In this document: positions 1 to 64,000 of the stretch, piece after piece
Layout: each line of letters opens with the position of its first letter
How positions within the stretch are numbered: the stretch's first letter is position 1
Source: Alphaproteobacteria bacterium
GTDB lineage: Bacteria > Planctomycetota > Phycisphaerae > UBA1845
Assembly: GCA_028285105.1 (NCBI GenBank)
Contig: JANQQE010000021.1
Coordinates: forward strand, 124,001-188,000
DNA: 64,000 bases
Direction of reading: 5' to 3'
Notes under the pieces: model-generated
Told to the model about the DNA's origin: nothing
Database searches by the model: none
What the model saw: only the letters and a program-made list of their open reading frames with translations
Translations under genes and position numbers: made by a program

Positions 1-1
1 C

Positions 2-79
2 GTCAAATCGAAAATGGTCATTGCCGACGTTCGCCAATGGTACGCGGCGCTCGGTACGCTGCCTGCCGACAACAAGTAA
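2..79 (+). CDS. C-terminal end of an unidentified protein (partial)
   Basis: The window opens inside an open frame of 25 codons that closes with TAA at 77-79. The residues end in a Trp-Tyr-Ala-Ala-Leu stretch and ADNK. It is too short to assign to a family. It is read as the 3' end of a + strand gene because the frame is open to the window edge and the neighbouring gene at 263 converges on it. About 180 bases with no clear gene follow it. Confidence 0.45.
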   Translation, partial: VKSKMVIADVRQWYAALGTLPADNK

Positions 80-262
80 GTGTTCAAGCAATTGTCTAAC
101 TCGCACGCACTCATGGGACCGGCGACTTGATTCTGCTAAACCTGCTTATAACAACGACCGGATACTTCGACGACGGCCACGTCGGACATGCCGACGACAA
201 GAGGTACTTCTAGCAATTGTGAAATCAGATCACCGAGGGCCAATCCTTGGTCATTGATAGGT

Positions 263-1714
263 CTAATCGGCTGCGGGTACATCGGATTCCAACTGCGCAA
301 TTACATCTTCGCGAAGTCGATCGCTGATCGGCATTGTCGAACCATCCGGAAGCGTGACGGCAAGTTTGAGCCGAACAACTTCACCGGAATCCATTTCAGC
401 GCTCAGCGCCGCATCGTCGTCAGGCTCGCCTCCTTTCATCACAATCAGCGATACCGGGTGGACGTCGCGAATCCAGTGCATGCCGTAGCGTCCTTCACCG
501 ATTTCGATCACCCCAGCATAGGTTTCGGAAAATACGTTCATCCTTTCGGGATGCATCGAACGCTTTTCCTGCCGGCCGTTGGGGAATTCCTCGTATTCCA
601 TTTCGTACCGTCGGAGTACGAAGTTCGTCGTTTCCTGCCAGAAGTTAAGCACGCGGATTTCCTGGAAGCGTGATTCTGACGAATCGAGGATGGCATTGAG
701 ATAACAAGGTAAAAAGTAACCCAGAAACGCACCAAGAAGCGGTGGAGCGAAACAAAGCACGACCTTTGAAAACAGTCCGAAATCGCGCAGCGTGTTGTGA
801 AAGACAACCTTCTTTCGCTTAGCAGATATCACGAGCGCAACCAGCAGCAGCACAACACCAATGCCTGCCCCTACGGAAACACCGATTATCCATGGCCCGT
901 TCACACCTCCAATCGGAAAGTATCTTCCGATCACGTCGATGGACTTGAACAGCATCGCAATCAATCCAACGACAAACGAGGTGATTAACATCACCTTCCA
1001 CGCGGGTGTCGCTTTGCGCGGTTCACCCCGGTACAAAATGAGCTCGCGCTCCGGATCCAACCCCAGAAACCCATACACCTTCGTCGAATCGTCCACGAAC
1101 GGACTCATCGATACCAGTGTCACATAATCGCCCGGACCGACAGCCGAACTGTAATGCTCTGCCGATCGCGTCGCGCTGAATTCGTCGGTGACAATCTGTG
1201 CCATCTCGAGCGACTCGTTGCGCGGATCGAGATAATCCACCGTCGCCAGAAAACGATGCTCGCGCACTCCCTCCGCCACCACTCGTTCGACCGTTTCAAT
1301 CGCAAGAATCCGCGCGGCGATGGGATGCCCGTCCTTAATATACCCCAACGTTCGATCGCCGAATCGCGCCACGAGAAAGATAACCGCACTGACCGCCATT
1401 AACCCGAATCCAACATAATCGAGATATTCCAAAGGAAGCAGGAAGTGCGCCCAGTCGCGCACCAGCGACGTGCCCTGTGCCGCAACGCATGCCGCCCCAA
1501 CGACCACCGTTGCGTACGCAACCGTGTAACGCCCTCGAATGTGTGAACCCTTTCGACACTTGTCAGGAATCGGCCGCGGTATCTCCGCGTCAAACTCAGG
1601 ACCGAACGAAAACGTCTCCGGCAATTCAAAAGGCAATTCCGAAATCCGTCGCACTTCGTCAATCGCAGCCTCGACCGCGTCTTCATTCTGCGCAGAAACC
1701 GGTTCGTCGTTCAT
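263..1714 (-). CDS. Multi-pass membrane protein, unknown function
   Basis: A 483-residue protein if translation starts at the ATG at 1714, which has a GGAGGG ribosome site 8 bases upstream; the frame is open 24 codons further. The N-terminal 70 residues are acidic and soluble. Then come two hydrophobic helices (about residues 70-135), a soluble domain of about 110 residues, two more helices (about 250-315) and a fifth (about 330-355), followed by a soluble C-terminal domain ending in an Asp/Leu-rich tail. The layout (helices flanking a beta-rich module that contains GDYVTL) resembles DUF3592-type membrane proteins, but I cannot assign a function. It lies downstream of the small gene at 1846-2184 on the same strand. 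Confidence 0.75.
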   Translation of the reverse strand: MNDEPVSAQNEDAVEAAIDEVRRISELPFELPETFSFGPEFDAEIPRPIPDKCRKGSHIRGRYTVAYATVVVGAACVAAQGTSLVRDWAHFLLPLEYLDYVGFGLMAVSAVIFLVARFGDRTLGYIKDGHPIAARILAIETVERVVAEGVREHRFLATVDYLDPRNESLEMAQIVTDEFSATRSAEHYSSAVGPGDYVTLVSMSPFVDDSTKVYGFLGLDPERELILYRGEPRKATPAWKVMLITSFVVGLIAMLFKSIDVIGRYFPIGGVNGPWIIGVSVGAGIGVVLLLVALVISAKRKKVVFHNTLRDFGLFSKVVLCFAPPLLGAFLGYFLPCYLNAILDSSESRFQEIRVLNFWQETTNFVLRRYEMEYEEFPNGRQEKRSMHPERMNVFSETYAGVIEIGEGRYGMHWIRDVHPVSLIVMKGGEPDDDAALSAEMDSGEVVRLKLAVTLPDGSTMPISDRLREDVIAQLESDVPAAD

Positions 1715-1845
1715 ATGCCAGCCCTCCATATGAATTATCTTCGATTTGGATCGAAATGGTATGCGCGACAGTATAACGCAACTCATTGCAGCTCACTTGC
1801 GACCATTTCGAAAGATAGACTTACAAATGAATCAAGGGATTGCAA

Positions 1846-2184
1846 TCAATACTTGCTGCTGGCGTCGACGTGGTGGATGCGCTCCATCACCGCTGAAATC
1901 GACTTGTTGTCGTTTGGATCATGATGGATATTGATCGCCCGCCACCGCTCCTTGGCGTACTTGTTAAGGTGTGTCTGAAGGTCGGAGAAATTGCAACGCA
2001 GCGTGTGATACTCGTAACGATAAGAGGCTTCGACCGGAAGTTCGCACTCGGCAGGCTCAATCTTTTCGACCATCACGTTCATGCCCGCGACGGTCTGGGC
2101 AGCCGCATCTTCCGATTCTGCATCGACCAGCATTTCAACATCGTCAGCCGTCTCACGACTCGCCCCGGTAATATGGTATTTCAT
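1846..2184 (-). CDS. Small DUF4177-like protein
   Basis: A 112-residue protein from the ATG at 2184, chosen because GGAGG lies 8 bases upstream; the longer frame to 2256 has no such site. The second half (YEYHTLRC, then a Leu/Tyr-Ala-Lys-x-x-Trp helix and a final VMER) matches the look of DUF4177 proteins, small alpha/beta proteins of unknown role. The first half (MKYHITGASRETADD) seems to be a separate beta-alpha unit that handles an Ala/Glu/Asp-rich helix. No signal peptide or membrane segment is visible. It lies between the membrane protein at 263 and the pterin dehydratase at 2356. Confidence 0.65.
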   Translation of the reverse strand: MKYHITGASRETADDVEMLVDAESEDAAAQTVAGMNVMVEKIEPAECELPVEASYRYEYHTLRCNFSDLQTHLNKYAKERWRAINIHHDPNDNKSISAVMERIHHVDASSKY

Positions 2185-2355
2185 CGCAATGACCTCCAGA
2201 ATGGGCTCACATTTATCGTGGCGAAATTCATCACGCGAAACGTGAATCATCAGCACGCGGCATCGCCGACCAAATCGAATTATAACCGAGGTAGGCCAAC
2301 GATTCTTTTAGTATTCACGGATAAAAATGAATTGCAGCCGCCCAGCGCGGAACAC

Positions 2356-2646
2356 TTAAGAATCCAACTTGTCGATGCTCGCTGCCAACTCAAAATCCTT
2401 GCAACTGATACCGCCAACGTCATGCGTGGCAAGATCGATCTTCACGCAATTCCAAACGTTGGACCATTCGGGATGATGTACCTGCTGCTCAGCAAGCAAT
2501 GCCACCCGCGACATAAATCCCCACGCCTGCGAGAAGTCCGCAAATTTGAATTCGCGATGCAGCTTTCCCTCTTGGATTTCCCATCCATCAAGACGTGAAA
2601 GGGCTTCGTTGATTTCTGAATCGGTCGCTTTTCGAAGTTCAGACAT
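2356..2646 (-). CDS. phhB: Pterin-4a-carbinolamine dehydratase
   Basis: A 96-residue protein of the normal length for this family, which dehydrates 4a-hydroxytetrahydrobiopterin formed by aromatic amino acid hydroxylases, and is common in bacteria even without such hydroxylases. The family signature is complete: His57-His58-Pro59, then Trp-Asn-x-Val-x-Ile and Thr-His75-Asp76 followed by Gly-Gly-Ile. An ATG at 2646 follows an AGGCGACATG-type site. It lies directly beyond the last gene of the phage block (72 bases) and reads in the same direction, so it may receive read-through from it, but it is an ordinary cellular enzyme. Confidence 0.93.
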   Translation of the reverse strand: MSELRKATDSEINEALSRLDGWEIQEGKLHREFKFADFSQAWGFMSRVALLAEQQVHHPEWSNVWNCVKIDLATHDVGGISCKDFELAASIDKLDS

Positions 2647-2718
2647 GTCGCCTCCATCAGTTTGAGATGATGATGATGATTATAGAGCCGATACAATTAT
2701 CAGCCAATCACGTCGTTC

Positions 2719-3075
2719 TCAGGCCAACTTCAGCGCAATTCGCATGCCATCGACGAGACAGCAAACAACATAGTCGTCAAGAGAATAGTCGCCAACAACT
2801 TTGCCAGCCGCTGGATAGTACACTTGATTCGAAACAGCATCGTCGTCAAACGCAACGGGTACTCCTGAAGCCTTTTGCTTGGCAATCACCAGATGCGCGC
2901 CCAACGCTGCATCGCTTGAAACCACCGATTCGACGCGCCCAATCATCGTCGCTGTCGACTGAACGGATTCAATCGCGTCGGCTGAATCTTCAACAGCAAC
3001 CGCCCGCTCGGCTCGCAGCGCTTCAAGCATCTGCGCTTGCGTTCGTTTCAACTCGGATAATCGGCGTACTTGCAT
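2719..3075 (-). CDS. Last gene of the phage block, unknown structural or accessory protein
   Basis: A 118-residue protein whose ATG at 3075 shares one base with the TGA of the gene before it (TGATG), so it is translationally coupled. The first 45 residues are a charged helix rich in Arg, Glu and Ala that could form a coiled coil; the rest is a small beta domain ending in a hydrophobic strand. No family is recognised. The coupling makes it a member of the phage structural operon; no lysis motif is seen. Confidence 0.6.
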   Translation of the reverse strand: MQVRRLSELKRTQAQMLEALRAERAVAVEDSADAIESVQSTATMIGRVESVVSSDAALGAHLVIAKQKASGVPVAFDDDAVSNQVYYPAAGKVVGDYSLDDYVVCCLVDGMRIALKLA

Positions 3076-3788
3076 CAAACCACCTCAACGATTTCAGAGA
3101 ACACAATTTGCGGAGATGCAGGTGGAATCGCGTCGGCCCACTGCTCAACCGAAAATTCGTTGTCATCTTGTTCACCGCTTACAGTAACTGCACGAACCGC
3201 AAACAAATATGTTTCCCCGTGGTCATGCGGATCAGTCACGAATTGAAAATGTCGTTGTCGCGCAACGTAGGCAACCTCGTCAATCGGATTCTTGTAATCG
3301 ATCACGCCGGACGAATTGTCCGAATAGATCCGAAACAACTCCGGCGTCGCTTCCTCATGTCGTTCGAAATATTGCCATGAAACTTCGAATCGCCCGCCAG
3401 CTCGCCGCGCCACTTTAAGTCGCTGTGGCGAATTCGGCTTGAGCGCGCTCGGCTCGCCTGCCGCATCGATCTTTACATTTACCCCCCTCGCAGACGGCGC
3501 GCTTTCGACCCCACCTCCTCCGATCGACCGCAACTCAAACGCTACGTCAGCCAGCACATCAGCCGCCGCCCACTCGAAGTTCTCAATACTTTTTGCATTC
3601 GCGCCGGCCGCTCCAACGATCTCAGCATCGTTACTGCCAACCGTTCGGCGATAAAGGTTGTAACCGCCGGCAACGCGCGGAAATGTAAATCCATTCGTCG
3701 CGCAGACAGCATTGGCAATTCCGCCAGGCGTCCATCCACGATGGATCGGGTCATAATGAACGAGCCACTTTTCAAGCATACTGGCCAT
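3075..3788 (-). CDS. Phage tail protein with fibronectin type III-like domains
   Basis: A 237-residue protein. Two beta-sandwich units are suggested: one at about 35-95 (YNLYRRTVGS, FELRS) and one at about 125-215 (RFEVSWQYFE, FRIYSDNSSG, YLFAVRAVTVSGEQ). These are the strand patterns of fibronectin type III folds, which in phages occur on tail tips and fibres and bind surfaces. It sits between the gene at 3807 and the coupled gene at 2719. The two ATGs at the start (3788 and 3779) are both possible. Confidence 0.6.
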   Translation of the reverse strand: MASMLEKWLVHYDPIHRGWTPGGIANAVCATNGFTFPRVAGGYNLYRRTVGSNDAEIVGAAGANAKSIENFEWAAADVLADVAFELRSIGGGGVESAPSARGVNVKIDAAGEPSALKPNSPQRLKVARRAGGRFEVSWQYFERHEEATPELFRIYSDNSSGVIDYKNPIDEVAYVARQRHFQFVTDPHDHGETYLFAVRAVTVSGEQDDNEFSVEQWADAIPPASPQIVFSEIVEVV

Positions 3789-3806
3789 GAATGACTACCA
3801 CCCCAC

Positions 3807-4325
3807 TTATGATGGAACAACTTCGATCACGTCGTCGCCGCCATCCTGTGGCGTCATCGTCACCAGCGTCGTCGTACCGTCATCATCCTTGATCTCATCG
3901 ACTCCGGTAGAAACGGTATGTACACGCTTGTTGACCAGGGCGGCTTTGCACAAGTGAATTTCGTCATTGATGACACCATTCGCCACCGCATCAATCTGCA
4001 CGCGCACCGGCGTCAACAATACGCCGTCGGCTTGCACGACAACGGTTACGTCAGCCGCCCCATCGGCGAACGCAGCATCCGGCAAATCCAAGCGATACCA
4101 ACCCGGTGCTGCCAAAGCATCGATCTCCACAAACCCGCCATCGGTGTGCGCCGCATCTTCACCGGCCAGCGACGACAACGAGACCGCAACAGCCACCGAC
4201 CGATTTCGAACGTAATGCACAGTGACATCCGAAAACGCAAGTCCCGACTCAGCAAGTCCGGTCAATTCGTTAACACCGTACACTTCAACCGTGACATCCT
4301 GACTGTCTTTGGCAATCTGCAACAT
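3807..4325 (-). CDS. Phage structural protein, probable beta-rich tail or baseplate protein
   Basis: A 172-residue protein from the ATG at 4325, which overlaps the TAA of the previous gene (TAATG). The sequence is beta-rich and acidic (VTVEVYGV, VTVHYVRNR, WYRLDLPDAAF, VTVVVQADG) and ends in an Asp/Thr-rich strand. The middle part looks like an Ig- or lectin-like beta-sandwich of the kind used in tail fibres. I do not recognise a named family. Its coupling to the beta-helix gene suggests that the two products are made in similar amounts. Confidence 0.55.
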   Translation of the reverse strand: MLQIAKDSQDVTVEVYGVNELTGLAESGLAFSDVTVHYVRNRSVAVAVSLSSLAGEDAAHTDGGFVEIDALAAPGWYRLDLPDAAFADGAADVTVVVQADGVLLTPVRVQIDAVANGVINDEIHLCKAALVNKRVHTVSTGVDEIKDDDGTTTLVTMTPQDGGDDVIEVVPS

Positions 4326-5431
4326 TAGTATGCTCCAACAAAACTCGGATTCACCAAAGGCCGCACGGTTTGCTGGATCGCGCCCAAATCCGGCGCGCCA
4401 AACCACGAATTGCTGGAACCGCCCACCAGCAGACTCGCCGGAAACCCTGCCCCAATCGCATCAGCCGCTTCGGCTTTCAGTCGATAGTCGCCATTGACAG
4501 CGTCAGCCAAGGGGTCAGCGGAGAAATTTGTTCGTCCGACCGGCTCAAGAACATTCACACCACTCCGCACGTCACCGGATGTGTTGCCAAAGAAACCCAC
4601 TCCCAGCAAGGTAACTTGCGGTGTGCCGACAGCTACCTGTGTTCCCCCGATGCCATAAAGTGAATTGCCGATGCTCAAGCAGTTGACTAAAACGAACGGC
4701 TGTCCCTCTGGTGAGCCGTTGATTGAAACACCGTCACCAGCATTACCGAATGCCGTGCAATGCACCAACCACCGATGCAGTTCCGCTCCAGTTTGTCCGG
4801 CTACGAATCCATGACTGACATTGTTTGAAGAAACGCAGTAATAATAGCCGCCGGAACTCGGCGCACTGAAACCGCAACCAAAACCTCCGCCGTCATGAAC
4901 ATGACACCCGATCGCAGCCGAATTATCTCCGCTCAGCTGAATGCCCGCGCCAGACGTCCAGTTATCAACTTCGCAAGCAATGAATTGCGTGCCTTGTCCG
5001 ACAACCAAAATTCCGCGATTGGCTTGCGTAACACGACAACGAAACAGCATGTTGCCCTTGCCATCGAGGTTGAATCCAAAGATCGATCCACCGACGCCGG
5101 CATTGCCCGTCACTTCGATGTTCTCAAAACGATGGTAATCCTGCCCACTATCGACGACGTGTGCTGTTGCACCATCAATATCGAAAACAGCCACCGGAGT
5201 AACAGCATCGCCAGGAGTTGACGTATAACCCCGCCAGACAATCATGGCTGCATTGGTCCCGTTATTCAAAGGAGAGAACGACGAGGTCAACGCATAAGTT
5301 CCGGCTAGTATGTTCACACGGTCGCCAGCCACCGCCGCCGATTCAGCCTCTGCCAGCGTCCACGGATCACCCAACGATCCATCACCGCCACCGCCCGCTG
5401 CCACCGATACATATCGTTCAACAAATGTCAT
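4325..5431 (-). CDS. Right-handed beta-helix protein, probable tail spike or fibre
   Basis: A 368-residue protein from the ATG at 5431, which has GAGG 5 bases upstream. It opens with the motif seen in parallel beta-helix proteins: a YVS-x-G3-DGS-x-GDPWTLAEA segment, then AGDRVNILAGTY. The rest is repeated short coils with Asn, Gly and hydrophobic positions (FENIEVTGN, MLFRCRV, FIACEVDNW, AAIGCHVHDGG). Family members are pectate lyase-like and right-handed beta-helix proteins; in phages they are receptor-binding spikes that may cleave polysaccharides. The segment NGDYRLKAEAADAIGAG near the C-terminus is also typical of this class. It follows two predicted tail genes and precedes an overlapping beta-rich gene. 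Confidence 0.75.
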   Translation of the reverse strand: MTFVERYVSVAAGGGGDGSLGDPWTLAEAESAAVAGDRVNILAGTYALTSSFSPLNNGTNAAMIVWRGYTSTPGDAVTPVAVFDIDGATAHVVDSGQDYHRFENIEVTGNAGVGGSIFGFNLDGKGNMLFRCRVTQANRGILVVGQGTQFIACEVDNWTSGAGIQLSGDNSAAIGCHVHDGGGFGCGFSAPSSGGYYYCVSSNNVSHGFVAGQTGAELHRWLVHCTAFGNAGDGVSINGSPEGQPFVLVNCLSIGNSLYGIGGTQVAVGTPQVTLLGVGFFGNTSGDVRSGVNVLEPVGRTNFSADPLADAVNGDYRLKAEAADAIGAGFPASLLVGGSSNSWFGAPDLGAIQQTVRPLVNPSFVGAY

Positions 5432-5483
5432 CTCGCCTCTTCTTCCCCCCAGCAATCCACACGCTTCTCAAGAAGCGCCACGT

Positions 5484-5945
5484 CTAAACTGCGAAAATTG
5501 TCATCACGCGATCGTCTTGAATCGTCAGCGAACCGCTCACCGCAACGACAGTAGCCAACGGCAGATACGTCGAAACACTTCCCGGATAGGACGCAGCCAC
5601 TTGAAGCACGTTGCTGCTATCGATGTAGACTTTGTGCGTCGTATCGTCCGCAACCGCCACTCTCGTCGCACCGTCGAATGTCTTTCGCGTCGAGGCAAGC
5701 GTGTACGCAATTGGATACACACCGATATTCAAACTCCCCTCATCGACCACCATCCCCTGCCGCAGCGCCGCCAGGATTTCATTCTGTCGCTGTTGTCGCC
5801 GATTGTATTGCACTTCGTAGGACGGCTGACTGTTGGCGTTGATACCGCGCGTAAGGTAAGGCAAACCTGTTGCGTCATCGGTCTGACCGTTCAAAGCCAA
5901 GGTGGTCGATTCGGCTGGAAACGCTTCAGTTGGATATGTTGGCAT
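5484..5945 (-). CDS. Phage-block protein of unknown function
   Basis: A 153-residue protein from the ATG at 5945; AGGA lies about 9 bases upstream. Residues 45-70 form a charged helix (NRRQQRQNEILAALRQG); the rest is beta-rich (GVYPIAYTLAST, HKVYIDSSN, LPLATVVAVSG). A helix followed by a beta domain is common in trimeric fibre or chaperone-like tail proteins, but I do not recognise the family. It is in the middle of a run of fibre-like genes with short gaps on both sides. Confidence 0.55.
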   Translation of the reverse strand: MPTYPTEAFPAESTTLALNGQTDDATGLPYLTRGINANSQPSYEVQYNRRQQRQNEILAALRQGMVVDEGSLNIGVYPIAYTLASTRKTFDGATRVAVADDTTHKVYIDSSNVLQVAASYPGSVSTYLPLATVVAVSGSLTIQDDRVMTIFAV

Positions 5946-5980
5946 TTTGTTTTTTCCTACGCTGCATGTTCGATTGAAAA

Positions 5981-6475
5981 TCAGTTACCAATGACAGGAT
6001 TGAATCGCACCGGTTCAAACGCAAATTGAAGCTGCAAGCTAGCCGCATTCCAACCCGTTCGACGAAGACGCGACGGAATTGGCGGGCTTGCGTTGACGGT
6101 GTGCGCAGTCACGACCGCACCTTCGTCCGTCGCGTTGCCCGCACCATCAAACATGCGCAGCGCATGGCGAAATCGTCCAAACACATAACGCGGCGACTGC
6201 AAAACCAAAGCATACCCGGCATGCAAATGCCCATCGCCCAAGTGCGATACTTCGACGTGTCCATCCGCATGCGTCGAATCTAAATGGCCGATCATCACAT
6301 GCCCGTCAAACAAATGCCCGATGCGCTTCAAACGCTCCGGCCAGAGCTTCTGCCGACCGGGTGGCAACGGGCGCGAAAAGTCCACACTCCCATTCCCAAG
6401 ATCGGCATGCCACTCGACAGCCACATCCGACGGACCCTCCGGATCGCGCGCGACGAATATGTGAATTCGCTCCAA
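5981..6475 (-). CDS. Phage-block protein with GHL/DGH repeats, probable tail component
   Basis: A 164-residue protein. A striking stretch at about residues 48-90 is made of short Gly-His repeats (IGHLFDGHVMIGHLD, DGHVEVSHLGDGHLHAGY) with a His every four to eight residues, which could bind metal ions. The C-terminal half is beta-rich and ends FEPVRFNPVIGN. No catalytic motif is visible. It lies 11 bases beyond the hub-like gene at 6487, so it is likely part of the same tail-tip assembly. Confidence 0.55.
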   Translation of the reverse strand: MERIHIFVARDPEGPSDVAVEWHADLGNGSVDFSRPLPPGRQKLWPERLKRIGHLFDGHVMIGHLDSTHADGHVEVSHLGDGHLHAGYALVLQSPRYVFGRFRHALRMFDGAGNATDEGAVVTAHTVNASPPIPSRLRRTGWNAASLQLQFAFEPVRFNPVIGN

Positions 6476-6486
6476 GACCCTTCCCC

Positions 6487-8649
6487 CTAACCCGAAACGA
6501 TCCGTCGCGACAAGTGCAATCGCGTTTCGACGCTCGACTCGGTTTGCACGTACGTCTTACCCACCACCGACCAATCGGAATCCCGCGCCTTGCTGTGTGC
6601 AAGCCGCCCATTGAGCATCACCCCGCGACTGCCAACCCAGTTCACCCGATTGCCAATTTCAAAACGTGCATCGATCCAAGGAATCTTGACCTCAACGTTG
6701 ATCTGCCCTTCTTGCCGATTGGCCGCAATTGAAGAAGCAACCGCGTCAGCCAAATGCAAATCGTCGATCTCAAAAACCTGTTCGCCGCTATCAATGTCCG
6801 CCAGCGCTTCGACCGTTCCCATTCGACGCGCGAATCGATACAAACCAGGCTTGTAAACGAGTTCAGCATTCTGAAAGACGGTAGGCGTGTGAGCCGTGTT
6901 GCTCGCAAAGGTCGAAACCAACCGCTCGTCGGCTTCGAAGACTGCCGTCACCCGCACGCGAAACACCTGGTCGATCAATGCATACCACATGTTTCGCTCT
7001 GCCGGATTGCCGTCCGGCTCGATCATCGAGGTCGGGTTGACCACACCGAACCAGATCCCAGCCCGATCCTTAAGCACACTCACCTGACCGACCGGCTTCG
7101 ACCAACTCAGCCCACCGTCGAAGCTCACTTCGACGAAGACCCCAAAGTCCGAACCATCCGCCGCAACGGTAATCGTCGGCCAAAACCTGCGCGGACGGCG
7201 TGTCCACTGCCCCATCGCGGTCACCTGCCCGTCTGCCACCGTCGAGAAATCGAACGGTTCATACGAATCGAACGGTGCGTTGCGATCGAATGTTGCACCG
7301 TCAAACGCCCCGTCCTCATTAAGCACCCACAAGCGCGAAACATTGCGATGATCTTCAAACTCCGAGCCATTGCGATGGTACTTGCGATACCAAGGCGACA
7401 TCTCGACATCGGGTCCGGCAAACTCAACCTGATCGGGCGTCAGCGCCAACAGCTTCGCCGTATCCCGGTCAGGCGGATCGACATTGTCGAGATTGACTTC
7501 CGGCTCCCACCCGGGAACCAATGGAACCGTCATCTCCCAACGCTTGACCGCCCCTACAACCTTCGGCGCATTAACGACCGCCGAATGATCCCAGTCGATC
7601 TCCATCGAACCGATCTCATTGGCGTCGAAAATGTCATGTTCTGTCACTAAATCAGCCGCATACCGAGCGGACCCATCCGCATAACGCCCACCCCATGCCA
7701 ATCGCAGCGACTTATTCTCGCCGTCCGCAGGTGCCCACATACGAAGTGTCGAACGAACAACACCATCGACAAAATCCGGTTCGCAAGTTGCGTGTACACC
7801 AGCCCGTTCCGCAATCAACGCAACCGCTTCTACAAGATTCGTTGCTTCACAATTCAAATCATCCGCGTCGGTGAGCAGTTGCAGGATCAGCCGCGATGGA
7901 ACCGTAAATCGCTTTCGACCGCCCGCTTCAAAGCCAGTCGCAACCGACGTCAAGTCCAGCAGGTGCGCATAAGACACCGGCCCTTCTGGCAATCGATAAA
8001 ACCACAGGAGATATCGAAGCGCATCAAGCAGCGTCCAGGACTTGGCGGCTGGATCACCCTCATAAGTGAATACGAAGACCTCATGCTCCGTTCCATCGAC
8101 ATCGCGAACCACAAGCGGGTCCGGCGATCGATTGGGAAGCCCGCCATCGTTAAAAACGCATGGCAGCGACTCGGCCAACACGCTCAAACCAATGTATTCA
8201 TCCGGATCAGTCGCCAGTCCATCGACGATCGCCGCACTTCGCATCCGACGACCATAGACCTGCGAACGAATGTCAGCCGCCCATCGCGAGTAGACGCCGA
8301 CCGCCTCCAGACGAGCTTCATCCGCCGCTCGTCGAATCCGCCCATCACGCTCGGAAACGCATCGAACCGGATACCCGTCGAACAGAATCGACGGCACACC
8401 GTCGCTCGCGTCATCCGTCCAGACAACGACACGACAATCGGGTGAATATCGATCGCGCGCATCGATGGCATCGAACCCATCGTCCAACCGTGCGACAATC
8501 GTCGCCGCACTAATACGATCGTCGCTTTCGCTAACGACTTTCGTCGCGCGTAATCTCTCATCGGTTTCAAATGAACCCGAACCGGGCGATGTTTCGACAT
8601 CAACCAATAAGCCCGTTAATAACACATTGAGTTTCGCAGGATCGCTCAT
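6487..8649 (-). CDS. Large phage tail-hub-like protein
   Basis: A 720-residue protein, the largest in the phage block, from the ATG at 8649, seven bases after the stop of the preceding gene. It begins with a conserved-looking beta unit (LNVLLTGLLVDVETSPGSG, then RISAATIVARLDD) and contains Trp- and Tyr-rich middle segments, and a C-terminal unit (LADAVASSIAANRQEG, FEIGNRVNWVG) like the last domain of baseplate hub proteins that sit at the tail tip. Size, position and domain pattern suggest a hub or tail-tip protein; this is inference from position and fold pattern, not a clear family match. No tape measure gene precedes it. Confidence 0.55.
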   Translation of the reverse strand: MSDPAKLNVLLTGLLVDVETSPGSGSFETDERLRATKVVSESDDRISAATIVARLDDGFDAIDARDRYSPDCRVVVWTDDASDGVPSILFDGYPVRCVSERDGRIRRAADEARLEAVGVYSRWAADIRSQVYGRRMRSAAIVDGLATDPDEYIGLSVLAESLPCVFNDGGLPNRSPDPLVVRDVDGTEHEVFVFTYEGDPAAKSWTLLDALRYLLWFYRLPEGPVSYAHLLDLTSVATGFEAGGRKRFTVPSRLILQLLTDADDLNCEATNLVEAVALIAERAGVHATCEPDFVDGVVRSTLRMWAPADGENKSLRLAWGGRYADGSARYAADLVTEHDIFDANEIGSMEIDWDHSAVVNAPKVVGAVKRWEMTVPLVPGWEPEVNLDNVDPPDRDTAKLLALTPDQVEFAGPDVEMSPWYRKYHRNGSEFEDHRNVSRLWVLNEDGAFDGATFDRNAPFDSYEPFDFSTVADGQVTAMGQWTRRPRRFWPTITVAADGSDFGVFVEVSFDGGLSWSKPVGQVSVLKDRAGIWFGVVNPTSMIEPDGNPAERNMWYALIDQVFRVRVTAVFEADERLVSTFASNTAHTPTVFQNAELVYKPGLYRFARRMGTVEALADIDSGEQVFEIDDLHLADAVASSIAANRQEGQINVEVKIPWIDARFEIGNRVNWVGSRGVMLNGRLAHSKARDSDWSVVGKTYVQTESSVETRLHLSRRIVSG

Positions 8650-8656
8650 CAGCGTT

Positions 8657-9496
8657 TCAACCCGCCAGCTGAACAAAGTCCAGCTCAAAGTTCTGCACAA
8701 ACTGCCCGGTCATCGGATGAACGTACCGTTCTCCGCGCCGGTTGAATGAATCGATCGCGCACCGCTCAAACGCGCGACCCACCGAATCGACCAGGACCGA
8801 AGTACCACCGCTGCCCATCAAATTTTCGATCTCGCTCTCGATCGCATTGATGCCGTTTTGATTATCAGCCCGAAGCTGGCCAACCCACCGAATCGTGCGC
8901 GCTTCGTTACCGAGCCCATGTCGAAACTCTCCGTCAATTCCCGGAAATCCGAACACCACCGACCGAGCCTCGATCGCACCAACCTGTGTCGAAACAACCG
9001 AATCCGATCCAACAATTGCCTGACCATCGAACGTCGGTGTCACAGAATCGGAAAACGCCTCGACGCTCCAACGCTGCTCAATCGCAATCGTCCGCTCGTT
9101 CGACAACACCACCCGCTCATCGACCGCACCGATCCGTCGATTGCCGGCAACCACCGCACCATCCAGCGCCACCGACGCTTCATGCGCCAAAGTAAACGCC
9201 CCGACACCATCAACGTCGCCAACCCGCGCACCATCTTCCGATCGCAGGTTCGTCGCAAAAACGTAAACCATCAATCGCGGACCGCCCGGAACCGGCTGGC
9301 CCGATGCCGACTTATCCCGGCCATCCAATCCGAACAACACTGCCGGCATCTGCAAATCCACCCCAGCCGCCAGCGCCGACTTGCGATCGGCAATCGCGAT
9401 CGCGCGAACCGTCGAAAACAAGGGCGAAGCCTCAACTTCAATCGCCCCCAAAATCGAACCCACCGCACTCTCAATGTCTGCAAATTCAGAAGCCAT
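8657..9496 (-). CDS. Mu gp37-like (DUF1834-type) neck protein fused to a second tail domain
   Basis: A 279-residue protein from the ATG at 9496 (an upstream ATG lies inside a dispersed repeat at 9510-9532 and is unlikely to be the original start). The first 120 residues have the pattern of Mu gp37/DUF1834 neck proteins: a helix with ADIESAVGSIL, then a variable strand, LMVYVFATNLRSE and a final GVGAFTLAHEASVAL. The last 110 residues (TIRWVGQLRADN, a helix of Asn/Glu, then FERCAIDSFNRRG and FELDFVQLAG) resemble a separate phage tail domain. In Mu, gp36 and gp37 are adjacent neck proteins, as here with the DUF1320 gene at 9577. Confidence 0.6.
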   Translation of the reverse strand: MASEFADIESAVGSILGAIEVEASPLFSTVRAIAIADRKSALAAGVDLQMPAVLFGLDGRDKSASGQPVPGGPRLMVYVFATNLRSEDGARVGDVDGVGAFTLAHEASVALDGAVVAGNRRIGAVDERVVLSNERTIAIEQRWSVEAFSDSVTPTFDGQAIVGSDSVVSTQVGAIEARSVVFGFPGIDGEFRHGLGNEARTIRWVGQLRADNQNGINAIESEIENLMGSGGTSVLVDSVGRAFERCAIDSFNRRGERYVHPMTGQFVQNFELDFVQLAG

Positions 9497-9509
9497 AAGC
9501 AACTCAAAG

Positions 9510-9532
9510 GTAGGTCGGGTCATCGACCCGAC
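9510..9532. repeat. Dispersed palindromic repeat, family A
   Basis: GTCGGGTC at 9514-9521 and GACCCGAC at 9525-9532 form a perfect 8-base inverted repeat around a 3-base centre, preceded by GTAG. The same element recurs at 25683, 31683 and 55115. This copy lies between two phage genes, overlapping the possible 5' extension of the gp37-like gene. It is the only copy inside the phage block. Confidence 0.85.
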
Positions 9533-9576
9533 AATCAAACAAAAAACTCAAGTGCACAGCTTTCAATCACCACACT

Positions 9577-10014
9577 TCACAAACCGGCCAACCCATCCTT
9601 CGAAAGCACCGCAGCGTTTCCGCTAGCCCGCGCCGTTACGCCAACCGCACCGGCCAACTCACTTTCAGCCGGCAACGCAACATCGCCATTCGCCACGTTC
9701 GCAAGCCAACTCACCGCGGCTTCGTACTGCGAAGCAACTTCCGGCGGAATCGGTGGACGCCGAACGTGCAGTCGATGCGCAACCACATCAAGCGAAACCG
9801 TCGCCAAGCTCGATGCCAACTCATCATGCAACCCCACATCAATCGGCACACGAAACCGACGGGCCAGGTAACTGTTCACTTCGCCCTCCGCACCCTCGCG
9901 CGCTTCAGCGATCGCTTCCGCATTCGCCGAACCGGTTCCCGCATCGTCGGTCAACTGAACCAACGCGGCAATCCCCAACCGTCTCTCGATGTCTGCATCA
10001 GTGATATAGCTCAC
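9577..10014 (-). CDS. Mu gp36-like neck protein (DUF1320)
   Basis: A 145-residue protein beginning at a GTG at 10014 after a GGAAAGGCGAG site. The N-terminus (SYITDADIERRLG, then LTDD) and the following helix with EAREGAEGEVNSYLARRF are the DUF1320 signature: a helical head-completion protein related to Mu gp36 and HK97-type connectors. The helix with VAHRLHVRRP and the Ala-rich C-terminus fit the family length of about 140. It sits between the capsid gene and the gp37-like gene, the Mu order. Confidence 0.82.
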   Translation of the reverse strand: MSYITDADIERRLGIAALVQLTDDAGTGSANAEAIAEAREGAEGEVNSYLARRFRVPIDVGLHDELASSLATVSLDVVAHRLHVRRPPIPPEVASQYEAAVSWLANVANGDVALPAESELAGAVGVTARASGNAAVLSKDGLAGL

Positions 10015-10124
10015 GAGTTTCTCGCCTTTCCGTCAGCCCCATCAAACCGTGTTGGCGTCGCGACCGAAGCATCGCAGCCGCGCCGCCAACACGCACCACA
10101 CCCACAAACCAGACGACCTACCCA

Positions 10125-11045
10125 TCACGCAATCTGAAACGTAGACTTCACCGCAAACTGCCAGTAACCGTAAGCCATGCGATAGCGCGCTCGAACGCCA
10201 AACATCAACTTCTCGCGCTTGAACACATCGTCGCTACCGTCAGACAGCGAATTAAATTCAATCGGCTCGCGATCCTGGAAAATAAAAGGCCGCACCACCC
10301 CGTTGTTCTTAAGCAGATACCAACTGTCCGAATCGGTCAGCCAAGGAAATGCAATAACCTGCGCAGCGCCACGAAGGGCGTTGTCCGAATTGCTCGTCAC
10401 CGACGAGTTTACAGCTTCCAATGCCGAAAAATACATTGTCGGAGGAACCACGCAATACATACCGTCAGCCGCAATCGCCATCGGTTGACCTTGATCGTCC
10501 TTGAACGACATCATCCGCGTAATGCCATCAGCCAACGCATCGCGAAACTCCGAAAATGTCGGTTGCCCCGGAATCGACGCACCGGAAGTAAACGTGTTTG
10601 ACTGTGTACCGCTTCCACCCGACACATGACTCGAGCCAAAAAACGACACACCATCGTACGAGTTAAACCCGCTCTGATCGCCATTCTCCAAGAGCTGCGC
10701 AATCAGATAGTCCTTATGCGTTGCAGCCCTTTCAGCCAACTCGCCAATCCGCACACGAATCTGTCCCGTCTGGTCGTCCGACAACTCGTCGCGATCGACT
10801 TCCAGTGTCGATTCGTACTTGAGATTCTCAATCGAGTAACTCTCGGGTCGTAACCCACGGGCCACGCGGCCAGTCCCCCATTCGCGCATCTGCGGCACCG
10901 AGCCAAGCCATCGATAAATCTCCGTATGACTCGTCGAAACAATCCGCGTCGACAGTTCCTCAAAATGCGTCGGCGCACCGTCGAAACGATTCGCAAACTC
11001 GCTCCGCAAACCCTTCGTCAACAAACCTGTATTGATGATCGCCAC
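10125..11045 (-). CDS. Major capsid protein, Mu gp34-like
   Basis: A 306-residue protein. I choose the GTG at 11045 because AAGGAG lies 7 bases upstream; the frame upstream to 11087 has no such site. The N-terminus (TKGLRSEFANRFDGAPTHF, then the STRIVSTSH and YRWLG segments), the middle Leu/Glu/Arg-rich alpha segment and the C-terminal ARYRMAYGYWQFAV are the pattern of the Mu-type head subunit T (gp34) with the HK97 fold. It follows the decoration protein and precedes the neck protein, as in Mu-type phages. Mature head protein would be produced after processing by the protease encoded at 12005. Confidence 0.85.
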   Translation of the reverse strand: MAIINTGLLTKGLRSEFANRFDGAPTHFEELSTRIVSTSHTEIYRWLGSVPQMREWGTGRVARGLRPESYSIENLKYESTLEVDRDELSDDQTGQIRVRIGELAERAATHKDYLIAQLLENGDQSGFNSYDGVSFFGSSHVSGGSGTQSNTFTSGASIPGQPTFSEFRDALADGITRMMSFKDDQGQPMAIAADGMYCVVPPTMYFSALEAVNSSVTSNSDNALRGAAQVIAFPWLTDSDSWYLLKNNGVVRPFIFQDREPIEFNSLSDGSDDVFKREKLMFGVRARYRMAYGYWQFAVKSTFQIA

Positions 11046-11159
11046 GAAAAAACTCCTTAAAACTAGGGGCGCAGAGGTCGCGCCCATTTGCGCAAGTCAG
11101 TAAAGAAACAAATGAATCCAATGCCCAAGAAATGCAGAACCAAACGTCGTCGGCGACAC

Positions 11160-11912
11160 TTAGGCTTCGACGCTGATGTCCGCATCGGCACCACCGACCG
11201 AAGCCACCGCCACCCAATCGCCATTCCCATCTGCAATCAGATGCACGAAATCGCCAATGTCCGTAATCGAAACGTATTTGTTGTCGGCTTGCTTGGCTCC
11301 TTTGATATAAATACCACCAGCCGCGCCTGGAGCGATGCGAATTTCCTGGTCGGCCATACACACGAATGCGAAGGCCGTTCCCTTTTCGACCGATTGCGGA
11401 AGCGTCGCCGTGATCGCACCACCTGCCCCCGCATTGGTAAACGTCGTTCCAGACTGTCGCGCTGACACGCCAAAATCCGCAGTCCGATGATCGATCGGCG
11501 AAACCCGCGTCGGTCCATCGCCAGCCAAACGCAGCACGACGTTGCCATCCGACTCCAACCCCTGCACATATCCAACAAACGTCGCCGCATCGCTGTCGAG
11601 CGTCAACGTCGCATCGTCACTCGCAAACACCGCCGCACCAACCGACGCCTGCACCGCACCGGTCAGCGGCAAGCCGAAATCGCCCATCGTATAAACGCGG
11701 ATGGATACATCGCCGTCGCCACCGCTGCTGTTGTCGCCCTCTTCATAAGCCAACCCGGCAAACTGCCCCGCACCGGTGACCGGTCTGGCGTAACCCGTCG
11801 GTCCCCATTCAATGAGCGCCCCCTTGTACAGGTGCGTCGATGCCGCCACCGCAACCGTCCGCAACTCCTGATCCACATAATGATTCACTTCCCGATTGGC
11901 CGATAGCGCCAT
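11160..11912 (-). CDS. Phage head decoration protein (DUF2190-like) with extra C-terminal domain
   Basis: A 250-residue protein. Residues 1-120 follow the DUF2190 pattern (a start with MALSANREVNHY, then AASTHLYKGALIEWGPTG, FAGLAYEEGDN, and VGAAVFASDDATLTL). These are small beta-barrel proteins on the outside of heads, where they stabilise the capsid. The remaining 130 residues form a second beta-rich unit (TAFAFVCMADQEIRIAPG, FVHLIADGNGDW) like phage surface-exposed domains, so the protein is about twice the usual length. Located between protease and capsid. Confidence 0.7.
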   Translation of the reverse strand: MALSANREVNHYVDQELRTVAVAASTHLYKGALIEWGPTGYARPVTGAGQFAGLAYEEGDNSSGGDGDVSIRVYTMGDFGLPLTGAVQASVGAAVFASDDATLTLDSDAATFVGYVQGLESDGNVVLRLAGDGPTRVSPIDHRTADFGVSARQSGTTFTNAGAGGAITATLPQSVEKGTAFAFVCMADQEIRIAPGAAGGIYIKGAKQADNKYVSITDIGDFVHLIADGNGDWVAVASVGGADADISVEA

Positions 11913-12004
11913 GATTCAATTCCCCCACAAATCCAAATGCCTTTACCCACACCAACGCAGCATGCAAGAATTTCAGTTAACCCAATTCGCAGTTAATCCA
12001 GTGC

Positions 12005-12949
12005 TTAGTTAATCCGATGCTTCAACGCATCCGCAACGTACGCCTCCTCAGACGTCAACCCCCAAAGCGACGTACACGCCTGATACTCCTGCCGCGCTCG
12101 ATGCGCCAACGCCTTTTCACCCGATTTCTCTCCGGCAGAAACGCTACCCGTCACCAACTTGCCAAGCGACACCACCACCGGCGCACTTTGCAGCCACTCA
12201 TCGAACAGCACCCGATCCGCATGCGCCAACTGCACCGCCCAATCGCGCTGCGCCGGCGCAAGTTTGCCCTCCGACATCGCCCGATTGATCAACCCATCGA
12301 TCTCAGCCGCCCGCGACGAATCCTCAAGCTCACGAATCCGCGCACTCGCCGCGGCAAGCACTGTCGAAACGTCCGACGCATCATCGACCTCAAGGCGTTC
12401 GCACAGTGCAGCCAGTTCCATATCCAATTCACCTGCACCATGCGCTGCTTCGTGATTCACGATCGCTGCCATCCCCACAATCGCCGGCTTATTAGTCAGC
12501 GCCACCGAGTGAATCGCCACCACCTTGCGATCGCTCTTTCGCAAAAGCACCACCGGCGACAAATACCGATACGCCTTCGCCGCAAGCAGTTCCCGCGCCT
12601 TGTCGGTCCACGTCACCGAAGCAACAAGCCCTTCTTCGGGAACAATCTCCAACCCGGTAATCCAACCAGCCGCCGGCGCCGCACCAGTCGGTGACGAATA
12701 TGCGCCACCCAGCGTCTGATGCTCATAGTCGATCGGAAGATCGGTGCCATGCGCCTCAAACGCAGCCACCGCTTCATCGCCGCTTTCCTGATCCACCACA
12801 AACGTCCCCGACTTACTCTCAACCTGCCCCCAGGGCGCAACGACGAGTCTACCAGGCACATTGCCTTCACCAATTCGCGCCCCCATCAGCGAAATCATTT
12901 CTTGCTCGTTCGCCACACGGATTTTGTCATTTAACTTGTTTGGTTTCAT
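12005..12949 (-). CDS. Phage head maturation protease, Mu gpI-like
   Basis: A 314-residue protein from the ATG at 12949; the frame upstream to 13117 overlaps the portal gene and is not needed. The protease part is at about 40-170: LPIDYEHQT, then PAAGWITGLE, LVASVTWTDKARELL, YRYLSPVV and VALTNKPAI, the sequence pattern of Mu I/peptidase U35-like head proteases. In Mu the same frame makes a scaffold from an internal start; here the C-terminal half is a long charged and helical region (ELEDSSRAAEIDGLIN and so on) that could serve as the scaffold. It lies between portal and decoration genes. Confidence 0.82.
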   Translation of the reverse strand: MKPNKLNDKIRVANEQEMISLMGARIGEGNVPGRLVVAPWGQVESKSGTFVVDQESGDEAVAAFEAHGTDLPIDYEHQTLGGAYSSPTGAAPAAGWITGLEIVPEEGLVASVTWTDKARELLAAKAYRYLSPVVLLRKSDRKVVAIHSVALTNKPAIVGMAAIVNHEAAHGAGELDMELAALCERLEVDDASDVSTVLAAASARIRELEDSSRAAEIDGLINRAMSEGKLAPAQRDWAVQLAHADRVLFDEWLQSAPVVVSLGKLVTGSVSAGEKSGEKALAHRARQEYQACTSLWGLTSEEAYVADALKHRIN

Positions 12950-13034
12950 TTCGTCGTTCGCCCCCGCTATGTTCACGTCCACTCTCGAACAATCCACTAA
13001 CATGCCCCATGATTCACACCATGCGCACTCTTTC

Positions 13035-14309
13035 TCACTTTCCGGAAAGCAGTGCTTCACCGGCTTCCGGTTCGGGAATACCCAATGACACCCGCGCCCA
13101 ACGCTTCGACACATCAACCCCCAACCGATTCACCGCCGCATCCAACACCGAAGTCAACTCATCCAGATCGCGCGGGCCAGCCACCTGCCGTTGAAAAAAC
13201 GGAACCGGCGCATCAGGTCCAAAGCGCACCCGCGCCATCGGCCCAAGAATGTCACGCCGAACGGTGCGCGCTTCCTTCCGCAAATCATTCGCCCGCAAAT
13301 CCTTACGCACCTGCTCGTGAATCTTCGTCGCCCCGAACGACCCGCCCAGCCCCGGTGTCTCCGTCGTCAGCGTTTGCCCCAACCAGGCTTTGCTCATTTC
13401 GCGGTTGAGAAAATCAATCAGCCCGCCATAAGGAGCGGGCGCTTTACCCTGACCGGATTCGATGAATTGCAGTTCGACCGCCCGGCTGAAAATCCCCGCC
13501 GCATTGCTGCCGAGCGATTCAAGCATTTTCAGCATTTCGCGTTTCTCTTCCGGCGTAATCGACTGGTCGTACCGCGCGATGCGCACCGGCATGCCGAAGA
13601 TTTCCGCAAAAATCATCCAGTCCTTCAACGCCAGATTTTTCGCCAGAAACGAAAGCGCCGTCACCCGCAACAACCCGCCTCGACTCGGATGCCCGCTCAC
13701 GCTATGCGGGGCATGCACAACAAATTTGTTCGGCGGCAATTCGATCCCGTCGACGTCATGTTCGTCGAGCAAAATGCGCGGCTTGTCGAAGTCGTCGAAA
13801 ACAATCCGACCAAAATCGATCGGTGCAAGATCCACCAATCCGATCCCACCATCAACGCGATCCCAAACCAGTTCCCCGATGGCAATGTTCCGCCCCAGCG
13901 CCAGCGACAAATGTTCGAGCAAATCGTCAAACGCATCCGTCGCCTTAAGCACCCCACGACAGTAGTCAGCCACCTCGTCAGCCCGCCCACGATCCACTTC
14001 TTCCAAAACATCCGCCGCACTGACGATCCGCCACTCCAAACCCGTCAGCGCCAACCGCCGCTTGTTCGCCACCGCATACAGATGGGGATCCTTCTCTTCC
14101 ATCTCTTCGTAAAGCTGCATCGCCCGCGAAAGCGAACCGGCATCGGCTTCGTGCAAAATGCTCACCAACCGCGACGGCGTTAACCCTGTAGACGGATAGT
14201 CGCGAACACTGTCCTCGCGCCGCGCCGACAAAAGCCTTCCCAAACTTGCCCGACTCTCATTGCCCTCGCCTGCAATTCGATTGACCACCCGCGTCACCCA
14301 ACGCTTCAT
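13035..14309 (-). CDS. Phage portal protein, Mu gp29-like (DUF935)
   Basis: A 424-residue protein whose ATG at 14309 has GGAGG 9 bases upstream. It begins with TPSRLVSILHEAD, MQLYEEMEEKDPHL and LTGLEWRIV, then the PFLRRD-like segments of portal proteins; the central IFAEIFGMPVRIARYD and GGSFGATKIHEQVRKD motifs are characteristic of the DUF935/Mu gp29 portal family. The portal is the twelve-fold ring through which the terminase pumps DNA. The family's usual length is 420-520. It lies just downstream of the terminase and upstream of the protease; a MuF head-morphogenesis gene, expected next in Mu, is missing. Confidence 0.9.
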   Translation of the reverse strand: MKRWVTRVVNRIAGEGNESRASLGRLLSARREDSVRDYPSTGLTPSRLVSILHEADAGSLSRAMQLYEEMEEKDPHLYAVANKRRLALTGLEWRIVSAADVLEEVDRGRADEVADYCRGVLKATDAFDDLLEHLSLALGRNIAIGELVWDRVDGGIGLVDLAPIDFGRIVFDDFDKPRILLDEHDVDGIELPPNKFVVHAPHSVSGHPSRGGLLRVTALSFLAKNLALKDWMIFAEIFGMPVRIARYDQSITPEEKREMLKMLESLGSNAAGIFSRAVELQFIESGQGKAPAPYGGLIDFLNREMSKAWLGQTLTTETPGLGGSFGATKIHEQVRKDLRANDLRKEARTVRRDILGPMARVRFGPDAPVPFFQRQVAGPRDLDELTSVLDAAVNRLGVDVSKRWARVSLGIPEPEAGEALLSGK

Positions 14310-14342
14310 CGTTCGCTTCCCTCCAATTGAATCCGCCTGCCC

Positions 14343-15607
14343 TTACCAAATCCCGCGACGGTCGTATTTCAAAGGCCCAATCGTCATCGACTCAGCCACC
14401 CCCGGATCGTCTGCGGCTGCATAGACTGCCAACGCTGCCGCCCAAAACCGATCCGCGTGATGCCCCTCGCGCCGCGATGCATCCAAAACAATCCGCCCGC
14501 TCGGACTCACCCGTCGCTCCAGACTGTGCCAATCGTTGCGAATCGCTTCATCTGCCGGAATCCGAATTGCCCGATCCTCTACGGCAATCCGAAGTCGCGA
14601 TGCCAGTTCCGTCTTCAGACTGGCAGTAAATGTCACGCACTCAACTTTGTGTCGCCCGAAATCTTCCTGAGCCGTCTCAGCCAACTGCATCCCAAGCCCG
14701 CCCGCATCCACGCAACACTTCCGGACGTTGCGCAACGAAAGCACTTCGGCGATTCGCTCGCTCTGCGCGCGAAACGTTTCACCGCGCAATTCAATGACAC
14801 TTCGTGTCACCAATGACTCGCCCCGTCGCGCCAACACCCAGACAACCGTTAAATCGTGACGACGACCAATATCTACGCCGACAAACAAATCTTCCTTCTC
14901 AGCCGCCAATTCCGACACCGGCGTATTGCGATCCAACCCCAAATCCTCACAAGCACTGATCTGCGCATGCGTCAAAAACGCCGTACTCTCATCAATGAAT
15001 TCGCAGAGAAATTCCTGCCGAAAGAGTTGCTCGTCGCCCATGCTGCGACGCAGTTGATCGACATCGACGTCCAACCCCCGAGCCACCGCATCGGGAAGTG
15101 TCACCGTCGAATGTCCGAACTCCGAATTGTCGCGCAATCGCGCAAACGTGTTCTTGATCCCCTTGGGTGTCGACGCCACATCCAATTCGCCATCGCCACG
15201 CAGCAACGTCGGAAACATCGCCGCCCAAATCTCGCGATCGTCCGCATGCATCGCGAACTCATCGAGAAACAAATCGCCCGAAAACCCCCGCGCCGTCTGC
15301 GGATTCGCTGGCAGGCCAATCACTTTCACCCCACCCGGTAATCGTAGTTCCATTTGCTTGAACGACGTCCCCGCAAGACCCGACGCAGCGACTTCGTAGA
15401 ACTCTTTCCCGTCTGCCGCGACCAGCAGTTCCATCGAAATCGATCGCCACTTTCGACATCCTCACGCTGAAAGGGCAAGAGCGGCACAAAACACGACACC
15501 GATGCAGGCACGGTCGGCGCACCTCCAGATTCCTTAACCTCGCTCAAGTCGTATACCGCCCCATCGAGACCAAACGCAGCAACCGCGCCAACGCATTCAA
15601 AAGCCAC
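14343..15607 (-). pseudogene. Phage terminase large subunit, Mu gp28-like, frame-disrupted
   Basis: The conserved terminase is split over two frames. One frame, from 15607, carries LLPFQRED, DRFRWNCW and the Walker A motif SRQTGKS and then meets a stop at 15326. The other, ending at 14343, carries FKQMELRLPGG, RGFSGDLFLDEFAMH (Walker B region), STPKG, the nuclease-domain VGVDIGRRHDLTVVWVL and the C-terminal GHHADRFWAA. Both reading frames use the same bases near 15404-15410. A plain frameshift alone would omit the 40-60 residues normally found between Walker A and the FKQME region, so a small out-of-frame deletion is the simplest explanation. The motor and nuclease parts are otherwise recognisable. 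Confidence 0.8.
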
Positions 15608-15681
15608 AACTTGCTACGCGCATTACGTTCAACTACTCGCTTGCCAACATTTGACTGGACCGGTACAACCGTCTGCCGACC

Positions 15682-17982
15682 ATGAAAATCGCAAACCACC
15701 TCGCAATCTTGTGTTGGCTAATCCCGCTTGTCGTGACAACAGCTACAAGCCGCACCCACGCCGAAATCGCTGCCGGGCAGTGGCTCATCGATTACGGTCG
15801 GGCACACGGATATGCCGCCACCGATCCTCAACCTGCCGACGCCGAATTCATCCTCGTCTGGCTCGATGCAGCCACTGAGGTGTCACCCGATCTGTGGGAG
15901 GCATACCGCTGGCGCTACGATCTGCTCGCAAGACTCAATCGCGAAGAAGAAGCCGTCGAAAACCTGAAACGCTACTGCCAGGAGAAACCGAACGACGCGC
16001 CAGCCCTGCTCACATGGTTCAACACAGAATTTGCCCAACGACAGAAAATTGAAGATCGCATCGAGTTGTGTCGCACCTTCCTCGCGCGTCCCCAAGTACC
16101 AAGCGAAGTCGCCAGCGATATTCAACTCCAACTCGCCGCACTTCACGAAGGACAGGGTGATCGCAACTTGGCGCTGACCCAAACAAGAAAAGCCATCGAC
16201 ATCGCCCCGCACAACATGTCAGCCCACATCCTTCTCGCCGAACTGGAAGAACGAGCCACCCAAGCGGAAACGCAAGTAGACCTGCTTCTCAAATCGATCG
16301 CGATCGATCCCGTTTCGCCTCAACGGCATTGGGAATTGGCGGGTTACCTCAAACAAATGGGCATGTACGACGAAGCGCTTCAATGGCTTAAAATCGCGTC
16401 GAAAAACTGGACGCGAGCAACCGGAGGCCAACCGCCGTCACCAGGGCTAACCACCGAAATCGCCGAAATACAGCTGCAAAAGGGTGATCCAGCCACCGCC
16501 ATCTCCACCGCGCAGAACGCATTGAGCGTCGATCCAAAGTACGCACCTGCATCGTTCGTCATCATTCGAGCAGCCAAAAAATTAGGCCGTACCGAACTCG
16601 CCGACTCAGAATCGAGCAAACTCACCAATCGATTCCGCGAGTGGGAAACCAACCCGCACCGCGCCAATGCCGTCACCTGCGCCACCATCGCCGAGTACTT
16701 CTTGAACATCCAAATCGACCCGCAACGTGCAGTGCGCTACGCAGAACTAGCCGTCCAGAAAGACTCGGTCAACCCGGCGTATCGCGCGATGCTCGGTCAA
16801 AGCTACGGCGCGGCCAATCTCAACACCGAAGCGATTCAATCGTTCAATCTCCTTGCAACACTCGATGCAAGGTCAGCCGTCGCCTTCGCCAAAGCGCAGA
16901 ACGCAACCGGCAACCAAACCGCCGCCATCGAAACGCTGAAGTCCGCGGCATCGCGACCCAACGAACACCGCGACGAAATCGAGCGCGAACTTGATGCACT
17001 GAATGCGCTCGTACCACCGACACCGGACCTGACGCCGATCCGATCGCACCTCAGCGCCTTCGACAAGTTCCCCCTAACATTTGCAGCCAACCCATCCCAA
17101 TTCATCGAATTCGACGTTCAATTGAACACCAACGTGTGCGAATTCGGCGAAACGGCGTCGGCTACGCTAACCCTTAAAAACAAGGGAAATATGGACATCG
17201 TCCTCGGCACCAATCGCATGCTGAACCCGCAGGTAACCGTTTCGTTGCTGACCGATTCGCGACTCGACCCGACGCTCGAAAACTACCTGATGATCGACTT
17301 CCCGGGCGAGACAATTCTTAAGCCCGGCGAAACGCGGTCGGTCGAGCAATCGTTGGCCCAAACCGGCGGACACGTGTTCCTGACATCCCAGCCGCAACGA
17401 CGTATCGATCTAACCGCACGCTTCATCCTCGATCCGATCGCCAACGAGAACGGCAATGTCGTCTCGCGGTTACCCGGCATGAAACCCGTTGACGCAACAT
17501 TCATACGAACACCCGTCGATGCAACCGACGAAGGCCTGTCGAAACTCCGCAAACAACTCGTTGCCACCGAACCGTCCGAACGACTCGTCGCAAACGAGAC
17601 GTTCGTTGCATTGGTCATCGAACGGTTCGACTCGATGCAGCGCAAACCGCAAACCTACCACGCGGTGCCAATCGACCTCGATAAAATTTCCGACGACACC
17701 CTGGCCACCCTGCGCGACCCCAACCCATTCGTTCGCGCCCGGTCACTTGCAATCCAAACGCGGCTACCCATCCACCCCGATGCCATCCAAGCCGCGACGC
17801 CTCTCATCTCAGACCCGCATTGGCTACCCCGACTCCTCGCCGTCGAGTATTTCGCCAAAAAACAGGGGCCCGTCTTTCTCCCCGTTCTCGAACGCCTATC
17901 CGAGGATCCCCACCCGATCGTCGCAAGACTGGCTTCCCTATATCGCGAGCAAGCCAAATCACTCGGGCCAGCCCGTCGCTAA
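15682..17982 (+). CDS. Secreted TPR protein with C-terminal HEAT-like region
   Basis: A 766-residue protein with an N-terminal signal-like helix (about 8-27). From about 40 to 470 it is built of helical tetratricopeptide-type repeats (for instance AEFILVWLDAATEVSP, LALTQTRKAIDIAPHN, YDEALQWLKIASKN and AISTAQNALSVDPKYAPA). Residues 490-610 form a beta-sandwich unit (FIEFDVQLNTNVCEF to a TLTLKNKGNM segment, the look of an Ig-like domain). The C-terminal 130 residues (LATLRDPNPFVRARSLA, WLPRLLAVEYFAKK, PIVARLASLYREQ) are HEAT-like. Likely a periplasmic scaffold. It starts the + strand side after the strand switch at the phage block. Confidence 0.75.
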   Translation: MKIANHLAILCWLIPLVVTTATSRTHAEIAAGQWLIDYGRAHGYAATDPQPADAEFILVWLDAATEVSPDLWEAYRWRYDLLARLNREEEAVENLKRYCQEKPNDAPALLTWFNTEFAQRQKIEDRIELCRTFLARPQVPSEVASDIQLQLAALHEGQGDRNLALTQTRKAIDIAPHNMSAHILLAELEERATQAETQVDLLLKSIAIDPVSPQRHWELAGYLKQMGMYDEALQWLKIASKNWTRATGGQPPSPGLTTEIAEIQLQKGDPATAISTAQNALSVDPKYAPASFVIIRAAKKLGRTELADSESSKLTNRFREWETNPHRANAVTCATIAEYFLNIQIDPQRAVRYAELAVQKDSVNPAYRAMLGQSYGAANLNTEAIQSFNLLATLDARSAVAFAKAQNATGNQTAAIETLKSAASRPNEHRDEIERELDALNALVPPTPDLTPIRSHLSAFDKFPLTFAANPSQFIEFDVQLNTNVCEFGETASATLTLKNKGNMDIVLGTNRMLNPQVTVSLLTDSRLDPTLENYLMIDFPGETILKPGETRSVEQSLAQTGGHVFLTSQPQRRIDLTARFILDPIANENGNVVSRLPGMKPVDATFIRTPVDATDEGLSKLRKQLVATEPSERLVANETFVALVIERFDSMQRKPQTYHAVPIDLDKISDDTLATLRDPNPFVRARSLAIQTRLPIHPDAIQAATPLISDPHWLPRLLAVEYFAKKQGPVFLPVLERLSEDPHPIVARLASLYREQAKSLGPARR

Positions 17983-18088
17983 CCCACAATCCCCGCCCCA
18001 GCATTGCATCCGCCGCCAACTTCTGCCAAACTGCCTTTTCGACGCAAAACGAATTAAATCCGAAATCCGGATCATTTAGAGAGTTACC

Positions 18089-19006
18089 GTGGAAAACCGA
18101 GGCCACCTGCTCACCGAAACGCAGAATCCGCGATCGGCCAACATCGATCGCCTCTCAATCGCCGAAGCCTTCGACGTGATGAATGGCGAGGACGCCACCA
18201 TCGCCCATGCCATTGCCGACGCCCGCGAAGACATCTGCAATGCCGTCGAACTCGTCGTCACCGCATTCAAGAATGGAGGCCGTCTCATCTACGTCGGTGC
18301 CGGCACCAGCGGACGACTCGGCGTTCTCGACGCCTCCGAATGCCCACCGACATTTCTGTCTGACCCAAACATGGTGCAGGGTATCATCGCCGGCGGAAGC
18401 AAAGCCCTCACCCAAGCCGTCGAAGGCGCGGAAGATTACCCCGAAGACGGCGCTGCCGCCGTCGATGAAAAAAACGTCGGGCCAAATGATGTCGTTTTCG
18501 GAATCACCACAGGCGGAACCACGCCATACGTTCACGGCGCAGTCGATCGCGCCAAAGAACGCGGCGCCAAAACAATCTTCTTCGGATGCGTTACCGGCGA
18601 TCACGTTTCCGATTCAACCGACGTCTCCATTCGCGTACTCGTCGGACCGGAAGTCGTCACAGGCAGCACGCGCTTAAAAGCCGGGACAGCCACCAAGATG
18701 GTGCTGAACATGATCACAACCATCGCCATGATCCGCATTGGTAAGGTCTACGGAAACCTGATGGTCGACGTGAACACCAAAGCCAACAAGAAACTCGTCG
18801 ATCGCGGCACCCGGCAAATCCAAACCATCACCGGCTTGGATCGCGAAACCGCGCAAGCACTGCTAGAACGAAGCGACGGACACGTCAAGTGCGCCCTGGT
18901 CATGCACGCAAAGCGAATCGATCTCGACATCGCCCGCCAACTGCTGGATGAAAACGACGGCCAACTGTCGAAAATCATCGACACCAACCCGGATCAAAGT
19001 AATTGA
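18089..19006 (+). CDS. murQ: N-acetylmuramic acid 6-phosphate etherase
   Basis: A 305-residue SIS-domain enzyme that removes the D-lactyl ether of MurNAc 6-phosphate to give GlcNAc 6-phosphate in wall-sugar recycling. The GAGTSGRLGVLDASECPP motif at about 70-90 is the MurQ signature, followed by the sugar-phosphate-binding MVQGIIAGG and later GTATKMVLNMITT. Length and motifs match. It starts with GTG at 18089; its TGA at 19004 overlaps the start of the symporter gene. It thus opens a three-gene operon with a symporter and a hydrolase. Confidence 0.94.
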   Translation: MENRGHLLTETQNPRSANIDRLSIAEAFDVMNGEDATIAHAIADAREDICNAVELVVTAFKNGGRLIYVGAGTSGRLGVLDASECPPTFLSDPNMVQGIIAGGSKALTQAVEGAEDYPEDGAAAVDEKNVGPNDVVFGITTGGTTPYVHGAVDRAKERGAKTIFFGCVTGDHVSDSTDVSIRVLVGPEVVTGSTRLKAGTATKMVLNMITTIAMIRIGKVYGNLMVDVNTKANKKLVDRGTRQIQTITGLDRETAQALLERSDGHVKCALVMHAKRIDLDIARQLLDENDGQLSKIIDTNPDQSN

Positions 19007-20889
19007 CCGAAGGACTCCTTGCATCAATGGGCAGTAACTTTTCCGCTTGGGATTGGGGCGTGGTCATCGCCTACTTCGCGGTGACGACCTATATCGGACA
19101 CGCCCTCGCCGGCAAGCAAGCCACCATCCGCGACTTCTTTCTCGGCGGACGAAAGCTCCCTTGGTATGCCGTCAGCGGATCGATCATTGCCACCGAAATC
19201 AGCGCTGTAACATTCATCTGCGTCCCGTTCGTCGTCTTCAATTCTGGCGGAAACTTCACCTATTTACAGCTCGGGGTCTTTGGAACGGTCATCGCTCGAT
19301 TCATTGTTGGCTACGTCCTGGTACCGGCTTACTACCGCAAGGAAATTTACAGCCCCTACGACTACATGGGCAACCAGCTTGGCAACGTAGCCCGATCTGC
19401 AAGCACGGTGCTGTTCAGCATCGGCGGCGTTCTTGCCCAATCGGCACGCGTCTACCTGACCGCACTCATCCTCAACATCGTCCTCAAAAACGAACTCGAA
19501 TGGTTGGCCAACACCACGCATATATCGTCATTGGCATGGTCGGTTATTTTCATCGGACTCGTCTCAGTCACGTGGACCCTCATGGGCGGCATCTCAACGG
19601 TGATCTGGACCGACCTGATGCTGTTCCTCGTATTTGTTGTGGGCGCGATCTTCGCGTTCTTTACGATATGCACGAAGATCGACGGCGGATTCGACAAGGT
19701 CATCGAAGTCGGGAAAGCCGCCAACAAATTTCAATTCTGGGATTTCAGAACCGACTGGACCGTCAACTACACACTGCTCACTGGAGTCATTGCCAGCACC
19801 TGGGGCGGGCTGGGTGTCTACGGCACCGATCAAATGATCGCCCAACGCATGTTTTGCTGTAAATCGGAACGCGCCGCGCGTTGGGCCATCATCAGCAGTT
19901 CCCTAAGTCAACTGGTCACCTTCACCGTGCTGATGGTCGGCGTCGGTCTGTTCGCCTACTACCAAGCCCACCCGCTCGAAGGCGATTCGCTCGAACTTTA
20001 CAACTCCGAACCCAACCGCATCTTTGCGATCTTCATCGTTGACCACATGCCCGTCGGAATCAAGGGCCTGATCATCGCAGGTGTATTCGCCGCCGCCATC
20101 AGCAGCCTCGACTCCATCATGGCCGCTCTGAGCCAAACCTTTATGTCGGCATTTTATTTGCCAATACGCAAACGCAAACTGGAGTTGCTGCAAGCCGCCG
20201 CCCCAGGAGAATTCGATCAAGACGTAGAAGACGCTCGCACCGTCAAAGTATCAAGAATGTTCATCCTGATTTCCGGTGTGCTACTCTGTTTCATGACCTT
20301 CGTGATCGACTATGTTAACGATCATTACGAAAACATCCTCGACTTGGCCCTCGCATTGGCAAGTTACGCAGCCGGTGGACTCTTCGCGGGCTTCGCCCTC
20401 GCATTCCTCCCGCTGAAAATAGACGGTCGCGGATTCGCGTGGTCATCCGTTCTCAGCGTACTCACCGTCTTTGCGATTGTTTGGCATTACCCAACGGCTC
20501 AAAAAGCGTGCTACGCCGCTGCTTGCATAATACTGGCTGTCTGGGTTATCAAGTTGGCGATGACCAAACGCGGTCCCGATTCCCTCAAACCAGTGCTGCC
20601 ATTCGCAGTGCAAACAATCATCTTGATCGTAGGATTAGCAATGATGGTCTCCATTTGCCTCTTTGGCCATTTCGGAGCCAGTCTGAACAATGGTGAAGAA
20701 ATAATTGCCGTTCTCGGTAATTCTCCTTTCCCACACTACGAATACCTAAACGCTCTCAACTCAGAATTGCAAAATGCAAAAGTGAGATACTCGGTACTCG
20801 CTTGGCCGTGGTACTCACCCATCGGAAGCATCGTCGCGTTTGTCTGGGGATACCTGCTCGCCAATCGAAAAACCGATACGACTCATTGA
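19003..20889 (+). CDS. Sodium:solute symporter (SSS family), putative MurNAc/sugar uptake
   Basis: About 620-628 residues with 13-15 predicted membrane helices. The N-terminal FFLGGRKLPWYAVSGS and IIATEISAVTF are the SSS family motifs, and the SFLSSDIAALSQTF-like region near 370 (AAISSLDSIMAALSQTF) fits sodium-coupled sugar symporters such as SGLT and NanT. A TTG at 19003 overlaps the murQ stop; an ATG at 19027 is the alternative start. Its overlap with murQ suggests that the substrate is a wall amino sugar; in Bacteroidetes an SSS transporter also sits with murQ. No MurNAc kinase gene is nearby, so phosphorylation must occur elsewhere or another substrate is used. Confidence 0.9.
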   Translation: MTEGLLASMGSNFSAWDWGVVIAYFAVTTYIGHALAGKQATIRDFFLGGRKLPWYAVSGSIIATEISAVTFICVPFVVFNSGGNFTYLQLGVFGTVIARFIVGYVLVPAYYRKEIYSPYDYMGNQLGNVARSASTVLFSIGGVLAQSARVYLTALILNIVLKNELEWLANTTHISSLAWSVIFIGLVSVTWTLMGGISTVIWTDLMLFLVFVVGAIFAFFTICTKIDGGFDKVIEVGKAANKFQFWDFRTDWTVNYTLLTGVIASTWGGLGVYGTDQMIAQRMFCCKSERAARWAIISSSLSQLVTFTVLMVGVGLFAYYQAHPLEGDSLELYNSEPNRIFAIFIVDHMPVGIKGLIIAGVFAAAISSLDSIMAALSQTFMSAFYLPIRKRKLELLQAAAPGEFDQDVEDARTVKVSRMFILISGVLLCFMTFVIDYVNDHYENILDLALALASYAAGGLFAGFALAFLPLKIDGRGFAWSSVLSVLTVFAIVWHYPTAQKACYAAACIILAVWVIKLAMTKRGPDSLKPVLPFAVQTIILIVGLAMMVSICLFGHFGASLNNGEEIIAVLGNSPFPHYEYLNALNSELQNAKVRYSVLAWPWYSPIGSIVAFVWGYLLANRKTDTTH

Positions 20890-20963
20890 TGACTCACGTA
20901 GTGAATAACCAATAGCCTAATCAACAAAACGGATCACTCAACCCAAACTCAGAAGAACAAGCC

Positions 20964-22235
20964 ATGACCCACAAACAAACGAGCAAAACCCATCGGATCG
21001 CACTGGTACTGGTTGCAGCCCTCACGCTGACAATGACCAGTGGATGCACTTGGTTCAAGAAAGACGTAGCCCACAAGAAAGATATAACCCAGCAGAACCC
21101 CTCGATGAAGGAACCGGTGCGCGCCATCTGGGTCACCCGCTACGACTACAAGACCGCCGACGACGTGCGCACCATCATCGACAACTGCGCCCGCGGCGGA
21201 TTCAACACCGTCCTCTTCCAAGTGCGTGGCAACGGAACGGTCTCATACCCATCCAAGCTCGAACCATGGGATGAACGGTTCAACTACGAACACCCCGGCT
21301 ACGACCCGCTGGCCCTTGCCATCAAGGAAGCCCACAACCGCGGCATGATGCTTCAAGCCTGGGTCAACGTCATGCCCGCATGGAAGGGCCCTGACAAACC
21401 CGGCATCCAAAATCAGCTCTACTACAAACACCCCGAGTGGTTCTGGTACGACCGAACGGGCACACGTCAACCGCTGAACCACAGTGTCGGCGGCAAGTCG
21501 CGCGGCTGGTATGTCAGCCTCAACCCGTGCCTACCCGAAGTGCGCGAATACCTCGTCGCCGTGTTCCACGACCTCGTCGCCCGTTACAACATCGACGGGT
21601 TGCACATGGACTACATTCGATTCCCGAATGAGCGCGTCGTCCCCGGCGAGAAGATTCCCGACTATCCGCGCGACGCCCGTACGCTAGAACTCTATCGCAA
21701 AAGCACCGGCCTATCGCCAGATCAAAACCCTGAGTCCTGGAACCAGTGGCGCACCAATCAGGTCAACCAACTCGTCGCCGATGTCTATCGCATGGTGCAA
21801 GACACGCGCCCCAATGCCGTCCTAAGCGCAGCGGTGGGCTCCGTTCCGAAGCGCGGCCTTACCCATCATCAAGATGGCCTCCGCTGGATGGCCGACGGCA
21901 TCATCGACCAGGTCTACCTGATGAACTACACCGACAGCGTTCCAAAATTCGCCCAGCGATTTGCGCCATGGATGAACAGCGAAAGCGACGCTGCCGTCGT
22001 ACCGGGACTGGGCATTCGCCAGAAACTCGAAGTCAACCACGGTGCCGACATCGCGGTCGCCCAGATCGACGTGGCCGTCAATTCCGTCGATCACTTTGCG
22101 GTGTTCGCATACTCGGCACTGTTCGATTCAAACAACCGAGTGCTGACCTCGCAATCGGACAAAGAACATCAGAAGCGCCTCATCCGGCAGGAAAAAATCA
22201 TCCCCAAGATTCGATCAGTCGCTCAAAAGCGCTGA
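20964..22235 (+). CDS. GHL10-type (DUF187) glycosidase-like lipoprotein
   Basis: A 423-residue protein with a lipoprotein signal ending in MTSGC (Cys about 28). From residue 50 it has the TIM-barrel pattern of GHL10/DUF187 proteins: EPVRAIWVTRYDY, GFNTVLFQVRG, YDPLALAIKEAHNRGMMLQAWVN, VREYLVAVFHDLVARYNIDGLHMDYIRFP and YLMNYTD. Glu/Asp residues are placed as in glycoside hydrolases of this group, which act on polysaccharides, in some cases of the wall. It follows the symporter by 74 bases and is the last gene before a strong terminator, so it likely supplies sugars or fragments to the transporter. Confidence 0.85.
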   Translation: MTHKQTSKTHRIALVLVAALTLTMTSGCTWFKKDVAHKKDITQQNPSMKEPVRAIWVTRYDYKTADDVRTIIDNCARGGFNTVLFQVRGNGTVSYPSKLEPWDERFNYEHPGYDPLALAIKEAHNRGMMLQAWVNVMPAWKGPDKPGIQNQLYYKHPEWFWYDRTGTRQPLNHSVGGKSRGWYVSLNPCLPEVREYLVAVFHDLVARYNIDGLHMDYIRFPNERVVPGEKIPDYPRDARTLELYRKSTGLSPDQNPESWNQWRTNQVNQLVADVYRMVQDTRPNAVLSAAVGSVPKRGLTHHQDGLRWMADGIIDQVYLMNYTDSVPKFAQRFAPWMNSESDAAVVPGLGIRQKLEVNHGADIAVAQIDVAVNSVDHFAVFAYSALFDSNNRVLTSQSDKEHQKRLIRQEKIIPKIRSVAQKR

Positions 22236-22252
22236 GTTCCAAGCGTCCAATC

Positions 22253-22291
22253 AAGACAATCGCCGACCGCGCAACCGTCGGTGATTGTCTT
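22253..22291 (+). terminator. Hairpin terminator of the murQ operon
   Basis: AAGACAATC pairs with GATTGTCTT and inner CCGAC pairs with GTCGG, with a G.U pair between (positions 262 and 282 of 22 kb), giving a 15-pair stem around a 9-base loop. It begins 17 bases after the stop of the hydrolase gene. The base of the stem is pyrimidine-rich but there is no long T-run, so termination may be Rho-aided or imperfect. Confidence 0.65.
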
Positions 22292-22490
22292 CTTGGAGGC
22301 CCACCCGATTCGGGTGCAATCTGGAATCCTGCATGCCAGCATCCAAGGCCCAAGACCCCGAATCCGGGCCACTTTCCCGTTTGTGTCTCGCCGTCTACTA
22401 TCCGACATACAATAAGGCTGAGAATCGGCGAGAATCCGATTCGACCGGACGGTTGGGGTCGCGTAATCTTGCCCCGGGAGAATCGTTTTG

Positions 22491-24050
22491 ATGCGGAAAA
22501 CTTGTCGCCACTTTTTCAGCACCTTCCTTGCTGCCTTTGGCTTTTGCATGCTTGTCGGCTGCGACACCGCAATCGACCCGAAAAGTAATTCCGATTCGCG
22601 CATCGCACCAATCACCGTTCACCTTCAGCCAACTGCCAAACTTGAACGCCCTCATGTAGGGAACATCCGTGCTTATCGGCCCACATGCCTGATCCGGTTG
22701 CGAACCGAAGAAGGACAACGGTTCCCCGAAGCCGAATCGCCCAGCGCCATTTTGTTTGAACTCGACATCACCACTTCGCAATTCGACCACCTCCGAGCCA
22801 AACTAACCGATAGCAGCGACAAGACTTCCAGCCCATTAATCGAATTGAACGAATCGCCCACCGGTGATTTAAGCGAAAGTTGCGACGACACCGACCTGTC
22901 TGCAGAAGCCACCAGCCTGCTTGCCGACAACAACAGCGTCTTCTGGATCGATCCGAGTACTTCCGTATCAAGCCCCAACAAACGTTCAGCCGTTGTCGCC
23001 GTCCCGGCAGCACTGCTCTCGGCGTCAACCTCTTTTGAATTCTTCGCAGACGAAACCTCCACCGGTGATTCGCTCGGCGGCGACCGCATCGAACTGGTGC
23101 AGGACTTTTTCTACTTGACGGTTCTCGGCGATTCGGTGATGTGGGGTAATGGCCTCCTCGAAGGCGATAAGATTTCCACCCTTGTCGCCAACGAGATCGA
23201 GTCCGCCACCCATCGCAAGGTCATCCGCACCGTGTACGCCATCTCCGGCGCGACGCTGTCCCGTACACCCATCGACGAAGAATGCACCCATCAATGCGGT
23301 GGCGAAGTACCGACTGCCTTTCGCTCGGTGAACCTTCAAATTGATACCGCCGTTCAACTGGAAGACTCCGACCTCATCCTGATGGACGGCTGCATCAACG
23401 ATGTGGACCTCGGCATCATCCTGAACACCGAAACCACACCCGAAGAAATCGTCGAATCGACCGAGTTCTTCTGCAACGACGTAATGCGGGCAACGCTCAA
23501 CCGCCTCGATCGCTCCGCGCCTAACGTTCCGGTCGTCGTCACCGGATACTTCCCGTTCGTCAGTTCAAACTCGGATTTCTCAAGCTTGTTGCAATGGGCG
23601 CAAACGCAAGGCTTCGACGTGGACAACGTAGACCTTCTTGCCAACATCACAGCCTCCTTCACCAACCATTCGGAACTGTTCTACGAAACGTCAACCATCG
23701 CGCTTCAATCGGCAATCGCAGAGGCCACCGAACAGCGCACCAGCCAGGGCGAAATCATTCTTGTCGATCCCGGGTTCGGACCGGAACATGCTGTCTTCAC
23801 CGAAGACTCGTGGGTGTGGGATTTGAAACTGGATCGTGAACTCGCCCGCCGCCTCGGCCTCGACATCGGCTTGGTACCTGCCGACCCGATCCTCGAATTC
23901 CGCTCCAAAGCCTGCTTCGAACCCAACTCACCGCATGACCCATTCACCTGCTTGTTCGCATCGGTAGGCCATCCCAACGTCAAAGGCGCAAAAGCCTACG
24001 CCGAAGCCATCATCAAGGCATTAAGAGAAACGGGTTTCTTGCCTGAGTGA
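22491..24050 (+). CDS. SGNH/GDSL-type hydrolase lipoprotein
   Basis: A 519-residue lipoprotein: signal helix ending in MLVGC (Cys 24), ATG at 22491 chosen rather than the TTG just before it. Residues 30-200 form a beta domain with many Ser and Thr. The SGNH hydrolase follows at about 210-515: YLTVLGDSVMWGNGL (GDS), then LMDGCINDVD (block III Asn), and a final SVGHPNVKGAKAYAEAI (catalytic His). Such enzymes remove acetyl or acyl groups from carbohydrates. The active-site blocks appear complete. It is independent of the murQ operon. Confidence 0.87.
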   Translation: MRKTCRHFFSTFLAAFGFCMLVGCDTAIDPKSNSDSRIAPITVHLQPTAKLERPHVGNIRAYRPTCLIRLRTEEGQRFPEAESPSAILFELDITTSQFDHLRAKLTDSSDKTSSPLIELNESPTGDLSESCDDTDLSAEATSLLADNNSVFWIDPSTSVSSPNKRSAVVAVPAALLSASTSFEFFADETSTGDSLGGDRIELVQDFFYLTVLGDSVMWGNGLLEGDKISTLVANEIESATHRKVIRTVYAISGATLSRTPIDEECTHQCGGEVPTAFRSVNLQIDTAVQLEDSDLILMDGCINDVDLGIILNTETTPEEIVESTEFFCNDVMRATLNRLDRSAPNVPVVVTGYFPFVSSNSDFSSLLQWAQTQGFDVDNVDLLANITASFTNHSELFYETSTIALQSAIAEATEQRTSQGEIILVDPGFGPEHAVFTEDSWVWDLKLDRELARRLGLDIGLVPADPILEFRSKACFEPNSPHDPFTCLFASVGHPNVKGAKAYAEAIIKALRETGFLPE

Positions 24051-24084
24051 ATCAAGTGTTGTTCCTACGGCAATGTGATTGCGG

Positions 24085-24882
24085 CTATTCGAATTCCAGC
24101 GTCAGTGATTCGATCACAACGGTAACGTCAACCTCGCCACCAAGATTCGGAATTCCATTCACCGACGTCAAGCTGCCTGTTAGTGACATCGAAAGGATGT
24201 ATTCTCGACCCACCTGAAAACCGATGTTATCGAGAACAAACGTCGTCCGATCGACGCCGCGAAAGAATCGCTCATTGGGCAATAAATCCGTACATGCAGT
24301 CGTGATCGAGCAATACTCCAGAACTGAAGAGCCCAAATCCTGCCCGAGTAGGTCCGGCGATACGTCGGAAATCTGCCCGAGGTCCATCGTTATTTGCGTG
24401 AGGTAGTTGTCTGCCAACTCGCCGTGTTGATCGGCTTCGATGCGTACTTCCGCGCGAATCGCCCCCGTCGCAAACGCCAAGCCAAGATCACCCGGTACAA
24501 TTGCAAACCGCGCTACCAACCCGCAGTCAGCCACCGACACCGTACTGTTGCTGTTCTTCGGTGCACGCATGGTAATGAAGATAAGCGGCTGACTATCCGT
24601 TTCCGATGAAACAGCGCCAGCCGACACAGTTCCTTGTCCTGTCGTGACGTTGAAGGTCTGCGACTCGCAAGCATCGATGTTCAGGGCCAAAGGACCGTTG
24701 CGCCCGATGTCTACATCGAACGGAAACACCTCGTCGGAAAGATTACCGCCATTGTTGTTCGCGTTGTTATTGTTGTTGTTTTGCGGTGCCGGCGTCTGAC
24801 AACCGGCATGTCCAATGAAGATGCAGTAGGCAAGGGTCGCGACGGTCGAAGATCTTTCCAAAAATGAAGCTCGGTTTTTCAT
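24085..24882 (-). CDS. Lipoprotein with a poly-Asn linker
   Basis: A 265-residue protein from the ATG at 24882, which has GGAGG 7 bases upstream. A lipoprotein signal ends in HAGC (about 28), followed by a spacer of about twelve Asn. The rest is beta-rich (FPFDVDIGRNGPLALNIDAC, ITMRAPKNSNSTVSVADCGL, FVLDNIGFQVGREYILSMSLTG) with four Cys that may form disulfides. The poly-Asn spacer lifts the folded part from the membrane. Family unknown. It converges with the SGNH gene across a 34-base gap. Confidence 0.7.
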   Translation of the reverse strand: MKNRASFLERSSTVATLAYCIFIGHAGCQTPAPQNNNNNNANNNGGNLSDEVFPFDVDIGRNGPLALNIDACESQTFNVTTGQGTVSAGAVSSETDSQPLIFITMRAPKNSNSTVSVADCGLVARFAIVPGDLGLAFATGAIRAEVRIEADQHGELADNYLTQITMDLGQISDVSPDLLGQDLGSSVLEYCSITTACTDLLPNERFFRGVDRTTFVLDNIGFQVGREYILSMSLTGSLTSVNGIPNLGGEVDVTVVIESLTLEFE

Positions 24883-25154
24883 GACAGTCCTCCACGCCAA
24901 CCAGAGAATCAAGTCATTTGAACGTCGTGCGAATGAAATCGAGGGGCAAACATGATACGAATTTCCGTTTCATCCGTAAACCAAGTTCTGAAAAGCGCCA
25001 TGCAAGCTGCGCCAGTGCCCCTTTATTGAGCGAAGCATTAAGATGAGAGGACTGGCAAGCGCCCAATCAACTCACAACGCTTGGCTCCCGTTTTGAAGAA
25101 CGCCCCCATCAAAGTATCATCAAGAAATCGTCAACCGAACCCCAGGAGCCAACA

Positions 25155-25661
25155 ATGAGCATCGCTGACTCAATCCTCCCCGAATTCGAACAAGAAATGG
25201 CCGGAACGCGAAGAGTCCTCGAACGCGTACCCGACGACAATCTCGATTGGAAAGTCCACGAAAAATCCAACACCATCGGATGGGTAGCGGGCCACCTAGC
25301 CGAAATCCCCGGCTGGGTCGAAAGCACGCTCAAGAAGGATGAATGGGACATCCACCCCAAAGGCGGCGAACCCCACCGCACCACCCCGCGAAACAGTCGT
25401 CAGGAAATCCTCGAAGAATTCGACAAGAACGTAGCCACCGCCAAAAAACTAATCGCCGCCGCCCCCGACGAAGAGTTCGCAAAAAGCTGGAAGCTACTCG
25501 CCCAAGGCGAAACACTAATCCAACTCCCAAAACTAGCCGTCATAAGAACATGGGTACTAAACCACTCGATCCACCACCGCGGCCACCTGTGCGTCTACTA
25601 CCGCCTGAACGAAATCCCAGTCCCAGCCCTCTACGGCCCGTCGGCTGACGAGCAGCAGTAA
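25155..25661 (+). CDS. DinB-family protein
   Basis: A 168-residue four-helix-bundle protein. The N-terminal helix has EFEQEMAGTRRVLERVPDD and the metal-binding His are in GHLAEIP and the closing NHSIHHRGHL motif, the pattern of DinB/YfiT-like metalloenzymes. Family members act as thiol-dependent transferases or detoxification enzymes; the cofactor thiol of this host is unknown. AGGAG lies just before the ATG at 25155. The C-terminal YGPSADEQQ is normal for the family. Stop is followed at 22 bases by a palindromic repeat. Confidence 0.88.
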   Translation: MSIADSILPEFEQEMAGTRRVLERVPDDNLDWKVHEKSNTIGWVAGHLAEIPGWVESTLKKDEWDIHPKGGEPHRTTPRNSRQEILEEFDKNVATAKKLIAAAPDEEFAKSWKLLAQGETLIQLPKLAVIRTWVLNHSIHHRGHLCVYYRLNEIPVPALYGPSADEQQ

Positions 25662-25682
25662 CAAGCAGTCGCAGAGCAAAGC

Positions 25683-25742
25683 GTAGATCGGGTCATCGAC
25701 CCGGCACCGGATTGGTAGGGTTCGTCGGGTCGATAACCCAAC
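25683..25742. repeat. Inverted pair of family A palindromic repeats
   Basis: At 25683-25705 a diverged copy of the family A repeat reads GTAGATCGGGTC, then ATC and GACCCGGC. A second copy lies inverted at about 25724-25742 (GTCGGGTCGATAACCC). Together they form the head-to-head arrangement typical of bacterial interspersed mosaic elements. It lies between the DinB gene and the converging small gene at 25758. Confidence 0.75.
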
Positions 25743-25757
25743 CAGCGCGACTGGACA

Positions 25758-26096
25758 TCACGACCTATCATTCCGCAATGACTCCAAAACCATCTTTCGA
25801 ATATCTGGATATTCGCCGTCTTTCACGTTCGGAATCTGTCGCACCTGGTCTTTGGTAAAACGGTCCTCAGTTTCAATCCAAGCCGCATGTTCTCCACGAC
25901 TCCAGCTTGCGTTTGGGTCATCGTACAATGCTTCAATGAAGCGTTCGGCAATTTGATGCCCCCATTTGAGGGCTCTTTGTTCATTGCTGGCCAGTATGTA
26001 GAGTGCATGACTATCCTCATCGTCCCAACCGTGCTGTGCGTTATTCTTCCTTTGCACGGGCGTTTCGTAACCAAAGACATATAGATATTCCTTCAT
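25758..26096 (-). CDS. Small acidic protein, unknown function
   Basis: A 112-residue protein from the ATG at 26096. It is soluble with about 25 percent acidic residues, and has an Arg/Lys helix in the second quarter. The sequence (YVFGYETPVQRKNNAQHGWDDEDS, LYILASNEQRALKWG) does not match a family I know; it resembles small immunity-type proteins. It lies directly downstream, in the same direction, of the putative structured RNA at 26225-26952, 130 bases away. A coupling with that RNA would be possible but the RNA appears to have its own terminator. Confidence 0.5.
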   Translation of the reverse strand: MKEYLYVFGYETPVQRKNNAQHGWDDEDSHALYILASNEQRALKWGHQIAERFIEALYDDPNASWSRGEHAAWIETEDRFTKDQVRQIPNVKDGEYPDIRKMVLESLRNDRS

Positions 26097-26224
26097 TCTA
26101 GCTTCCCATCACTTAGGCACGGGCACCCATCTTTGAGCAAAGCAGAAGAGTGGGGCACTGAACGTATGTCGCACATCGATTATGAACGCGAAGGTCAAGC
26201 TGGCTGCAATTAAAAAATCGAATT

Positions 26225-26952
26225 GTGTTATGTAAAACGAAAAGAGGCAGCGTCCGGGCTCTCTCGCGCCGGACACTGCCACTTTCGTCCCAGGCTTGGG
26301 AATTCATCTGTTGGTGCGCTCTGCCAGTCCATGGGAAGACTGGCCGCTCTCTCTCATGTGCTCTCTCTGCAACTGGAAGCTGGTACGGGTCTCTCACCTC
26401 CGTACCAATTCCTTTGTAGTCGACGCGGGTCTCTCACCTCCGCATCAACCCTTGAAAACAAGCGCGGGTCTCTCAGGTCCGCACCAATTCTCAAAATGCC
26501 GTACAGCTCTCTCAATTCCGTACAGCGCTCTCTTTCGCAACCCGATGCCGAAACAAGTTCAGCGGGTCGCACCTCGACAGAAGGAGGTAGGGTTCCGTCG
26601 AGGCTCCTCTCTCCCGGATGTGCCGAATGACCGAAGCAGGTCAAGTCATCGGCGCACACCAACAGATATAGCAATCAGAGGCGATCGTTTTGACTCGCAA
26701 AACGCCAACCCGAAAAGCTCAAACCTAAACTTCAAATGAAAAGCGTTCTCTTGGGGACGCTCTCTCTAAATCCGTGGTCCGATGGCGAAACCAACCAACT
26801 GGCCGAAATGTCCATCGGACATTCTCGACACACAAACCATCCACAAAGGACAATAGCCCTGCGAGTGATACGCTGATTTCAAAAGTACTGACGCAAAAGG
26901 TACTGCCAACGGATACGGCATTGGGCGGGGATTGCTCTCTCTCCGCCACAAC
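26225..26952 (-). ncRNA. Putative structured RNA with GAGAGA stem-loop array
   Basis: No convincing gene fits 26097-27270. On the minus strand about ten GAGAGA motifs lie in hairpin loops with different closing stems. Examples (plus-strand arms, hairpin position): 26246-26280, arms GGCAG-GTCCGG and CCGGAC-CTGCC; 26382-26406, GGTACGG and CCGTACC; 26422-26446, GACGCGG and CCGCATC; 26461-26485; 26498-26526, ending GTAC and GTAC. C-A mismatches on the plus strand become G.U pairs on the minus strand, so the minus strand is the likely transcript. Other perfect stems are at 26323-26344, 26686-26704 and 26777-26820. A promoter precedes it at 26959 and a terminator-like hairpin follows at 26237. Role unknown. 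Confidence 0.6.
26237..26288 (-). terminator. 3'-terminal hairpin of the structured RNA
   Basis: On the minus strand, ACGAAAG and GGCAGTGTCCGG pair with CCGGACGCTGCC and CTTTTCGT with one U.G pair, a single mismatch and one bulge, leaving an 11-base loop that contains GAGAGA. The stem is followed by TTTTACA and later CGATTTTTT (about 26213-26219). Stem strength and the T-rich flank fit a terminator, and it is at the same time the last GAGAGA hairpin. Confidence 0.5.
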
Positions 26953-26958
26953 AACCAT

Positions 26959-26987
26959 ACTATACACCAAAAAATCGGGGAAAGCAA
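26959..26987 (-). promoter_or_regulatory. Sigma-70-type promoter for the structured RNA
   Basis: Read on the minus strand: TTGCTT (complement of 26982-26987), a 17-base spacer, then TATAGT (complement of 26959-26964). The start of transcription would fall near 26952, just before the first GAGAGA hairpin (GGCGG arms, 26924-26947). Four of six matches in the -35 box and five of six in the -10 box to the consensus make this a plausible vegetative promoter. Confidence 0.6.
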
Positions 26988-27017
26988 CACTTCATTGGCG
27001 ATAAAACCCCGTTTTTT
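26976..27017. other. Inverted repeat with flanking A/T runs
   Basis: CGGGG at 26976-26980 pairs with CCCCG at 27007-27011; six A precede the first arm by one base and six T follow the second. This is a weak two-way terminator-like structure with a 26-base loop. It overlaps the promoter of the structured RNA on the other strand, so it could limit read-through from the right. Confidence 0.35.
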
Positions 27018-27130
27018 GATACTGGAAACATCCTTTCGCTACGGACTTTGCCCTAATTACCGATCTGACAAACCCTTGTGATTACCGGCCCATCTCGCTC
27101 CCAGATGACATATTTTCTTTGGACATATTC

Positions 27131-27158
27131 TTGACAATGACTCAATTTTTTGTACCCT
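27131..27158 (+). promoter_or_regulatory. Possible promoter of the beta-barrel gene
   Basis: TTGACA at 27131-27136 is a perfect -35 box; TACCCT at 27153-27158 after 16 bases is a weak -10. The gene at 27271 starts 113 bases downstream, leaving a leader of about 100 bases. No other strong candidate is seen in the AT-rich stretch 27030-27200. Confidence 0.4.
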
Positions 27159-27270
27159 GTGCTACCTTTCGTATCTTTAGTAAACTAACGTGGTATTGGG
27201 ATAATGCCGTAACGCACTCTAATCTCACTGCGGAAACGCCATCAGCCGGCATACAGGACAAACACTACCC

Positions 27271-28242
27271 ATGAACGCAACGCGCATGCCAAACAACCCC
27301 ACCGCATCGTTGTCGATCTTGATGTGTCACGTATTTTTGTGTCAAAACATGGCACTCGCGCAAGATGCACTACTTCCGCAAGATGATACATCGTTTGATT
27401 TGAAGGCAGATTCGCCTGAACCAACCAACGGTGCCACAGACTACGACCAGCAGGATCAACCGAAACTACGCTGGTTCGGTCTCTACAAAGCCCCCATCGA
27501 CGACAACCTTGTCACCGATCGACCCGACTTCACCGAAAGCACCGAGGCCATCCCTGTCGGCAGGTTCCAACTTGAAATGGGGTACACCTTCACCTACGAC
27601 CGCGAAGACGATGTCCGCACCCGCGATCACACCGCCCCCGAACTGCTCCTCCGCATGGGTGTCGTCGATAACTTCGAACTCCGATTCGGCTGGGCTGGAT
27701 ATTCATACACTGAAACGCACGACACGGCGCGCAACTCTGCCGGAAGGCGCGTCAGCGATGAAGTTTGGGACCAGGGCGCAAACGACTTTGAACTCGGATT
27801 CAAATTGAAAATCGCCGAACAGGACGGCATTCGCCCGAACCTCGCCATCCTCGGAGGCATGACTTTCCCCACTGGAAGCAGCAACATCTCTCCCGGCGAC
27901 GTTGAACCATTGCTCGGGTTACTTTGGGCGTACGACTTATCCGATAACGCAGCCTTGGCGGGCCAATTCATCGTCGGAACCCCTGTCGAGGATGGCCGCC
28001 GCTACGTACAGTCGGCAGCGTCGATCAGCCTGGGTGTATCCCTCACCGAACGCCTGGGCACATATGTGGAGTACTTCGGCATTTATCACAACACCCGCGA
28101 AAGCGACTGCGCCCATACCGTCAACGGCGGATTTACCTACCTGATCAACAACAACCTGCAAGTCGATATTCGCGCCGGTGCCGGACTCAACGAAGAAGCC
28201 GACGACTTTTTCGCGGGGGCGGGCTTATCCTGGCGTTTCTGA
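27271..28242 (+). CDS. Outer-membrane beta-barrel, MetA-pathway phenol transporter-like
   Basis: A 323-residue protein with a signal peptide (cleavage about residue 31, after MALAQ). After an acidic linker comes the conserved opening LVTDRPDFTESTEAIPVGRFQLEMGYTF of PF13557-type barrels, followed by amphipathic strands (ELLLRMGVVDNFELRFGWAGY, DFELGFKLKI, LAILGGMTFPTGS) and a C-terminal Trp-Arg-Phe, the sorting signal for BAM. The family includes proteins linked to uptake of aromatics; substrate here cannot be told. A small lipoprotein gene follows 82 bases downstream, probably in the same transcript. Confidence 0.85.
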   Translation: MNATRMPNNPTASLSILMCHVFLCQNMALAQDALLPQDDTSFDLKADSPEPTNGATDYDQQDQPKLRWFGLYKAPIDDNLVTDRPDFTESTEAIPVGRFQLEMGYTFTYDREDDVRTRDHTAPELLLRMGVVDNFELRFGWAGYSYTETHDTARNSAGRRVSDEVWDQGANDFELGFKLKIAEQDGIRPNLAILGGMTFPTGSSNISPGDVEPLLGLLWAYDLSDNAALAGQFIVGTPVEDGRRYVQSAASISLGVSLTERLGTYVEYFGIYHNTRESDCAHTVNGGFTYLINNNLQVDIRAGAGLNEEADDFFAGAGLSWRF

Positions 28243-28324
28243 AAGCAATCGATAGCACAAACACTCTCTTTGGATTAATCTCGCACAACACAAACGCGAA
28301 TCAAGCGAAACGGAGTCAATCGAA

Positions 28325-28492
28325 ATGAAACCGCTCAAACGCATCGCCCTCTGGACCACGTCAGTCTTCGCCTGCACCTTCATGTGCGGATGCGACCTCG
28401 CGGACGCAGCCGCCGACGGCGTCTTCACCGGCGTTTCCGATCTGGTCAGCCGAATCATCATCGCCATCTTCACCGGCCAACCACTCGCATAA
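28325..28492 (+). CDS. 55-residue lipoprotein
   Basis: A short frame: ATG at 28325 with GGAG 9 bases upstream and TAA at 28490. The first 23 residues (MKPLKRIALWTTSVFACTF, then MCGC) are a lipoprotein signal with Cys 23. The remaining 32 residues contain an amphipathic helix (SDLVSRIIIAIFTG). Not assigned to a family; similar tiny lipoproteins are known from many planctomycetes. It sits between the beta-barrel gene and a perfect terminator at 28551, so the two probably make one transcript. Confidence 0.75.
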   Translation: MKPLKRIALWTTSVFACTFMCGCDLADAAADGVFTGVSDLVSRIIIAIFTGQPLA

Positions 28493-28550
28493 ACGCGAGT
28501 ACCGAAGCAGCCGTCCATTCAAAGTAGACAACACACGATCAAACGTTTGC

Positions 28551-28579
28551 CACTGGGTGCCCGCCACCCAGTGTTTTTT
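28551..28579 (+). terminator. Intrinsic terminator of the beta-barrel/lipoprotein unit
   Basis: CACTGGGTG at 28551-28559 pairs perfectly with CACCCAGTG at 28565-28573 around a 5-base loop and is followed by six T. This is a textbook Rho-independent terminator. The 220 bases between it and the kinase gene at 28802 hold nothing else that I can identify. Confidence 0.93.
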
Positions 28580-28801
28580 GTAATCACGCCCCCAGCGTTT
28601 CGAGTGACCAGAAGCAACGCACCGTTACCAAAAGCGCAATAGATGATGCCCAAAGGCAACAATTGCCTTCCACATCTCATCTGTTCTTCCGATACACACG
28701 CTAAGAACAAAGTTTCGATGCGCGTCGTCGCATCAAACTGAACATCCAGAGATGCCACCGAGTGGGCCCACGCGCTCGCCTCTACGCTACGCGAAATCAA
28801 C

Positions 28802-29944
28802 ATGCCCAACGTTTCCAGCACAACCCCAGCACTGCACTCTGCTGCCAACCTCGTCGCAGCACTCGAGTCCATTGGCGACCTGCTACCCAGCGCGGCCATA
28901 CTCTGGGACGCTTCGCAAAAATGCCTCTACCGAAACCGGGAAGCCCGAAACTTATTCGGAGCGAATAACACGATCCAACTCGAACTCGTCGGCAGCAGCA
29001 CACAACCCGAATGGCTCGAACAAATTCGAACCGTCGCGAACTCAATCGAACCTCGCGTTTATCAATCTGTCCGCTGCATCTGCGCAGATTCGTCTCCGAG
29101 ATCGCTCGACCTGTCGTTCCAACCGCTGCGACTCGACGAGACCACCCAATACGGCACGCTGCTTCTCGCACAAGATGTAAGCCGCCAACAAGAACTCGAA
29201 TACCAACTCGCCCATTCAGCCGGCTTGGCTGCTGTCGGACGATTGGCCGCCCGCGTCGCCCACGAACTCAACAACCCGCTTGACGGCAGCCTCCGCTACA
29301 TCAACCTCGCCCGACGCGCCATCGAAGTCGGACAAACCGAAAAGCTCGACGAATACCTCAACAAATCATCAGCAGGCATGAAGCGGATGGCCGAAATCAT
29401 CTCCGACTTGCTCGAATTCTCACGAGGAACTCCCGACGCTGAAGACGACCGCAACGTCAACTGGATCGTCGAAGAAGCGATCCACATGCTACGCGAACCG
29501 GCTGACATCAACGAAGTCATCATCGCCGCCTGCCTCAGCGACGAAGACCGCATGCCCTCGCTCGGAGGAACCAAACTCCTGCAAGTTTGCGGAAACATCA
29601 TCCGCAACGCAATCGACGCCATGCCCGATGGTGGTCGCCTCACAATCACCAGCGGCATCGTCAACGACGACATCATCATCCGCTTCGAAGACACCGGCAC
29701 CGGCTTACCCGAAGACACCAATCAGATTTTCAAACCGTTTCATACAACGAAAAAAGTCGGCAAAGGCACGGGACTCGGGTTGGCAATCTGTCGCGAATAC
29801 GTCGAACAACTCGGCGGAACCATATCCGCCGCCAGCAACCCGAGCGGTGGGGCTACGTTTCTCGTTCAAATTCCGACCCAGTCGCCCGAATCGAATCAAG
29901 CTATCGCCAATGACCCGCACAACCTGAAGGATTCGCCACAATGA
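28802..29944 (+). CDS. PAS-domain sensor histidine kinase, NtrB-like
   Basis: A 380-residue soluble kinase. Residues 20-125 form a PAS-like sensor unit. The HisKA domain has VAHELNNPL with the phospho-acceptor His about 154; the ATPase domain carries the N box (GNIIRNAIDAMPDGG), FEDTGTGLP and GKGTGLGLAI. No membrane segment is seen, so the signal is cytoplasmic. Its stop overlaps the ATG of the response regulator (ATGA at 29941), so the two are co-translated. Together they look like a two-component pair feeding sigma-54 promoters, though which genes respond is unclear. Confidence 0.92.
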   Translation: MPNVSSTTPALHSAANLVAALESIGDLLPSAAILWDASQKCLYRNREARNLFGANNTIQLELVGSSTQPEWLEQIRTVANSIEPRVYQSVRCICADSSPRSLDLSFQPLRLDETTQYGTLLLAQDVSRQQELEYQLAHSAGLAAVGRLAARVAHELNNPLDGSLRYINLARRAIEVGQTEKLDEYLNKSSAGMKRMAEIISDLLEFSRGTPDAEDDRNVNWIVEEAIHMLREPADINEVIIAACLSDEDRMPSLGGTKLLQVCGNIIRNAIDAMPDGGRLTITSGIVNDDIIIRFEDTGTGLPEDTNQIFKPFHTTKKVGKGTGLGLAICREYVEQLGGTISAASNPSGGATFLVQIPTQSPESNQAIANDPHNLKDSPQ

Positions 29945-31332
29945 AAGAGCGCAAACCCAAACTCTTCGTCGTAGACGATGACCGGATCATCCTCGAATCG
30001 CTTCAGGAAATGCTGTCGCTGGAAGGGTACGACGTTGCCGGCGCAACCAGTCTTTCCGATGCACTCACCCGCCTCGAACAGCAACCGGCTGACGTTGTTA
30101 TCAGCGACATCAATCTTTCCGGCGGTGACGGGTTCGAACTACTGCAAGTCATTCGCAAGCGCTGGCCCGAGACCGTCGTTGTCATGATCACCGGCTACGG
30201 CACCATCGAAAGCGCCGTCGAAGCCATCAAGATGGGTGCCTACGATTACCTTACCAAACCGATCATCGACGACGAACTGCGACTCATCGTCGAGCGCGCC
30301 CTGAGCCAGCAATCGCTCATCCTCGAAAACAACGAGCTAAAACAAAAACTCGACATGCGTTTCGGACTCGGCAACCTGGTCGGGCAAGACTACCGCATGC
30401 AGAAAATCTACGACCTCATCGAAGCCGTCGCCGATTCCAAGGTCACCGTACTCGTCCAGGGCGAATCCGGAACCGGTAAATCCCTCGTCGCCAGCATGAT
30501 TCACCATCAAAGCCCGCGACGCGACAAACCGTGCATCGAAGTCGCCTGTGGTGCCATCCCCGAATCGCTGCTCGAAAGTGAATTGTTCGGCCACGTGCGC
30601 GGAGCGTTTACGGGAGCGGTCGCAGACAAGATCGGAAAGTTCAAAGCAGCCGACGAAGGCACGCTGTTTCTCGACGAGATCGCCACCGCGTCGCCCGCCC
30701 TGCAAGTCAAACTGCTTCGGGCACTACAGTCCAAACAATTCGAAGCCGTTGGCAGCAACAAGACCGAAACGGTTGACGTGCGCCTTGTCCTCGCAACCAA
30801 CAAGAACCTAGAAGAAGAGGTAGCAGCCGGAAACTTCCGCGAAGACCTGTTCTACCGCATCAACGTCGTCACCATCACCATGCCAACGTTGCAAGAGCGC
30901 GTCGGCGACATCCCCCTGCTCGCCAGCCACTTCCTCGATCGCTTCGCCCAAGAGTCGAGTCGCACAATCACCGGCTTCACCGAAGACGCCATCAGCGCCA
31001 TGCAGCGCTACCCCTGGCCAGGCAACGTCCGCGAGTTGGAAAACGCCGTAGAACGCGCCGTCGTACTATCAAAAGGAAATGAAATCGACACCGAAGACCT
31101 ACCACCGCGAATCATAGAGCAAGGTCAACTAGCCCCAACCGACATCACGTTCCCCAACACATCGCTAAAAAAAGCCCTGGAAGGCCCAGAACGCACCGTC
31201 ATAGAAGCCGCCCTACGCGTCAACAACTGGAACCGTCAACAAACGGCTGAAATGCTAGACATAAACCGAACCACCCTATACAAAAAAATGCGCCGCTACG
31301 GACTACTAGATACGCCAGTAGGATCAAAGTAA
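29941..31332 (+). CDS. Sigma-54-dependent response regulator, NtrC family
   Basis: A 463-residue protein with a receiver domain (VVDDDRII, phospho-acceptor Asp about 56 in ISDINLS), an AAA+ domain (Walker A GESGTGKS, GAFTGA loop for sigma-54 contact, Walker B GTLFLDEI) and a C-terminal Fis-type helix-turn-helix (NWNRQQTAEMLDINRTTLYKK). All three functional units are complete, so it should hydrolyse ATP to open sigma-54 RNA polymerase complexes after phosphorylation by the kinase encoded just before it. Confidence 0.95.
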   Translation: MKERKPKLFVVDDDRIILESLQEMLSLEGYDVAGATSLSDALTRLEQQPADVVISDINLSGGDGFELLQVIRKRWPETVVVMITGYGTIESAVEAIKMGAYDYLTKPIIDDELRLIVERALSQQSLILENNELKQKLDMRFGLGNLVGQDYRMQKIYDLIEAVADSKVTVLVQGESGTGKSLVASMIHHQSPRRDKPCIEVACGAIPESLLESELFGHVRGAFTGAVADKIGKFKAADEGTLFLDEIATASPALQVKLLRALQSKQFEAVGSNKTETVDVRLVLATNKNLEEEVAAGNFREDLFYRINVVTITMPTLQERVGDIPLLASHFLDRFAQESSRTITGFTEDAISAMQRYPWPGNVRELENAVERAVVLSKGNEIDTEDLPPRIIEQGQLAPTDITFPNTSLKKALEGPERTVIEAALRVNNWNRQQTAEMLDINRTTLYKKMRRYGLLDTPVGSK

Positions 31333-31347
31333 CCGTAAATTCGTTTG

Positions 31348-31650
31348 CTAAGGCATCCGCTCCAGAATCTCTTTTTCAACTTCTGCCAACCATTTCCTAG
31401 GAATTATGCCTGCAAGTGTCGGTTCGAAGAAACTTCCACACTGGAGAATCAAGCGCCGTATTTCATCGTCCGACAAGTCGGAATAAATAACATACCTTAA
31501 GTCCCTGAGTACCGCCCCGGCAGCTTCTGGAGGATTGTCATTCAAGAATCCATGAAGAGCTTCAATATCATCAGTGCTGTCCAGAAGGTAGTCCTGATGC
31601 AGATACGCTTTCAAAAAGTATGTTAAATCCGGTATTTCCTCAGGCTGCAC
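31348..31650 (-). CDS. CdiI-type immunity-like protein
   Basis: A 100-residue, strongly acidic protein beginning at a GTG. The motifs LTYFLKAYLHQDYLLDSTDD and the Asp/Glu-rich helix around residues 70-80 resemble the CdiI_2 immunity family that protects cells from contact-dependent toxins. No cognate toxin gene is seen in the window, so this may be an orphan immunity gene kept against toxins of relatives. It converges with the response-regulator gene and is separated by 15 bases. Confidence 0.6.
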   Translation of the reverse strand: MQPEEIPDLTYFLKAYLHQDYLLDSTDDIEALHGFLNDNPPEAAGAVLRDLRYVIYSDLSDDEIRRLILQCGSFFEPTLAGIIPRKWLAEVEKEILERMP

Positions 31651-31682
31651 AGCTTCAAGACTCCGCTATTGAAAGAGTACGT

Positions 31683-31705
31683 GTAGTTTGGGTCATCGAC
31701 CCGAC
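31683..31705. repeat. Family A palindromic repeat, single copy
   Basis: GTAGTTTGGGTC followed by ATC and GACCCGAC. The right arm is intact and the left arm has changed one base. It lies between two minus-strand genes, after the start of the CdiI-like gene. Confidence 0.7.
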
Positions 31706-31715
31706 AGCATACGAC

Positions 31716-32135
31716 TCAATCATACGCCTGCCGAAAGAGTTTAATAAACACAAACAACATAAACGCAATCGCGCCGCCGAACATGTATACCGGAACGCGA
31801 TTCTTCTTGCCGTGCAGCCGCGACTCACGCTCTTTACCGGGAACATAGTCAATCTTCAAAGTGCCTTCCGTCGGCTCTTTCCATTCGATTGGCATGTTGA
31901 TCACGTTTTCGCGCTTCGTACCGTCAAGATCGTCATACGCAAAACGCACGCCCCAGATTGGCCGACTCGGTTGAAACCGCCCACGTTTCTCCGTGCCTTT
32001 GGTCACCTTCATGATTTTGGCGTCCGTCGTTTCTCCCCACATCATGTACTTCAGCTCAACGCAAGACAGATAGCCGGTCACCAGAAACATCATCCCAGCC
32101 CAAAGCAGAAATCTAAATTTTCGTTCGTCGCTCAT
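31716..32135 (-). CDS. DUF3592-like membrane protein
   Basis: A 139-residue protein from the ATG at 32135, which has GAGG 6 bases upstream; the frame is open upstream to 32213. Two membrane segments, at about 7-27 and 110-130, flank a beta domain (WGETTDAKIMKVTKG, then VRFAYDDLDGTKREN, and TLKIDYVPGKERES) typical of DUF3592 proteins. Function unknown. Its C-terminal tail (IKLFRQAYD) would lie in the cytoplasm. Confidence 0.65.
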   Translation of the reverse strand: MSDERKFRFLLWAGMMFLVTGYLSCVELKYMMWGETTDAKIMKVTKGTEKRGRFQPSRPIWGVRFAYDDLDGTKRENVINMPIEWKEPTEGTLKIDYVPGKERESRLHGKKNRVPVYMFGGAIAFMLFVFIKLFRQAYD

Positions 32136-32279
32136 TTCAACCTCTAAACTCGCCGCCAAAGCGACGTTATTGATCGGACGAGCGATGATAACATCCCTCG
32201 GCATCAATCCCAACCACTCGATCTACGAATCAGTGAGTCGCTGAAAATCGGAGTATATTGGCATGACAGGTTGCTATAT

Positions 32280-33662
32280 CTAGTTGGCTTTGATGACGAT
32301 GAGGTCGGGCTCGTCGGACAAATCGATCACTCTTCCGGTGGATTGCCCTTCTTGATCGATCTCTTCGACGACGGGCTTGGTGTGAGAATCAGGGTTGGCG
32401 CGGAGCACGCGGGCATGCGTTTCATCGCTAAGAATAACGGTGCTACCAATTGGGAACAGCGCAACTGTGTCGAGGAATCCACGCACCAGTGTGCGGTCGA
32501 ACTGGTTGGCTGTCCCTTTGAGCAGGATGGTTTTGGCGGCTTCGTAGGGTTTCATGGCGTCGCGGTAGGGTCGCTCGCTCGTCATCGCCGCAAAGACGTC
32601 AGCTAGAGAAACGATGCGTGAAAACATGTGCAGCTTGTCTGCACGACGATGGTTGGGATAACCGCTGCCATCGATGCGTTCGTGGGCTTGGTACCCGATG
32701 AATTTCACCGATTGCGGAATCCCGGTCAAGCTCGATAGCATCTCCACGGTATGCAGCGGGTGCAGGTGAATCTCGTGCCATTCGCGACCGCCAAGTTCCC
32801 CGTTGCCCAGGCGTATCGATTCGGGCACCCGCATCATACCAATGTCTTGAAGCAATCCGCCAAGGCCCAGTTCGGTGACGCTTTCCCGATCCATTCCAAG
32901 TTGCGCGGCGATCGACAACGTGAGAAGCGCGACGTTGACACAATGATCGTAAAGATAGTCGTCAGGCCCACTCTTCATAGCGACGATTAGAGGGAGTAGG
33001 TCGAAGTCAAACGTGGAAATATTGACAAAGTGATTGATGTGCTTGCGAAGTTCGGATGACGAAATTTTTCTGCCGGAACGCAGCGAGTCGCAAATGTCGG
33101 CAACAGCAGTCGTGGTTACTGTGTGTTGTTCGAGACCTTGAGCGGCTTCATTTTTCAGATCATCGATGGATAAGCGCGGTCGTCGCCAAGCCTTGATCGA
33201 GTTGATCTTGACGGGGACCATGAGCGCGCCATCAAGTCGTTTGTCGAGTGCGCGGGTTCTGGGCGTCTGAAAGTCATGCCCGATATCGATCGGTAATTCG
33301 TACCCGTCGGAATCCGCACTCTCATCCGCACGATCGGAAGGCGCACCGAGTTGAACATGAAAGATGCCACGCTCGCGCAGCAGTTGCAAAAACCGAGGGG
33401 TGATTCGCGACCCTGCCGACAAGAGCAGCACACCGTCTTCCGAGTAGATATCGTCCATCGCCGTCATGCCTGCCCGGATCGATTCGATGAATTCGCAGCG
33501 AAGTTCATCGAGACTGATCAACCCGTTCGACATGCGTTGGCTGGAATCGCCTGGGTTTGGACTCTCGGAAGAAGCGCTCGATCCGACGCCCTGAACAGAT
33601 TCTATCTGCGCAGATTCAAACAGTTCATCGAGGCTGATGGTCGGATCCTGCGGCATGGGCAA
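32280..33662 (-). CDS. HD-GYP domain protein with altered HD motif
   Basis: A 460-residue protein. An N-terminal part of about 130 residues has no known family; the HD-GYP domain follows from about 210. His240 is present, but the HD pair is Gln272-Asp273 (LQDIGMMRVP rather than a LHDIG motif). HxxxH-like HLHPLHT, then QAHERIDGSGYP (327-336) is complete. HD-GYP proteins hydrolyse cyclic di-GMP or related messengers; loss of the first metal ligand could reduce or abolish this, leaving a binding role. The neighbouring DUF3592-like gene lies downstream. Confidence 0.88.
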   Translation of the reverse strand: MPMPQDPTISLDELFESAQIESVQGVGSSASSESPNPGDSSQRMSNGLISLDELRCEFIESIRAGMTAMDDIYSEDGVLLLSAGSRITPRFLQLLRERGIFHVQLGAPSDRADESADSDGYELPIDIGHDFQTPRTRALDKRLDGALMVPVKINSIKAWRRPRLSIDDLKNEAAQGLEQHTVTTTAVADICDSLRSGRKISSSELRKHINHFVNISTFDFDLLPLIVAMKSGPDDYLYDHCVNVALLTLSIAAQLGMDRESVTELGLGGLLQDIGMMRVPESIRLGNGELGGREWHEIHLHPLHTVEMLSSLTGIPQSVKFIGYQAHERIDGSGYPNHRRADKLHMFSRIVSLADVFAAMTSERPYRDAMKPYEAAKTILLKGTANQFDRTLVRGFLDTVALFPIGSTVILSDETHARVLRANPDSHTKPVVEEIDQEGQSTGRVIDLSDEPDLIVIKAN

Positions 33663-34000
33663 TCATGCTCCAATGATGCGTCGCGGCAATTGGGGGCCGA
33701 AAATCGAGAATCTCAAGATCTGAATCGGCACGGCGATACCCCTACTTAACGGTACGATGTTCCAACAAACGCCGAAAGACGCATACAAGAAGCCCATATC
33801 CGGTTTCAAGACCGATAACGATTTAATCATGCAATATCAGCCGGTCAAAGAAACACCGTCAACCGCCAAGAACTTGAGTTTGTGCGACGCCCTCAATTGT
33901 CCAATAATATGCAATCGGGCCGGAAGTCGATGCGGTTGGCGATTGAGTTATGCAACAAGTGCCACACCATGGCACTGTTCCAAGAAGCAGATGGCGAGCG
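33663..34000. other. Divergent intergenic region
   Basis: Between the HD-GYP gene (minus) and the aldehyde dehydrogenase gene (plus). I see no gene, repeat or clear structure. It is expected to carry promoters for both genes, but no box pair is convincing. Confidence 0.4.
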
Positions 34001-35455
34001 ATGCAGCGAATTACGAATTACATCAACGGCCGGTCAGCCGAACCGATCTCCGGCGAATACCTCGACAATGTCGACCCGTCAACTGGACAAGTGTATTCGC
34101 AAGTTGCAGATAGCGACGAGCGCGATGTCGAAGCGGCAGTCGAATCCGCCCGCAATGCCTTTCCGGCTTGGTCGAAACGATCAGCCGAAGATCGCTGCAA
34201 AATCCTCATGCGGTTGGCCGACTTGGTAGAAGAAAATGTCGAGAGACTTGCAAAAGCGGAATGCATCGACAACGGCAAGCCACTGTCGCTCGCAAGATCG
34301 CTGGATATTCCGCGTGCGGCTAAGAACCTGCGTTTCTTCGCAACCGCGATGCTCCACGCCAAAAGCGAAGTCCACGCGATGGAAGGCGTCGGATTCAATT
34401 ATACACTGCGTCAACCGCGCGGGGTGGCTGGCATCATCTCGCCCTGGAACCTACCGCTGTACCTGTTTACATGGAAAATCGCACCGGCGCTTGCAACGGG
34501 AAACACCGTGGTCGGCAAACCGTCGGAAGTGACGCCGATGACCGCCTACCTCCTGAGCGAACTCTGCACGGAAGCAGAATTACCACCCGGCGTCCTCAAC
34601 ATCGTTCACGGTTTGGGCGCAAAAGCCGGAGCAGCACTGGTCAAACATCCAAAAGTACCAACGATTTCTTTCACCGGCGGAACAGCCACAGGTGCGAGGA
34701 TCGCCAGCGACGCATCCCCCATGTTCAAGAAAGTCGGTCTCGAACTTGGCGGTAAAAATCCAAACATCATCTTCGCCGATGCTGACCTCGATGCCGCGAT
34801 GGACGGAAGCCTCCGATCGTCATTTGCAAATCAAGGGCAGGTTTGCCTGTGCGGTTCGAGAATGTTCATTGAACGAAGCGTGTACGACGACTTCCTGGAT
34901 CGTTTCGTCTCGAAGGCCAAGCGGCTGAAAGTCGGCGATCCACTCGAAGAAGACACCGATCAAGGCGCACTGGTATCGGGTACACAACTGGAAAAAGTCA
35001 CGCAATACGTCGCCCTCGCCCGCAAAGAAGGCGGAACGATTTTATGCGGTGGTAACCCGCCCGATGGCTTGAACGATCGCTGCAAGGACGGATACTTCTT
35101 CGCACCGACCGTGATCAGCCAACTGTCCGTCGATTGCCGCGTAAATCAGGAAGAAATCTTCGGGCCGGTGGTGACGGTGACACCATTCGACAGCGAAGAT
35201 CAAGTTGTCGAATATGCCAACGGCGTGCAATACGGATTGGCATCGTCGGTGTGGACAGGCGATGTATCGCGTGCCCATCGGGTGGCAGAACGAATTCAAT
35301 CCGGAACCGTATGGGTCAACTGCTGGATGGTGCGGGACTTACGCGTACCATTCGGCGGAATGAAACAAAGCGGCGTCGGCAGAGAAGGCGGCGATGAAGC
35401 ACTGAGGTTCTATACGGAACCGAAGAACGTCTGCATTCAGATTCCCGGCACCTGA
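34001..35455 (+). CDS. Aldehyde dehydrogenase, muconate-semialdehyde type
   Basis: A 484-residue enzyme from the ATG at 34001; the frame upstream is probably not translated. The NAD(P)-binding site and catalytic residues are complete: ISPWNLP (Asn150), LELGGKNP (general base Glu248) and FANQGQVCLCGSR (Cys282). C-terminal FGGMKQSGVGREGG is normal. Close relatives include 2-aminomuconate 6-semialdehyde and 2-hydroxymuconate semialdehyde dehydrogenases; the RidA-type deaminase gene 34 bases downstream supports the aminomuconate role. Together the two would convert 2-aminomuconate semialdehyde to 2-oxo-crotonate-type products in tryptophan or nitro-aromatic breakdown. Confidence 0.9.
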   Translation: MQRITNYINGRSAEPISGEYLDNVDPSTGQVYSQVADSDERDVEAAVESARNAFPAWSKRSAEDRCKILMRLADLVEENVERLAKAECIDNGKPLSLARSLDIPRAAKNLRFFATAMLHAKSEVHAMEGVGFNYTLRQPRGVAGIISPWNLPLYLFTWKIAPALATGNTVVGKPSEVTPMTAYLLSELCTEAELPPGVLNIVHGLGAKAGAALVKHPKVPTISFTGGTATGARIASDASPMFKKVGLELGGKNPNIIFADADLDAAMDGSLRSSFANQGQVCLCGSRMFIERSVYDDFLDRFVSKAKRLKVGDPLEEDTDQGALVSGTQLEKVTQYVALARKEGGTILCGGNPPDGLNDRCKDGYFFAPTVISQLSVDCRVNQEEIFGPVVTVTPFDSEDQVVEYANGVQYGLASSVWTGDVSRAHRVAERIQSGTVWVNCWMVRDLRVPFGGMKQSGVGREGGDEALRFYTEPKNVCIQIPGT

Positions 35456-35489
35456 CAAACACGCGATCCAACATTCGAGATGATTTCAG

Positions 35490-35936
35490 ATGAGCGCATC
35501 GGAAAACAAAAACATCGTCAGTCATCGCGCCCCAGAAGCTGTTGGAGCCTTCCCACATGCCAAACGGGCTGGCGACCTGCTTTTCCTATCGGGCATCGGC
35601 CCCCGTAAGCGAGGCACGAAAGTGATTCCCGGCGTGACCATGGATGCCGACGGATTGGTTGTGTCGTACAACATCGCCAAACAAACGATCGCCGTCTTTG
35701 AAAATGTCCGCACGGTGTTGGAAGATGCCGGCGCGTCGTGGAATGACATTCTCGACGTGCAGGTTTTCCTGACCAACATGAAAGACGACTTCGCGACGTT
35801 CAACAAACTCTATGCGGAACACTTCGCCGGCGAAGGTAACCCCAACCCGACGCGAACGACCGTCGAAATCAACTGCCTGCCCACACCGATCAACGTAGAA
35901 CTCAAGGTGATCGCGTCGGCTGCATCGATTGATTAG
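35490..35936 (+). CDS. RidA-family 2-aminomuconate deaminase-like protein
   Basis: A 148-residue protein with the RidA fold. The N-terminal FPHAKRAGDLLFLSGIGPRKRG, central IAKQTIAVFENVRTVLEDAG and C-terminal TRTTVEINCLP and NVELKVIASA match the YjgF/RidA deaminases, with the Arg in TRTTVE (about 126) as in active family members. Its position after an aldehyde dehydrogenase gene suggests 2-aminomuconate deaminase, which releases ammonia and 4-oxalocrotonate, rather than the common enamine/imine deaminase. Gap to the ALDH gene is 34 bases, consistent with an operon. Confidence 0.78.
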   Translation: MSASENKNIVSHRAPEAVGAFPHAKRAGDLLFLSGIGPRKRGTKVIPGVTMDADGLVVSYNIAKQTIAVFENVRTVLEDAGASWNDILDVQVFLTNMKDDFATFNKLYAEHFAGEGNPNPTRTTVEINCLPTPINVELKVIASAASID

Positions 35937-35980
35937 AGCCATGACGGTTTAGACGATCGCCAAACCGGATTAGATGGAAG

Positions 35981-36055
35981 GGTGAGTGACGGGGCTCGAA
36001 CCCGCGACCTCCAGGACCACAACCTGGCGCTCTAGCCAACTGAGCTACACCCACC
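35981..36055 (-). tRNA. tRNA-His (GTG)
   Basis: Read on the minus strand, a complete cloverleaf: acceptor GTGGGTG paired with CACTCAC (one G.U), D-stem GCTC, anticodon stem CCAGG/CCTGG with loop TTGTGGT (anticodon GTG), and T-arm GCGGG-TTCGAGC-CCCGT. The extra G at position -1 (36055) pairs with C73 (35981), the identity mark of histidine tRNA. CCA is not encoded (next bases are CT), so it is added after transcription. Confidence 0.96.
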
Positions 36056-36266
36056 ATTGAACCGATCAAACTCGCCCAATAGCGAAAAAAACCGGCTTGC
36101 CTTGCCCCAAATGGCACCAAGGCAACGTGAAACGATACCATTTTTGGGGTGGCTTGCAACCGTGGCCGCTGTCGTTGGAACAATGGTTCACCGGGCGAGG
36201 ATTGGGCGTTGCGCTGGCTCGGCCTTACACTTATGCGAGGCTCATGGATTGGTCGATAGGTAGCTT

Positions 36267-36650
36267 ATGATCCACCGCAAAACGACTTACCGGTATTCAG
36301 TTCTTACGGCAGCCAGCCTGCTCGCCATTGTGGTGGTTGGCTGCACAAATGAACGGTTCGAGGAAGCCTCGATAAGCCGCTGGGAGAATATCGGCGCCGT
36401 CAACCGAGCCGTCTACGCCCGCGAGCAGGAATCGCCCCAACGCCTCAAGAGAATTAGCGACATCATTTCAGCGACAGAACCGCATCACGAAAAACGCCTC
36501 GCGTACACACTCGAACTCCTCCGAAGCAAACAGCAAGCCGAACTCGACCGTTGGCCCACGCGCTGGGCGCGCACGCGCGACGACTATCGCAATCGGATGG
36601 CCGGCAACCCCGACTTCATCCCCGATGCCGTCGCCCGCATGTGGTACTGA
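36267..36650 (+). CDS. Small lipoprotein, unknown
   Basis: A 127-residue protein with a signal helix ending in VVGC (Cys 26). The remaining hundred residues are rich in Arg, Glu and helix formers (FEEASISRWENIGAVNRAVYAREQES, LAYTLELLRSKQQAELDRW). A soluble periplasmic helical domain tethered to a membrane is the likely arrangement. No family known. It precedes prmC by 50 bases. Confidence 0.65.
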   Translation: MIHRKTTYRYSVLTAASLLAIVVVGCTNERFEEASISRWENIGAVNRAVYAREQESPQRLKRISDIISATEPHHEKRLAYTLELLRSKQQAELDRWPTRWARTRDDYRNRMAGNPDFIPDAVARMWY

Positions 36651-36700
36651 ACAAGCCTGCCCCTGGCGACAAGTACAAACCGCACCTATAGTTGGCGAGC

Positions 36701-37597
36701 ATGAGTACCCCCCCCGCAGAACAAGAGTGGACGATTCAACGCCTGCTCGAATGGACCAAGCCATTCTTTGAACGAAAGGGTTTGGACGAGCCAAGGTTGG
36801 CTGCAGAAATCCTGCTGGCCAAGGCGCTGGGTTGTGTACGGTTGCAACTGTATACGCAATTCGAGTGCGTGCCTTCGGCAGACGAGTTGGTGACGTTTCG
36901 CGAATTCGTTAATCGGGCTGCCGACCATGTTCCCATCGCGTATCTCGTGGGATTCAAGGAATTCTACAGCCTCGAATTCGAAGTCTCACCAGATGTCCTG
37001 GTCCCTCGCCCCGAAACCGAGATGCTCGTCGAGCGATCACTTGAACTCACTGCGTCGAATTCAGAACCCATTTGGTTGCTGGAAATTGGGACGGGCAGCG
37101 GCTGCATCGCCGTCGCGACCTGCAAGAACGCGCCGAAGGTGAATTTCGTCGCAACGGATGTTTCGCAACCGGCTCTGGAATTGGCGAAGCAAAACGCCGA
37201 AACGCACGGGGTGGCTGACCGTATCCAATTCGTGGAATGTTCCGGGTTGGAGATTCCAACGAACGCAATTACCGACGGGGGCTTCGATGTTCTCGTTTCC
37301 AATCCGCCCTATGTCGCCGAGTCCGAATTGGCTGACCTGCCGCCAAACGTCAAGAACCACGAACCGCACATCGCCCTCCACGATGGAGCCGATGGATTAT
37401 CATTTTATCGCATATTTGCAGCCGAATCGCCACGCATACTCAACCCAAGCGGGACAGTCCTGATCGAGATCGGCGAGACGCAAGCGGAGGAAGTAATGAA
37501 TATTTTCGAGAAGGCAGGTGGATTCGGCCCACCGCAAATTTGGCGCGACACCGTCGGTGGGCACGAACGGGTCATGTCATTCAAACGCAAACAGTAA
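36701..37597 (+). CDS. prmC: Release factor glutamine methyltransferase
   Basis: A 298-residue enzyme that methylates the Gln of the GGQ motif in peptide chain release factors RF1/RF2. ATG at 36701 follows a GGCGAG site; the TTG nine bases upstream is less likely. N-terminal helices bind the release factor; the catalytic domain has FKEFYSLEFEVSPDVLVPRPET, ETMLV-like Glu, LEIGTGSGCIAVA (SAM-binding motif I) and VSNPPYVAESEL (NPPY, active-site Asn). C-terminal FEKAGGF is typical. No prfA is adjacent. Confidence 0.93.
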   Translation: MSTPPAEQEWTIQRLLEWTKPFFERKGLDEPRLAAEILLAKALGCVRLQLYTQFECVPSADELVTFREFVNRAADHVPIAYLVGFKEFYSLEFEVSPDVLVPRPETEMLVERSLELTASNSEPIWLLEIGTGSGCIAVATCKNAPKVNFVATDVSQPALELAKQNAETHGVADRIQFVECSGLEIPTNAITDGGFDVLVSNPPYVAESELADLPPNVKNHEPHIALHDGADGLSFYRIFAAESPRILNPSGTVLIEIGETQAEEVMNIFEKAGGFGPPQIWRDTVGGHERVMSFKRKQ

Positions 37598-37636
37598 CAC
37601 GGCGACAGCGGTTTCTTGGAGGCCTTCGCGCTTTAT

Positions 37637-37787
37637 CGTCATTCCCGCGCAAGCGGGAATCCAGAATCGCACGATGAAAGCACACGGGTTTCTGCACTGC
37701 TCGCGGTCGCCATAGACCCTTCGGCTGGCAATGCTCTTGCCAGCGATGACGCATGCGCCCGAATTTCCGCGTGCGCGGGAATGACAG
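37637..37787. repeat. Inverted pair of family B palindromic repeats
   Basis: Left copy 37637-37664: CGTCATTCCCGC then GCGGGAATCCAG. Right copy 37763-37787: ATTTCCGCG then GCGGGAATGACAG, inverted. About 100 bases lie between. Both match a repeat known from many bacterial genomes (REP-type). This lies between prmC and murA; the rest of the 327-base gap holds nothing clear. Confidence 0.8.
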
Positions 37788-37924
37788 CCAAACAGTCAGC
37801 GATACCGCCCATCCATCGCCGCCAAATACAACCGTTTGGCGGATACCACGAATCGGTTATGATGCCAGCGGCGCGGTTGCCGTACGTCTCATTCAAATCA
37901 CATTCATATTCGCGAGGTAATGCT

Positions 37925-39196
37925 GTGGAGAGCTTGATTATCCAGGGAGGGAATCGTCTCAAAGGAACCATTCCGGTCAGTGGGGCGAAAAACGCTGCCC
38001 TACCCATCATGGCCGCCTGCATCCTGTGCGAAGGCGAAACGATCCTCCACAACGTTCCTGACCTTCGCGACGTTCGACAAATGTGCGTGCTGCTCAATCG
38101 ACTCGGCGTCGAAACCGAACGCGACAAATCCGGCGCGCTTCACCTGCGGGCTGAAGACGAAATGAACTGTCACGCCGAGTACGAACTCGTCAGCAAAATG
38201 CGGGCGAGCATCTGCGTACTGGGTCCGCTTCTCGCAAAAAGGCGCAAGGCGCAGATTTCCATGCCGGGCGGTTGCGCGATTGGCGATCGACCGGTGCGAT
38301 TGCACATTCAAGGCCTCGAAGCACTCGGTGCCGATACCGATCTCGTCAACGGCGACTTCGTGATGAAAGCCAAAAAACTGCGCGGGTCGGAGTTGTTCCT
38401 CGGCGGCGCGTTCGGATCAACCGTCACCGGAACCGCGAATGTTTTGATGGCCGCCGTCCTGGCTGAAGGTCGCACCGTCATCGAGTCAGCCGCCTGCGAA
38501 CCGGAAATCGTTGATCTTGCAGACTTCTTAAACAAATGCGGCGCACGTATCGAAGGGCAAGGCACACCGCGCATCGTCGTCGAAGGCGTCGCGTCGCTTC
38601 ATGGGGCAGAACACACAGTCATCCCAGACCGAATCGAAGCCGGAACATTCATGATCGCAGCGGCAGTCAGCAACGGTGAACTGACGCTGAAGGATTGTCG
38701 CATCGACCACCTCGTCGCATTTGTCGATACGCTGAGACGGGTCGGGCTGAACATCGAAAAAGGCGACAAGGGCGTGAACGTATCGTCGTCGCGCCGACTG
38801 GACCCGACCGAAATCACAACCCAACCGTATCCCGGTTTCCCCACGGACTTGCAGGCCCAAACGATGGTGCTGCTGTCATTGGCCGACGGCAACAGCGTCA
38901 TCACCGAAAAGATTTTCCCCGACCGCTTCCTGCACGTCGCCGAACTCAATCGAATGGGCACCCGCCTGCGCAAGGAAGGGCCAACCGTCATCGTAGAAGG
39001 CGTCAAGAAACTAGTCGGCGCACCCGTAATGGCATCAGACCTGCGAGCATCAGCGGCCCTGGTCCTAGCCGGCCTGCTGGCGAAGGGCCAAACGCGAGTG
39101 CAACGCATGTACCACCTCGACCGCGGATACGAGAAAATCGAAGAGAAGCTAAAAGCGGTGGGCGCAGATGTGAGACGTGTGACGGATTCGATTTGA
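37925..39196 (+). CDS. murA: UDP-N-acetylglucosamine 1-carboxyvinyltransferase
   Basis: A 423-residue EPSP-synthase-fold enzyme catalysing the first step of peptidoglycan synthesis (enolpyruvyl transfer to UDP-GlcNAc). GTG at 37925 is chosen because GAGG lies 8 bases upstream and the following residues match the family start ([26 protein letters not shown]). The catalytic Cys117 is in MPGGCAIG, so fosfomycin sensitivity would be expected. The open frame continuing upstream to 37616 crosses repeats and is rejected as coding. Confidence 0.95.
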
Positions 39197-39291
39197 TTTG
39201 CGCTGTTAGCGATCCCGTCGAGCTAGTGAGCGGCTCATAAGAATATCGCGAACCCGAGTTTGAAAACTGTTGCCATCCGTCGCGCTGTGCT

Positions 39292-39750
39292 TCACACAGA
39301 ATTGTGGCCTAACCAGCTCAACCAACCAAAAGAATACCATATTGCGTATGCGATGATCACGAGGACGGCGGTAACTCTTCTGGGCCTAAACGCGAATACA
39401 AGTACGAGCAGTAGACACGGGACAGCAATGGCGCTGAGGAGCATCGCCGGAAACTTGGCGCGAAGAAACGTCAAAGGCCCAAGACACCTCCATGAAAAAG
39501 GCCAGTTCCTTTCGCCAACACGCAATACGAACGTAATCCAGCATAGAGCGACGTAGGTAGCCACGGTTGCAATGAAGCAAAACGCGGTAGTTTTGTGGCT
39601 GTTCCCATCATCGGGAAGTCTATATGTGCGCCGAGTTCCTGGGTCGCATGTGGTGCCGCATTCTGGACACTTTGGACCTGACAAACCACGAAGCGAGTAA
39701 TTGCACTCCGTACATGCCGCCTCATCCGGAAACATAGCAAGGATTTCCAT
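39292..39750 (-). CDS. Zinc-ribbon membrane protein, unknown
   Basis: About 152 residues from the ATG at 39750 (or five codons later). The first 50 residues contain two Cys pairs (CTECNYSLRGL, then CPECG), an iron or zinc ribbon; three hydrophobic segments follow (about 60-80, 107-130 and 128-148). This arrangement, ribbon then membrane helices, recurs in planctomycetes. Function unknown. The gene lies 28 bases after the pssA stop. Confidence 0.6.
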   Translation of the reverse strand: MEILAMFPDEAACTECNYSLRGLSGPKCPECGTTCDPGTRRTYRLPDDGNSHKTTAFCFIATVATYVALCWITFVLRVGERNWPFSWRCLGPLTFLRAKFPAMLLSAIAVPCLLLVLVFAFRPRRVTAVLVIIAYAIWYSFGWLSWLGHNSV

Positions 39751-39778
39751 TGCCAACGAATTGGAGATGTCGGTTATT

Positions 39779-40732
39779 CTACGACGCCGAATTCGCCTGG
39801 CCGGATTCGGGTACGTTCGCGTTTGGTTCGGAGATTGGCGTTCCGGATTCTGATTTGTGCTTTCTTTTTTTCCTCTTGAATAACGTGTTGATCGGGCCAC
39901 TCAGGACGTAGATGGCTACGATGCCGGCTAGGGTCGGTGATGGGGCGGCGATGAATGTTCCGGCTACGAGTACCATTAGCACGACGTATCCCCACGGTTT
40001 GCGGCCTCGCAGGTACGTGTTGCCGATGTGGACGTATTGCACGCGACTGACCATGAGCAAGCCGGCGATGACGGTGATGACCGGCATCAAGTTGACGAGT
40101 TTCGCGCCGCGTACGTCGGCAACGTGTTCGTGTAAAATGACCAGCGACGCGACGAGGGCAGCTGCTCCCGGACTGGGTAAGCCGAAGAAACGCTTGTGTT
40201 TCAAGTCGCCTTCAGCATGCTCGACGTTGAACCGCGCCAGGCGCAATCCGCAGCAACTGACGTAGATCGCGCCGGCGACCCACGCGAAGCGCTGTTTGAC
40301 GAATGGCCCTTCAAGTCCTTCGTGGTGTCCGGTCAGGATCATCACGATCACCAACATCGCTGGAGCGATTCCGAACGTGATCATGTCAGCGAGAGAGTCG
40401 AGTTGACCACCGAAGTTCGTCGTTCCCGTGGTCATGCGGGCGACGCGGCCGTCCATTCCGTCGAAGAACATTCCGAGGAATATCAGCACGCCACCGACCG
40501 AAACATACGTCGGAAGCAAATCTTCAATCATCTGACGGTTGAGGGTCGTCTTGTCAGCGGCACCTACGCCGGTAAACGCATCGATCAAACCGAGCATGCA
40601 AAGGTAAACAGCCGCAAACCCGCAAAGCATGTTGGCCAGCGTCAGCATCGTCGGCAGGACAGCGATGGTTCGGAGTCGTCGTACCGACCTTGGTTGCGGA
40701 ACTGACTTGCCGTTTTCATCGACGATTTTCAT
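39779..40732 (-). CDS. pssA: CDP-diacylglycerol-serine O-phosphatidyltransferase
   Basis: A 317-residue multi-helix membrane enzyme that makes phosphatidylserine. The CDP-alcohol phosphotransferase motif appears at about 90-115 (FFDGMDGRVARMTTG, then LDSLADM) with the DG, DG, AR and DxxD positions present. Six or more membrane helices follow, and a charged C-terminal tail (KRKKRKHK, then Asn/Ser-rich). GGGAG lies before the ATG. It is the second gene of an operon with psd (45 bases upstream), together giving phosphatidylethanolamine. Confidence 0.92.
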   Translation of the reverse strand: MKIVDENGKSVPQPRSVRRLRTIAVLPTMLTLANMLCGFAAVYLCMLGLIDAFTGVGAADKTTLNRQMIEDLLPTYVSVGGVLIFLGMFFDGMDGRVARMTTGTTNFGGQLDSLADMITFGIAPAMLVIVMILTGHHEGLEGPFVKQRFAWVAGAIYVSCCGLRLARFNVEHAEGDLKHKRFFGLPSPGAAALVASLVILHEHVADVRGAKLVNLMPVITVIAGLLMVSRVQYVHIGNTYLRGRKPWGYVVLMVLVAGTFIAAPSPTLAGIVAIYVLSGPINTLFKRKKRKHKSESGTPISEPNANVPESGQANSAS

Positions 40733-40777
40733 AGTCTCTCCCTGAGTCTACCTCTCACTGCGTTCGTCGAACACGGT

Positions 40778-41431
40778 TTAACCAGTGCAGACGATGAGGC
40801 TGGTAAGCCCGGCTTGCACTTTGTCGCCGACGTTCGTTTTGATTTCGATCCCTTGTATATCGGGAACGATCAGCTCGGTTCGCGAACCAAATTTAATCAG
40901 CCCGAAGCGCTCACCGCAAACAAGCTTGGTTTCAGCCTTGGCATGGCAGATTATGCGTCGGGCGATCAGTCCGGACACCTGCCGAACGATGACCGGCCCG
41001 GCGATGGGCGAAGCGGGATCGATGAGCAGCGTGTTTGACTCGTTGAGGCGCCCCGCATCTTCGTGCCGAGCGTCGAGAAACTTTCCGGGTTGATAGCTGA
41101 CGCTGCGCACGGTACCTGCACACGGCGAACGATTGATGTGAACGTTGAAAATGCTCAGGAAAATACCAACGCGAATCGCAGGCCCGCCGATTTGTTCGTG
41201 ATGATCGAGGTGAACGATTTCGGTGACCGTTCCGTCGGCTGGCGAAATGAGTACGTTGCTATCGACGTTCGCAAGGCGCTTCGGATCGCGAAAAAACCAG
41301 AACACCCAAAGCAGTACTGCAGACGGAATCAGCGCAAGTGACCAATGCACGAGGCTTAGCCCCCAAGCCACGGCACCCAGCACCAACGTCGAGATGATGA
41401 TTTCCCGAAGGCCTTCTTTTGCAAGTCCCAT
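40778..41431 (-). CDS. psd: Phosphatidylserine decarboxylase, short archaeal-type
   Basis: A 217-residue proenzyme that decarboxylates phosphatidylserine to phosphatidylethanolamine. Two N-terminal membrane helices precede the conserved SPADGTV, GIFLSIFNVHINR and the self-cleavage site FGSRTEL (Gly182-Ser183), which gives a pyruvoyl group after processing. This length and the FGSR motif mark the short PSD-A type rather than the E. coli LGST type. It is co-directional with pssA 45 bases downstream. Confidence 0.92.
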   Translation of the reverse strand: MGLAKEGLREIIISTLVLGAVAWGLSLVHWSLALIPSAVLLWVFWFFRDPKRLANVDSNVLISPADGTVTEIVHLDHHEQIGGPAIRVGIFLSIFNVHINRSPCAGTVRSVSYQPGKFLDARHEDAGRLNESNTLLIDPASPIAGPVIVRQVSGLIARRIICHAKAETKLVCGERFGLIKFGSRTELIVPDIQGIEIKTNVGDKVQAGLTSLIVCTG

Positions 41432-41594
41432 ATCGCGCGTCCGTATTGAGTGGAATTCCGGCTAACATAGCACGTTGCGCGGACTCTTGCCACGCGAACG
41501 GCTGATAACTTCCGGAACTGCGCCTCGCGATAATGCGCCGATTGCCCCACTTGACCGGTGGATCGTATGTTTGATTCGACCGAGAGGGGAGTTC

Positions 41595-41975
41595 ATGGGC
41601 GTGGCGACAATACCATCAACCAGCGCGCAGGTTCGCGAAGTGATGTTGCGATTCCTGGCGATATCGCAACGTCGATGCGATACAACGCGGGCGACGGGTT
41701 GCCGCACACATCGTCGCAATCAACGCACCTGGCCGCTGGCCATCATCGATCCGCGTAACCCCGAGCAGGAAGAAGCCGCGGCCCTGCACGATGCGTCCGT
41801 TGGTGGGATTGCGTTTCTTTACCGGCGGTCGATCGATGTCGGTTCGATCGTGCGCATCCGATTGTTTTGGGGAGAGGCTGACAGCCCGATGGTTCCGACG
41901 GTGGTGCGCCATCGCACGCTGACCAACGACGGTTTCCTGATCGGCTGCGAATATCTGGTTTCGCTTGAGGATTGA
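41595..41975 (+). CDS. PilZ-domain protein
   Basis: A 126-residue protein; the ATG at 41595 has GGGGAG 5 bases upstream. It shows the PilZ cyclic di-GMP motifs: RxxxR at about 37-41 (RTHRR) and DxSxxG at 66-71 (DASVGG), then beta strands IRLFW and VVRHR and a final IGCEYL. Such proteins bind c-di-GMP and pass the signal to a partner. A single short domain with no effector partner is visible. Distance from the HD-GYP gene (9 kb) gives no direct link. Confidence 0.72.
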   Translation: MGVATIPSTSAQVREVMLRFLAISQRRCDTTRATGCRTHRRNQRTWPLAIIDPRNPEQEEAAALHDASVGGIAFLYRRSIDVGSIVRIRLFWGEADSPMVPTVVRHRTLTNDGFLIGCEYLVSLED

Positions 41976-41977
41976 AT

Positions 41978-42046
41978 GTAGGTTCCGCTATGCGGACCGA
42001 TTCGTTAGGCGTTTTTTGCAATAGCGGTCCACACAGCGGACCCTAC
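41978..42046. repeat. Inverted pair of family C repeats
   Basis: Copy one, 41978-41998: GTAGGTTCCGCTATGCGGACC. Copy two, inverted, 42026-42046: GGTCCACACAGCGGACCCTAC. They share a GTAGG/GGACC pattern with family A but have a different palindrome. The pair is just after the stop of the PilZ gene. Confidence 0.72.
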
Positions 42047-42056
42047 GGACCACGCA

Positions 42057-45000
42057 TTACGGGCCGGATATCAACGGCGCGAATACATCCCAATCCGCAA
42101 GGTCAATGACCGGCGAACCGCTGCTCAGGTTCACGCACTCGCATGCCGGTTCGATAAATACGTTTTCGTCGAAACATTCGACAAAAAACTGGACATCCAA
42201 CAGATCAACATCGCCGTCGTCATCGAAATCACCGGGCGTCGGGCAAGGGTTGCAGCCGTCAATGGTCACCGTCGCGGCGTTGCTGCTGTTGACGCATAGC
42301 GGGGAAGTGTTGAATGCAAAGGCAACATACTCGCCCGCATTGGTTGCAGTTGCGTTGGTGATGGTCAGCGTACCTGTCGACGCACCGGAAATCTGGCCGC
42401 CGTTGGACACCGCACCGCCATCCTTCGTCCACGCCCAAAAGAAACCGCTGCCAGTAGCAGCGGCCTGCAAGACGACGGTTTCACCCGATTCCACGCATTG
42501 GTCAGCGGGCTGCATGGTGAAAATGCCGCCGCCGATGCGCACTTCGCCGACCGTCGAAAGCTCCGACCCGCATGCATTGGAAACAAAACAAGTGTAATCG
42601 CCGGTATCGTCGGTGGAGACGTTAGTCAGATTCAGCGCCGGCACGTCCGGCGCTCCAAAGGGTAGTCCGTCCTTGCGCCACTCGTAATGCAGCGGCTCAG
42701 AACCGGTCGCAGTGACAATTAATGTCACTTCCTCCCCAGCGCAGCGTTCGGTGAGGAATTCTGGCTGATCGGTAATGCTGGCAGGCGATCCCGGAACTTC
42801 GAGCCTCACAACGTCACTCGTTGCGACAACGCAGCCGTCCGTCACGACGCAGTGATAGTTGCCTTCGTCAGCCGCTTCCGCATTCGCGATCATGAGGTTT
42901 GCGGTGGTTGCACCCGAAATATCGCCGCCATCGACCAACGGTGACGCATCTTTGAACCATTGAATCGTCGCCGACGGCTCGCTCACGGTCACGCTTAAAT
43001 TCGCAGCACTGCCGTCGCAGACTTCGGAATCCTGCGGCTGACTGGTCAGCAGTGCGATCTCGTCGCAAACATCCGGGATCGAATTGCCATCGCAGTCGGG
43101 GCTGCACTCATCGGGAATGCCGTCAAGGTTGCAGTCGCCCGCCGAACCAGCCGCAATCTCGCAGGCGTCAAGCGTGTCGTTTGCGTTGCAATCGCGATCG
43201 ACTGGAGATGGTGCAATGAGTTCAATATTATCCACCTGCCAACCAAGCCCGCCATTGACCGAACCATCGCGCGAATCGAAGTGCCAGCCAATTTCAATCG
43301 ATTGACCGATGAATGCATTCAGATTCACCGTACGAACTTCCCAGTCATTTTGAACACCGTCATTGCTGACGTCATCGATTTCGCTGCCATTGACGGTGAC
43401 ATATGCCCAATCGAAACCGGATGCATTTGAGTTGCCGCCCTCGCCATTGTACGCCGAGCAATACGTCAGCGTGGCTGAAGTGGCGGTGGCTGGGATGGTG
43501 ATGGCAGGTGCCGACATCGTTCCCGATTCGGTTATTCCCGAAGCAAAGTCGCACACACCGTCCTGACCAAAGTACGCCCAAGTGATCGGATCGCAATTGT
43601 TGAGCCTCGGACAATCAGTCGATCTGTGCCACAACCCCGATGCATTCCAACCAACCGGCGGGAACTGATTTTCGAAATTACTCGCAAGCACAACAATGTC
43701 ATCGAAACCGTCCAGCTCGCACGAGTCGGGCACGTTGTTACCGTCGCAGTCTTCGCTGGTTTCGTTGGCGATGTCGCAGATATCCTGTGTACCGTTGTTG
43801 TTGCAATCTTCATCAGGTTCGCAAATGTCGGGTACGTTATTCGCATTGCAATCGCCAGCCCCCGTTTGAATGTCGCAAAGGTCGGGAATGTCGTTGCCAT
43901 CGCAGTCGCTGCTGGTTCCACCCGCAATGTCGCAAATGTCCTGTACCCCGTTGAAATTGCAATCGTTCGCCGGTTCGCATTCGTCGGGGACGATGTTACC
44001 GTTGCAGTCGAAGCTTTGTTCATCGGCGATATCGCAAAGATCGGCAACGCCATTGTTGTTGCAATCGGCTAGCGATTCGCAGTCGTCAGGAACCATGTTT
44101 CCGTTGCAGTCAGTGCTACTACCAGCCGCTATTTCCACTTCATCGGGAATTGAGTTCTCGTTGCAATCCTGAACGATCTCGATATCCATCACGATCGGCA
44201 GGTGGTCGGCAGAGTTGGACGTGGTTGTATCGTTTGAAAACAAACCAGTACCAGCCAGCGCAGCACCATTCATGTTAAGTGCATTGAGGACGAAACTGTT
44301 GACCACCACCGTCGAGCTATCCGTATAGATGAATCGATCGAGTCGCGAACTGGGGTTACCTGACGAACTCGGCCAGGTATCGGTGTCGCCTGTGAACGGG
44401 TCTGCCGGCATCAGGTCGCCCATGTCGGTGTTGTCCCAGTCGCCCTTCACGTCCGAACCGTAGGTCACTTCGTTTTGAATATCGCCATTGATCAGCGTCA
44501 GTTCAGGTTGCGGGCTCGGTCCTACGAGGTTGAAATCCCCCATCACAATCATCGGCGTGCTGTTCGGCAAAGCGATGTTGTCGCCGGATGGTCGCACCAC
44601 CCCGCGCGCGTCGGCCAACCAGTTGGTGATCGCGTCAGCACTCTGTTGCCGCAGTGCATCTTCAGAGGCGCCGCTGAAGGCCTTGAGATGAACCCCCATG
44701 ATGTAGACATCGTCGGCATAAATCGAATCGGGCAGATCGATACGCCCGATGGTGACACCGCGCGTCGCCGATGCCGGTATCGTATCCGTTCGCGTATCAA
44801 GCAACGGGAATCGCGAAGCCAACACATTGCGAATACCACCGGTCAATCCGAACTGCACGTGCCAACCTCCAGTTGCCGGAGGCAAAACCGCGTTGAGTCG
44901 GGCGACCATGGTGGACTGGGCGACGCTCGTTTCGATTTCCTGAAATACAATCACATCGGGATCGACAGCGACAAGAATACGATTAAATGCGTCGTCGCTA

Positions 45001-45155
45001 CCGGGGTCAGAAATGAAATTCCGTTGCACGTTGTAGGAAAGCAATCGAATGTGTAGCGGGTTGTCACGCGAATAATCGCCTGCAACCGGATCGAAGGCAG
45101 CCGCCTGCAACGCGCAGACTGAGAGTACAAATAGAAGAATAAATGTATTTCGCAT
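42057..45155 (-). CDS. Secreted endonuclease/exonuclease/phosphatase-family protein with Ca-binding repeats, Ig-like domains and dockerin-like end
   Basis: A 1032-residue protein from the ATG at 45155, with a signal peptide (MRNTFILLFVLSVCALQAA). Residues 25-290 are an EEP nuclease/phosphatase domain with LLSYNVQRN, VIVFQEIE, MGDFNLVG and SADHLPIV. Then ten or so repeats of the form DCNxNxxPDxCxI, which bind calcium, run to about 430. A beta-sandwich, a second short repeat block, then three Ig-like domains (for example DGCVVATSDVVRLEVPG, CFVSNACGSELSTVGEVRIG) follow. The end (PTPGDFDDDGDVDLLDVQFF) is dockerin-like. Extracellular; it may degrade nucleic acids or phosphoesters, but the substrate is unknown. 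Confidence 0.85.
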   Translation of the reverse strand: MRNTFILLFVLSVCALQAAAFDPVAGDYSRDNPLHIRLLSYNVQRNFISDPGSDDAFNRILVAVDPDVIVFQEIETSVAQSTMVARLNAVLPPATGGWHVQFGLTGGIRNVLASRFPLLDTRTDTIPASATRGVTIGRIDLPDSIYADDVYIMGVHLKAFSGASEDALRQQSADAITNWLADARGVVRPSGDNIALPNSTPMIVMGDFNLVGPSPQPELTLINGDIQNEVTYGSDVKGDWDNTDMGDLMPADPFTGDTDTWPSSSGNPSSRLDRFIYTDSSTVVVNSFVLNALNMNGAALAGTGLFSNDTTTSNSADHLPIVMDIEIVQDCNENSIPDEVEIAAGSSTDCNGNMVPDDCESLADCNNNGVADLCDIADEQSFDCNGNIVPDECEPANDCNFNGVQDICDIAGGTSSDCDGNDIPDLCDIQTGAGDCNANNVPDICEPDEDCNNNGTQDICDIANETSEDCDGNNVPDSCELDGFDDIVVLASNFENQFPPVGWNASGLWHRSTDCPRLNNCDPITWAYFGQDGVCDFASGITESGTMSAPAITIPATATSATLTYCSAYNGEGGNSNASGFDWAYVTVNGSEIDDVSNDGVQNDWEVRTVNLNAFIGQSIEIGWHFDSRDGSVNGGLGWQVDNIELIAPSPVDRDCNANDTLDACEIAAGSAGDCNLDGIPDECSPDCDGNSIPDVCDEIALLTSQPQDSEVCDGSAANLSVTVSEPSATIQWFKDASPLVDGGDISGATTANLMIANAEAADEGNYHCVVTDGCVVATSDVVRLEVPGSPASITDQPEFLTERCAGEEVTLIVTATGSEPLHYEWRKDGLPFGAPDVPALNLTNVSTDDTGDYTCFVSNACGSELSTVGEVRIGGGIFTMQPADQCVESGETVVLQAAATGSGFFWAWTKDGGAVSNGGQISGASTGTLTITNATATNAGEYVAFAFNTSPLCVNSSNAATVTIDGCNPCPTPGDFDDDGDVDLLDVQFFVECFDENVFIEPACECVNLSSGSPVIDLADWDVFAPLISGP

Positions 45156-45295
45156 GAATGCGTCCGGTGCAATTGCCTGAAGATACGCCCAGCCACTAGT
45201 CATTGTTGGCAAGGCGCGGGGCGGTTATCAAGGATGTTTCCAGCACAATCACCGCAAGACGCGCAAGCGCGACCGATTCAACTTCCAACACGCCA

Positions 45296-46651
45296 TCAGG
45301 AGGCATGTCGATTCTGCGCGATCCGCTGTTTGATCTCGTCCTTGAGGTCGTCGATTTTGCCACCGGCTGCGGCGTCTTTGATGATGCGGAGGATGACCTT
45401 CTTTGCCCCGTCTTTTCCCCATCCCTCGCCATGCACAATATAATGCTGCGCGGCTTTTCCCACAATGTACGAACCGACAGCTGCTGCACACGCCTGCATG
45501 GGTCCGGTAACGAGCGTACTGACACCGAATGTCAGCGTTTTCAAGACGCCCGAACCCGCATGCGTGATCCACTCAGCCCCCGCGACCCAGCCGGCACTTT
45601 TTCCGATTTCCAGAATCAGCGAGCGCACCTGCTTGGCAGACAATCTGCAATCGTAAATGTCGGCGATGCTATGAATCATCTTCGCATCGACCAGCGCCCC
45701 GCCCGCAATGTCGGCTACGGGCACTGGGTTGAATGCGACGGCCAGCGCTTTTCCGATGGCGAAATTGCGCACGATCTTCTCGGCTTGCTGGCTGCGGATG
45801 GATTCTTTGACGGCGACCAGGCGATCGGCTTTGTCCGAAGTAAAAACCGCCGAGTTGAGTGCGATGAGCGCTTTCCCTTCGGCACCGAGGATTTCCAACA
45901 TGCGGATTTGAAGCGCTTCGATGTCGGGTGGCGGTTGATATTCTTCTTCAATCGTCGTTCCGTCAGCGCGCTCGATGATGCGAACGCGCGGCATCGGGTT
46001 GGCCGCCACGGCCACGACATCCTCGGGTTTGATGAACTTTGGGACCCGGTCGTCGCGAATCTTGGCAAGCAAACGGTTCAGTTCATCCGGTTTTCGCGTG
46101 TCGGTCTTGTTGAACACAACAATGATCGGTTTGCGCGCTTCAGCCAGTTGCCGCAGGGCCTCATACTGCACGTCCATGAAATCGTCAGCCACCACGAACA
46201 GAATCAAATCAGCCGCAGCCGCAGCGTCCTGGGCCATTCGAGCGCGCTCCTGGCCATCGACTTCGTTCAGACCGGGCGTATCGACCAGCACAACTTTCGA
46301 GTCAGCCAGCCCCGGCACTCTGTAAGAGCAGGTCGCCCAGTCATAGCGTTTGTTGGCAGTCGTCCATCCGCCAATGGGTCCGGTTTCCGCATCGGATTCG
46401 GATCGCAATGCGTTGATGAGGGAACTCTTACCGACGTTGATGGATCCGAAACAGAGAATGTGAACTTCGCCTTGGCGCAATTTCTCCTGCATGGCTTCGA
46501 GCTGCGCGAGGTCTTCGGACATGAGCGCACGTTCTTCAGAGGATGCGCCGCGTACATCGTCAAGGATGCGTTCAAGCGAGCGCACCGAATCCTCGAAGAA
46601 CGCGTGCTGAGATCCGGGCTTGTTCTCTGGTTGAGGTTGGTCGGTAGACAT
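45296..46651 (-). CDS. Era-type GTPase with DUF697-like C-terminus
   Basis: A 451-residue GTPase: G1 GSINVGKSSL (about 70), G3 DTPG with NEVDG, G4 FNKTD. After the G domain a segment of about 50 residues, then a helical and partly hydrophobic C-terminus (VADIAGGALVDAKMIHSIADIYD, SLILEIGKSAGWVAGAEWI) like DUF697, which is thought to associate with membranes. Starts at ATG 46651, directly after the TAA of the gene upstream (TAAATG). The paired gene at 46652 encodes a second GTPase of similar G domain, so they probably act together. Confidence 0.85.
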   Translation of the reverse strand: MSTDQPQPENKPGSQHAFFEDSVRSLERILDDVRGASSEERALMSEDLAQLEAMQEKLRQGEVHILCFGSINVGKSSLINALRSESDAETGPIGGWTTANKRYDWATCSYRVPGLADSKVVLVDTPGLNEVDGQERARMAQDAAAAADLILFVVADDFMDVQYEALRQLAEARKPIIVVFNKTDTRKPDELNRLLAKIRDDRVPKFIKPEDVVAVAANPMPRVRIIERADGTTIEEEYQPPPDIEALQIRMLEILGAEGKALIALNSAVFTSDKADRLVAVKESIRSQQAEKIVRNFAIGKALAVAFNPVPVADIAGGALVDAKMIHSIADIYDCRLSAKQVRSLILEIGKSAGWVAGAEWITHAGSGVLKTLTFGVSTLVTGPMQACAAAVGSYIVGKAAQHYIVHGEGWGKDGAKKVILRIIKDAAAGGKIDDLKDEIKQRIAQNRHAS

Positions 46652-47698
46652 TTATTTCTCGGTATCGGCTGTCAAGCTTTCGAGTTCTCTCGCCCTTTGG
46701 AGCATCGTACGCACCAACAACTTCTGGCCCTCGCCTTCCAGGATCGCCAACAGGCGATCGGTCAATGCCGAGACGTCTTTGGGCTTGGTTTCCGTTCGCG
46801 TCGATATCGATCCATCCGGTTTTTGAACTTCAACCGTTCGCTCGACATCGATCGCCTGCGTCGTCACGACGTCAGCAGGTTCGACGATGCCGTCGAGTCG
46901 TTCGATGATGCGTTTATGTAAAGCATCCGCATCCGCCGTTGTGTAACAATCGCGTTTGTTGAAGCAGACCATCACCCGCTTGGGAATTGCCGCAACGTCC
47001 TTGATCTCGTCAAGTTCAAAACTCCGTAAGTCGTCTGCAATCACAAATACAACGACATCGGCTTTTCCGACCTGGGTTCGGGCGATCAACGCCCGCCGAT
47101 CGCCAAATACTTCCTGCAAACCCGGTGTGTCGCGGAGAACGATCTTTCCCTTGCCGGGAAAACTGATTTCCGACGATTGTGTCGTCGCGCCGCCGACGAC
47201 ATCGGTTGCAAATCGATTCTGCCCGCAGAGGGCATTGAGCAGTGACGACTTTCCGCCATTGATCGCACCGAACACAATTACTTCAAGCGTACATTCGTTC
47301 GATTTGCGATCGAGGTTGCGAAGTTCGTCGCGTAGTTCGCGCTGCTGAGGCGAAATCGGACCGCTGACCGACGGCGACTGCTGAGCCTTTTCTGCCCGGC
47401 GGATGTGCCTTTTCGTCTCACGGGCGATTTCACCGTCCGTCATGTTTTCAATCTTGCGATGACGTTTGACCTTCGGTGAGGCAAGTTCCCGCCGGATCAG
47501 CCATCCCGCATAACCCACCCCCGCTAGCACCAACAAAGCACCGATCCCGACAATCCCAAGAAACGGAAGCGCCATCGCATCGCCCGATTCGCGCATGCCG
47601 CGATACTGCTCAGCAATCTTCGGTGCCGTCGTAAGCGTTCCCCAACCGAATCCGATGACGAGAACGATCAACAAAATTCTTGCGATGGTACGTCTCAT
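46652..47698 (-). CDS. Membrane-anchored GTPase
   Basis: A 348-residue protein; ATG at 47698 chosen over the TTG at 47716. Two membrane helices at about 6-26 and 42-66, then a basic linker, then a GTPase domain: G1 GAINGGKSSL, switch-like TTQSSEISF, G3 DTPG, G4 CFNKRD. A C-terminal helix of about 50 residues ends LTADTEK. The G domain is similar in pattern to that of the neighbouring gene, a tandem of related GTPases, one membrane-bound by N-terminal helices, the other by a C-terminal region. Confidence 0.85.
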   Translation of the reverse strand: MRRTIARILLIVLVIGFGWGTLTTAPKIAEQYRGMRESGDAMALPFLGIVGIGALLVLAGVGYAGWLIRRELASPKVKRHRKIENMTDGEIARETKRHIRRAEKAQQSPSVSGPISPQQRELRDELRNLDRKSNECTLEVIVFGAINGGKSSLLNALCGQNRFATDVVGGATTQSSEISFPGKGKIVLRDTPGLQEVFGDRRALIARTQVGKADVVVFVIADDLRSFELDEIKDVAAIPKRVMVCFNKRDCYTTADADALHKRIIERLDGIVEPADVVTTQAIDVERTVEVQKPDGSISTRTETKPKDVSALTDRLLAILEGEGQKLLVRTMLQRARELESLTADTEK

Positions 47699-47944
47699 CA
47701 GGCGGTACTCGAACAAACGGCGAATGAATGGAGGTCCGGGGGCATAGCGATAGCAGTGTAGCGCCGAGGGTTTCTCCCATCAAGCGACCATCGCATACCA
47801 CCCTGCACAACCCCGCACATTCGTACAGACACGCAACATTCGCACCGTCACGCAAACTCGCACAGACAGCTGGTTGCGTTTAGAATCACGGCGTCGCGCA
47901 TGGACGGACCCATGCGTCTGATCTGATTTGGGAGATGTCATCTT

Positions 47945-48622
47945 ATGTTTCGTTTTCATCGCTTCTTGCCAACGGTTTTAGTGTCGATGGTCGTCACCGG
48001 CTGCACCACTGCCCCACCCCAGGAAACGGCTTCGCTTCGGGCGATCAATGCCAGTCCCGATTCGCCGCCGCTTGACGGCTGCTTTGACGACGGGTCGGTC
48101 GCGTTCAATGCCATCGGCGGGCAGAATCCCGGCACCACGTATGGCCAGGTCGCATCCGGTGATTTGAGGATCGACTTTGTAAGCGATGGCGACGACTGCG
48201 TAGAACCCTTCCTCGTTGGCACAGACGTTTCGCTCGCCACAGACACCGCATCGACTATCCTTCTGTTAAACGTATTCGACGAAATCGAGGCAGTATTGCT
48301 CGAAGACGACAATTCCCCGCCAGCTGCCGGCATGACGCGCCTTCGCTTCGTTCACGCCCATCCGGAAGGGCCGGAAGTCGACATCAACCTTTCCGACGGG
48401 ACGCTGCTCGTCGATGGCATGACGTTTCGCGGGGTCAGCGAATACATCGCCGTCGATGCAGGCGAGATCGTGCTTCAAATCCGCTCGGGAGCGGGCGACG
48501 AAATCCTACGAACGTTCGCATCGTTTACAGCAGAAGCCGGCCAAGTGGTGACGTTTTTCTTCCTCAACACCGACGACGATACCATTTCACCCGGCGTGTT
48601 CTTTACGCGCGACGTAGAGTAG
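47945..48622 (+). CDS. DUF4397-domain lipoprotein
   Basis: A 225-residue lipoprotein with signal ending VTGC (Cys 20). The sequence pattern SLRAINASPDSPPLD, a middle TYGQVASGDLRIDFV, ILLLNVF and the second unit RLRFVHAHPEGPEVDINLSDG match the DUF4397 beta-sandwich (two copies). Functions of this family are unknown, but it is common in secreted proteins. GGGAG lies before the start region. It is followed 18 bases later by the Nudix gene. Confidence 0.82.
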   Translation: MFRFHRFLPTVLVSMVVTGCTTAPPQETASLRAINASPDSPPLDGCFDDGSVAFNAIGGQNPGTTYGQVASGDLRIDFVSDGDDCVEPFLVGTDVSLATDTASTILLLNVFDEIEAVLLEDDNSPPAAGMTRLRFVHAHPEGPEVDINLSDGTLLVDGMTFRGVSEYIAVDAGEIVLQIRSGAGDEILRTFASFTAEAGQVVTFFFLNTDDDTISPGVFFTRDVE

Positions 48623-48640
48623 AACCGGTTGGAGGTTTGA

Positions 48641-49495
48641 ATGAGCGCGTTTCCCGCCGAACGCCTGGAGAACATCGCGCGGCTTGCAAGTGTCGATGTT
48701 GCCGGACCGTTTGAGCGAGGCTGCGTAAGACTCCGTTGGTTCAACAAACTTCGCCGCAAGACCGATGCACTGGAATCGTTGATCGAAGAAACGTGGACGC
48801 GCGAAAAAGCGCTGGCAGACCGCAGCGGAGCCGTTCTCTTCAATGGCCACCTGGTTCGTTACATCGATCACGAATGTATCGACGGAGCCTTGTGCATCGA
48901 TGTCGGACCAACCGATTACAAATCGTTTCTGGGAACGAATTTACGCAACGCTCAATTAATCGATGTGGTCGGGCGCGACGCTTTTGCGAATGCCATCGGC
49001 GTCAGCGCTTTGATCATCTGCGATGGAGAACCGGGAACCATTCTGCTCGGACATCGCAGCACGAATGTTGTCGATCAACCCGGAACGATACATACCTTCG
49101 GTGGTGCTTTGGATGAAAGCGATGGCGACGGCGATATCGACGCATTCGCAGCCGTCACCCGCGAAATCAGCGAAGAACTTGCGCTTAAGGCCGATGACTT
49201 GTTCACGCTGAATTGCATGGGGTTGGTTCACGATAGGTCAATCGCGCAACCTGAACTCGTTTTTGAAGCGCGCGTGAAGATGAGCGCTGACGAAGTGGCA
49301 AGTCGCGTCGATGTCAGCTCCAATGTCGCTGAGCATCTTGGCGTTGCGCGAATTGACAATACACCAACACATGTCGCAGCGTATCTGAGTGATTCGGAAA
49401 AGACCACGCCTGTCGCGCTGACGGCGCTATACTTATACGGTTGGCAATCGTTTGGTCCGACTTGGTGCGACGGATTGCTGGAGCAACTCGCGTGA
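48641..49495 (+). CDS. Nudix hydrolase-like protein
   Basis: A 284-residue protein. The Nudix box is recognisable at about 155-180: [27 protein letters not shown] (G5xE-like spacing, REIxEE motif for metal binding). The N-terminal 100 residues form an unknown domain ([40 protein letters not shown]). The C-terminal 90 have [19 protein letters not shown]. The family hydrolyses nucleoside diphosphate-linked substrates; the actual substrate cannot be told. Its TGA overlaps the GTG of tadA (GTGA), implying coupling. Confidence 0.82.
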
Positions 49496-49959
49496 GTACG
49501 GACCACGAAAAATTCATGCAGGCAGCGCTTGAGGAAGCGCGCATCGCCGAAGAAAACGATGAGGTTCCAGTTGGCGCTGTCGTCGTGCGCGGCGAAAAAA
49601 TCATTGCCCGCGGGCACAACCAGAAAGAATCGCTCCGCGACCCAACCGCCCATGCCGAAATGATCGCGATCACTGCCGCCTGCGAATCCGTTGGCGATTG
49701 GCGCCTGACCGACTGCACCCTCTACGTCACCCTGGAACCCTGCCCGATGTGCGCCGGCGCGATCGTCCTCGCCCGGTTAAAGCGAATCGTTTATGGGACG
49801 GACGACCCGAAATTCGGAGCTTGCGGTTCGCTCTTCTCGATCGTCAACGACACCCGAACCAATCACCAAGTCGAAGTCTTATCGGACGTCGAAGGCAGCG
49901 AATGCAGCCGCATCCTCACGTCTTTCTTCAAGAAACAACGTGCAATGGGCAAGAAATAA
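49492..49959 (+). CDS. tadA: tRNA adenosine(34) deaminase
   Basis: A 155-residue enzyme that converts A34 to inosine in tRNA-Arg(ACG). Zinc-binding motif HAE at about 54-56 (with the proton-shuttling Glu) and PCxxC at about 83-87 ([11 protein letters not shown]) are present. GTG at 49492 overlaps the Nudix stop and has GGAG 8 bases upstream. The Asn in RGHNQ and the Pro-Thr-Ala-His region are normal for TadA. Confidence 0.94.
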
Positions 49960-50277
49960 GGAACCGAACCTCAATCATTGCCCACAACGCCGCTGCAAAA
50001 ACGGCCAGGCAGTCTTACTCCAGACTCTAATTTTTTCAATGACATTCAATCAACTCCGTCGCATACAAATCCGAATCTCTTATTAGCAGCGACGTATAAG
50101 GCGTCTACCCCATATTTGTATTGGATATTCAAGTGAGCGATATGAATTCAATGTGGATGTGTTTCACGGCAGACAACACCATTGCGCCCTGCAAACCAAT
50201 CATGTAGCAATACAGCGATTTGATTGAAGCAAGAGATGGGAAACTCGGCATTATGCCGGGGTTTTAGGGTCGGGTTT
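49960..50277. other. Intergenic region after tadA
   Basis: A 318-base region with the possible terminator above and AT-rich remainder. A CGGCATTATGCCG palindrome lies at about 50253-50265 and is followed by GGGGTTTT. Nothing else is clear. Confidence 0.35.
50011..50036 (+). terminator. Likely tadA terminator
   Basis: AGTCT at 50011-50015 pairs with AGACT at 50022-50026 around TACTCC, followed by CTAA and six T at 50031-50036. The stem is short, so confidence is moderate. Confidence 0.45.
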
Positions 50278-50781
50278 ATGAATACAGCGATCGTTCGGCC
50301 ATTCGTTCTGGCAACGAAGAGGGTCTTTGAAAAAATGCTAGATTGCCCATGTCGCGTGGGCAAGCCGGCTGTTAGACGCGGATTGTCTAATTCAGATGAT
50401 ACAATTCTAGCGATCGTCGAAGTATCGGGTAAACACGAAGGTTTCGTGGTGCTCGACATGCCTCCGACTCTCGCAAGTGTTGCAGCGTCGCTTCTGGTTG
50501 CGCCCCAAGACCTCGATCCATCCCAGCACGAAAAATGGGCCGGCGATCAAATCGCCCGGCTCGTCAAGACGCTTGTCAAAAGAACATCAGGCACCGGCAA
50601 CATGACGTTTGCTGCACATTCCAGCGCCGACAGTCCATTCAAAAAATCGGCATTGCAAAAGAAAGGCGCCTGGCTGGTGGTTCCGATCGTAGGACGATTC
50701 GGCAAGTTTAACTTCGCGATCTGCCTCAAACCCATTCAAAAAAATCAGCAGCCCGCTCCAGCCATTGCAGCCGCAAGTTAA
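50278..50781 (+). CDS. CheX-like domain protein
   Basis: A 167-residue protein from the ATG at 50278; the frame is open 18 codons further upstream. The opening (RPFVLATKRVFEKMLDC) and the central ILAIVEVSGKHEGFVVLDMPPTLAS, LLV and helix KWAGDQIARLVKTL have the shape of the CheX/CheC fold of chemotaxis phosphatases. The catalytic ExxN of active CheX is not evident in the helix, so it may be a non-catalytic relative. No chemotaxis genes are adjacent. Confidence 0.6.
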   Translation: MNTAIVRPFVLATKRVFEKMLDCPCRVGKPAVRRGLSNSDDTILAIVEVSGKHEGFVVLDMPPTLASVAASLLVAPQDLDPSQHEKWAGDQIARLVKTLVKRTSGTGNMTFAAHSSADSPFKKSALQKKGAWLVVPIVGRFGKFNFAICLKPIQKNQQPAPAIAAAS

Positions 50782-50805
50782 GACTCAATCCAATCCGCCC
50801 AGCTC

Positions 50806-51195
50806 TCAGTCTATCGGTTTGGCGAAACTGATTTCGTGACCGGAAGGATCGCGAATGTGAAAGTATCGCTCGCCCCAAACCGCGTCATCCGGTTCCGAAT
50901 CCGGTCGCCATCCGCCCGCAACACAGCGAGCGTGCATCGCATCCACATCTGAAACGTGAATGATCACCCGCCCCCAATTCTTTGCGTCGCAGACATCTGC
51001 CGACTCAATTAAGTTCAAATAACCTCCGCCAACCCGAAAGCTCGTGAGCGGTTCCGACTTGCCACCATAACGCATCTCAAACCCGAGCGATTCGTAAAAC
51101 GCAATAGACGCGGCTATGTCGCTGCAATTCAGCGTGATGGCACTGATCGAATCAATCTTCAACTGCCCGTACAAGTCAGGTTCGTTGCTGGTCAT
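50806..51195 (-). CDS. VOC (glyoxalase/dioxygenase-superfamily) protein
   Basis: A 129-residue single VOC unit from the ATG at 51195. ITLNCSDIAASIAFYESLGFEMRYGG, GGYLNLIESAD, WGRVIIHVSDVDAMHARCVAGGW and RYFHIRDPSGHEISFAKP are the typical beta-alpha-beta-beta-beta pattern and the HxRDPxGHE end. The general family binds metals for glyoxalase, antibiotic resistance or dioxygenase reactions; the reaction here is not defined. It converges with the CheX-like gene. Confidence 0.85.
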   Translation of the reverse strand: MTSNEPDLYGQLKIDSISAITLNCSDIAASIAFYESLGFEMRYGGKSEPLTSFRVGGGYLNLIESADVCDAKNWGRVIIHVSDVDAMHARCVAGGWRPDSEPDDAVWGERYFHIRDPSGHEISFAKPID

Positions 51196-51329
51196 GGCCA
51201 AATGGTTTTCGTTACGTGTTTCCCTAATTCATTGAACGCAGGGATTTTCCCGCATTGCTATCTATATCGGCGATTGGATGGCGTCTGCGGCAGATTATCC
51301 TTTCGGCTCTGATTCGCTAAAATCGAGGC

Positions 51330-52331
51330 ATGATTCGCGAGCAGCAATGCGACATTCTGATCGTCGGTGCCGGGTTAGCCGGAGCATCCACCGCTTTTCA
51401 CCTGCGACGTCTGGGCGCCGAAGGTCTCGTCATGCTCGAAAAGGAAACCGATCCCGGCGTCCATTCATCCGGTCGAAACGCAGCGATGATTCGCGCCTGG
51501 GCCAATGACCCAGACGTTGCCGCGTTTACCCAAGCGGGAGCATCGCAACTTAAAAATGGCGCGCTTTGCAATTTTAGAAAAACTGGAAGCATGTTGCTCG
51601 GACTCGGTGATGACCCGGTGTCCGAGCGCTTTCCGTTGGCAACTGGGCGAGGGATGTGGTGTCCGAACGATGGTGTCGTCGATCCAACTGGTCTGCTGCA
51701 ATCGTATTTGCGCGATCAGGACATTCGTTATGAAACTCCGGTGATCGGTTGGAACGCCAATGAAGCAGGATTCGAAATTCGCACCCCCTCGGCGATGTTT
51801 CAGTCACGAATCCTCGTGAATGCAGCCGGACCGTGGGCGGGTGCTGTCGGCGAGTTACCGCTGGAATCGAGAAACCGCCATCTGTACGTGACGCCCACCA
51901 TAAAGGGCGTGGATGCATCGCAGCCGTTTGTATGGGACGTGGTCAACGAGTTGTACTTTCGACCCGAAGGCGGTGGCTTGCTGCTCTGTGCATGCGATGA
52001 ATCGAGTCGCGAACCCGGCAACTATGTCATCGACGATACTGTCGAAAACATGTTGGCTGCAAAGTTAAGAGAGCATCAACCGAAGCTCTCGAACGTGCAG
52101 ATCAAAACGCAATGGACCGGTCAGCGGGTGTTTGCTGCCGACAAAAAATTCGTGATCGGTTTCGACGCACGCCATCGCGGGTTGTTCCATGTCGCAGGGC
52201 TCGGCGGACACGGGGTAACGTCGTCATATGAGGTCGGGCGGGTCGCAGCCGAATCCATCATGCAGGAAGCAGCCGACGACGCGCATCCGTTTTCACCCAC
52301 GCGACTAGTCGATTCCCCCACCGTTGCTTAG
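51330..52331 (+). CDS. FAD-dependent amine/amino-acid oxidoreductase
   Basis: A 333-residue protein. N-terminal FAD-binding motif DILIVGAGLAGASTAFHLRR (GxGxxG), Glu at the end of the second strand (VMLEKE), then GRNAAMIRAW; the C-terminal VAGLGGHGVTSSYEVGRVAAE is the family's FAD-contact loop. Members of this DAO-superfamily oxidise glycine, D-amino acids or sarcosine; the substrate is not determined. At 333 residues it is shorter than typical (about 370). Confidence 0.85.
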   Translation: MIREQQCDILIVGAGLAGASTAFHLRRLGAEGLVMLEKETDPGVHSSGRNAAMIRAWANDPDVAAFTQAGASQLKNGALCNFRKTGSMLLGLGDDPVSERFPLATGRGMWCPNDGVVDPTGLLQSYLRDQDIRYETPVIGWNANEAGFEIRTPSAMFQSRILVNAAGPWAGAVGELPLESRNRHLYVTPTIKGVDASQPFVWDVVNELYFRPEGGGLLLCACDESSREPGNYVIDDTVENMLAAKLREHQPKLSNVQIKTQWTGQRVFAADKKFVIGFDARHRGLFHVAGLGGHGVTSSYEVGRVAAESIMQEAADDAHPFSPTRLVDSPTVA

Positions 52332-52368
52332 ACCGTCTTGAGCTAAATCGTAGCGATGCGCCAGTGCC

Positions 52369-52396
52369 GTCATTCCCGCGCACGCGGGAATCCAGG
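52369..52396. repeat. Family B palindromic repeat, single copy
   Basis: GTCATTCCCGC followed by GCAC and GCGGGAATCCAGG. It follows the stop of the FAD oxidoreductase gene by about 40 bases. Confidence 0.8.
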
Positions 52397-52424
52397 AGAA
52401 AGCGAAATCGCTACAGTCGCTTAA

Positions 52425-52721
52425 TCAATAGGCAATGTCGAACGATTGGAACTCGCCGGTTGCACGTGAATCGTCCATCTTGTGGCTGGCGATGTTGCCC
52501 TTCATCTCTTTACGGATTCGCCGGTGTAAATCGGCCAGGGCGCTGCTGTTCCCTTCAGCCACCATCTCGACGCTTCCATCCGTAAGATTCTTGACATAAC
52601 CGGTAACGTCAAACGGTTCGGCAATGCGGCAAACCGTAAAGCGAAATCCGACACCTTGGACGCGACCCGCGTAGTTGACGGTGATTCGAGCGTTGTTTTC
52701 GGATGCAGTCATCGAAATCAT
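52425..52721 (-). CDS. Acylphosphatase
   Basis: A 98-residue enzyme hydrolysing acyl phosphates. The active-site signature GRVQGVGFR (Arg27) and GYVKNLTDGSV (Asn45) are present, as in the standard family. Start codon uncertain (ATG at 52721 or 52712). It follows the anti-sigma kinase gene by 14 bases, and these two may be co-transcribed although no functional link is apparent. Confidence 0.93.
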   Translation of the reverse strand: MISMTASENNARITVNYAGRVQGVGFRFTVCRIAEPFDVTGYVKNLTDGSVEMVAEGNSSALADLHRRIRKEMKGNIASHKMDDSRATGEFQSFDIAY

Positions 52722-52734
52722 TAAGCCGGGCAGG

Positions 52735-53187
52735 CTAGCTGTTGGCTGGGTTGAGCTTGGTCATGCATATTTCGCGGCCATTTTCTCGATACTCGACTTC
52801 ATTCATATACGCACGGATCAGCATGATGCCTCGCCCGCACGGCAGCGAAAGTCGATCGGGTGTGGTGGGGTCTGGGATTTCATCCGGGCAAAATCCTTCG
52901 CCCTCGTCGCGCACGCAGATGACGACCTTCTGGGAATTAACGATGTATCGCACGCGAATCTTCTTGTTCGCATCTCCACCATTGCCATGACGAACGGCAT
53001 TGGTCATCGCCTCTTCGAGCGCAAGCTTGATGGCAAACGTGGAGTCTTCATCGTATCCGGAATCTTCGATTTCTTTGAGAATGACGGACTCGGGTTTCTT
53101 CGCTTCGGTCAACGTACTTTGAATTTCGATGACTTTGAACTCGTCATCTTTGGGCGAATCGACATTGTGTGGATCGACAGGTGTCAT
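52735..53187 (-). CDS. Anti-sigma factor / serine-threonine kinase, RsbW-like
   Basis: A 150-residue HATPase_c_2 protein. The N box ALEEAMTNAVRHGN, the G1 box RDEGEGF and the G2 GRGIMLIRAYMNEV fit the RsbW/SpoIIAB kinase family. In such switches the kinase holds a sigma factor and phosphorylates an antagonist with a STAS domain; the STAS gene at 53309 is 121 bases upstream in the same direction. No sigma factor gene is in the window. It may alternatively regulate a non-sigma partner. Confidence 0.88.
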   Translation of the reverse strand: MTPVDPHNVDSPKDDEFKVIEIQSTLTEAKKPESVILKEIEDSGYDEDSTFAIKLALEEAMTNAVRHGNGGDANKKIRVRYIVNSQKVVICVRDEGEGFCPDEIPDPTTPDRLSLPCGRGIMLIRAYMNEVEYRENGREICMTKLNPANS

Positions 53188-53308
53188 GGATTGGTGTCTT
53201 GCGTTCTGTCACGGATCGAATCGACTGGCCGGTAACCGGTGCGGTCCCACAATGTGTCAAGCACGCCCACCGCGCCGGGAGAGCGTTTGCATCTTCTACA
53301 AAATCTTC

Positions 53309-53668
53309 TCAGGAAAAACTGCTGATGGCGTCGGACGATTGTTCATGGATGTCGAAATGCTTGCTCAACCGCGTGATCTTGAAGACTTCGTAAATCTGCG
53401 GGTTGATGTTGGAAAGCTTGAGCTTACCCTTCTTACCCTCAACTTCCTTTTTCAAATTGATCAACATGCCCAAAGCAGCCGACGACAGATGCTCGACATT
53501 GGTAAAATTCAGCAGCAGTTTGATCGCCGGCGTCGATGAGACCAGGGCGAACAGTTCATCTTCGATCTCACGAATCGACAGTTCCTCCAGGATCTTCCGA
53601 TCGCTGAAGCGAACCATGTTCACGGATTCTTCTTCGATAATTGTGAGATGCGGCGACTTTTCCGTCAT
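53309..53668 (-). CDS. STAS-domain anti-sigma factor antagonist, RsbV-like
   Basis: A 119-residue single STAS domain. The phosphorylatable Ser is in the HLSSAALGML segment (Ser62 or Ser63), as in SpoIIAA/RsbV; KITRLSKHFDIHEQSSDA is the closing helix. Forms a partner-switch pair with the kinase encoded at 52735. ATG at 53668. The two would control a general stress-type sigma factor or a phosphatase cascade. Confidence 0.88.
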   Translation of the reverse strand: MTEKSPHLTIIEEESVNMVRFSDRKILEELSIREIEDELFALVSSTPAIKLLLNFTNVEHLSSAALGMLINLKKEVEGKKGKLKLSNINPQIYEVFKITRLSKHFDIHEQSSDAISSFS

Positions 53669-53873
53669 CGGGCCAACTCCTGCCTGTTGCGTTACCCAGT
53701 TGCTTGTTACTTTAATCTAACCCAGAGTCACAGGGTGTCAATTGTATCGGAAATCCAAGGCGGCGTACGATTGGAATTCTGTGGGAAACCTTCCGCCCGT
53801 ATCCGTCGAGCACAACACTCATTCGATGAAACATTTTCAAGGCAGTTGACGTATTGAGCGGCAGGCGAATGGC

Positions 53874-55118
53874 ATGAAATCGAACAAACCGCAAACCAAC
53901 CCTGCCGTCACCGACGCGCTGCCCTATCTGACATCGGACCTGCCCGGAATCGGCGGGACGATCAAGAACTTCGATGAGGATTTCGTCGTCGAGGAGATCC
54001 CCAAATACGAACCCAGCGGTGAAGGGACACACGTTTTTTTCGAGATCGAAAAGAAGGGACTGACCACCCGCGACGCCATCGCCCGTATAAGCCGCCAAGT
54101 GGGCCGCCTCCGACGCGATGTGGGCTATGCCGGGTTGAAAGATGCGCGGGGAATCACGCGGCAGGTACTCAGCGTCGAACACATCGACCCCAAAAAAGTG
54201 TTAGCCGCCAACGCCGACGGCATTCGCATACTCTGGGCGAAGCGGCATCAAAACAAAATCAAGGTCGGCCACCTTGCGGGCAATCGATTCACGATTCGAA
54301 TTCGCGATGTGCAACCGGGTTGCCTCGACCGCGCCGAAGCGATCGTCGCCCGCCTCGTCGAAAAGGGCATGCTCAATTACTTCGGACCGCAACGTTTCGG
54401 AATGCGAGGCACCAATTCGCTCGTAGGACAAGCTGCCCTTGCCGGCGATTACGAACGGGCCATCACCTTAATCTGCGGCGTGCCCACCGACGAAGATTCG
54501 CCGGGCGCGCGCCAAGCAAGAGAATTGTTCGAGCAAGCGCGCTACGAAGAGTCTTTCAAGTCCTGGCCGTCCGGCCACTGCACCGAACGCGCCATCTGCA
54601 AACGGGCGCAACGCGGACAAGTCGACTGGTTCAAACTATGGCGAAGCATCGACCGCTCCATGCGAAAGCTCTACGTCTCCGCATTTCAAAGTGAACTGTT
54701 CAACAAAGTCGTGGCCAAGCGTATCGACCGCATCGAAGAATTGATCCCCGGCGACGTCGCATGGCTGCACCGAAACGGAGCCTGCTTCGCCGTAGAAGAT
54801 ATCGAAGCAGAGCAACAGCGCTGCAACCAATTCGAAATCTCACCATCAGGCCCAATGTTCGGCAAGAAAATGACCCAACCGAAACAAGAAGCCGCCGCCC
54901 TCGAACAAGCCGTACTCAAAGAAAGCAGAGGCAATCTCGACAGCCGCCTAACCGGCGCAAGCGACCGCCCCGAAGGAGCAAGACGCCCCATCCGCGTCCC
55001 GGTGCAAGATGCAGAAAGCAAGGAAGGCAAAGACCAAAACGGCGAATACCTGGAATTGAAATTCGCACTCCCGCCAGGATCATACGCCACAAGCTTCGTA
55101 CGAGAAGTCAGCAAGTAG
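53874..55118 (+). CDS. truD: tRNA pseudouridine(13) synthase
   Basis: A 414-residue enzyme with the TruD pattern: NFDEDFVVEEIPKYEPSGEGTHVFFEIEKKG, catalytic Asp90 in VGYAGLKDARGITRQ, RNRFTIRIRDV-like GNRFTIRIRDV, and LNYFGPQRFGMRGTNSLVG. The insertion region (about 300-390) is rich in Gln, Arg and Lys. ATG at 53874. The TAG stop at 55116-55118 lies within a dispersed repeat of family A, so the last residues may have been altered by repeat insertion. Confidence 0.92.
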   Translation: MKSNKPQTNPAVTDALPYLTSDLPGIGGTIKNFDEDFVVEEIPKYEPSGEGTHVFFEIEKKGLTTRDAIARISRQVGRLRRDVGYAGLKDARGITRQVLSVEHIDPKKVLAANADGIRILWAKRHQNKIKVGHLAGNRFTIRIRDVQPGCLDRAEAIVARLVEKGMLNYFGPQRFGMRGTNSLVGQAALAGDYERAITLICGVPTDEDSPGARQARELFEQARYEESFKSWPSGHCTERAICKRAQRGQVDWFKLWRSIDRSMRKLYVSAFQSELFNKVVAKRIDRIEELIPGDVAWLHRNGACFAVEDIEAEQQRCNQFEISPSGPMFGKKMTQPKQEAAALEQAVLKESRGNLDSRLTGASDRPEGARRPIRVPVQDAESKEGKDQNGEYLELKFALPPGSYATSFVREVSK

Positions 55119-55177
55119 GTCGGGTCAACGACCCGTCAAGTACGCCCAACGTCCGTCGGGTCGATGACCCGCCCTAC
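55115..55177. repeat. Inverted pair of family A repeats overlapping the truD stop
   Basis: Copy one, 55115-55137: GTAGGTCGGGTC, then AAC and GACCCGTC; its TAG is the truD stop codon. Copy two, 55155-55177, inverted: GTCGGGTCGATGACCCG then CCCTAC. The pair lies between truD and the minus-strand SGNH gene at 55183. Confidence 0.85.
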
Positions 55178-55182
55178 ATGAG

Positions 55183-55959
55183 TCATTGCTCTGCTGCATT
55201 GGTTTCGAATGCTTTTAGAAATTCATCCGCCGCGATGGTATTGCCGGCTGCGCTTAGGTGATTGCAGTCGAAGTAGTTTTCGCCGCTTGCGGTTATTTCG
55301 TCGGAGCGGGATTCGATATCGACTAGCGTCGCGCCGGAGTTCTCTGCTGCTTGTCTGATGCGATCGTTCAGGCGGCTTATGTAGACGTTGGCGTTGATGG
55401 CTTGCGGGGTCAGCAGGATGTTCAACGGGAGCGGGTCGCACGAACTGGTTTGTTCGCGGATGGGGAAAAACGTCGCGACGTACACTTCCCAGCCCTCTGC
55501 CATTGCGGCGCTGATTTGCTGTTCTAGGTTGGCTTGGGTGTCGTCGAGCAGTTCGGTCAGACGGCCTGCGAATGGGTAGTCGGATGAGTTGGGCGAGAAA
55601 ATCAACAGCGAATCGGTTCCACCGATGAAGTCGATCACGTCATTGCCACCCTGCCAGAGCAGAAGCGTCGTTGTGTTGGGGTACGTCTGACGCGCGATGA
55701 TGCCCTGCAACCGACCCAAACCGTCTTCGGTCGATTCGCCGCCCTGGCCCTCATTGGCAAAACGGATGGGATCTTCGCCGAGACTTTCGCGGAGGATGTC
55801 CCAATAGTCGCGGCTGCTCGGACCGTTGGTGTTGGAGCCACCGAATGCGATGTAATTCACGTTGGGATCGGGGACGGTGAAGGACAACGAATCGCACCCG
55901 GCGAATCCGACCGTGCAGCACAGAAGCACCGCGAACGTCATCAGTGGTTTCGATCTCAT
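55183..55959 (-). CDS. SGNH/GDSL-type lipoprotein
   Basis: A 258-residue lipoprotein; signal ends GFAGC (about Cys 22). The SGNH blocks: AFGGSNTNG (GGS in place of GDS), LLWQGGNDVI (block III, Asn), and a final DCNHLSAAGNTIAA (Asp and His). The nucleophile Ser is present. Probably a carbohydrate or acyl esterase in the periplasm. ATG at 55959. Similar in class to the protein at 22491 but much shorter. Confidence 0.83.
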   Translation of the reverse strand: MRSKPLMTFAVLLCCTVGFAGCDSLSFTVPDPNVNYIAFGGSNTNGPSSRDYWDILRESLGEDPIRFANEGQGGESTEDGLGRLQGIIARQTYPNTTTLLLWQGGNDVIDFIGGTDSLLIFSPNSSDYPFAGRLTELLDDTQANLEQQISAAMAEGWEVYVATFFPIREQTSSCDPLPLNILLTPQAINANVYISRLNDRIRQAAENSGATLVDIESRSDEITASGENYFDCNHLSAAGNTIAADEFLKAFETNAAEQ

Positions 55960-56028
55960 GTCGAGATGATAGACGCAGCCCATGTGTCAGTCGAGCGCCA
56001 ATGCCTTTGGCGAATGGCGGACCAACAC

Positions 56029-56108
56029 CGTCTCTCCCGCGCACGCGGGAGTCCAGAAGGGGCGGCGTTACGTACGTCGACTGGATTCCCGCTTTCGCGG
56101 GAGAGACG
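56029..56108. repeat. Inverted pair of family B repeats
   Basis: Left copy 56029-56056: CGTCTCTCCCGC, GCAC, GCGGGAGTCCAG. Right copy 56081-56108, inverted: CTGGATTCCCGC, TTTC, GCGGGAGAGACG. The outer arms CGTCTCTCCCGC and GCGGGAGAGACG are complementary to one another. The pair lies ahead of the small gene at 56279. Confidence 0.8.
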
Positions 56109-56278
56109 ACTTGTGTGCGGGTTGTCTATGGGCATGGGACTTATAGGTGGGCTTGCGTTTCGACAATGCTGAAGGATTACTCTAAGATTCGGTGGTTAAC
56201 TCTTGTGGCCGTTCTGGATTTGTTCTTGGCGGCTCGGTGTCGATGACGTGCCGGACTAATTTTTCGAGGTTTCAGCGA

Positions 56279-56572
56279 ATGCCCGATTATTCAAATCATC
56301 AGCGAAAGCTCATCAACCGGTACTACGATAACCGCGACGACATCATGTTGACCAAGGTGCAGGAATTGGTGACGGAACTATTCCTGGCTGAGACCAAGTC
56401 CAAAACCGATCAACTCTGGAAGCGCGTGACCAAGGCGATGGAGAACCTGAAGATCAAACCATCGGTCATCGAACACATCGTGGCTTCGCAAGACCCAGCC
56501 GTTCTCGCGTCGAACGTGCAGGATTGGTTGAAGGGTTCAGCACCCAAAGCCGAATCGCCCAACCGCAAGTAG
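56279..56572 (+). CDS. Conserved small helical protein, unknown
   Basis: A 97-residue protein from the ATG at 56279, which has GAGG 9 bases upstream. It is predicted to be almost all helical (YYDNRDDIMLTKVQELVTELFLAE, TDQLWKRVTKAMENLKI, IEHIVASQDPAVLASNVQDWLKG). No membrane or signal segment. Similar sequences may be common in planctomycetes but no function is known to me. Confidence 0.72.
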   Translation: MPDYSNHQRKLINRYYDNRDDIMLTKVQELVTELFLAETKSKTDQLWKRVTKAMENLKIKPSVIEHIVASQDPAVLASNVQDWLKGSAPKAESPNRK

Positions 56573-56611
56573 CCCGTTTCAGCCCTTCACATTGAAGCGT
56601 GGGCAACGTCT

Positions 56612-58795
56612 CTACGCTTGTCGGTTCAAGTGTTCACGGAACGATTTCAAGACCCGACTTAATACGGCGTCGTAGGTGAAGCGTTCGTGTACGCATGCTT
56701 GCAGGTCTTTGAGCATTGCACTGCGCTGCTCGATGCTAGCCAGGAATGATTCGGCTCGGCCTTCAAAATCTTCGGCTGACGTGAACACGATCTCGCGGAA
56801 ATTTGGAAAGTCGGGGATGACTTCAGGTGACCTTCCGTTTGCGCGAAGCCGTTCGAACTCACTGGCTGGCAGGTCGCCGAAATCGCCTTCGCAATAGCGC
56901 GTGAGCGGCAGCGACCCGCTCGCGATGATTTCAAACGAACGCTGATGGTGGAATCCGGACGGGATCAATTGCAGGCTCAGCGTTGACGAATGATACACCG
57001 CACAAAGGTCCTGGCCATGCTCGACGACACCAGCAGCGTGAGCGCTCAGCGTCGGATGATCTTCCCAGCCCTTACCAAAAATTCGAAACGTCCGCCCCGT
57101 GCGTTGGGCCCAGTTGGAGACCCATTCGAGCGTGCGCTGCCGACGCCCCCAATCGAACACGCGATAGGTGTAGTGCGTGGCGAAGTTGCGAATGCTCTCC
57201 ACGGTAAAGTCGAGTTTCAATGACTGGGCAACATCCGACGTCAGATCCACCGCTTTTTTTTGACAAAACGAATCGTCATCGATCGCCGTTTTGGCGGATT
57301 CAAAGAGCACATCCATGAACCCATGCACCGACGAATCGTTCTTGGTTTTCTCGATCTCATGGAACGCTTCAATCGGCATAGACGCATTGCTGACGAATGA
57401 CACATCGCACGTAAATCGCGCCAGTTGTTTGTCGCTTGCTGCACCATCGTGAAAAACGCGCGTCGATACGGGCACATCGACGTACTCAAACTGATCCGGT
57501 GGATAGTCGAATTGTTCGATGCATCGCGGACGAAACAAACCGCAAACGAAATCGGAAGTCGTCACCGATTGGCCCGCTTCCTTGCACAGCAGTTCGGGCA
57601 TCGGGTCTTGAATCCACGTGAGCATGGGAAGCCGACTTGGCAGGAACGGATACTCTCGGCGCATGTGGTCGAGGATGATGAGCAGGTCGGGTTTGAATGC
57701 ATCGATCGTCTTACAGATCGCATTGGGCTCAAGGCAGTGGTGATCGAATTCTTCGATCAACAATCGCGTTTCATATCCCATGTGATCGAGGGCATCCAAC
57801 GCATCGCGAGTCGAATATTGAAGCATCGTTGTGAATCGTGACGTCAATGCCAACACGCGACCGGGCGGCTTCAATCGTTGAGCCTGCTCGCTTAGCGATG
57901 CGCTTCGATAATGTGCTTCGAGTCGATCCGTAAGTTCCTTGAGTTCGTCATCACGGGCGGCTTGAATGGCGACGACATCGTTTTGAATCTCGGCCGTAAG
58001 ACCAATGTCGTCCGATTGATTGAGTACAAGTTGCGGCAAGACGACAGGATCGTTCTCGCGCAAGTGACGATTCAACTTTGCAACCGCATCGGGTCCGATG
58101 AACCATTCCATGTGGCTGTGTGCGAGTAGCTCGCTTTGATCGGCACCGTGCATCCAGGCGACAAACTTTTTCAAGTCGGGTTCGATCACGAATACAGGAT
58201 GATTGTAATTCAAAAATGCCCCACAAGTCAGATCGCATATTTTTCGCAGCAATGCACCGAGGCTTACACCGACAACGACAGGCACGTGAATGGGCCCCTG
58301 CTCGGGCAACTTGAGGCCAAATTCATGAGGTTCAATGCCAAGGTCGCTGATCCATTCGCGAACACATCCCGGTTGGCGTCGCGACATATGAAGACGGCCG
58401 CAACTCGATTTGAACAAGTGGATCTTCTTGAGTTCATTCTGAGCGGCTAACAAGTCTGCTTCGTAATGCGGGTAGCGCTTAAGAAACGCTTGAAGACTCT
58501 TGTCGTAGTTTTGATTCAAAGCGTTCCACGCGATCCGCCCGTTGGGAAGTGTCTGTAACGAATCGTTGAGCTGCCCGCGCTGCCCGATGGGACCGCCTAT
58601 GTCGGCTCGGGCTTGAATCAACTCGCGGGCAGGCCCACCGTATCCCAGCTTCACAAGGGCCTGTACGCTTAGTGCGGCGATGTCAGGCGCATGCGGCAAT
58701 TTGTTCAACAAATCGTGCGATTCTCGAAGAAACTGAAAGTGGCGACCGGCTTGGAACATCCCGGCAAGTTGTTCTGCGTGTTTTGCCGTTGGCAA
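56612..58795 (-). CDS. CgeB-like glycosyltransferase with N-terminal helical region
   Basis: A 727-residue protein (start codon TTG; an internal ATG at about 58759 is an alternative). The N-terminal 330 residues are helical and include TPR-like DIAALSVQALVKLGY. From about 330, VLALTSRFTTMLQYSTRDALDALDHMGYE, then LPMLTWIQDPMP and a C-terminal Rossmann unit with TLSLQLIPSGFHHQRSFEIIASGSLPLTRY and ERFTYDAVLSRVLKSF match the CgeB family of spore-coat/flagellin glycosyltransferases. Substrate unknown. It is divergent from the GT2 gene at 58964, and the two may share a function. Confidence 0.78.
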   Translation of the reverse strand: MPTAKHAEQLAGMFQAGRHFQFLRESHDLLNKLPHAPDIAALSVQALVKLGYGGPARELIQARADIGGPIGQRGQLNDSLQTLPNGRIAWNALNQNYDKSLQAFLKRYPHYEADLLAAQNELKKIHLFKSSCGRLHMSRRQPGCVREWISDLGIEPHEFGLKLPEQGPIHVPVVVGVSLGALLRKICDLTCGAFLNYNHPVFVIEPDLKKFVAWMHGADQSELLAHSHMEWFIGPDAVAKLNRHLRENDPVVLPQLVLNQSDDIGLTAEIQNDVVAIQAARDDELKELTDRLEAHYRSASLSEQAQRLKPPGRVLALTSRFTTMLQYSTRDALDALDHMGYETRLLIEEFDHHCLEPNAICKTIDAFKPDLLIILDHMRREYPFLPSRLPMLTWIQDPMPELLCKEAGQSVTTSDFVCGLFRPRCIEQFDYPPDQFEYVDVPVSTRVFHDGAASDKQLARFTCDVSFVSNASMPIEAFHEIEKTKNDSSVHGFMDVLFESAKTAIDDDSFCQKKAVDLTSDVAQSLKLDFTVESIRNFATHYTYRVFDWGRRQRTLEWVSNWAQRTGRTFRIFGKGWEDHPTLSAHAAGVVEHGQDLCAVYHSSTLSLQLIPSGFHHQRSFEIIASGSLPLTRYCEGDFGDLPASEFERLRANGRSPEVIPDFPNFREIVFTSAEDFEGRAESFLASIEQRSAMLKDLQACVHERFTYDAVLSRVLKSFREHLNRQA

Positions 58796-58963
58796 TTTAG
58801 CCTCGATTCGCGCGTGTGCGTGTCGATTTGAACGAAACTGGTGTATCGGCAGAAATTGCCTGCCAGGTCCAGCCGACAGCTTGCTTGGGTCAGTAACGGT
58901 GTTGAAAGTTCGGCTGGACGCGAGGGTCGATGCCCGCCGATGCGTATGAAATAGTTTCTATAG

Positions 58964-60094
58964 ATGGCGTTTTTATGGGCAAGGCGAGGAATCTTGAAAC
59001 CGCGTATCAGTGTTATCGTGCCGACGTGCGAGCGCCCCGAAGCGCTGAGAACGTTACTGTCGTTTCTGAGCAAGCAGCAGATTGACGACAGCGCGTCGTT
59101 TGAAGTTGTCGTCGCTGCCGATGGCGTAGGCAGCGCGCCGCATGAATTGAAAGAATCGCTGGACCTCCCGGATGCGAAATCCGCAACCGTGCGTTGCCTG
59201 CAACTCGATCGGGTCGGTATATCCGCCGCCAAGAACGCAGCCGTCGCCGCTTCGACCGGTGATATCCTGCTGTTCGTCAATGACGACATCGAACCCTGGC
59301 CCGACTTCATCCAGCGACACGCCGACGCACATTCAGGCGGAAGCGATGTGGTTCTCGGATATTCGCCGTGGGCGATTTACCCGGATCAAACGATTCTCGA
59401 TGAAATGATCGCCCGCACACGGATGGTGTTTTTCTATAGCGATCTGAAATGCGGCGAATCGTATGGAATCCGGAATGCATGGAACCTGAATCTTTCCGTC
59501 GCACGGCCGCTTGTCGATCGACTGGACGGACCCTTCGCCGAATCGCTTCAGCCAGTGTTCTACGACGATGTCGAATTCGCCCATCGATTGATCGGTGACG
59601 AAAACCGCGTGTACTACGCTTCCAACGCCGTGGCGATTCATCGACATCGATATACCTTGGCGGCGTACTTCGGGCGCGAGGCGCTGCTTGGCGTGATGGC
59701 CCACTCCCTCCATCAAATCAATGCCGATTGTTTCAAATCGATTTTTTCAAGCGATTTGAATGAACTTGTCGCAGCAGCTGATCGTGCGGTGGACATTGAC
59801 GTATCGGATGAAACGCGGTCCCTCGCGACACTCAACGAACTTGCCGCCCATGCAATTAATCATCCGGTCGATGAACGTTTGGTTCGAGCGATGTACATTG
59901 CCCATCTGCCGCTGAAACGCAGGGCATTTCGATTGGGACTCCTTGCAAGACAATCAGCACCGAACCGCCCGTGGAAGGAATATCCGAAGTTGGCAGAAGA
60001 GGCACTTGGAAACGATTCGGTGATGAAACCGCTCGCGACTACACAGTGCAAATCGAATCTCCCGCGAAGAATGTCTGCACCGGACGGACCTTGA
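58964..60094 (+). CDS. Family 2 glycosyltransferase
   Basis: A 376-residue inverting GT-A protein. Opening ISVIVPTCERPEALRTLLSFL (nucleotide-binding strand), middle VGISAAKNAAVAASTGDILLFVNDDIEP (DxD-type VNDD), and FYDDVEFAHRLIGD (catalytic Asp region). The C-terminal 120 residues form a helical unit that may bind the acceptor. The ATG at 58964 is used; a TTG at 58994 has a better AGGCGAGG site and may be the real start. It is divergent from the CgeB-like gene. Confidence 0.85.
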   Translation: MAFLWARRGILKPRISVIVPTCERPEALRTLLSFLSKQQIDDSASFEVVVAADGVGSAPHELKESLDLPDAKSATVRCLQLDRVGISAAKNAAVAASTGDILLFVNDDIEPWPDFIQRHADAHSGGSDVVLGYSPWAIYPDQTILDEMIARTRMVFFYSDLKCGESYGIRNAWNLNLSVARPLVDRLDGPFAESLQPVFYDDVEFAHRLIGDENRVYYASNAVAIHRHRYTLAAYFGREALLGVMAHSLHQINADCFKSIFSSDLNELVAAADRAVDIDVSDETRSLATLNELAAHAINHPVDERLVRAMYIAHLPLKRRAFRLGLLARQSAPNRPWKEYPKLAEEALGNDSVMKPLATTQCKSNLPRRMSAPDGP

Positions 60095-60112
60095 AATGTC
60101 TTAACCCAATAC

Positions 60113-60853
60113 CTATCGTGAACGTCTTCGACGATTCGGCGGTGACTTACGCCCCTTACCCCTCGGTCTTTTCTGGGCTGGCAGGATGGCATTGTCCGGC
60201 ACGTCCATACCAAACAGTTGCACCCACCAATATTCGGTTCCTTTGTGACTCTTGAATTTGTAGAAACCCATGCCCGCATATCGCCAGCGTTTCAGACGCA
60301 TGTTTTCGTCATGGTGCGGACTGTCCATCAGACTCATCATCGCCTCAGCCGCCGACCCCATCTTGTTCATCCCATACGCAATGTTCTCGCCAACGATCGG
60401 ATCGCAGTAACCTGCATTGACGGCTCGGTCGCCGGGTACGCTGCCATCGGGTCCGTTGTGACTGAAGAAGTCTTCGCGACACATGCGTTCGGCGTAGCGA
60501 TTGGCTGCCAGTTCGAGCGATCGCGAATAACGCAGTTTGGTCAGCCCCTTCTTACTGCGATAATCGTTGATAAGTCGGAACATCGCGAGGTGGTAAGGCC
60601 CCTGCGGTTCACCGAGATCGCGACAGTCTCTGGGGGCTGACCGCTTCCTGGGCGTTGGCGGTACTTGTTTTTTGGGGTGTTTCGCTTGTGGAAGTTTCGG
60701 TGCAAGACCGGGCGGAGTCGCAAGCAGATCGAATCGACTGGCGCAGCCGACAAGTGTGATCAGTCCGATGGCGATTGCGAAGGCCAACAGCAATCGCACA
60801 CCTGAGACAGCCGGGCTAGAGACGCTCTGATCGGGCGGATGGATGCACTTCAT
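60113..60853 (-). CDS. CAP-domain (SCP-like) lipoprotein
   Basis: A 246-residue protein; ATG at 60853 has GGAG 8 bases upstream. Signal helix ends TLVGC (Cys 36). A Pro/Lys-rich linker leads to the CAP domain: HLAMFRLINDYRSKKGLTKL, AANRYAERMCREDFFSHNGPDG, GENIAYG, DSPHHDENMRLKRWRYAGMGF and WWVQLFGM. His and Glu of the CAP pocket are present. Role of bacterial CAP proteins is unclear. A strongly basic tail (PRGKGRKSPPNRRRRSR) may bind to acidic polymers. Confidence 0.86.
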   Translation of the reverse strand: MKCIHPPDQSVSSPAVSGVRLLLAFAIAIGLITLVGCASRFDLLATPPGLAPKLPQAKHPKKQVPPTPRKRSAPRDCRDLGEPQGPYHLAMFRLINDYRSKKGLTKLRYSRSLELAANRYAERMCREDFFSHNGPDGSVPGDRAVNAGYCDPIVGENIAYGMNKMGSAAEAMMSLMDSPHHDENMRLKRWRYAGMGFYKFKSHKGTEYWWVQLFGMDVPDNAILPAQKRPRGKGRKSPPNRRRRSR

Positions 60854-61067
60854 CGACAAGTCTCCAAACTTCTGCCACCCTTTTCCTGACACCCAGAACT
60901 GATCGTACTTGACGGCATTTCACGTTACAATCCATTTGTAAGAAACGACTGACAACCGCAGCGTTATCTTCGGCATTGTCAGTCCCAATGGCCCAGTTAC
61001 AGTCTCACCGCCGAATCCGACGATCGTTTCGGTCGTGTGAGCTGGCAACCCAAACAAGGAGATGGCG

Positions 61068-61142
61068 ATGGAGTTTATCTTACAAGGATTGATCTTGCTG
61101 TTTGCCGTCCTATGGATTTCCGGTTTCGTAGCCACCTCATAG
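61068..61142 (+). CDS. Putative 24-residue membrane peptide
   Basis: ATG at 61068 has AAGGAG 7 bases upstream; TAG at 61140. The 24 residues are MEFILQGLILLFAVLWISGF followed by four more (Val-Ala-Thr-Ser). The whole is one hydrophobic helix with only one acidic and no basic residue. The aminotransferase gene starts 5 bases later, so it may be a leader or a small membrane protein; its translation could affect the initiation of the next gene. Below the size at which gene finders report. Confidence 0.5.
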   Translation: MEFILQGLILLFAVLWISGFVATS

Positions 61143-61146
61143 AAGA

Positions 61147-62349
61147 ATGGGTATGGCAAATCGTTCGGCCTCAAACTCAACCGTTGGCGCCAAGAAGAAC
61201 CGACTGGCCAACCGCGTGGGCAATGTGCATCAGACGGCCCTTCGGCGGATCAGCGCCCGCTGCGCCGAGATCGGCGGCGTGAATCTTTCGCAAGGTGTCT
61301 GCGATGTCGATCCACCACCGCAAGTTCTCGATGCCGTCAAGAAAGCGATCGACGAGGGACGCGCGGCATATTCCAACCTTGCCGGCATCGTCGAATTGCG
61401 CGAAGCCATCGCCCGCAAGCTGCAATCGTTCAACGGCATCAATGCCGATCCGCAAAAAGAAATCGCCGTCACCGTCGGAGCGGCCGGCGCGTTTGCGTGC
61501 GCTGCAATGGCGACATTGAATCCCGGCGATGAAGTCGTGGTGTTCTCGCCATTTTACAGCTATTACACCGACACCTTGGCGCTGTTGGATGTGAAGGTGC
61601 GATTCGTCCCAACCCATCCGCCCGATTGGAAGTACGACCCATCAACCCTGCGCGAAGCATTCGGCGACAATACCAAGATGGTCGTGATCAACACGCCGTC
61701 GAATCCGACCGGTAAAGTGTTTGCTCAAGAAGAACTCCAAGAAATCGCCGCACTGGCAAAAGAACATGACGCCCTCATCGTGTCCGATGAAATTTACGAA
61801 TACATCACATTCGATACGAGCCACATCAGCGCAGCCACCCTGCCCGATGCCGACAATCGAACGATCACTCTGAGCGGTGCGTCGAAGACTTACGCAGTCA
61901 CCGGTTGGCGCGTGGGGTATGCAACCGGTCCGGCAGACATCGTCGAGAAAATGCTCGTCGTCAACGATCTGTACTACATCTGCGCCCCCACGCCGCTTCA
62001 GTATGGCCTCCTCGCGGGGCTGGAGTTACCAGATTGTTACTACGACGAAATGCGAGACGAATACCGCAACAAACGCGATTTGCTGGCTGACACACTCACG
62101 CGAATCGGGTTCACCCCATACATGCCGCAAGGCGCATTCTATATGATGGCCGACTTCGAAATGGGCCGCTATCCGAATTCCATGCACGCGGCAGAGGAGA
62201 TCCTTGAGACCGTAGGCGTAGCCACCGTTCCCGGCGCTCCGTTTCATGCCAATCCAGACGATGGCGATACCCAACTTCGCTTCTGTTTTGCAAAGCGGTG
62301 GGACGATTTGAAAAAGGCCTGCGAACGGTTATCCAAGCTGAAATCGTAA
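61147..62349 (+). CDS. Class I/II aminotransferase
   Basis: A 400-residue PLP enzyme of fold type I. Motifs: GVNLSQGVCDVDPP, VTVGAAGAFACAAM, NTPSNPTGKVF (Asn/Pro), SDEIYEYITFD (Asp, Tyr), and SGASKTYAVTGWRVGY (Lys Schiff base, about 250; Arg). The overall pattern is closest to the kynurenine/glutamine-type and MalY/aspartate aminotransferases; substrate is uncertain. The preceding 24-residue peptide is likely in the same transcript. Confidence 0.9.
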   Translation: MGMANRSASNSTVGAKKNRLANRVGNVHQTALRRISARCAEIGGVNLSQGVCDVDPPPQVLDAVKKAIDEGRAAYSNLAGIVELREAIARKLQSFNGINADPQKEIAVTVGAAGAFACAAMATLNPGDEVVVFSPFYSYYTDTLALLDVKVRFVPTHPPDWKYDPSTLREAFGDNTKMVVINTPSNPTGKVFAQEELQEIAALAKEHDALIVSDEIYEYITFDTSHISAATLPDADNRTITLSGASKTYAVTGWRVGYATGPADIVEKMLVVNDLYYICAPTPLQYGLLAGLELPDCYYDEMRDEYRNKRDLLADTLTRIGFTPYMPQGAFYMMADFEMGRYPNSMHAAEEILETVGVATVPGAPFHANPDDGDTQLRFCFAKRWDDLKKACERLSKLKS

Positions 62350-62566
62350 CGTGTATGTGTCTAAGCGTACCTGACGATTGGACAACTTCCGACATCGAAA
62401 GGGATGGTTGGCGTGTCTATAGATATGTAGCAAGACATATGAATGCTGCGGGTATGGACAGAATCATGCCATCTCGCGAGAATCGCGACCTCATGTTGGC
62501 AGTTGGGAATTCACATATGGGGACCAGAGAGGCAACCCTTAATTCTTAAGCAATAGAACAGGACAA

Positions 62567-63658
62567 ATGATGCAACATTTTGACAAGATCAATATCAGCC
62601 GAATTGTTTTGACGTTGGCATTAACACTCGGTTTGACCTCGGCGGCGCAGGCGCAGTTGAAAGTGGGCGACCAAGCCCCACCGGTGACGGTGACCGACTG
62701 GGTCAAAGGCAAACCGATGGACATCCTCAAGGACAACAAGGGCAAAGTCATCGTCCTGGAGTTCTGGGCAACATGGTGCGCGCCATGCATTCAGATGATT
62801 CCCTCGAACACCGAGTTGTATCAGCGCTACAAAGACAAGGGAATGGTCTTTGTCGGCATGACCGATTCCGGACAGGGGCAGCAACTCAGTTCGGTGCAGG
62901 CATTCGTCGGGCAGCAGGGCGACCGAATGGATTATCCGATCGCGTTCGACAGCACGATGAAAACCGACATCGCCTACATTCAAGGAACTGGGGCGATGGG
63001 CATCCCGCACGCGGTCGTCATCGGCAAGGACGGCAAGATCGCCTGGTTCGGTCATCCGCTCGAACCGATGATGGAGGCGACCATCAAAGACCTGTTGATG
63101 GACAAATTCGATCCGAACAAGGCGGCAGAAGAAGCCGCTCAACAGGCCAAACTCGCACCGCTGCTCAACGATTTTAACTTTGCGGTGCAACGCGGCGATT
63201 GGGACAAGTGTCTCGAAATCACCGAAAAAATGCTGGCGATCGATCCGGACAACTTCGACGCCATGCGCTTCAACGTCTATATCATGATGGAGGAGCAGCG
63301 CTCCATCGAAAAACTCAAATCCTGGGTTCAGACGATGATGGCCAAACACGGCAGCAATACCCAAACGATGGCCATCCTTTCGTCGCTGATGCTGGCGATG
63401 CCCGAAGTCACCGACCGCCAGCCGGAACTCGCGATTGAAGTCGCCAACAAGGTGCTGACCAACGGGGCAAAGGATGCGGAAAGCCTGCAATTGGTGGCAC
63501 AGACCTTCTATCAATTGGGGTTGGTCGATAGCGCCATTGAGGCTCAAGCGAAAGCCGTCTCGCTCACCGATCAGTTCGACAAGGAGGCCGCCACGCAAGT
63601 CTTGGATTTCTTCAAGCGATGTAAGTCTGCCCAGTCTAAGATCAAGTTTTCCGGTTGA
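62567..63658 (+). CDS. TlpA-like thioredoxin-fold protein with TPR-like end
   Basis: A 363-residue protein with a signal peptide (about 1-29, ending AAQAQ). The thioredoxin-like domain has GDQAPPVTVTDWVKG and EFWATWCAPC (Cys71, Cys74), then GIPHAVVIGKDGKI with the cis-Pro. Residues 185-360 are helical with TPR-like units (NFAVQRGDWDKCLEITEKMLAIDPDN, FYQLGLVDSAIEAQAKAVSL). Probably a periplasmic disulfide reductase that has bound partners. ATG at 62567, followed at once by a second ATG. Confidence 0.88.
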   Translation: MMQHFDKINISRIVLTLALTLGLTSAAQAQLKVGDQAPPVTVTDWVKGKPMDILKDNKGKVIVLEFWATWCAPCIQMIPSNTELYQRYKDKGMVFVGMTDSGQGQQLSSVQAFVGQQGDRMDYPIAFDSTMKTDIAYIQGTGAMGIPHAVVIGKDGKIAWFGHPLEPMMEATIKDLLMDKFDPNKAAEEAAQQAKLAPLLNDFNFAVQRGDWDKCLEITEKMLAIDPDNFDAMRFNVYIMMEEQRSIEKLKSWVQTMMAKHGSNTQTMAILSSLMLAMPEVTDRQPELAIEVANKVLTNGAKDAESLQLVAQTFYQLGLVDSAIEAQAKAVSLTDQFDKEAATQVLDFFKRCKSAQSKIKFSG

Positions 63659-63798
63659 CCTAACCTCGCGCTCTTGAACCATGCGACTTTAGGTTTTTGA
63701 GCAACGCTTTAGGCGACGAATCGAAAGATGCGACCGCCCCCATGTCCCGTTACAATGCGGGCGTCGATTCACAAGCTTTGATTTCGGAGTTGTCACCG

Positions 63799-64000
63799 AT
63801 GATACATCGAATGTCGCTGTTGGCTGGTTGCCTGCTGATTCTCGTTTCAGCCCCACTTGCTGCGGGCCAAACCCCGCTGAGTCCTTCCGATCTGAATGCG
63901 TTGGGCTTCTTCAAATATTGGAGCCTCGATCTGGAAATGGACCGAGGCGGTTATGTGCGCGATGCCGATCGCGTCGATGACAGCCTCTACATCGTCTCTG
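63799..64000 (+). CDS. Start of a secreted protein (partial)
   Basis: Frame open to the end of the window (67 codons). The N-terminus is a signal peptide (MSLLAGCLLILVSAPLAAGQ, following an extra IHR start). After it: LSPSDLNALGFFKYWSLDLEMDRGG, then VRDADRVDDSLYIV. Such a start is seen in secreted PQQ-like/beta-propeller proteins of planctomycetes, but the visible part does not prove it. Confidence 0.65.
   Translation, partial: MIHRMSLLAGCLLILVSAPLAAGQTPLSPSDLNALGFFKYWSLDLEMDRGGYVRDADRVDDSLYIVS

Follow-up and report, generated by a model that had tools for sequence, protein, structure and literature searches.

The 64,000-nt stretch of DNA analysed here (the window: positions 124,001-188,000 of the forward strand of contig JANQQE010000021.1, assembly GCA_028285105.1) contains a locus, RNA1, that very probably represents a real and new family of non-coding RNA. 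Of 51 genomes from a single Phycisphaerae family, 15 have RNA1. It is conserved, covarying and promoter-bearing, exposes GA loops and contains no CUCUC. We propose that it is a multivalent sponge for other RNAs that carry CU tracts; this function is inferred, without expression data, and we consider it as likely to be wrong as right. Positions of the features discussed are collected in Table 1.

Table 1. RNA1 and its parts in window coordinates, followed by the RNAs and the mRNA leader outside the window, given by locus.
Feature	Position	Strand	Basis or remark
RNA1, non-coding GAGAGA-loop array, ~720 nt	26234..26956	-	Fold z -7.5; homologs; no conserved ORF
Sigma70-type promoter of RNA1	26959..26987	-	-35 TTGCTT 26982-26987; 17-nt spacer; -10 TATAGT 26959-26964
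5′ hairpin GGCGG-AGAGAGAGCAATCC-CCGCC, loop GAGAGAGAG	26924..26947	-	Unchanged in 5/5 genus members except for one inserted base
Long-range closing stem, 5′ arm ATCTGTTGGTGTGC	26654..26667	-	Pairs with 26306-26319
Long-range closing stem, 3′ arm GCGCACCAACAGAT	26306..26319	-	Partner of 26654-26667
GAGAGA array, looped or unpaired	26346..26620	-	Starts at 26348, 26350, 26362, 26390, 26430, 26469, 26508, 26608
Box CCCAAGCCUGGG, between closing stem and terminal hairpin	26289..26300	-	CAAGCCUGG in 13/14 homologs, CCAAGCCUGGG in 12/14
3′ hairpin GGCAGTGTCCGG-CGCGAGAGAGC-CCGGACGCTGCC, then TCTTTTCGTTTT	26234..26280	-	Probable intrinsic terminator; GAGAGAG loop
RNA2, small RNA with (UC)5-6CCCUCCC by terminator	L094 ~10175 to 9815, G000:C10	-	Beside tRNA-Lys(ctt); kept in G002
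RNA2 in G002	L121 ~15280-15650	+	Conserved counterpart
RNA2 3′ unit, two tandem copies	L089:1480-1690, G098 (other family, same order)	+	Second copy ends TAATTTTTT
RNA3, CU-tract RNA, ~400 nt	L094 ~16250-16675	+	Matched by RNA2 model, E 1.5e-4, in both genomes
RNA3 in second genome	L121 ~9710-10160	-	91% identity between the two species
mRNA leader with box and GAGAGAGC	L213:6993-7060, G011 = CP070691.1	-	Gene for a 940-aa secreted-type protein

RNA1 lies between divergent flanks, 25758-26096 on the minus strand and 27271-28242 on the plus strand. The promoter places its 5′ end near 26956, and its 3′ end was set near 26234, similarity within the genus ending just past the terminal hairpin (judged by eye). 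This hairpin has 12 bp (26280-26246); a simple terminator scan missed it because the run of U residues is broken and the loop exceeds the length limit of that scan. Folding of the minus strand gave a z of -7.5 relative to dinucleotide shuffles (0/20 equal), versus -2.8 for the plus strand. In a smaller repeat with 12 shuffles the window sequence scored -4.6 on both strands and the strand difference was less clear; the relatives G001-G004 showed a clear one in that same repeat. Promoter, terminator and fold together give good support to the minus strand as the transcribed strand, an inference from sequence for which there are no transcript data.

Twelve copies of GAGAGA occur in RNA1 between 26260 and 26943, every one on the minus strand, compared with a mean of 1.4 and a maximum of 8 in dinucleotide-shuffled RNA1. 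Five hairpins between 26246 and 26526 carry GAGAGA in a common loop on differing stems, and the predicted probability of being unpaired in the array is 0.77 inside the motif versus 0.26 for other purines. The arms of the long-range closing stem are 93% complementary. In the genus alignment the GA motifs of the array stand out as invariant islands. Window positions 26680-26900, from the 5′ hairpin to the closing stem, are poorly conserved and of variable length within the genus, and the stem at 26777-26820 is poorly conserved even there; the conserved structure is therefore the 5′ hairpin, the domain 26245-26670 and the 3′ hairpin. A preliminary description of the locus had claimed five hairpins at 26246-26526 with a common loop and differing stems, about ten GAGAGA motifs in total, perfect stems elsewhere, an RNA read from the minus strand and an end at 26952. 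The hairpins and the motif count (12, minus strand only) held, with the qualification that the stem at 26777-26820 is poorly conserved. The strand is supported as described above, without transcript data, and the end was about right, the promoter putting it near 26956.

A DNA search recovered RNA1 in each of the genus's four remaining genomes (68-82% identity) and fragments in two further genera. A covariance model built on the box and terminal hairpin (R1) matched 14 of the 51 family genomes, in 8 of 32 genera. A fifteenth homolog, in G067, is truncated by the contig end and was left out of the set of complete homologs (n = 14). When a broader model was run on 397 genomes of the class it found only that family, apart from weak matches, one of which was informative: L089 in G098, a genome of another family, where it marks the RNA2 units described below. 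Weak order-level matches of the 3′ model (L026-L030) were rejected, having no GA cluster, as were other GA clusters in the order, which lack promoter and box. Viral, plasmid and phage collections yielded chance matches or none. Named records with RNA1 are Phycisphaerae or planctomycete MAGs (e.g. CP070691.1 and JAJDDQ010000064.1), and all eight have 7-17 GAGAGA within 450 nt upstream of the 3′ element; chance pattern matches in six unrelated GTDB genomes and three viral contigs have zero GAGAGA in that interval.

The complete homologs are 310-777 nt long, and each of the 14 has a TTGnnn-N17-TAnnnT promoter at its 5′ end, with a spacer of always 17 nt. Each contains 8-18 overlapping GAGAGA (5-11 GA runs) versus ~1-2 in shuffles; GAGAG was counted 263 times in the 14 homologs versus 55 in shuffles (z 28.5), and CUCUC occurs in none of them. 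Their GA motifs are predicted to be unpaired with a probability of 0.60-0.81, versus 0.26-0.44 for other purines. The three closest relatives keep every GA motif and the fourth keeps most, while spacers and stems diverge. The one homolog that has lost the box is that of G017. In three genomes, G072 (L022), G018 (L023) and G024 (L006), the GA motifs are longer, up to GAGAGAGAGAGAGA, with CTCG or CCCG between, and look like microsatellite-style expansions. A group II intron D1-D4 match (RF02003, E 3e-21; L019:1310-1450, minus strand) lies ~50 nt downstream of the RNA1 of G033, in the same orientation.

Covariation was clearest in the 3′ hairpin, where 8 of 12 pairs are altered on both sides and 94% of cells are paired; none of 500 shuffles scored as high, and slid controls reached 31-47%. 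Genus-wide, RNAalifold identified 23 doubly changed pairs, including some inside array hairpins. In other genera the arms of the closing stem differ yet remain pairable on hand reading. Shuffling one arm gave single-genome p values of 0.01-0.96, significant only in some, and a combined p of 0.0009, which is generous, the genomes being related. The checks of covariation and of homologous hairpins in relatives, both named in the preliminary description, were thus passed, the former beyond controls (8/12 and 23 pairs) and the latter by the presence of GAGAGA-loop RNAs. Its claim of a candidate new structured RNA is well supported by homologs, covariation and the lack of an Rfam match, and its failure to recognise a known RNA class is consistent with the last: neither the window's RNA1 nor any homolog scanned matched Rfam (release 15) at or above the gathering score, and the only Rfam hit in the window is a tRNA elsewhere.

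It can be all but excluded that the region codes for protein, or that it is merely intergenic sequence rich in repeats and without function. In favour of coding, RNA1 is overlapped on the plus strand by open frames, the longest of 147 aa. Against either reading, the frames are unconserved and the GA motifs fall in all frames, and invariant motifs persist among diverged spacers, together with promoters and covariation. Sense ORFs in the homologs reach at most 29-106 aa, in unconserved frames, with GAGAGA in all three. The genes beside RNA1 differ from genus to genus, and a cis-acting leader was rejected on this ground. Unconserved frames and differing neighbours therefore indicate a stand-alone RNA of the trans-acting type.

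Two conserved loci with CU tracts adjoining terminators, RNA2 and RNA3, exist outside the window; their transcription is inferred. When 400 kb of the window's own contig was aligned to G002, all 8 aligned non-coding GAGAGAG/CTCTCTC positions were conserved, versus 21% of non-coding 7-mers. These positions, from which RNA1 sites were excluded, overlap in GA runs and amount to few independent places, at two loci. RNA2 ends in UCUCUCUCUCUCCCUCCCA-GGC-UU-GGGCUGUUC-AAUA-GAACAGCCC-UU-GCC-AAUUUUU, its invariant 3′ part being CUCUCUCUCUCCCUCCCAGGCUUGGG, followed by the terminator. The 26-nt sequence CTCTCTCTCTCCCTCCCAGGCTTGGG is identical in G000 (the window's genome) and G002, and occurs twice, in tandem, in G098, where one change in the terminator stem is compensatory and another gives G-U, and where six U stand in a row; no RNA1 was detected in G098. 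Three observations set the strand of RNA2: the terminator with its U run, G-U pairs that would turn into C-A mismatches if the opposite strand were read, and better folding (z -5.7/-6.8 versus -3.0/-5.3). An interpretation of this locus as a plus-strand relative of RNA1 was dropped, as the strand evidence favours minus. So far RNA2 is known only from two species of the genus to which the window belongs and from G098; the 1.2 Mb of G011 that was read (about a third of the genome) did not contain it. RNA3 carries CUCUCUCUCU ahead of its terminator, TTGACT-N18-TAAGAA upstream and an internal GAGAGAGAAG; its ends are promoter-like and terminator-like. The RNA2 model found no match in a further 1.16 Mb of both genomes, and Rfam gave none for RNA2 or RNA3.

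RNA2 and RNA3 have CU tracts complementary to the GA loops of RNA1. The RNA1 box, moreover, matches CCCAGGCUUGGG exactly in reverse complement; this sequence is the half of the RNA2 segment that lies outside the repeat. Exact complementarity to this non-repeat part extends over 9-13 nt in 13/14 RNA1 homologs (11-13 nt in 12/14), compared with a mean of ~6 nt in shuffled RNA1, and each homolog also has 7-15 GAGAGAG positions complementary to CUCUCUC. RNA1 fulfils one criterion for a sponge, in that it is complementary to a seed conserved in another small RNA. The complementarity between RNA1 and RNA2 is a direct observation, while pairing in cells is inferred, there being no expression or interaction data. 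Both RNAs co-occur in G000 and G002; in G011, which has RNA1, no RNA2 appeared in the 1.2 Mb read. The RNA2 anti-box lies partly inside the RNA2 terminator stem, which pairing would need to open.

In the model we favour, for which the preliminary description offered no counterpart since it proposed no function, RNA1 would be made independently and act in trans. The GA runs on its hairpin loops would be docking sites for CU tracts of other RNAs, and the single CAAGCCUGGG box would provide an extra, longer pairing site for RNA2. Once paired, RNA2 and RNA3 would have their CU tracts covered and could not reach their own targets or close their own GA/CU stem. Their C/U-rich seeds would suit purine-rich leaders. 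Joint production, pairing in the cell, inhibition rather than activation, and the targets of RNA2 and RNA3 are all inferred. Against the sponge, no target regulon was detected, RNA2 is confirmed in few genomes and is missing from the third of G011 that was read, and the homolog of G017 lacks the box. No RNA chaperone is known to aid RNA1 pairing.

A related reading, which we regard as unlikely, is strand exchange, in which RNA1 GA loops invade the GA/CU stem closing RNA2 or RNA3, and the refolding leads to activation or processing. In its favour, folding predictions for both G000 and G002 have the CU tract of either RNA paired with GA-rich sequence close to its own 5′ end (P 0.73-0.93), in most cases the GAGAGAGA motif; the conserved GAGAGAGA/CU sites of both RNAs sit in aligned non-coding sequence. 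RNA1 would therefore have to displace the internal GA, and would thereby act by strand exchange and not merely as a sponge. However, the RNA2 of G098 has CU tracts without an upstream GAGAGA, and the idea rests on two genomes of one genus and on single-sequence folding. Combining sponge and exchange, a bolder reading is an RNA-only circuit without detectable Hfq, in which an RNA with ~ten GA loops captures or refolds at least two CU-tract RNAs with an internal GA motif. We lean slightly against this version. To our knowledge, no natural array sponge directed at RNA instead of protein has been described in bacteria, so that this one, if true, would be the first.

Returning to the sponge model and to what it might regulate, RNA2-seed complementarity in the leaders of 576 predicted genes showed no excess over shuffled seeds. 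A single leader, in G011, contains CACCAAGCCUGGAAGGGGGAGAGAGC ~38 nt ahead of the AUG. It shares GRUCACCAAGCCUGG with the RNA1 of the same genome, which exceeds the sharing between genera, and composite sites of this kind are expected by chance ~0.002 times in 1.2 Mb (our rough estimate). A G/A difference between this leader and RNA1 retains pairing to U, as might be expected, judging from sequence, if both faced one RNA2-like seed. The leader is a possible target of an RNA2-like RNA, no more. Direct regulation, in which the GA loops would pair with CUCUCUC in many mRNAs, appears very unlikely. It has in its favour only complementarity and the trans-acting layout without a fixed neighbour; against it, CTCTCTC upstream of ATG is no commoner in RNA1-positive genomes (medians relative to control 1.72 in RNA1-positive and 1.60 in RNA1-negative genomes, p 0.36). 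GAGAGAG ahead of ATG is alike in the two groups, and both comparisons also speak against the sponge model.

The G011 leader also bears on a further rival, which remains possible: a CsrB-like protein sponge, whose ligand, an RNA-binding protein not yet identified, would read the GAGAGA(G/C)C loops and also this composite site where mRNA leaders carry it. Many identical loops on differing stems are the CsrB architecture, and the G011 leader has box and GAGAGAGC ahead of the start codon. Against it, the obvious candidates, CsrA, Hfq and RRM proteins, fail, and a strict 9-13 nt box that exactly complements another conserved RNA would be unexpected. A CsrA sponge was rejected: GGA (142 versus 172 shuffled, z -3.2) and AGGA (23 versus 56, z -4.8) are depleted, and ANGGA stands at 43 versus 37 (z 1.1) in the RNA1 homologs. 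A CsrA gene is present in 50/51 family genomes, with two copies in the window's genus, and its presence is uninformative because RNA1-negative genomes also encode it. The two genes of the window's genome lie at G000:C32:30311-30466 and 111533-111688, and other genus members also have two. An Hfq sponge was attractive because Bacillus subtilis Hfq binds AGAGAG via its distal face (PMC3511402), and was rejected because no Hfq gene was found (PF17209 0/51 and PF21979 0/51 genomes over cut-off). A sponge for RRM proteins was rejected, none being detected in G001, G002, G003 or G017, all RNA1-positive, and so was a Shine-Dalgarno mimic, GGAG and GGAGG being without enrichment in RNA1.

RNA1, RNA2 and RNA3 represent three uncatalogued RNA families in a phylum with little known regulatory RNA. 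Known array sponges bind proteins, as CsrB does, or microRNAs, the latter in animals. If the RNA-sponge model is correct, such sponges have also arisen in bacteria with no detectable Hfq, where their ligands are RNAs that act by base pairing. The model makes sharp predictions, CU tract versus GA loops and box versus anti-box, which are cheap to test in vitro and in E. coli and do not require culture of the source organism.

Among known systems, RNA1 is most like CsrB, CsrC, RsmY and RsmZ in layout: one trans-acting RNA with many short-motif loops on unrelated stems, its own promoter and a 3′ terminator. CsrB has ~18 GGA sites (PMC8383071). Unlike that family, RNA1 carries GAGAGA(G/C) and not (A)NGGA, has GGA and AGGA below expectation, gives no CsrB-type match in Rfam, and has as its likely ligand, by inference, RNA and not CsrA. 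It falls outside the CsrB family, because a test for GGA, the defining motif, was negative. The long, highly structured, rare, lineage-restricted and stand-alone RNAs OLE, GOLLD, ROOL and raiA/ModT are similar in those respects; however, their Rfam models gave no match, and RNA1 conserves a repeated loop motif rather than one intricate core. The AGAGAG ligand in the B. subtilis Hfq complex (PDB 3HSB, cited in PMC3511402) is exactly the displayed motif, but neither an Hfq nor an Hfq_1 gene exceeded the cut-off in the 51 family genomes. A weak match to ncS025 (RF02869, Burkholderia sRNA 25) at the 3′ end of the G024 homolog scored 33.7 bits, below the gathering threshold of 46, and involves a single homolog among those scanned, and ncS025 has no GAGAGA; homology was rejected on this lone sub-threshold match, which we take to be a terminator-type chance likeness. 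The sponges SroC, 3′ETS-leuZ, QrrX and CrfA are, like RNA1, non-coding RNAs whose sequence is complementary to small-RNA seeds, and have been described with one or few sites. CrfA sponges four sibling sRNAs of one family (PMC12559287), and RNA1 would likewise serve several RNAs, namely RNA2 and RNA3. RNA1 differs from these sponges in displaying ~ten sites on a highly structured RNA of ~300-780 nt, in bacteria with no detectable Hfq. By analogy, and with the pairing itself inferred, RNA1 would resemble CsrB in its architecture and SroC, QrrX and CrfA in its chemistry.
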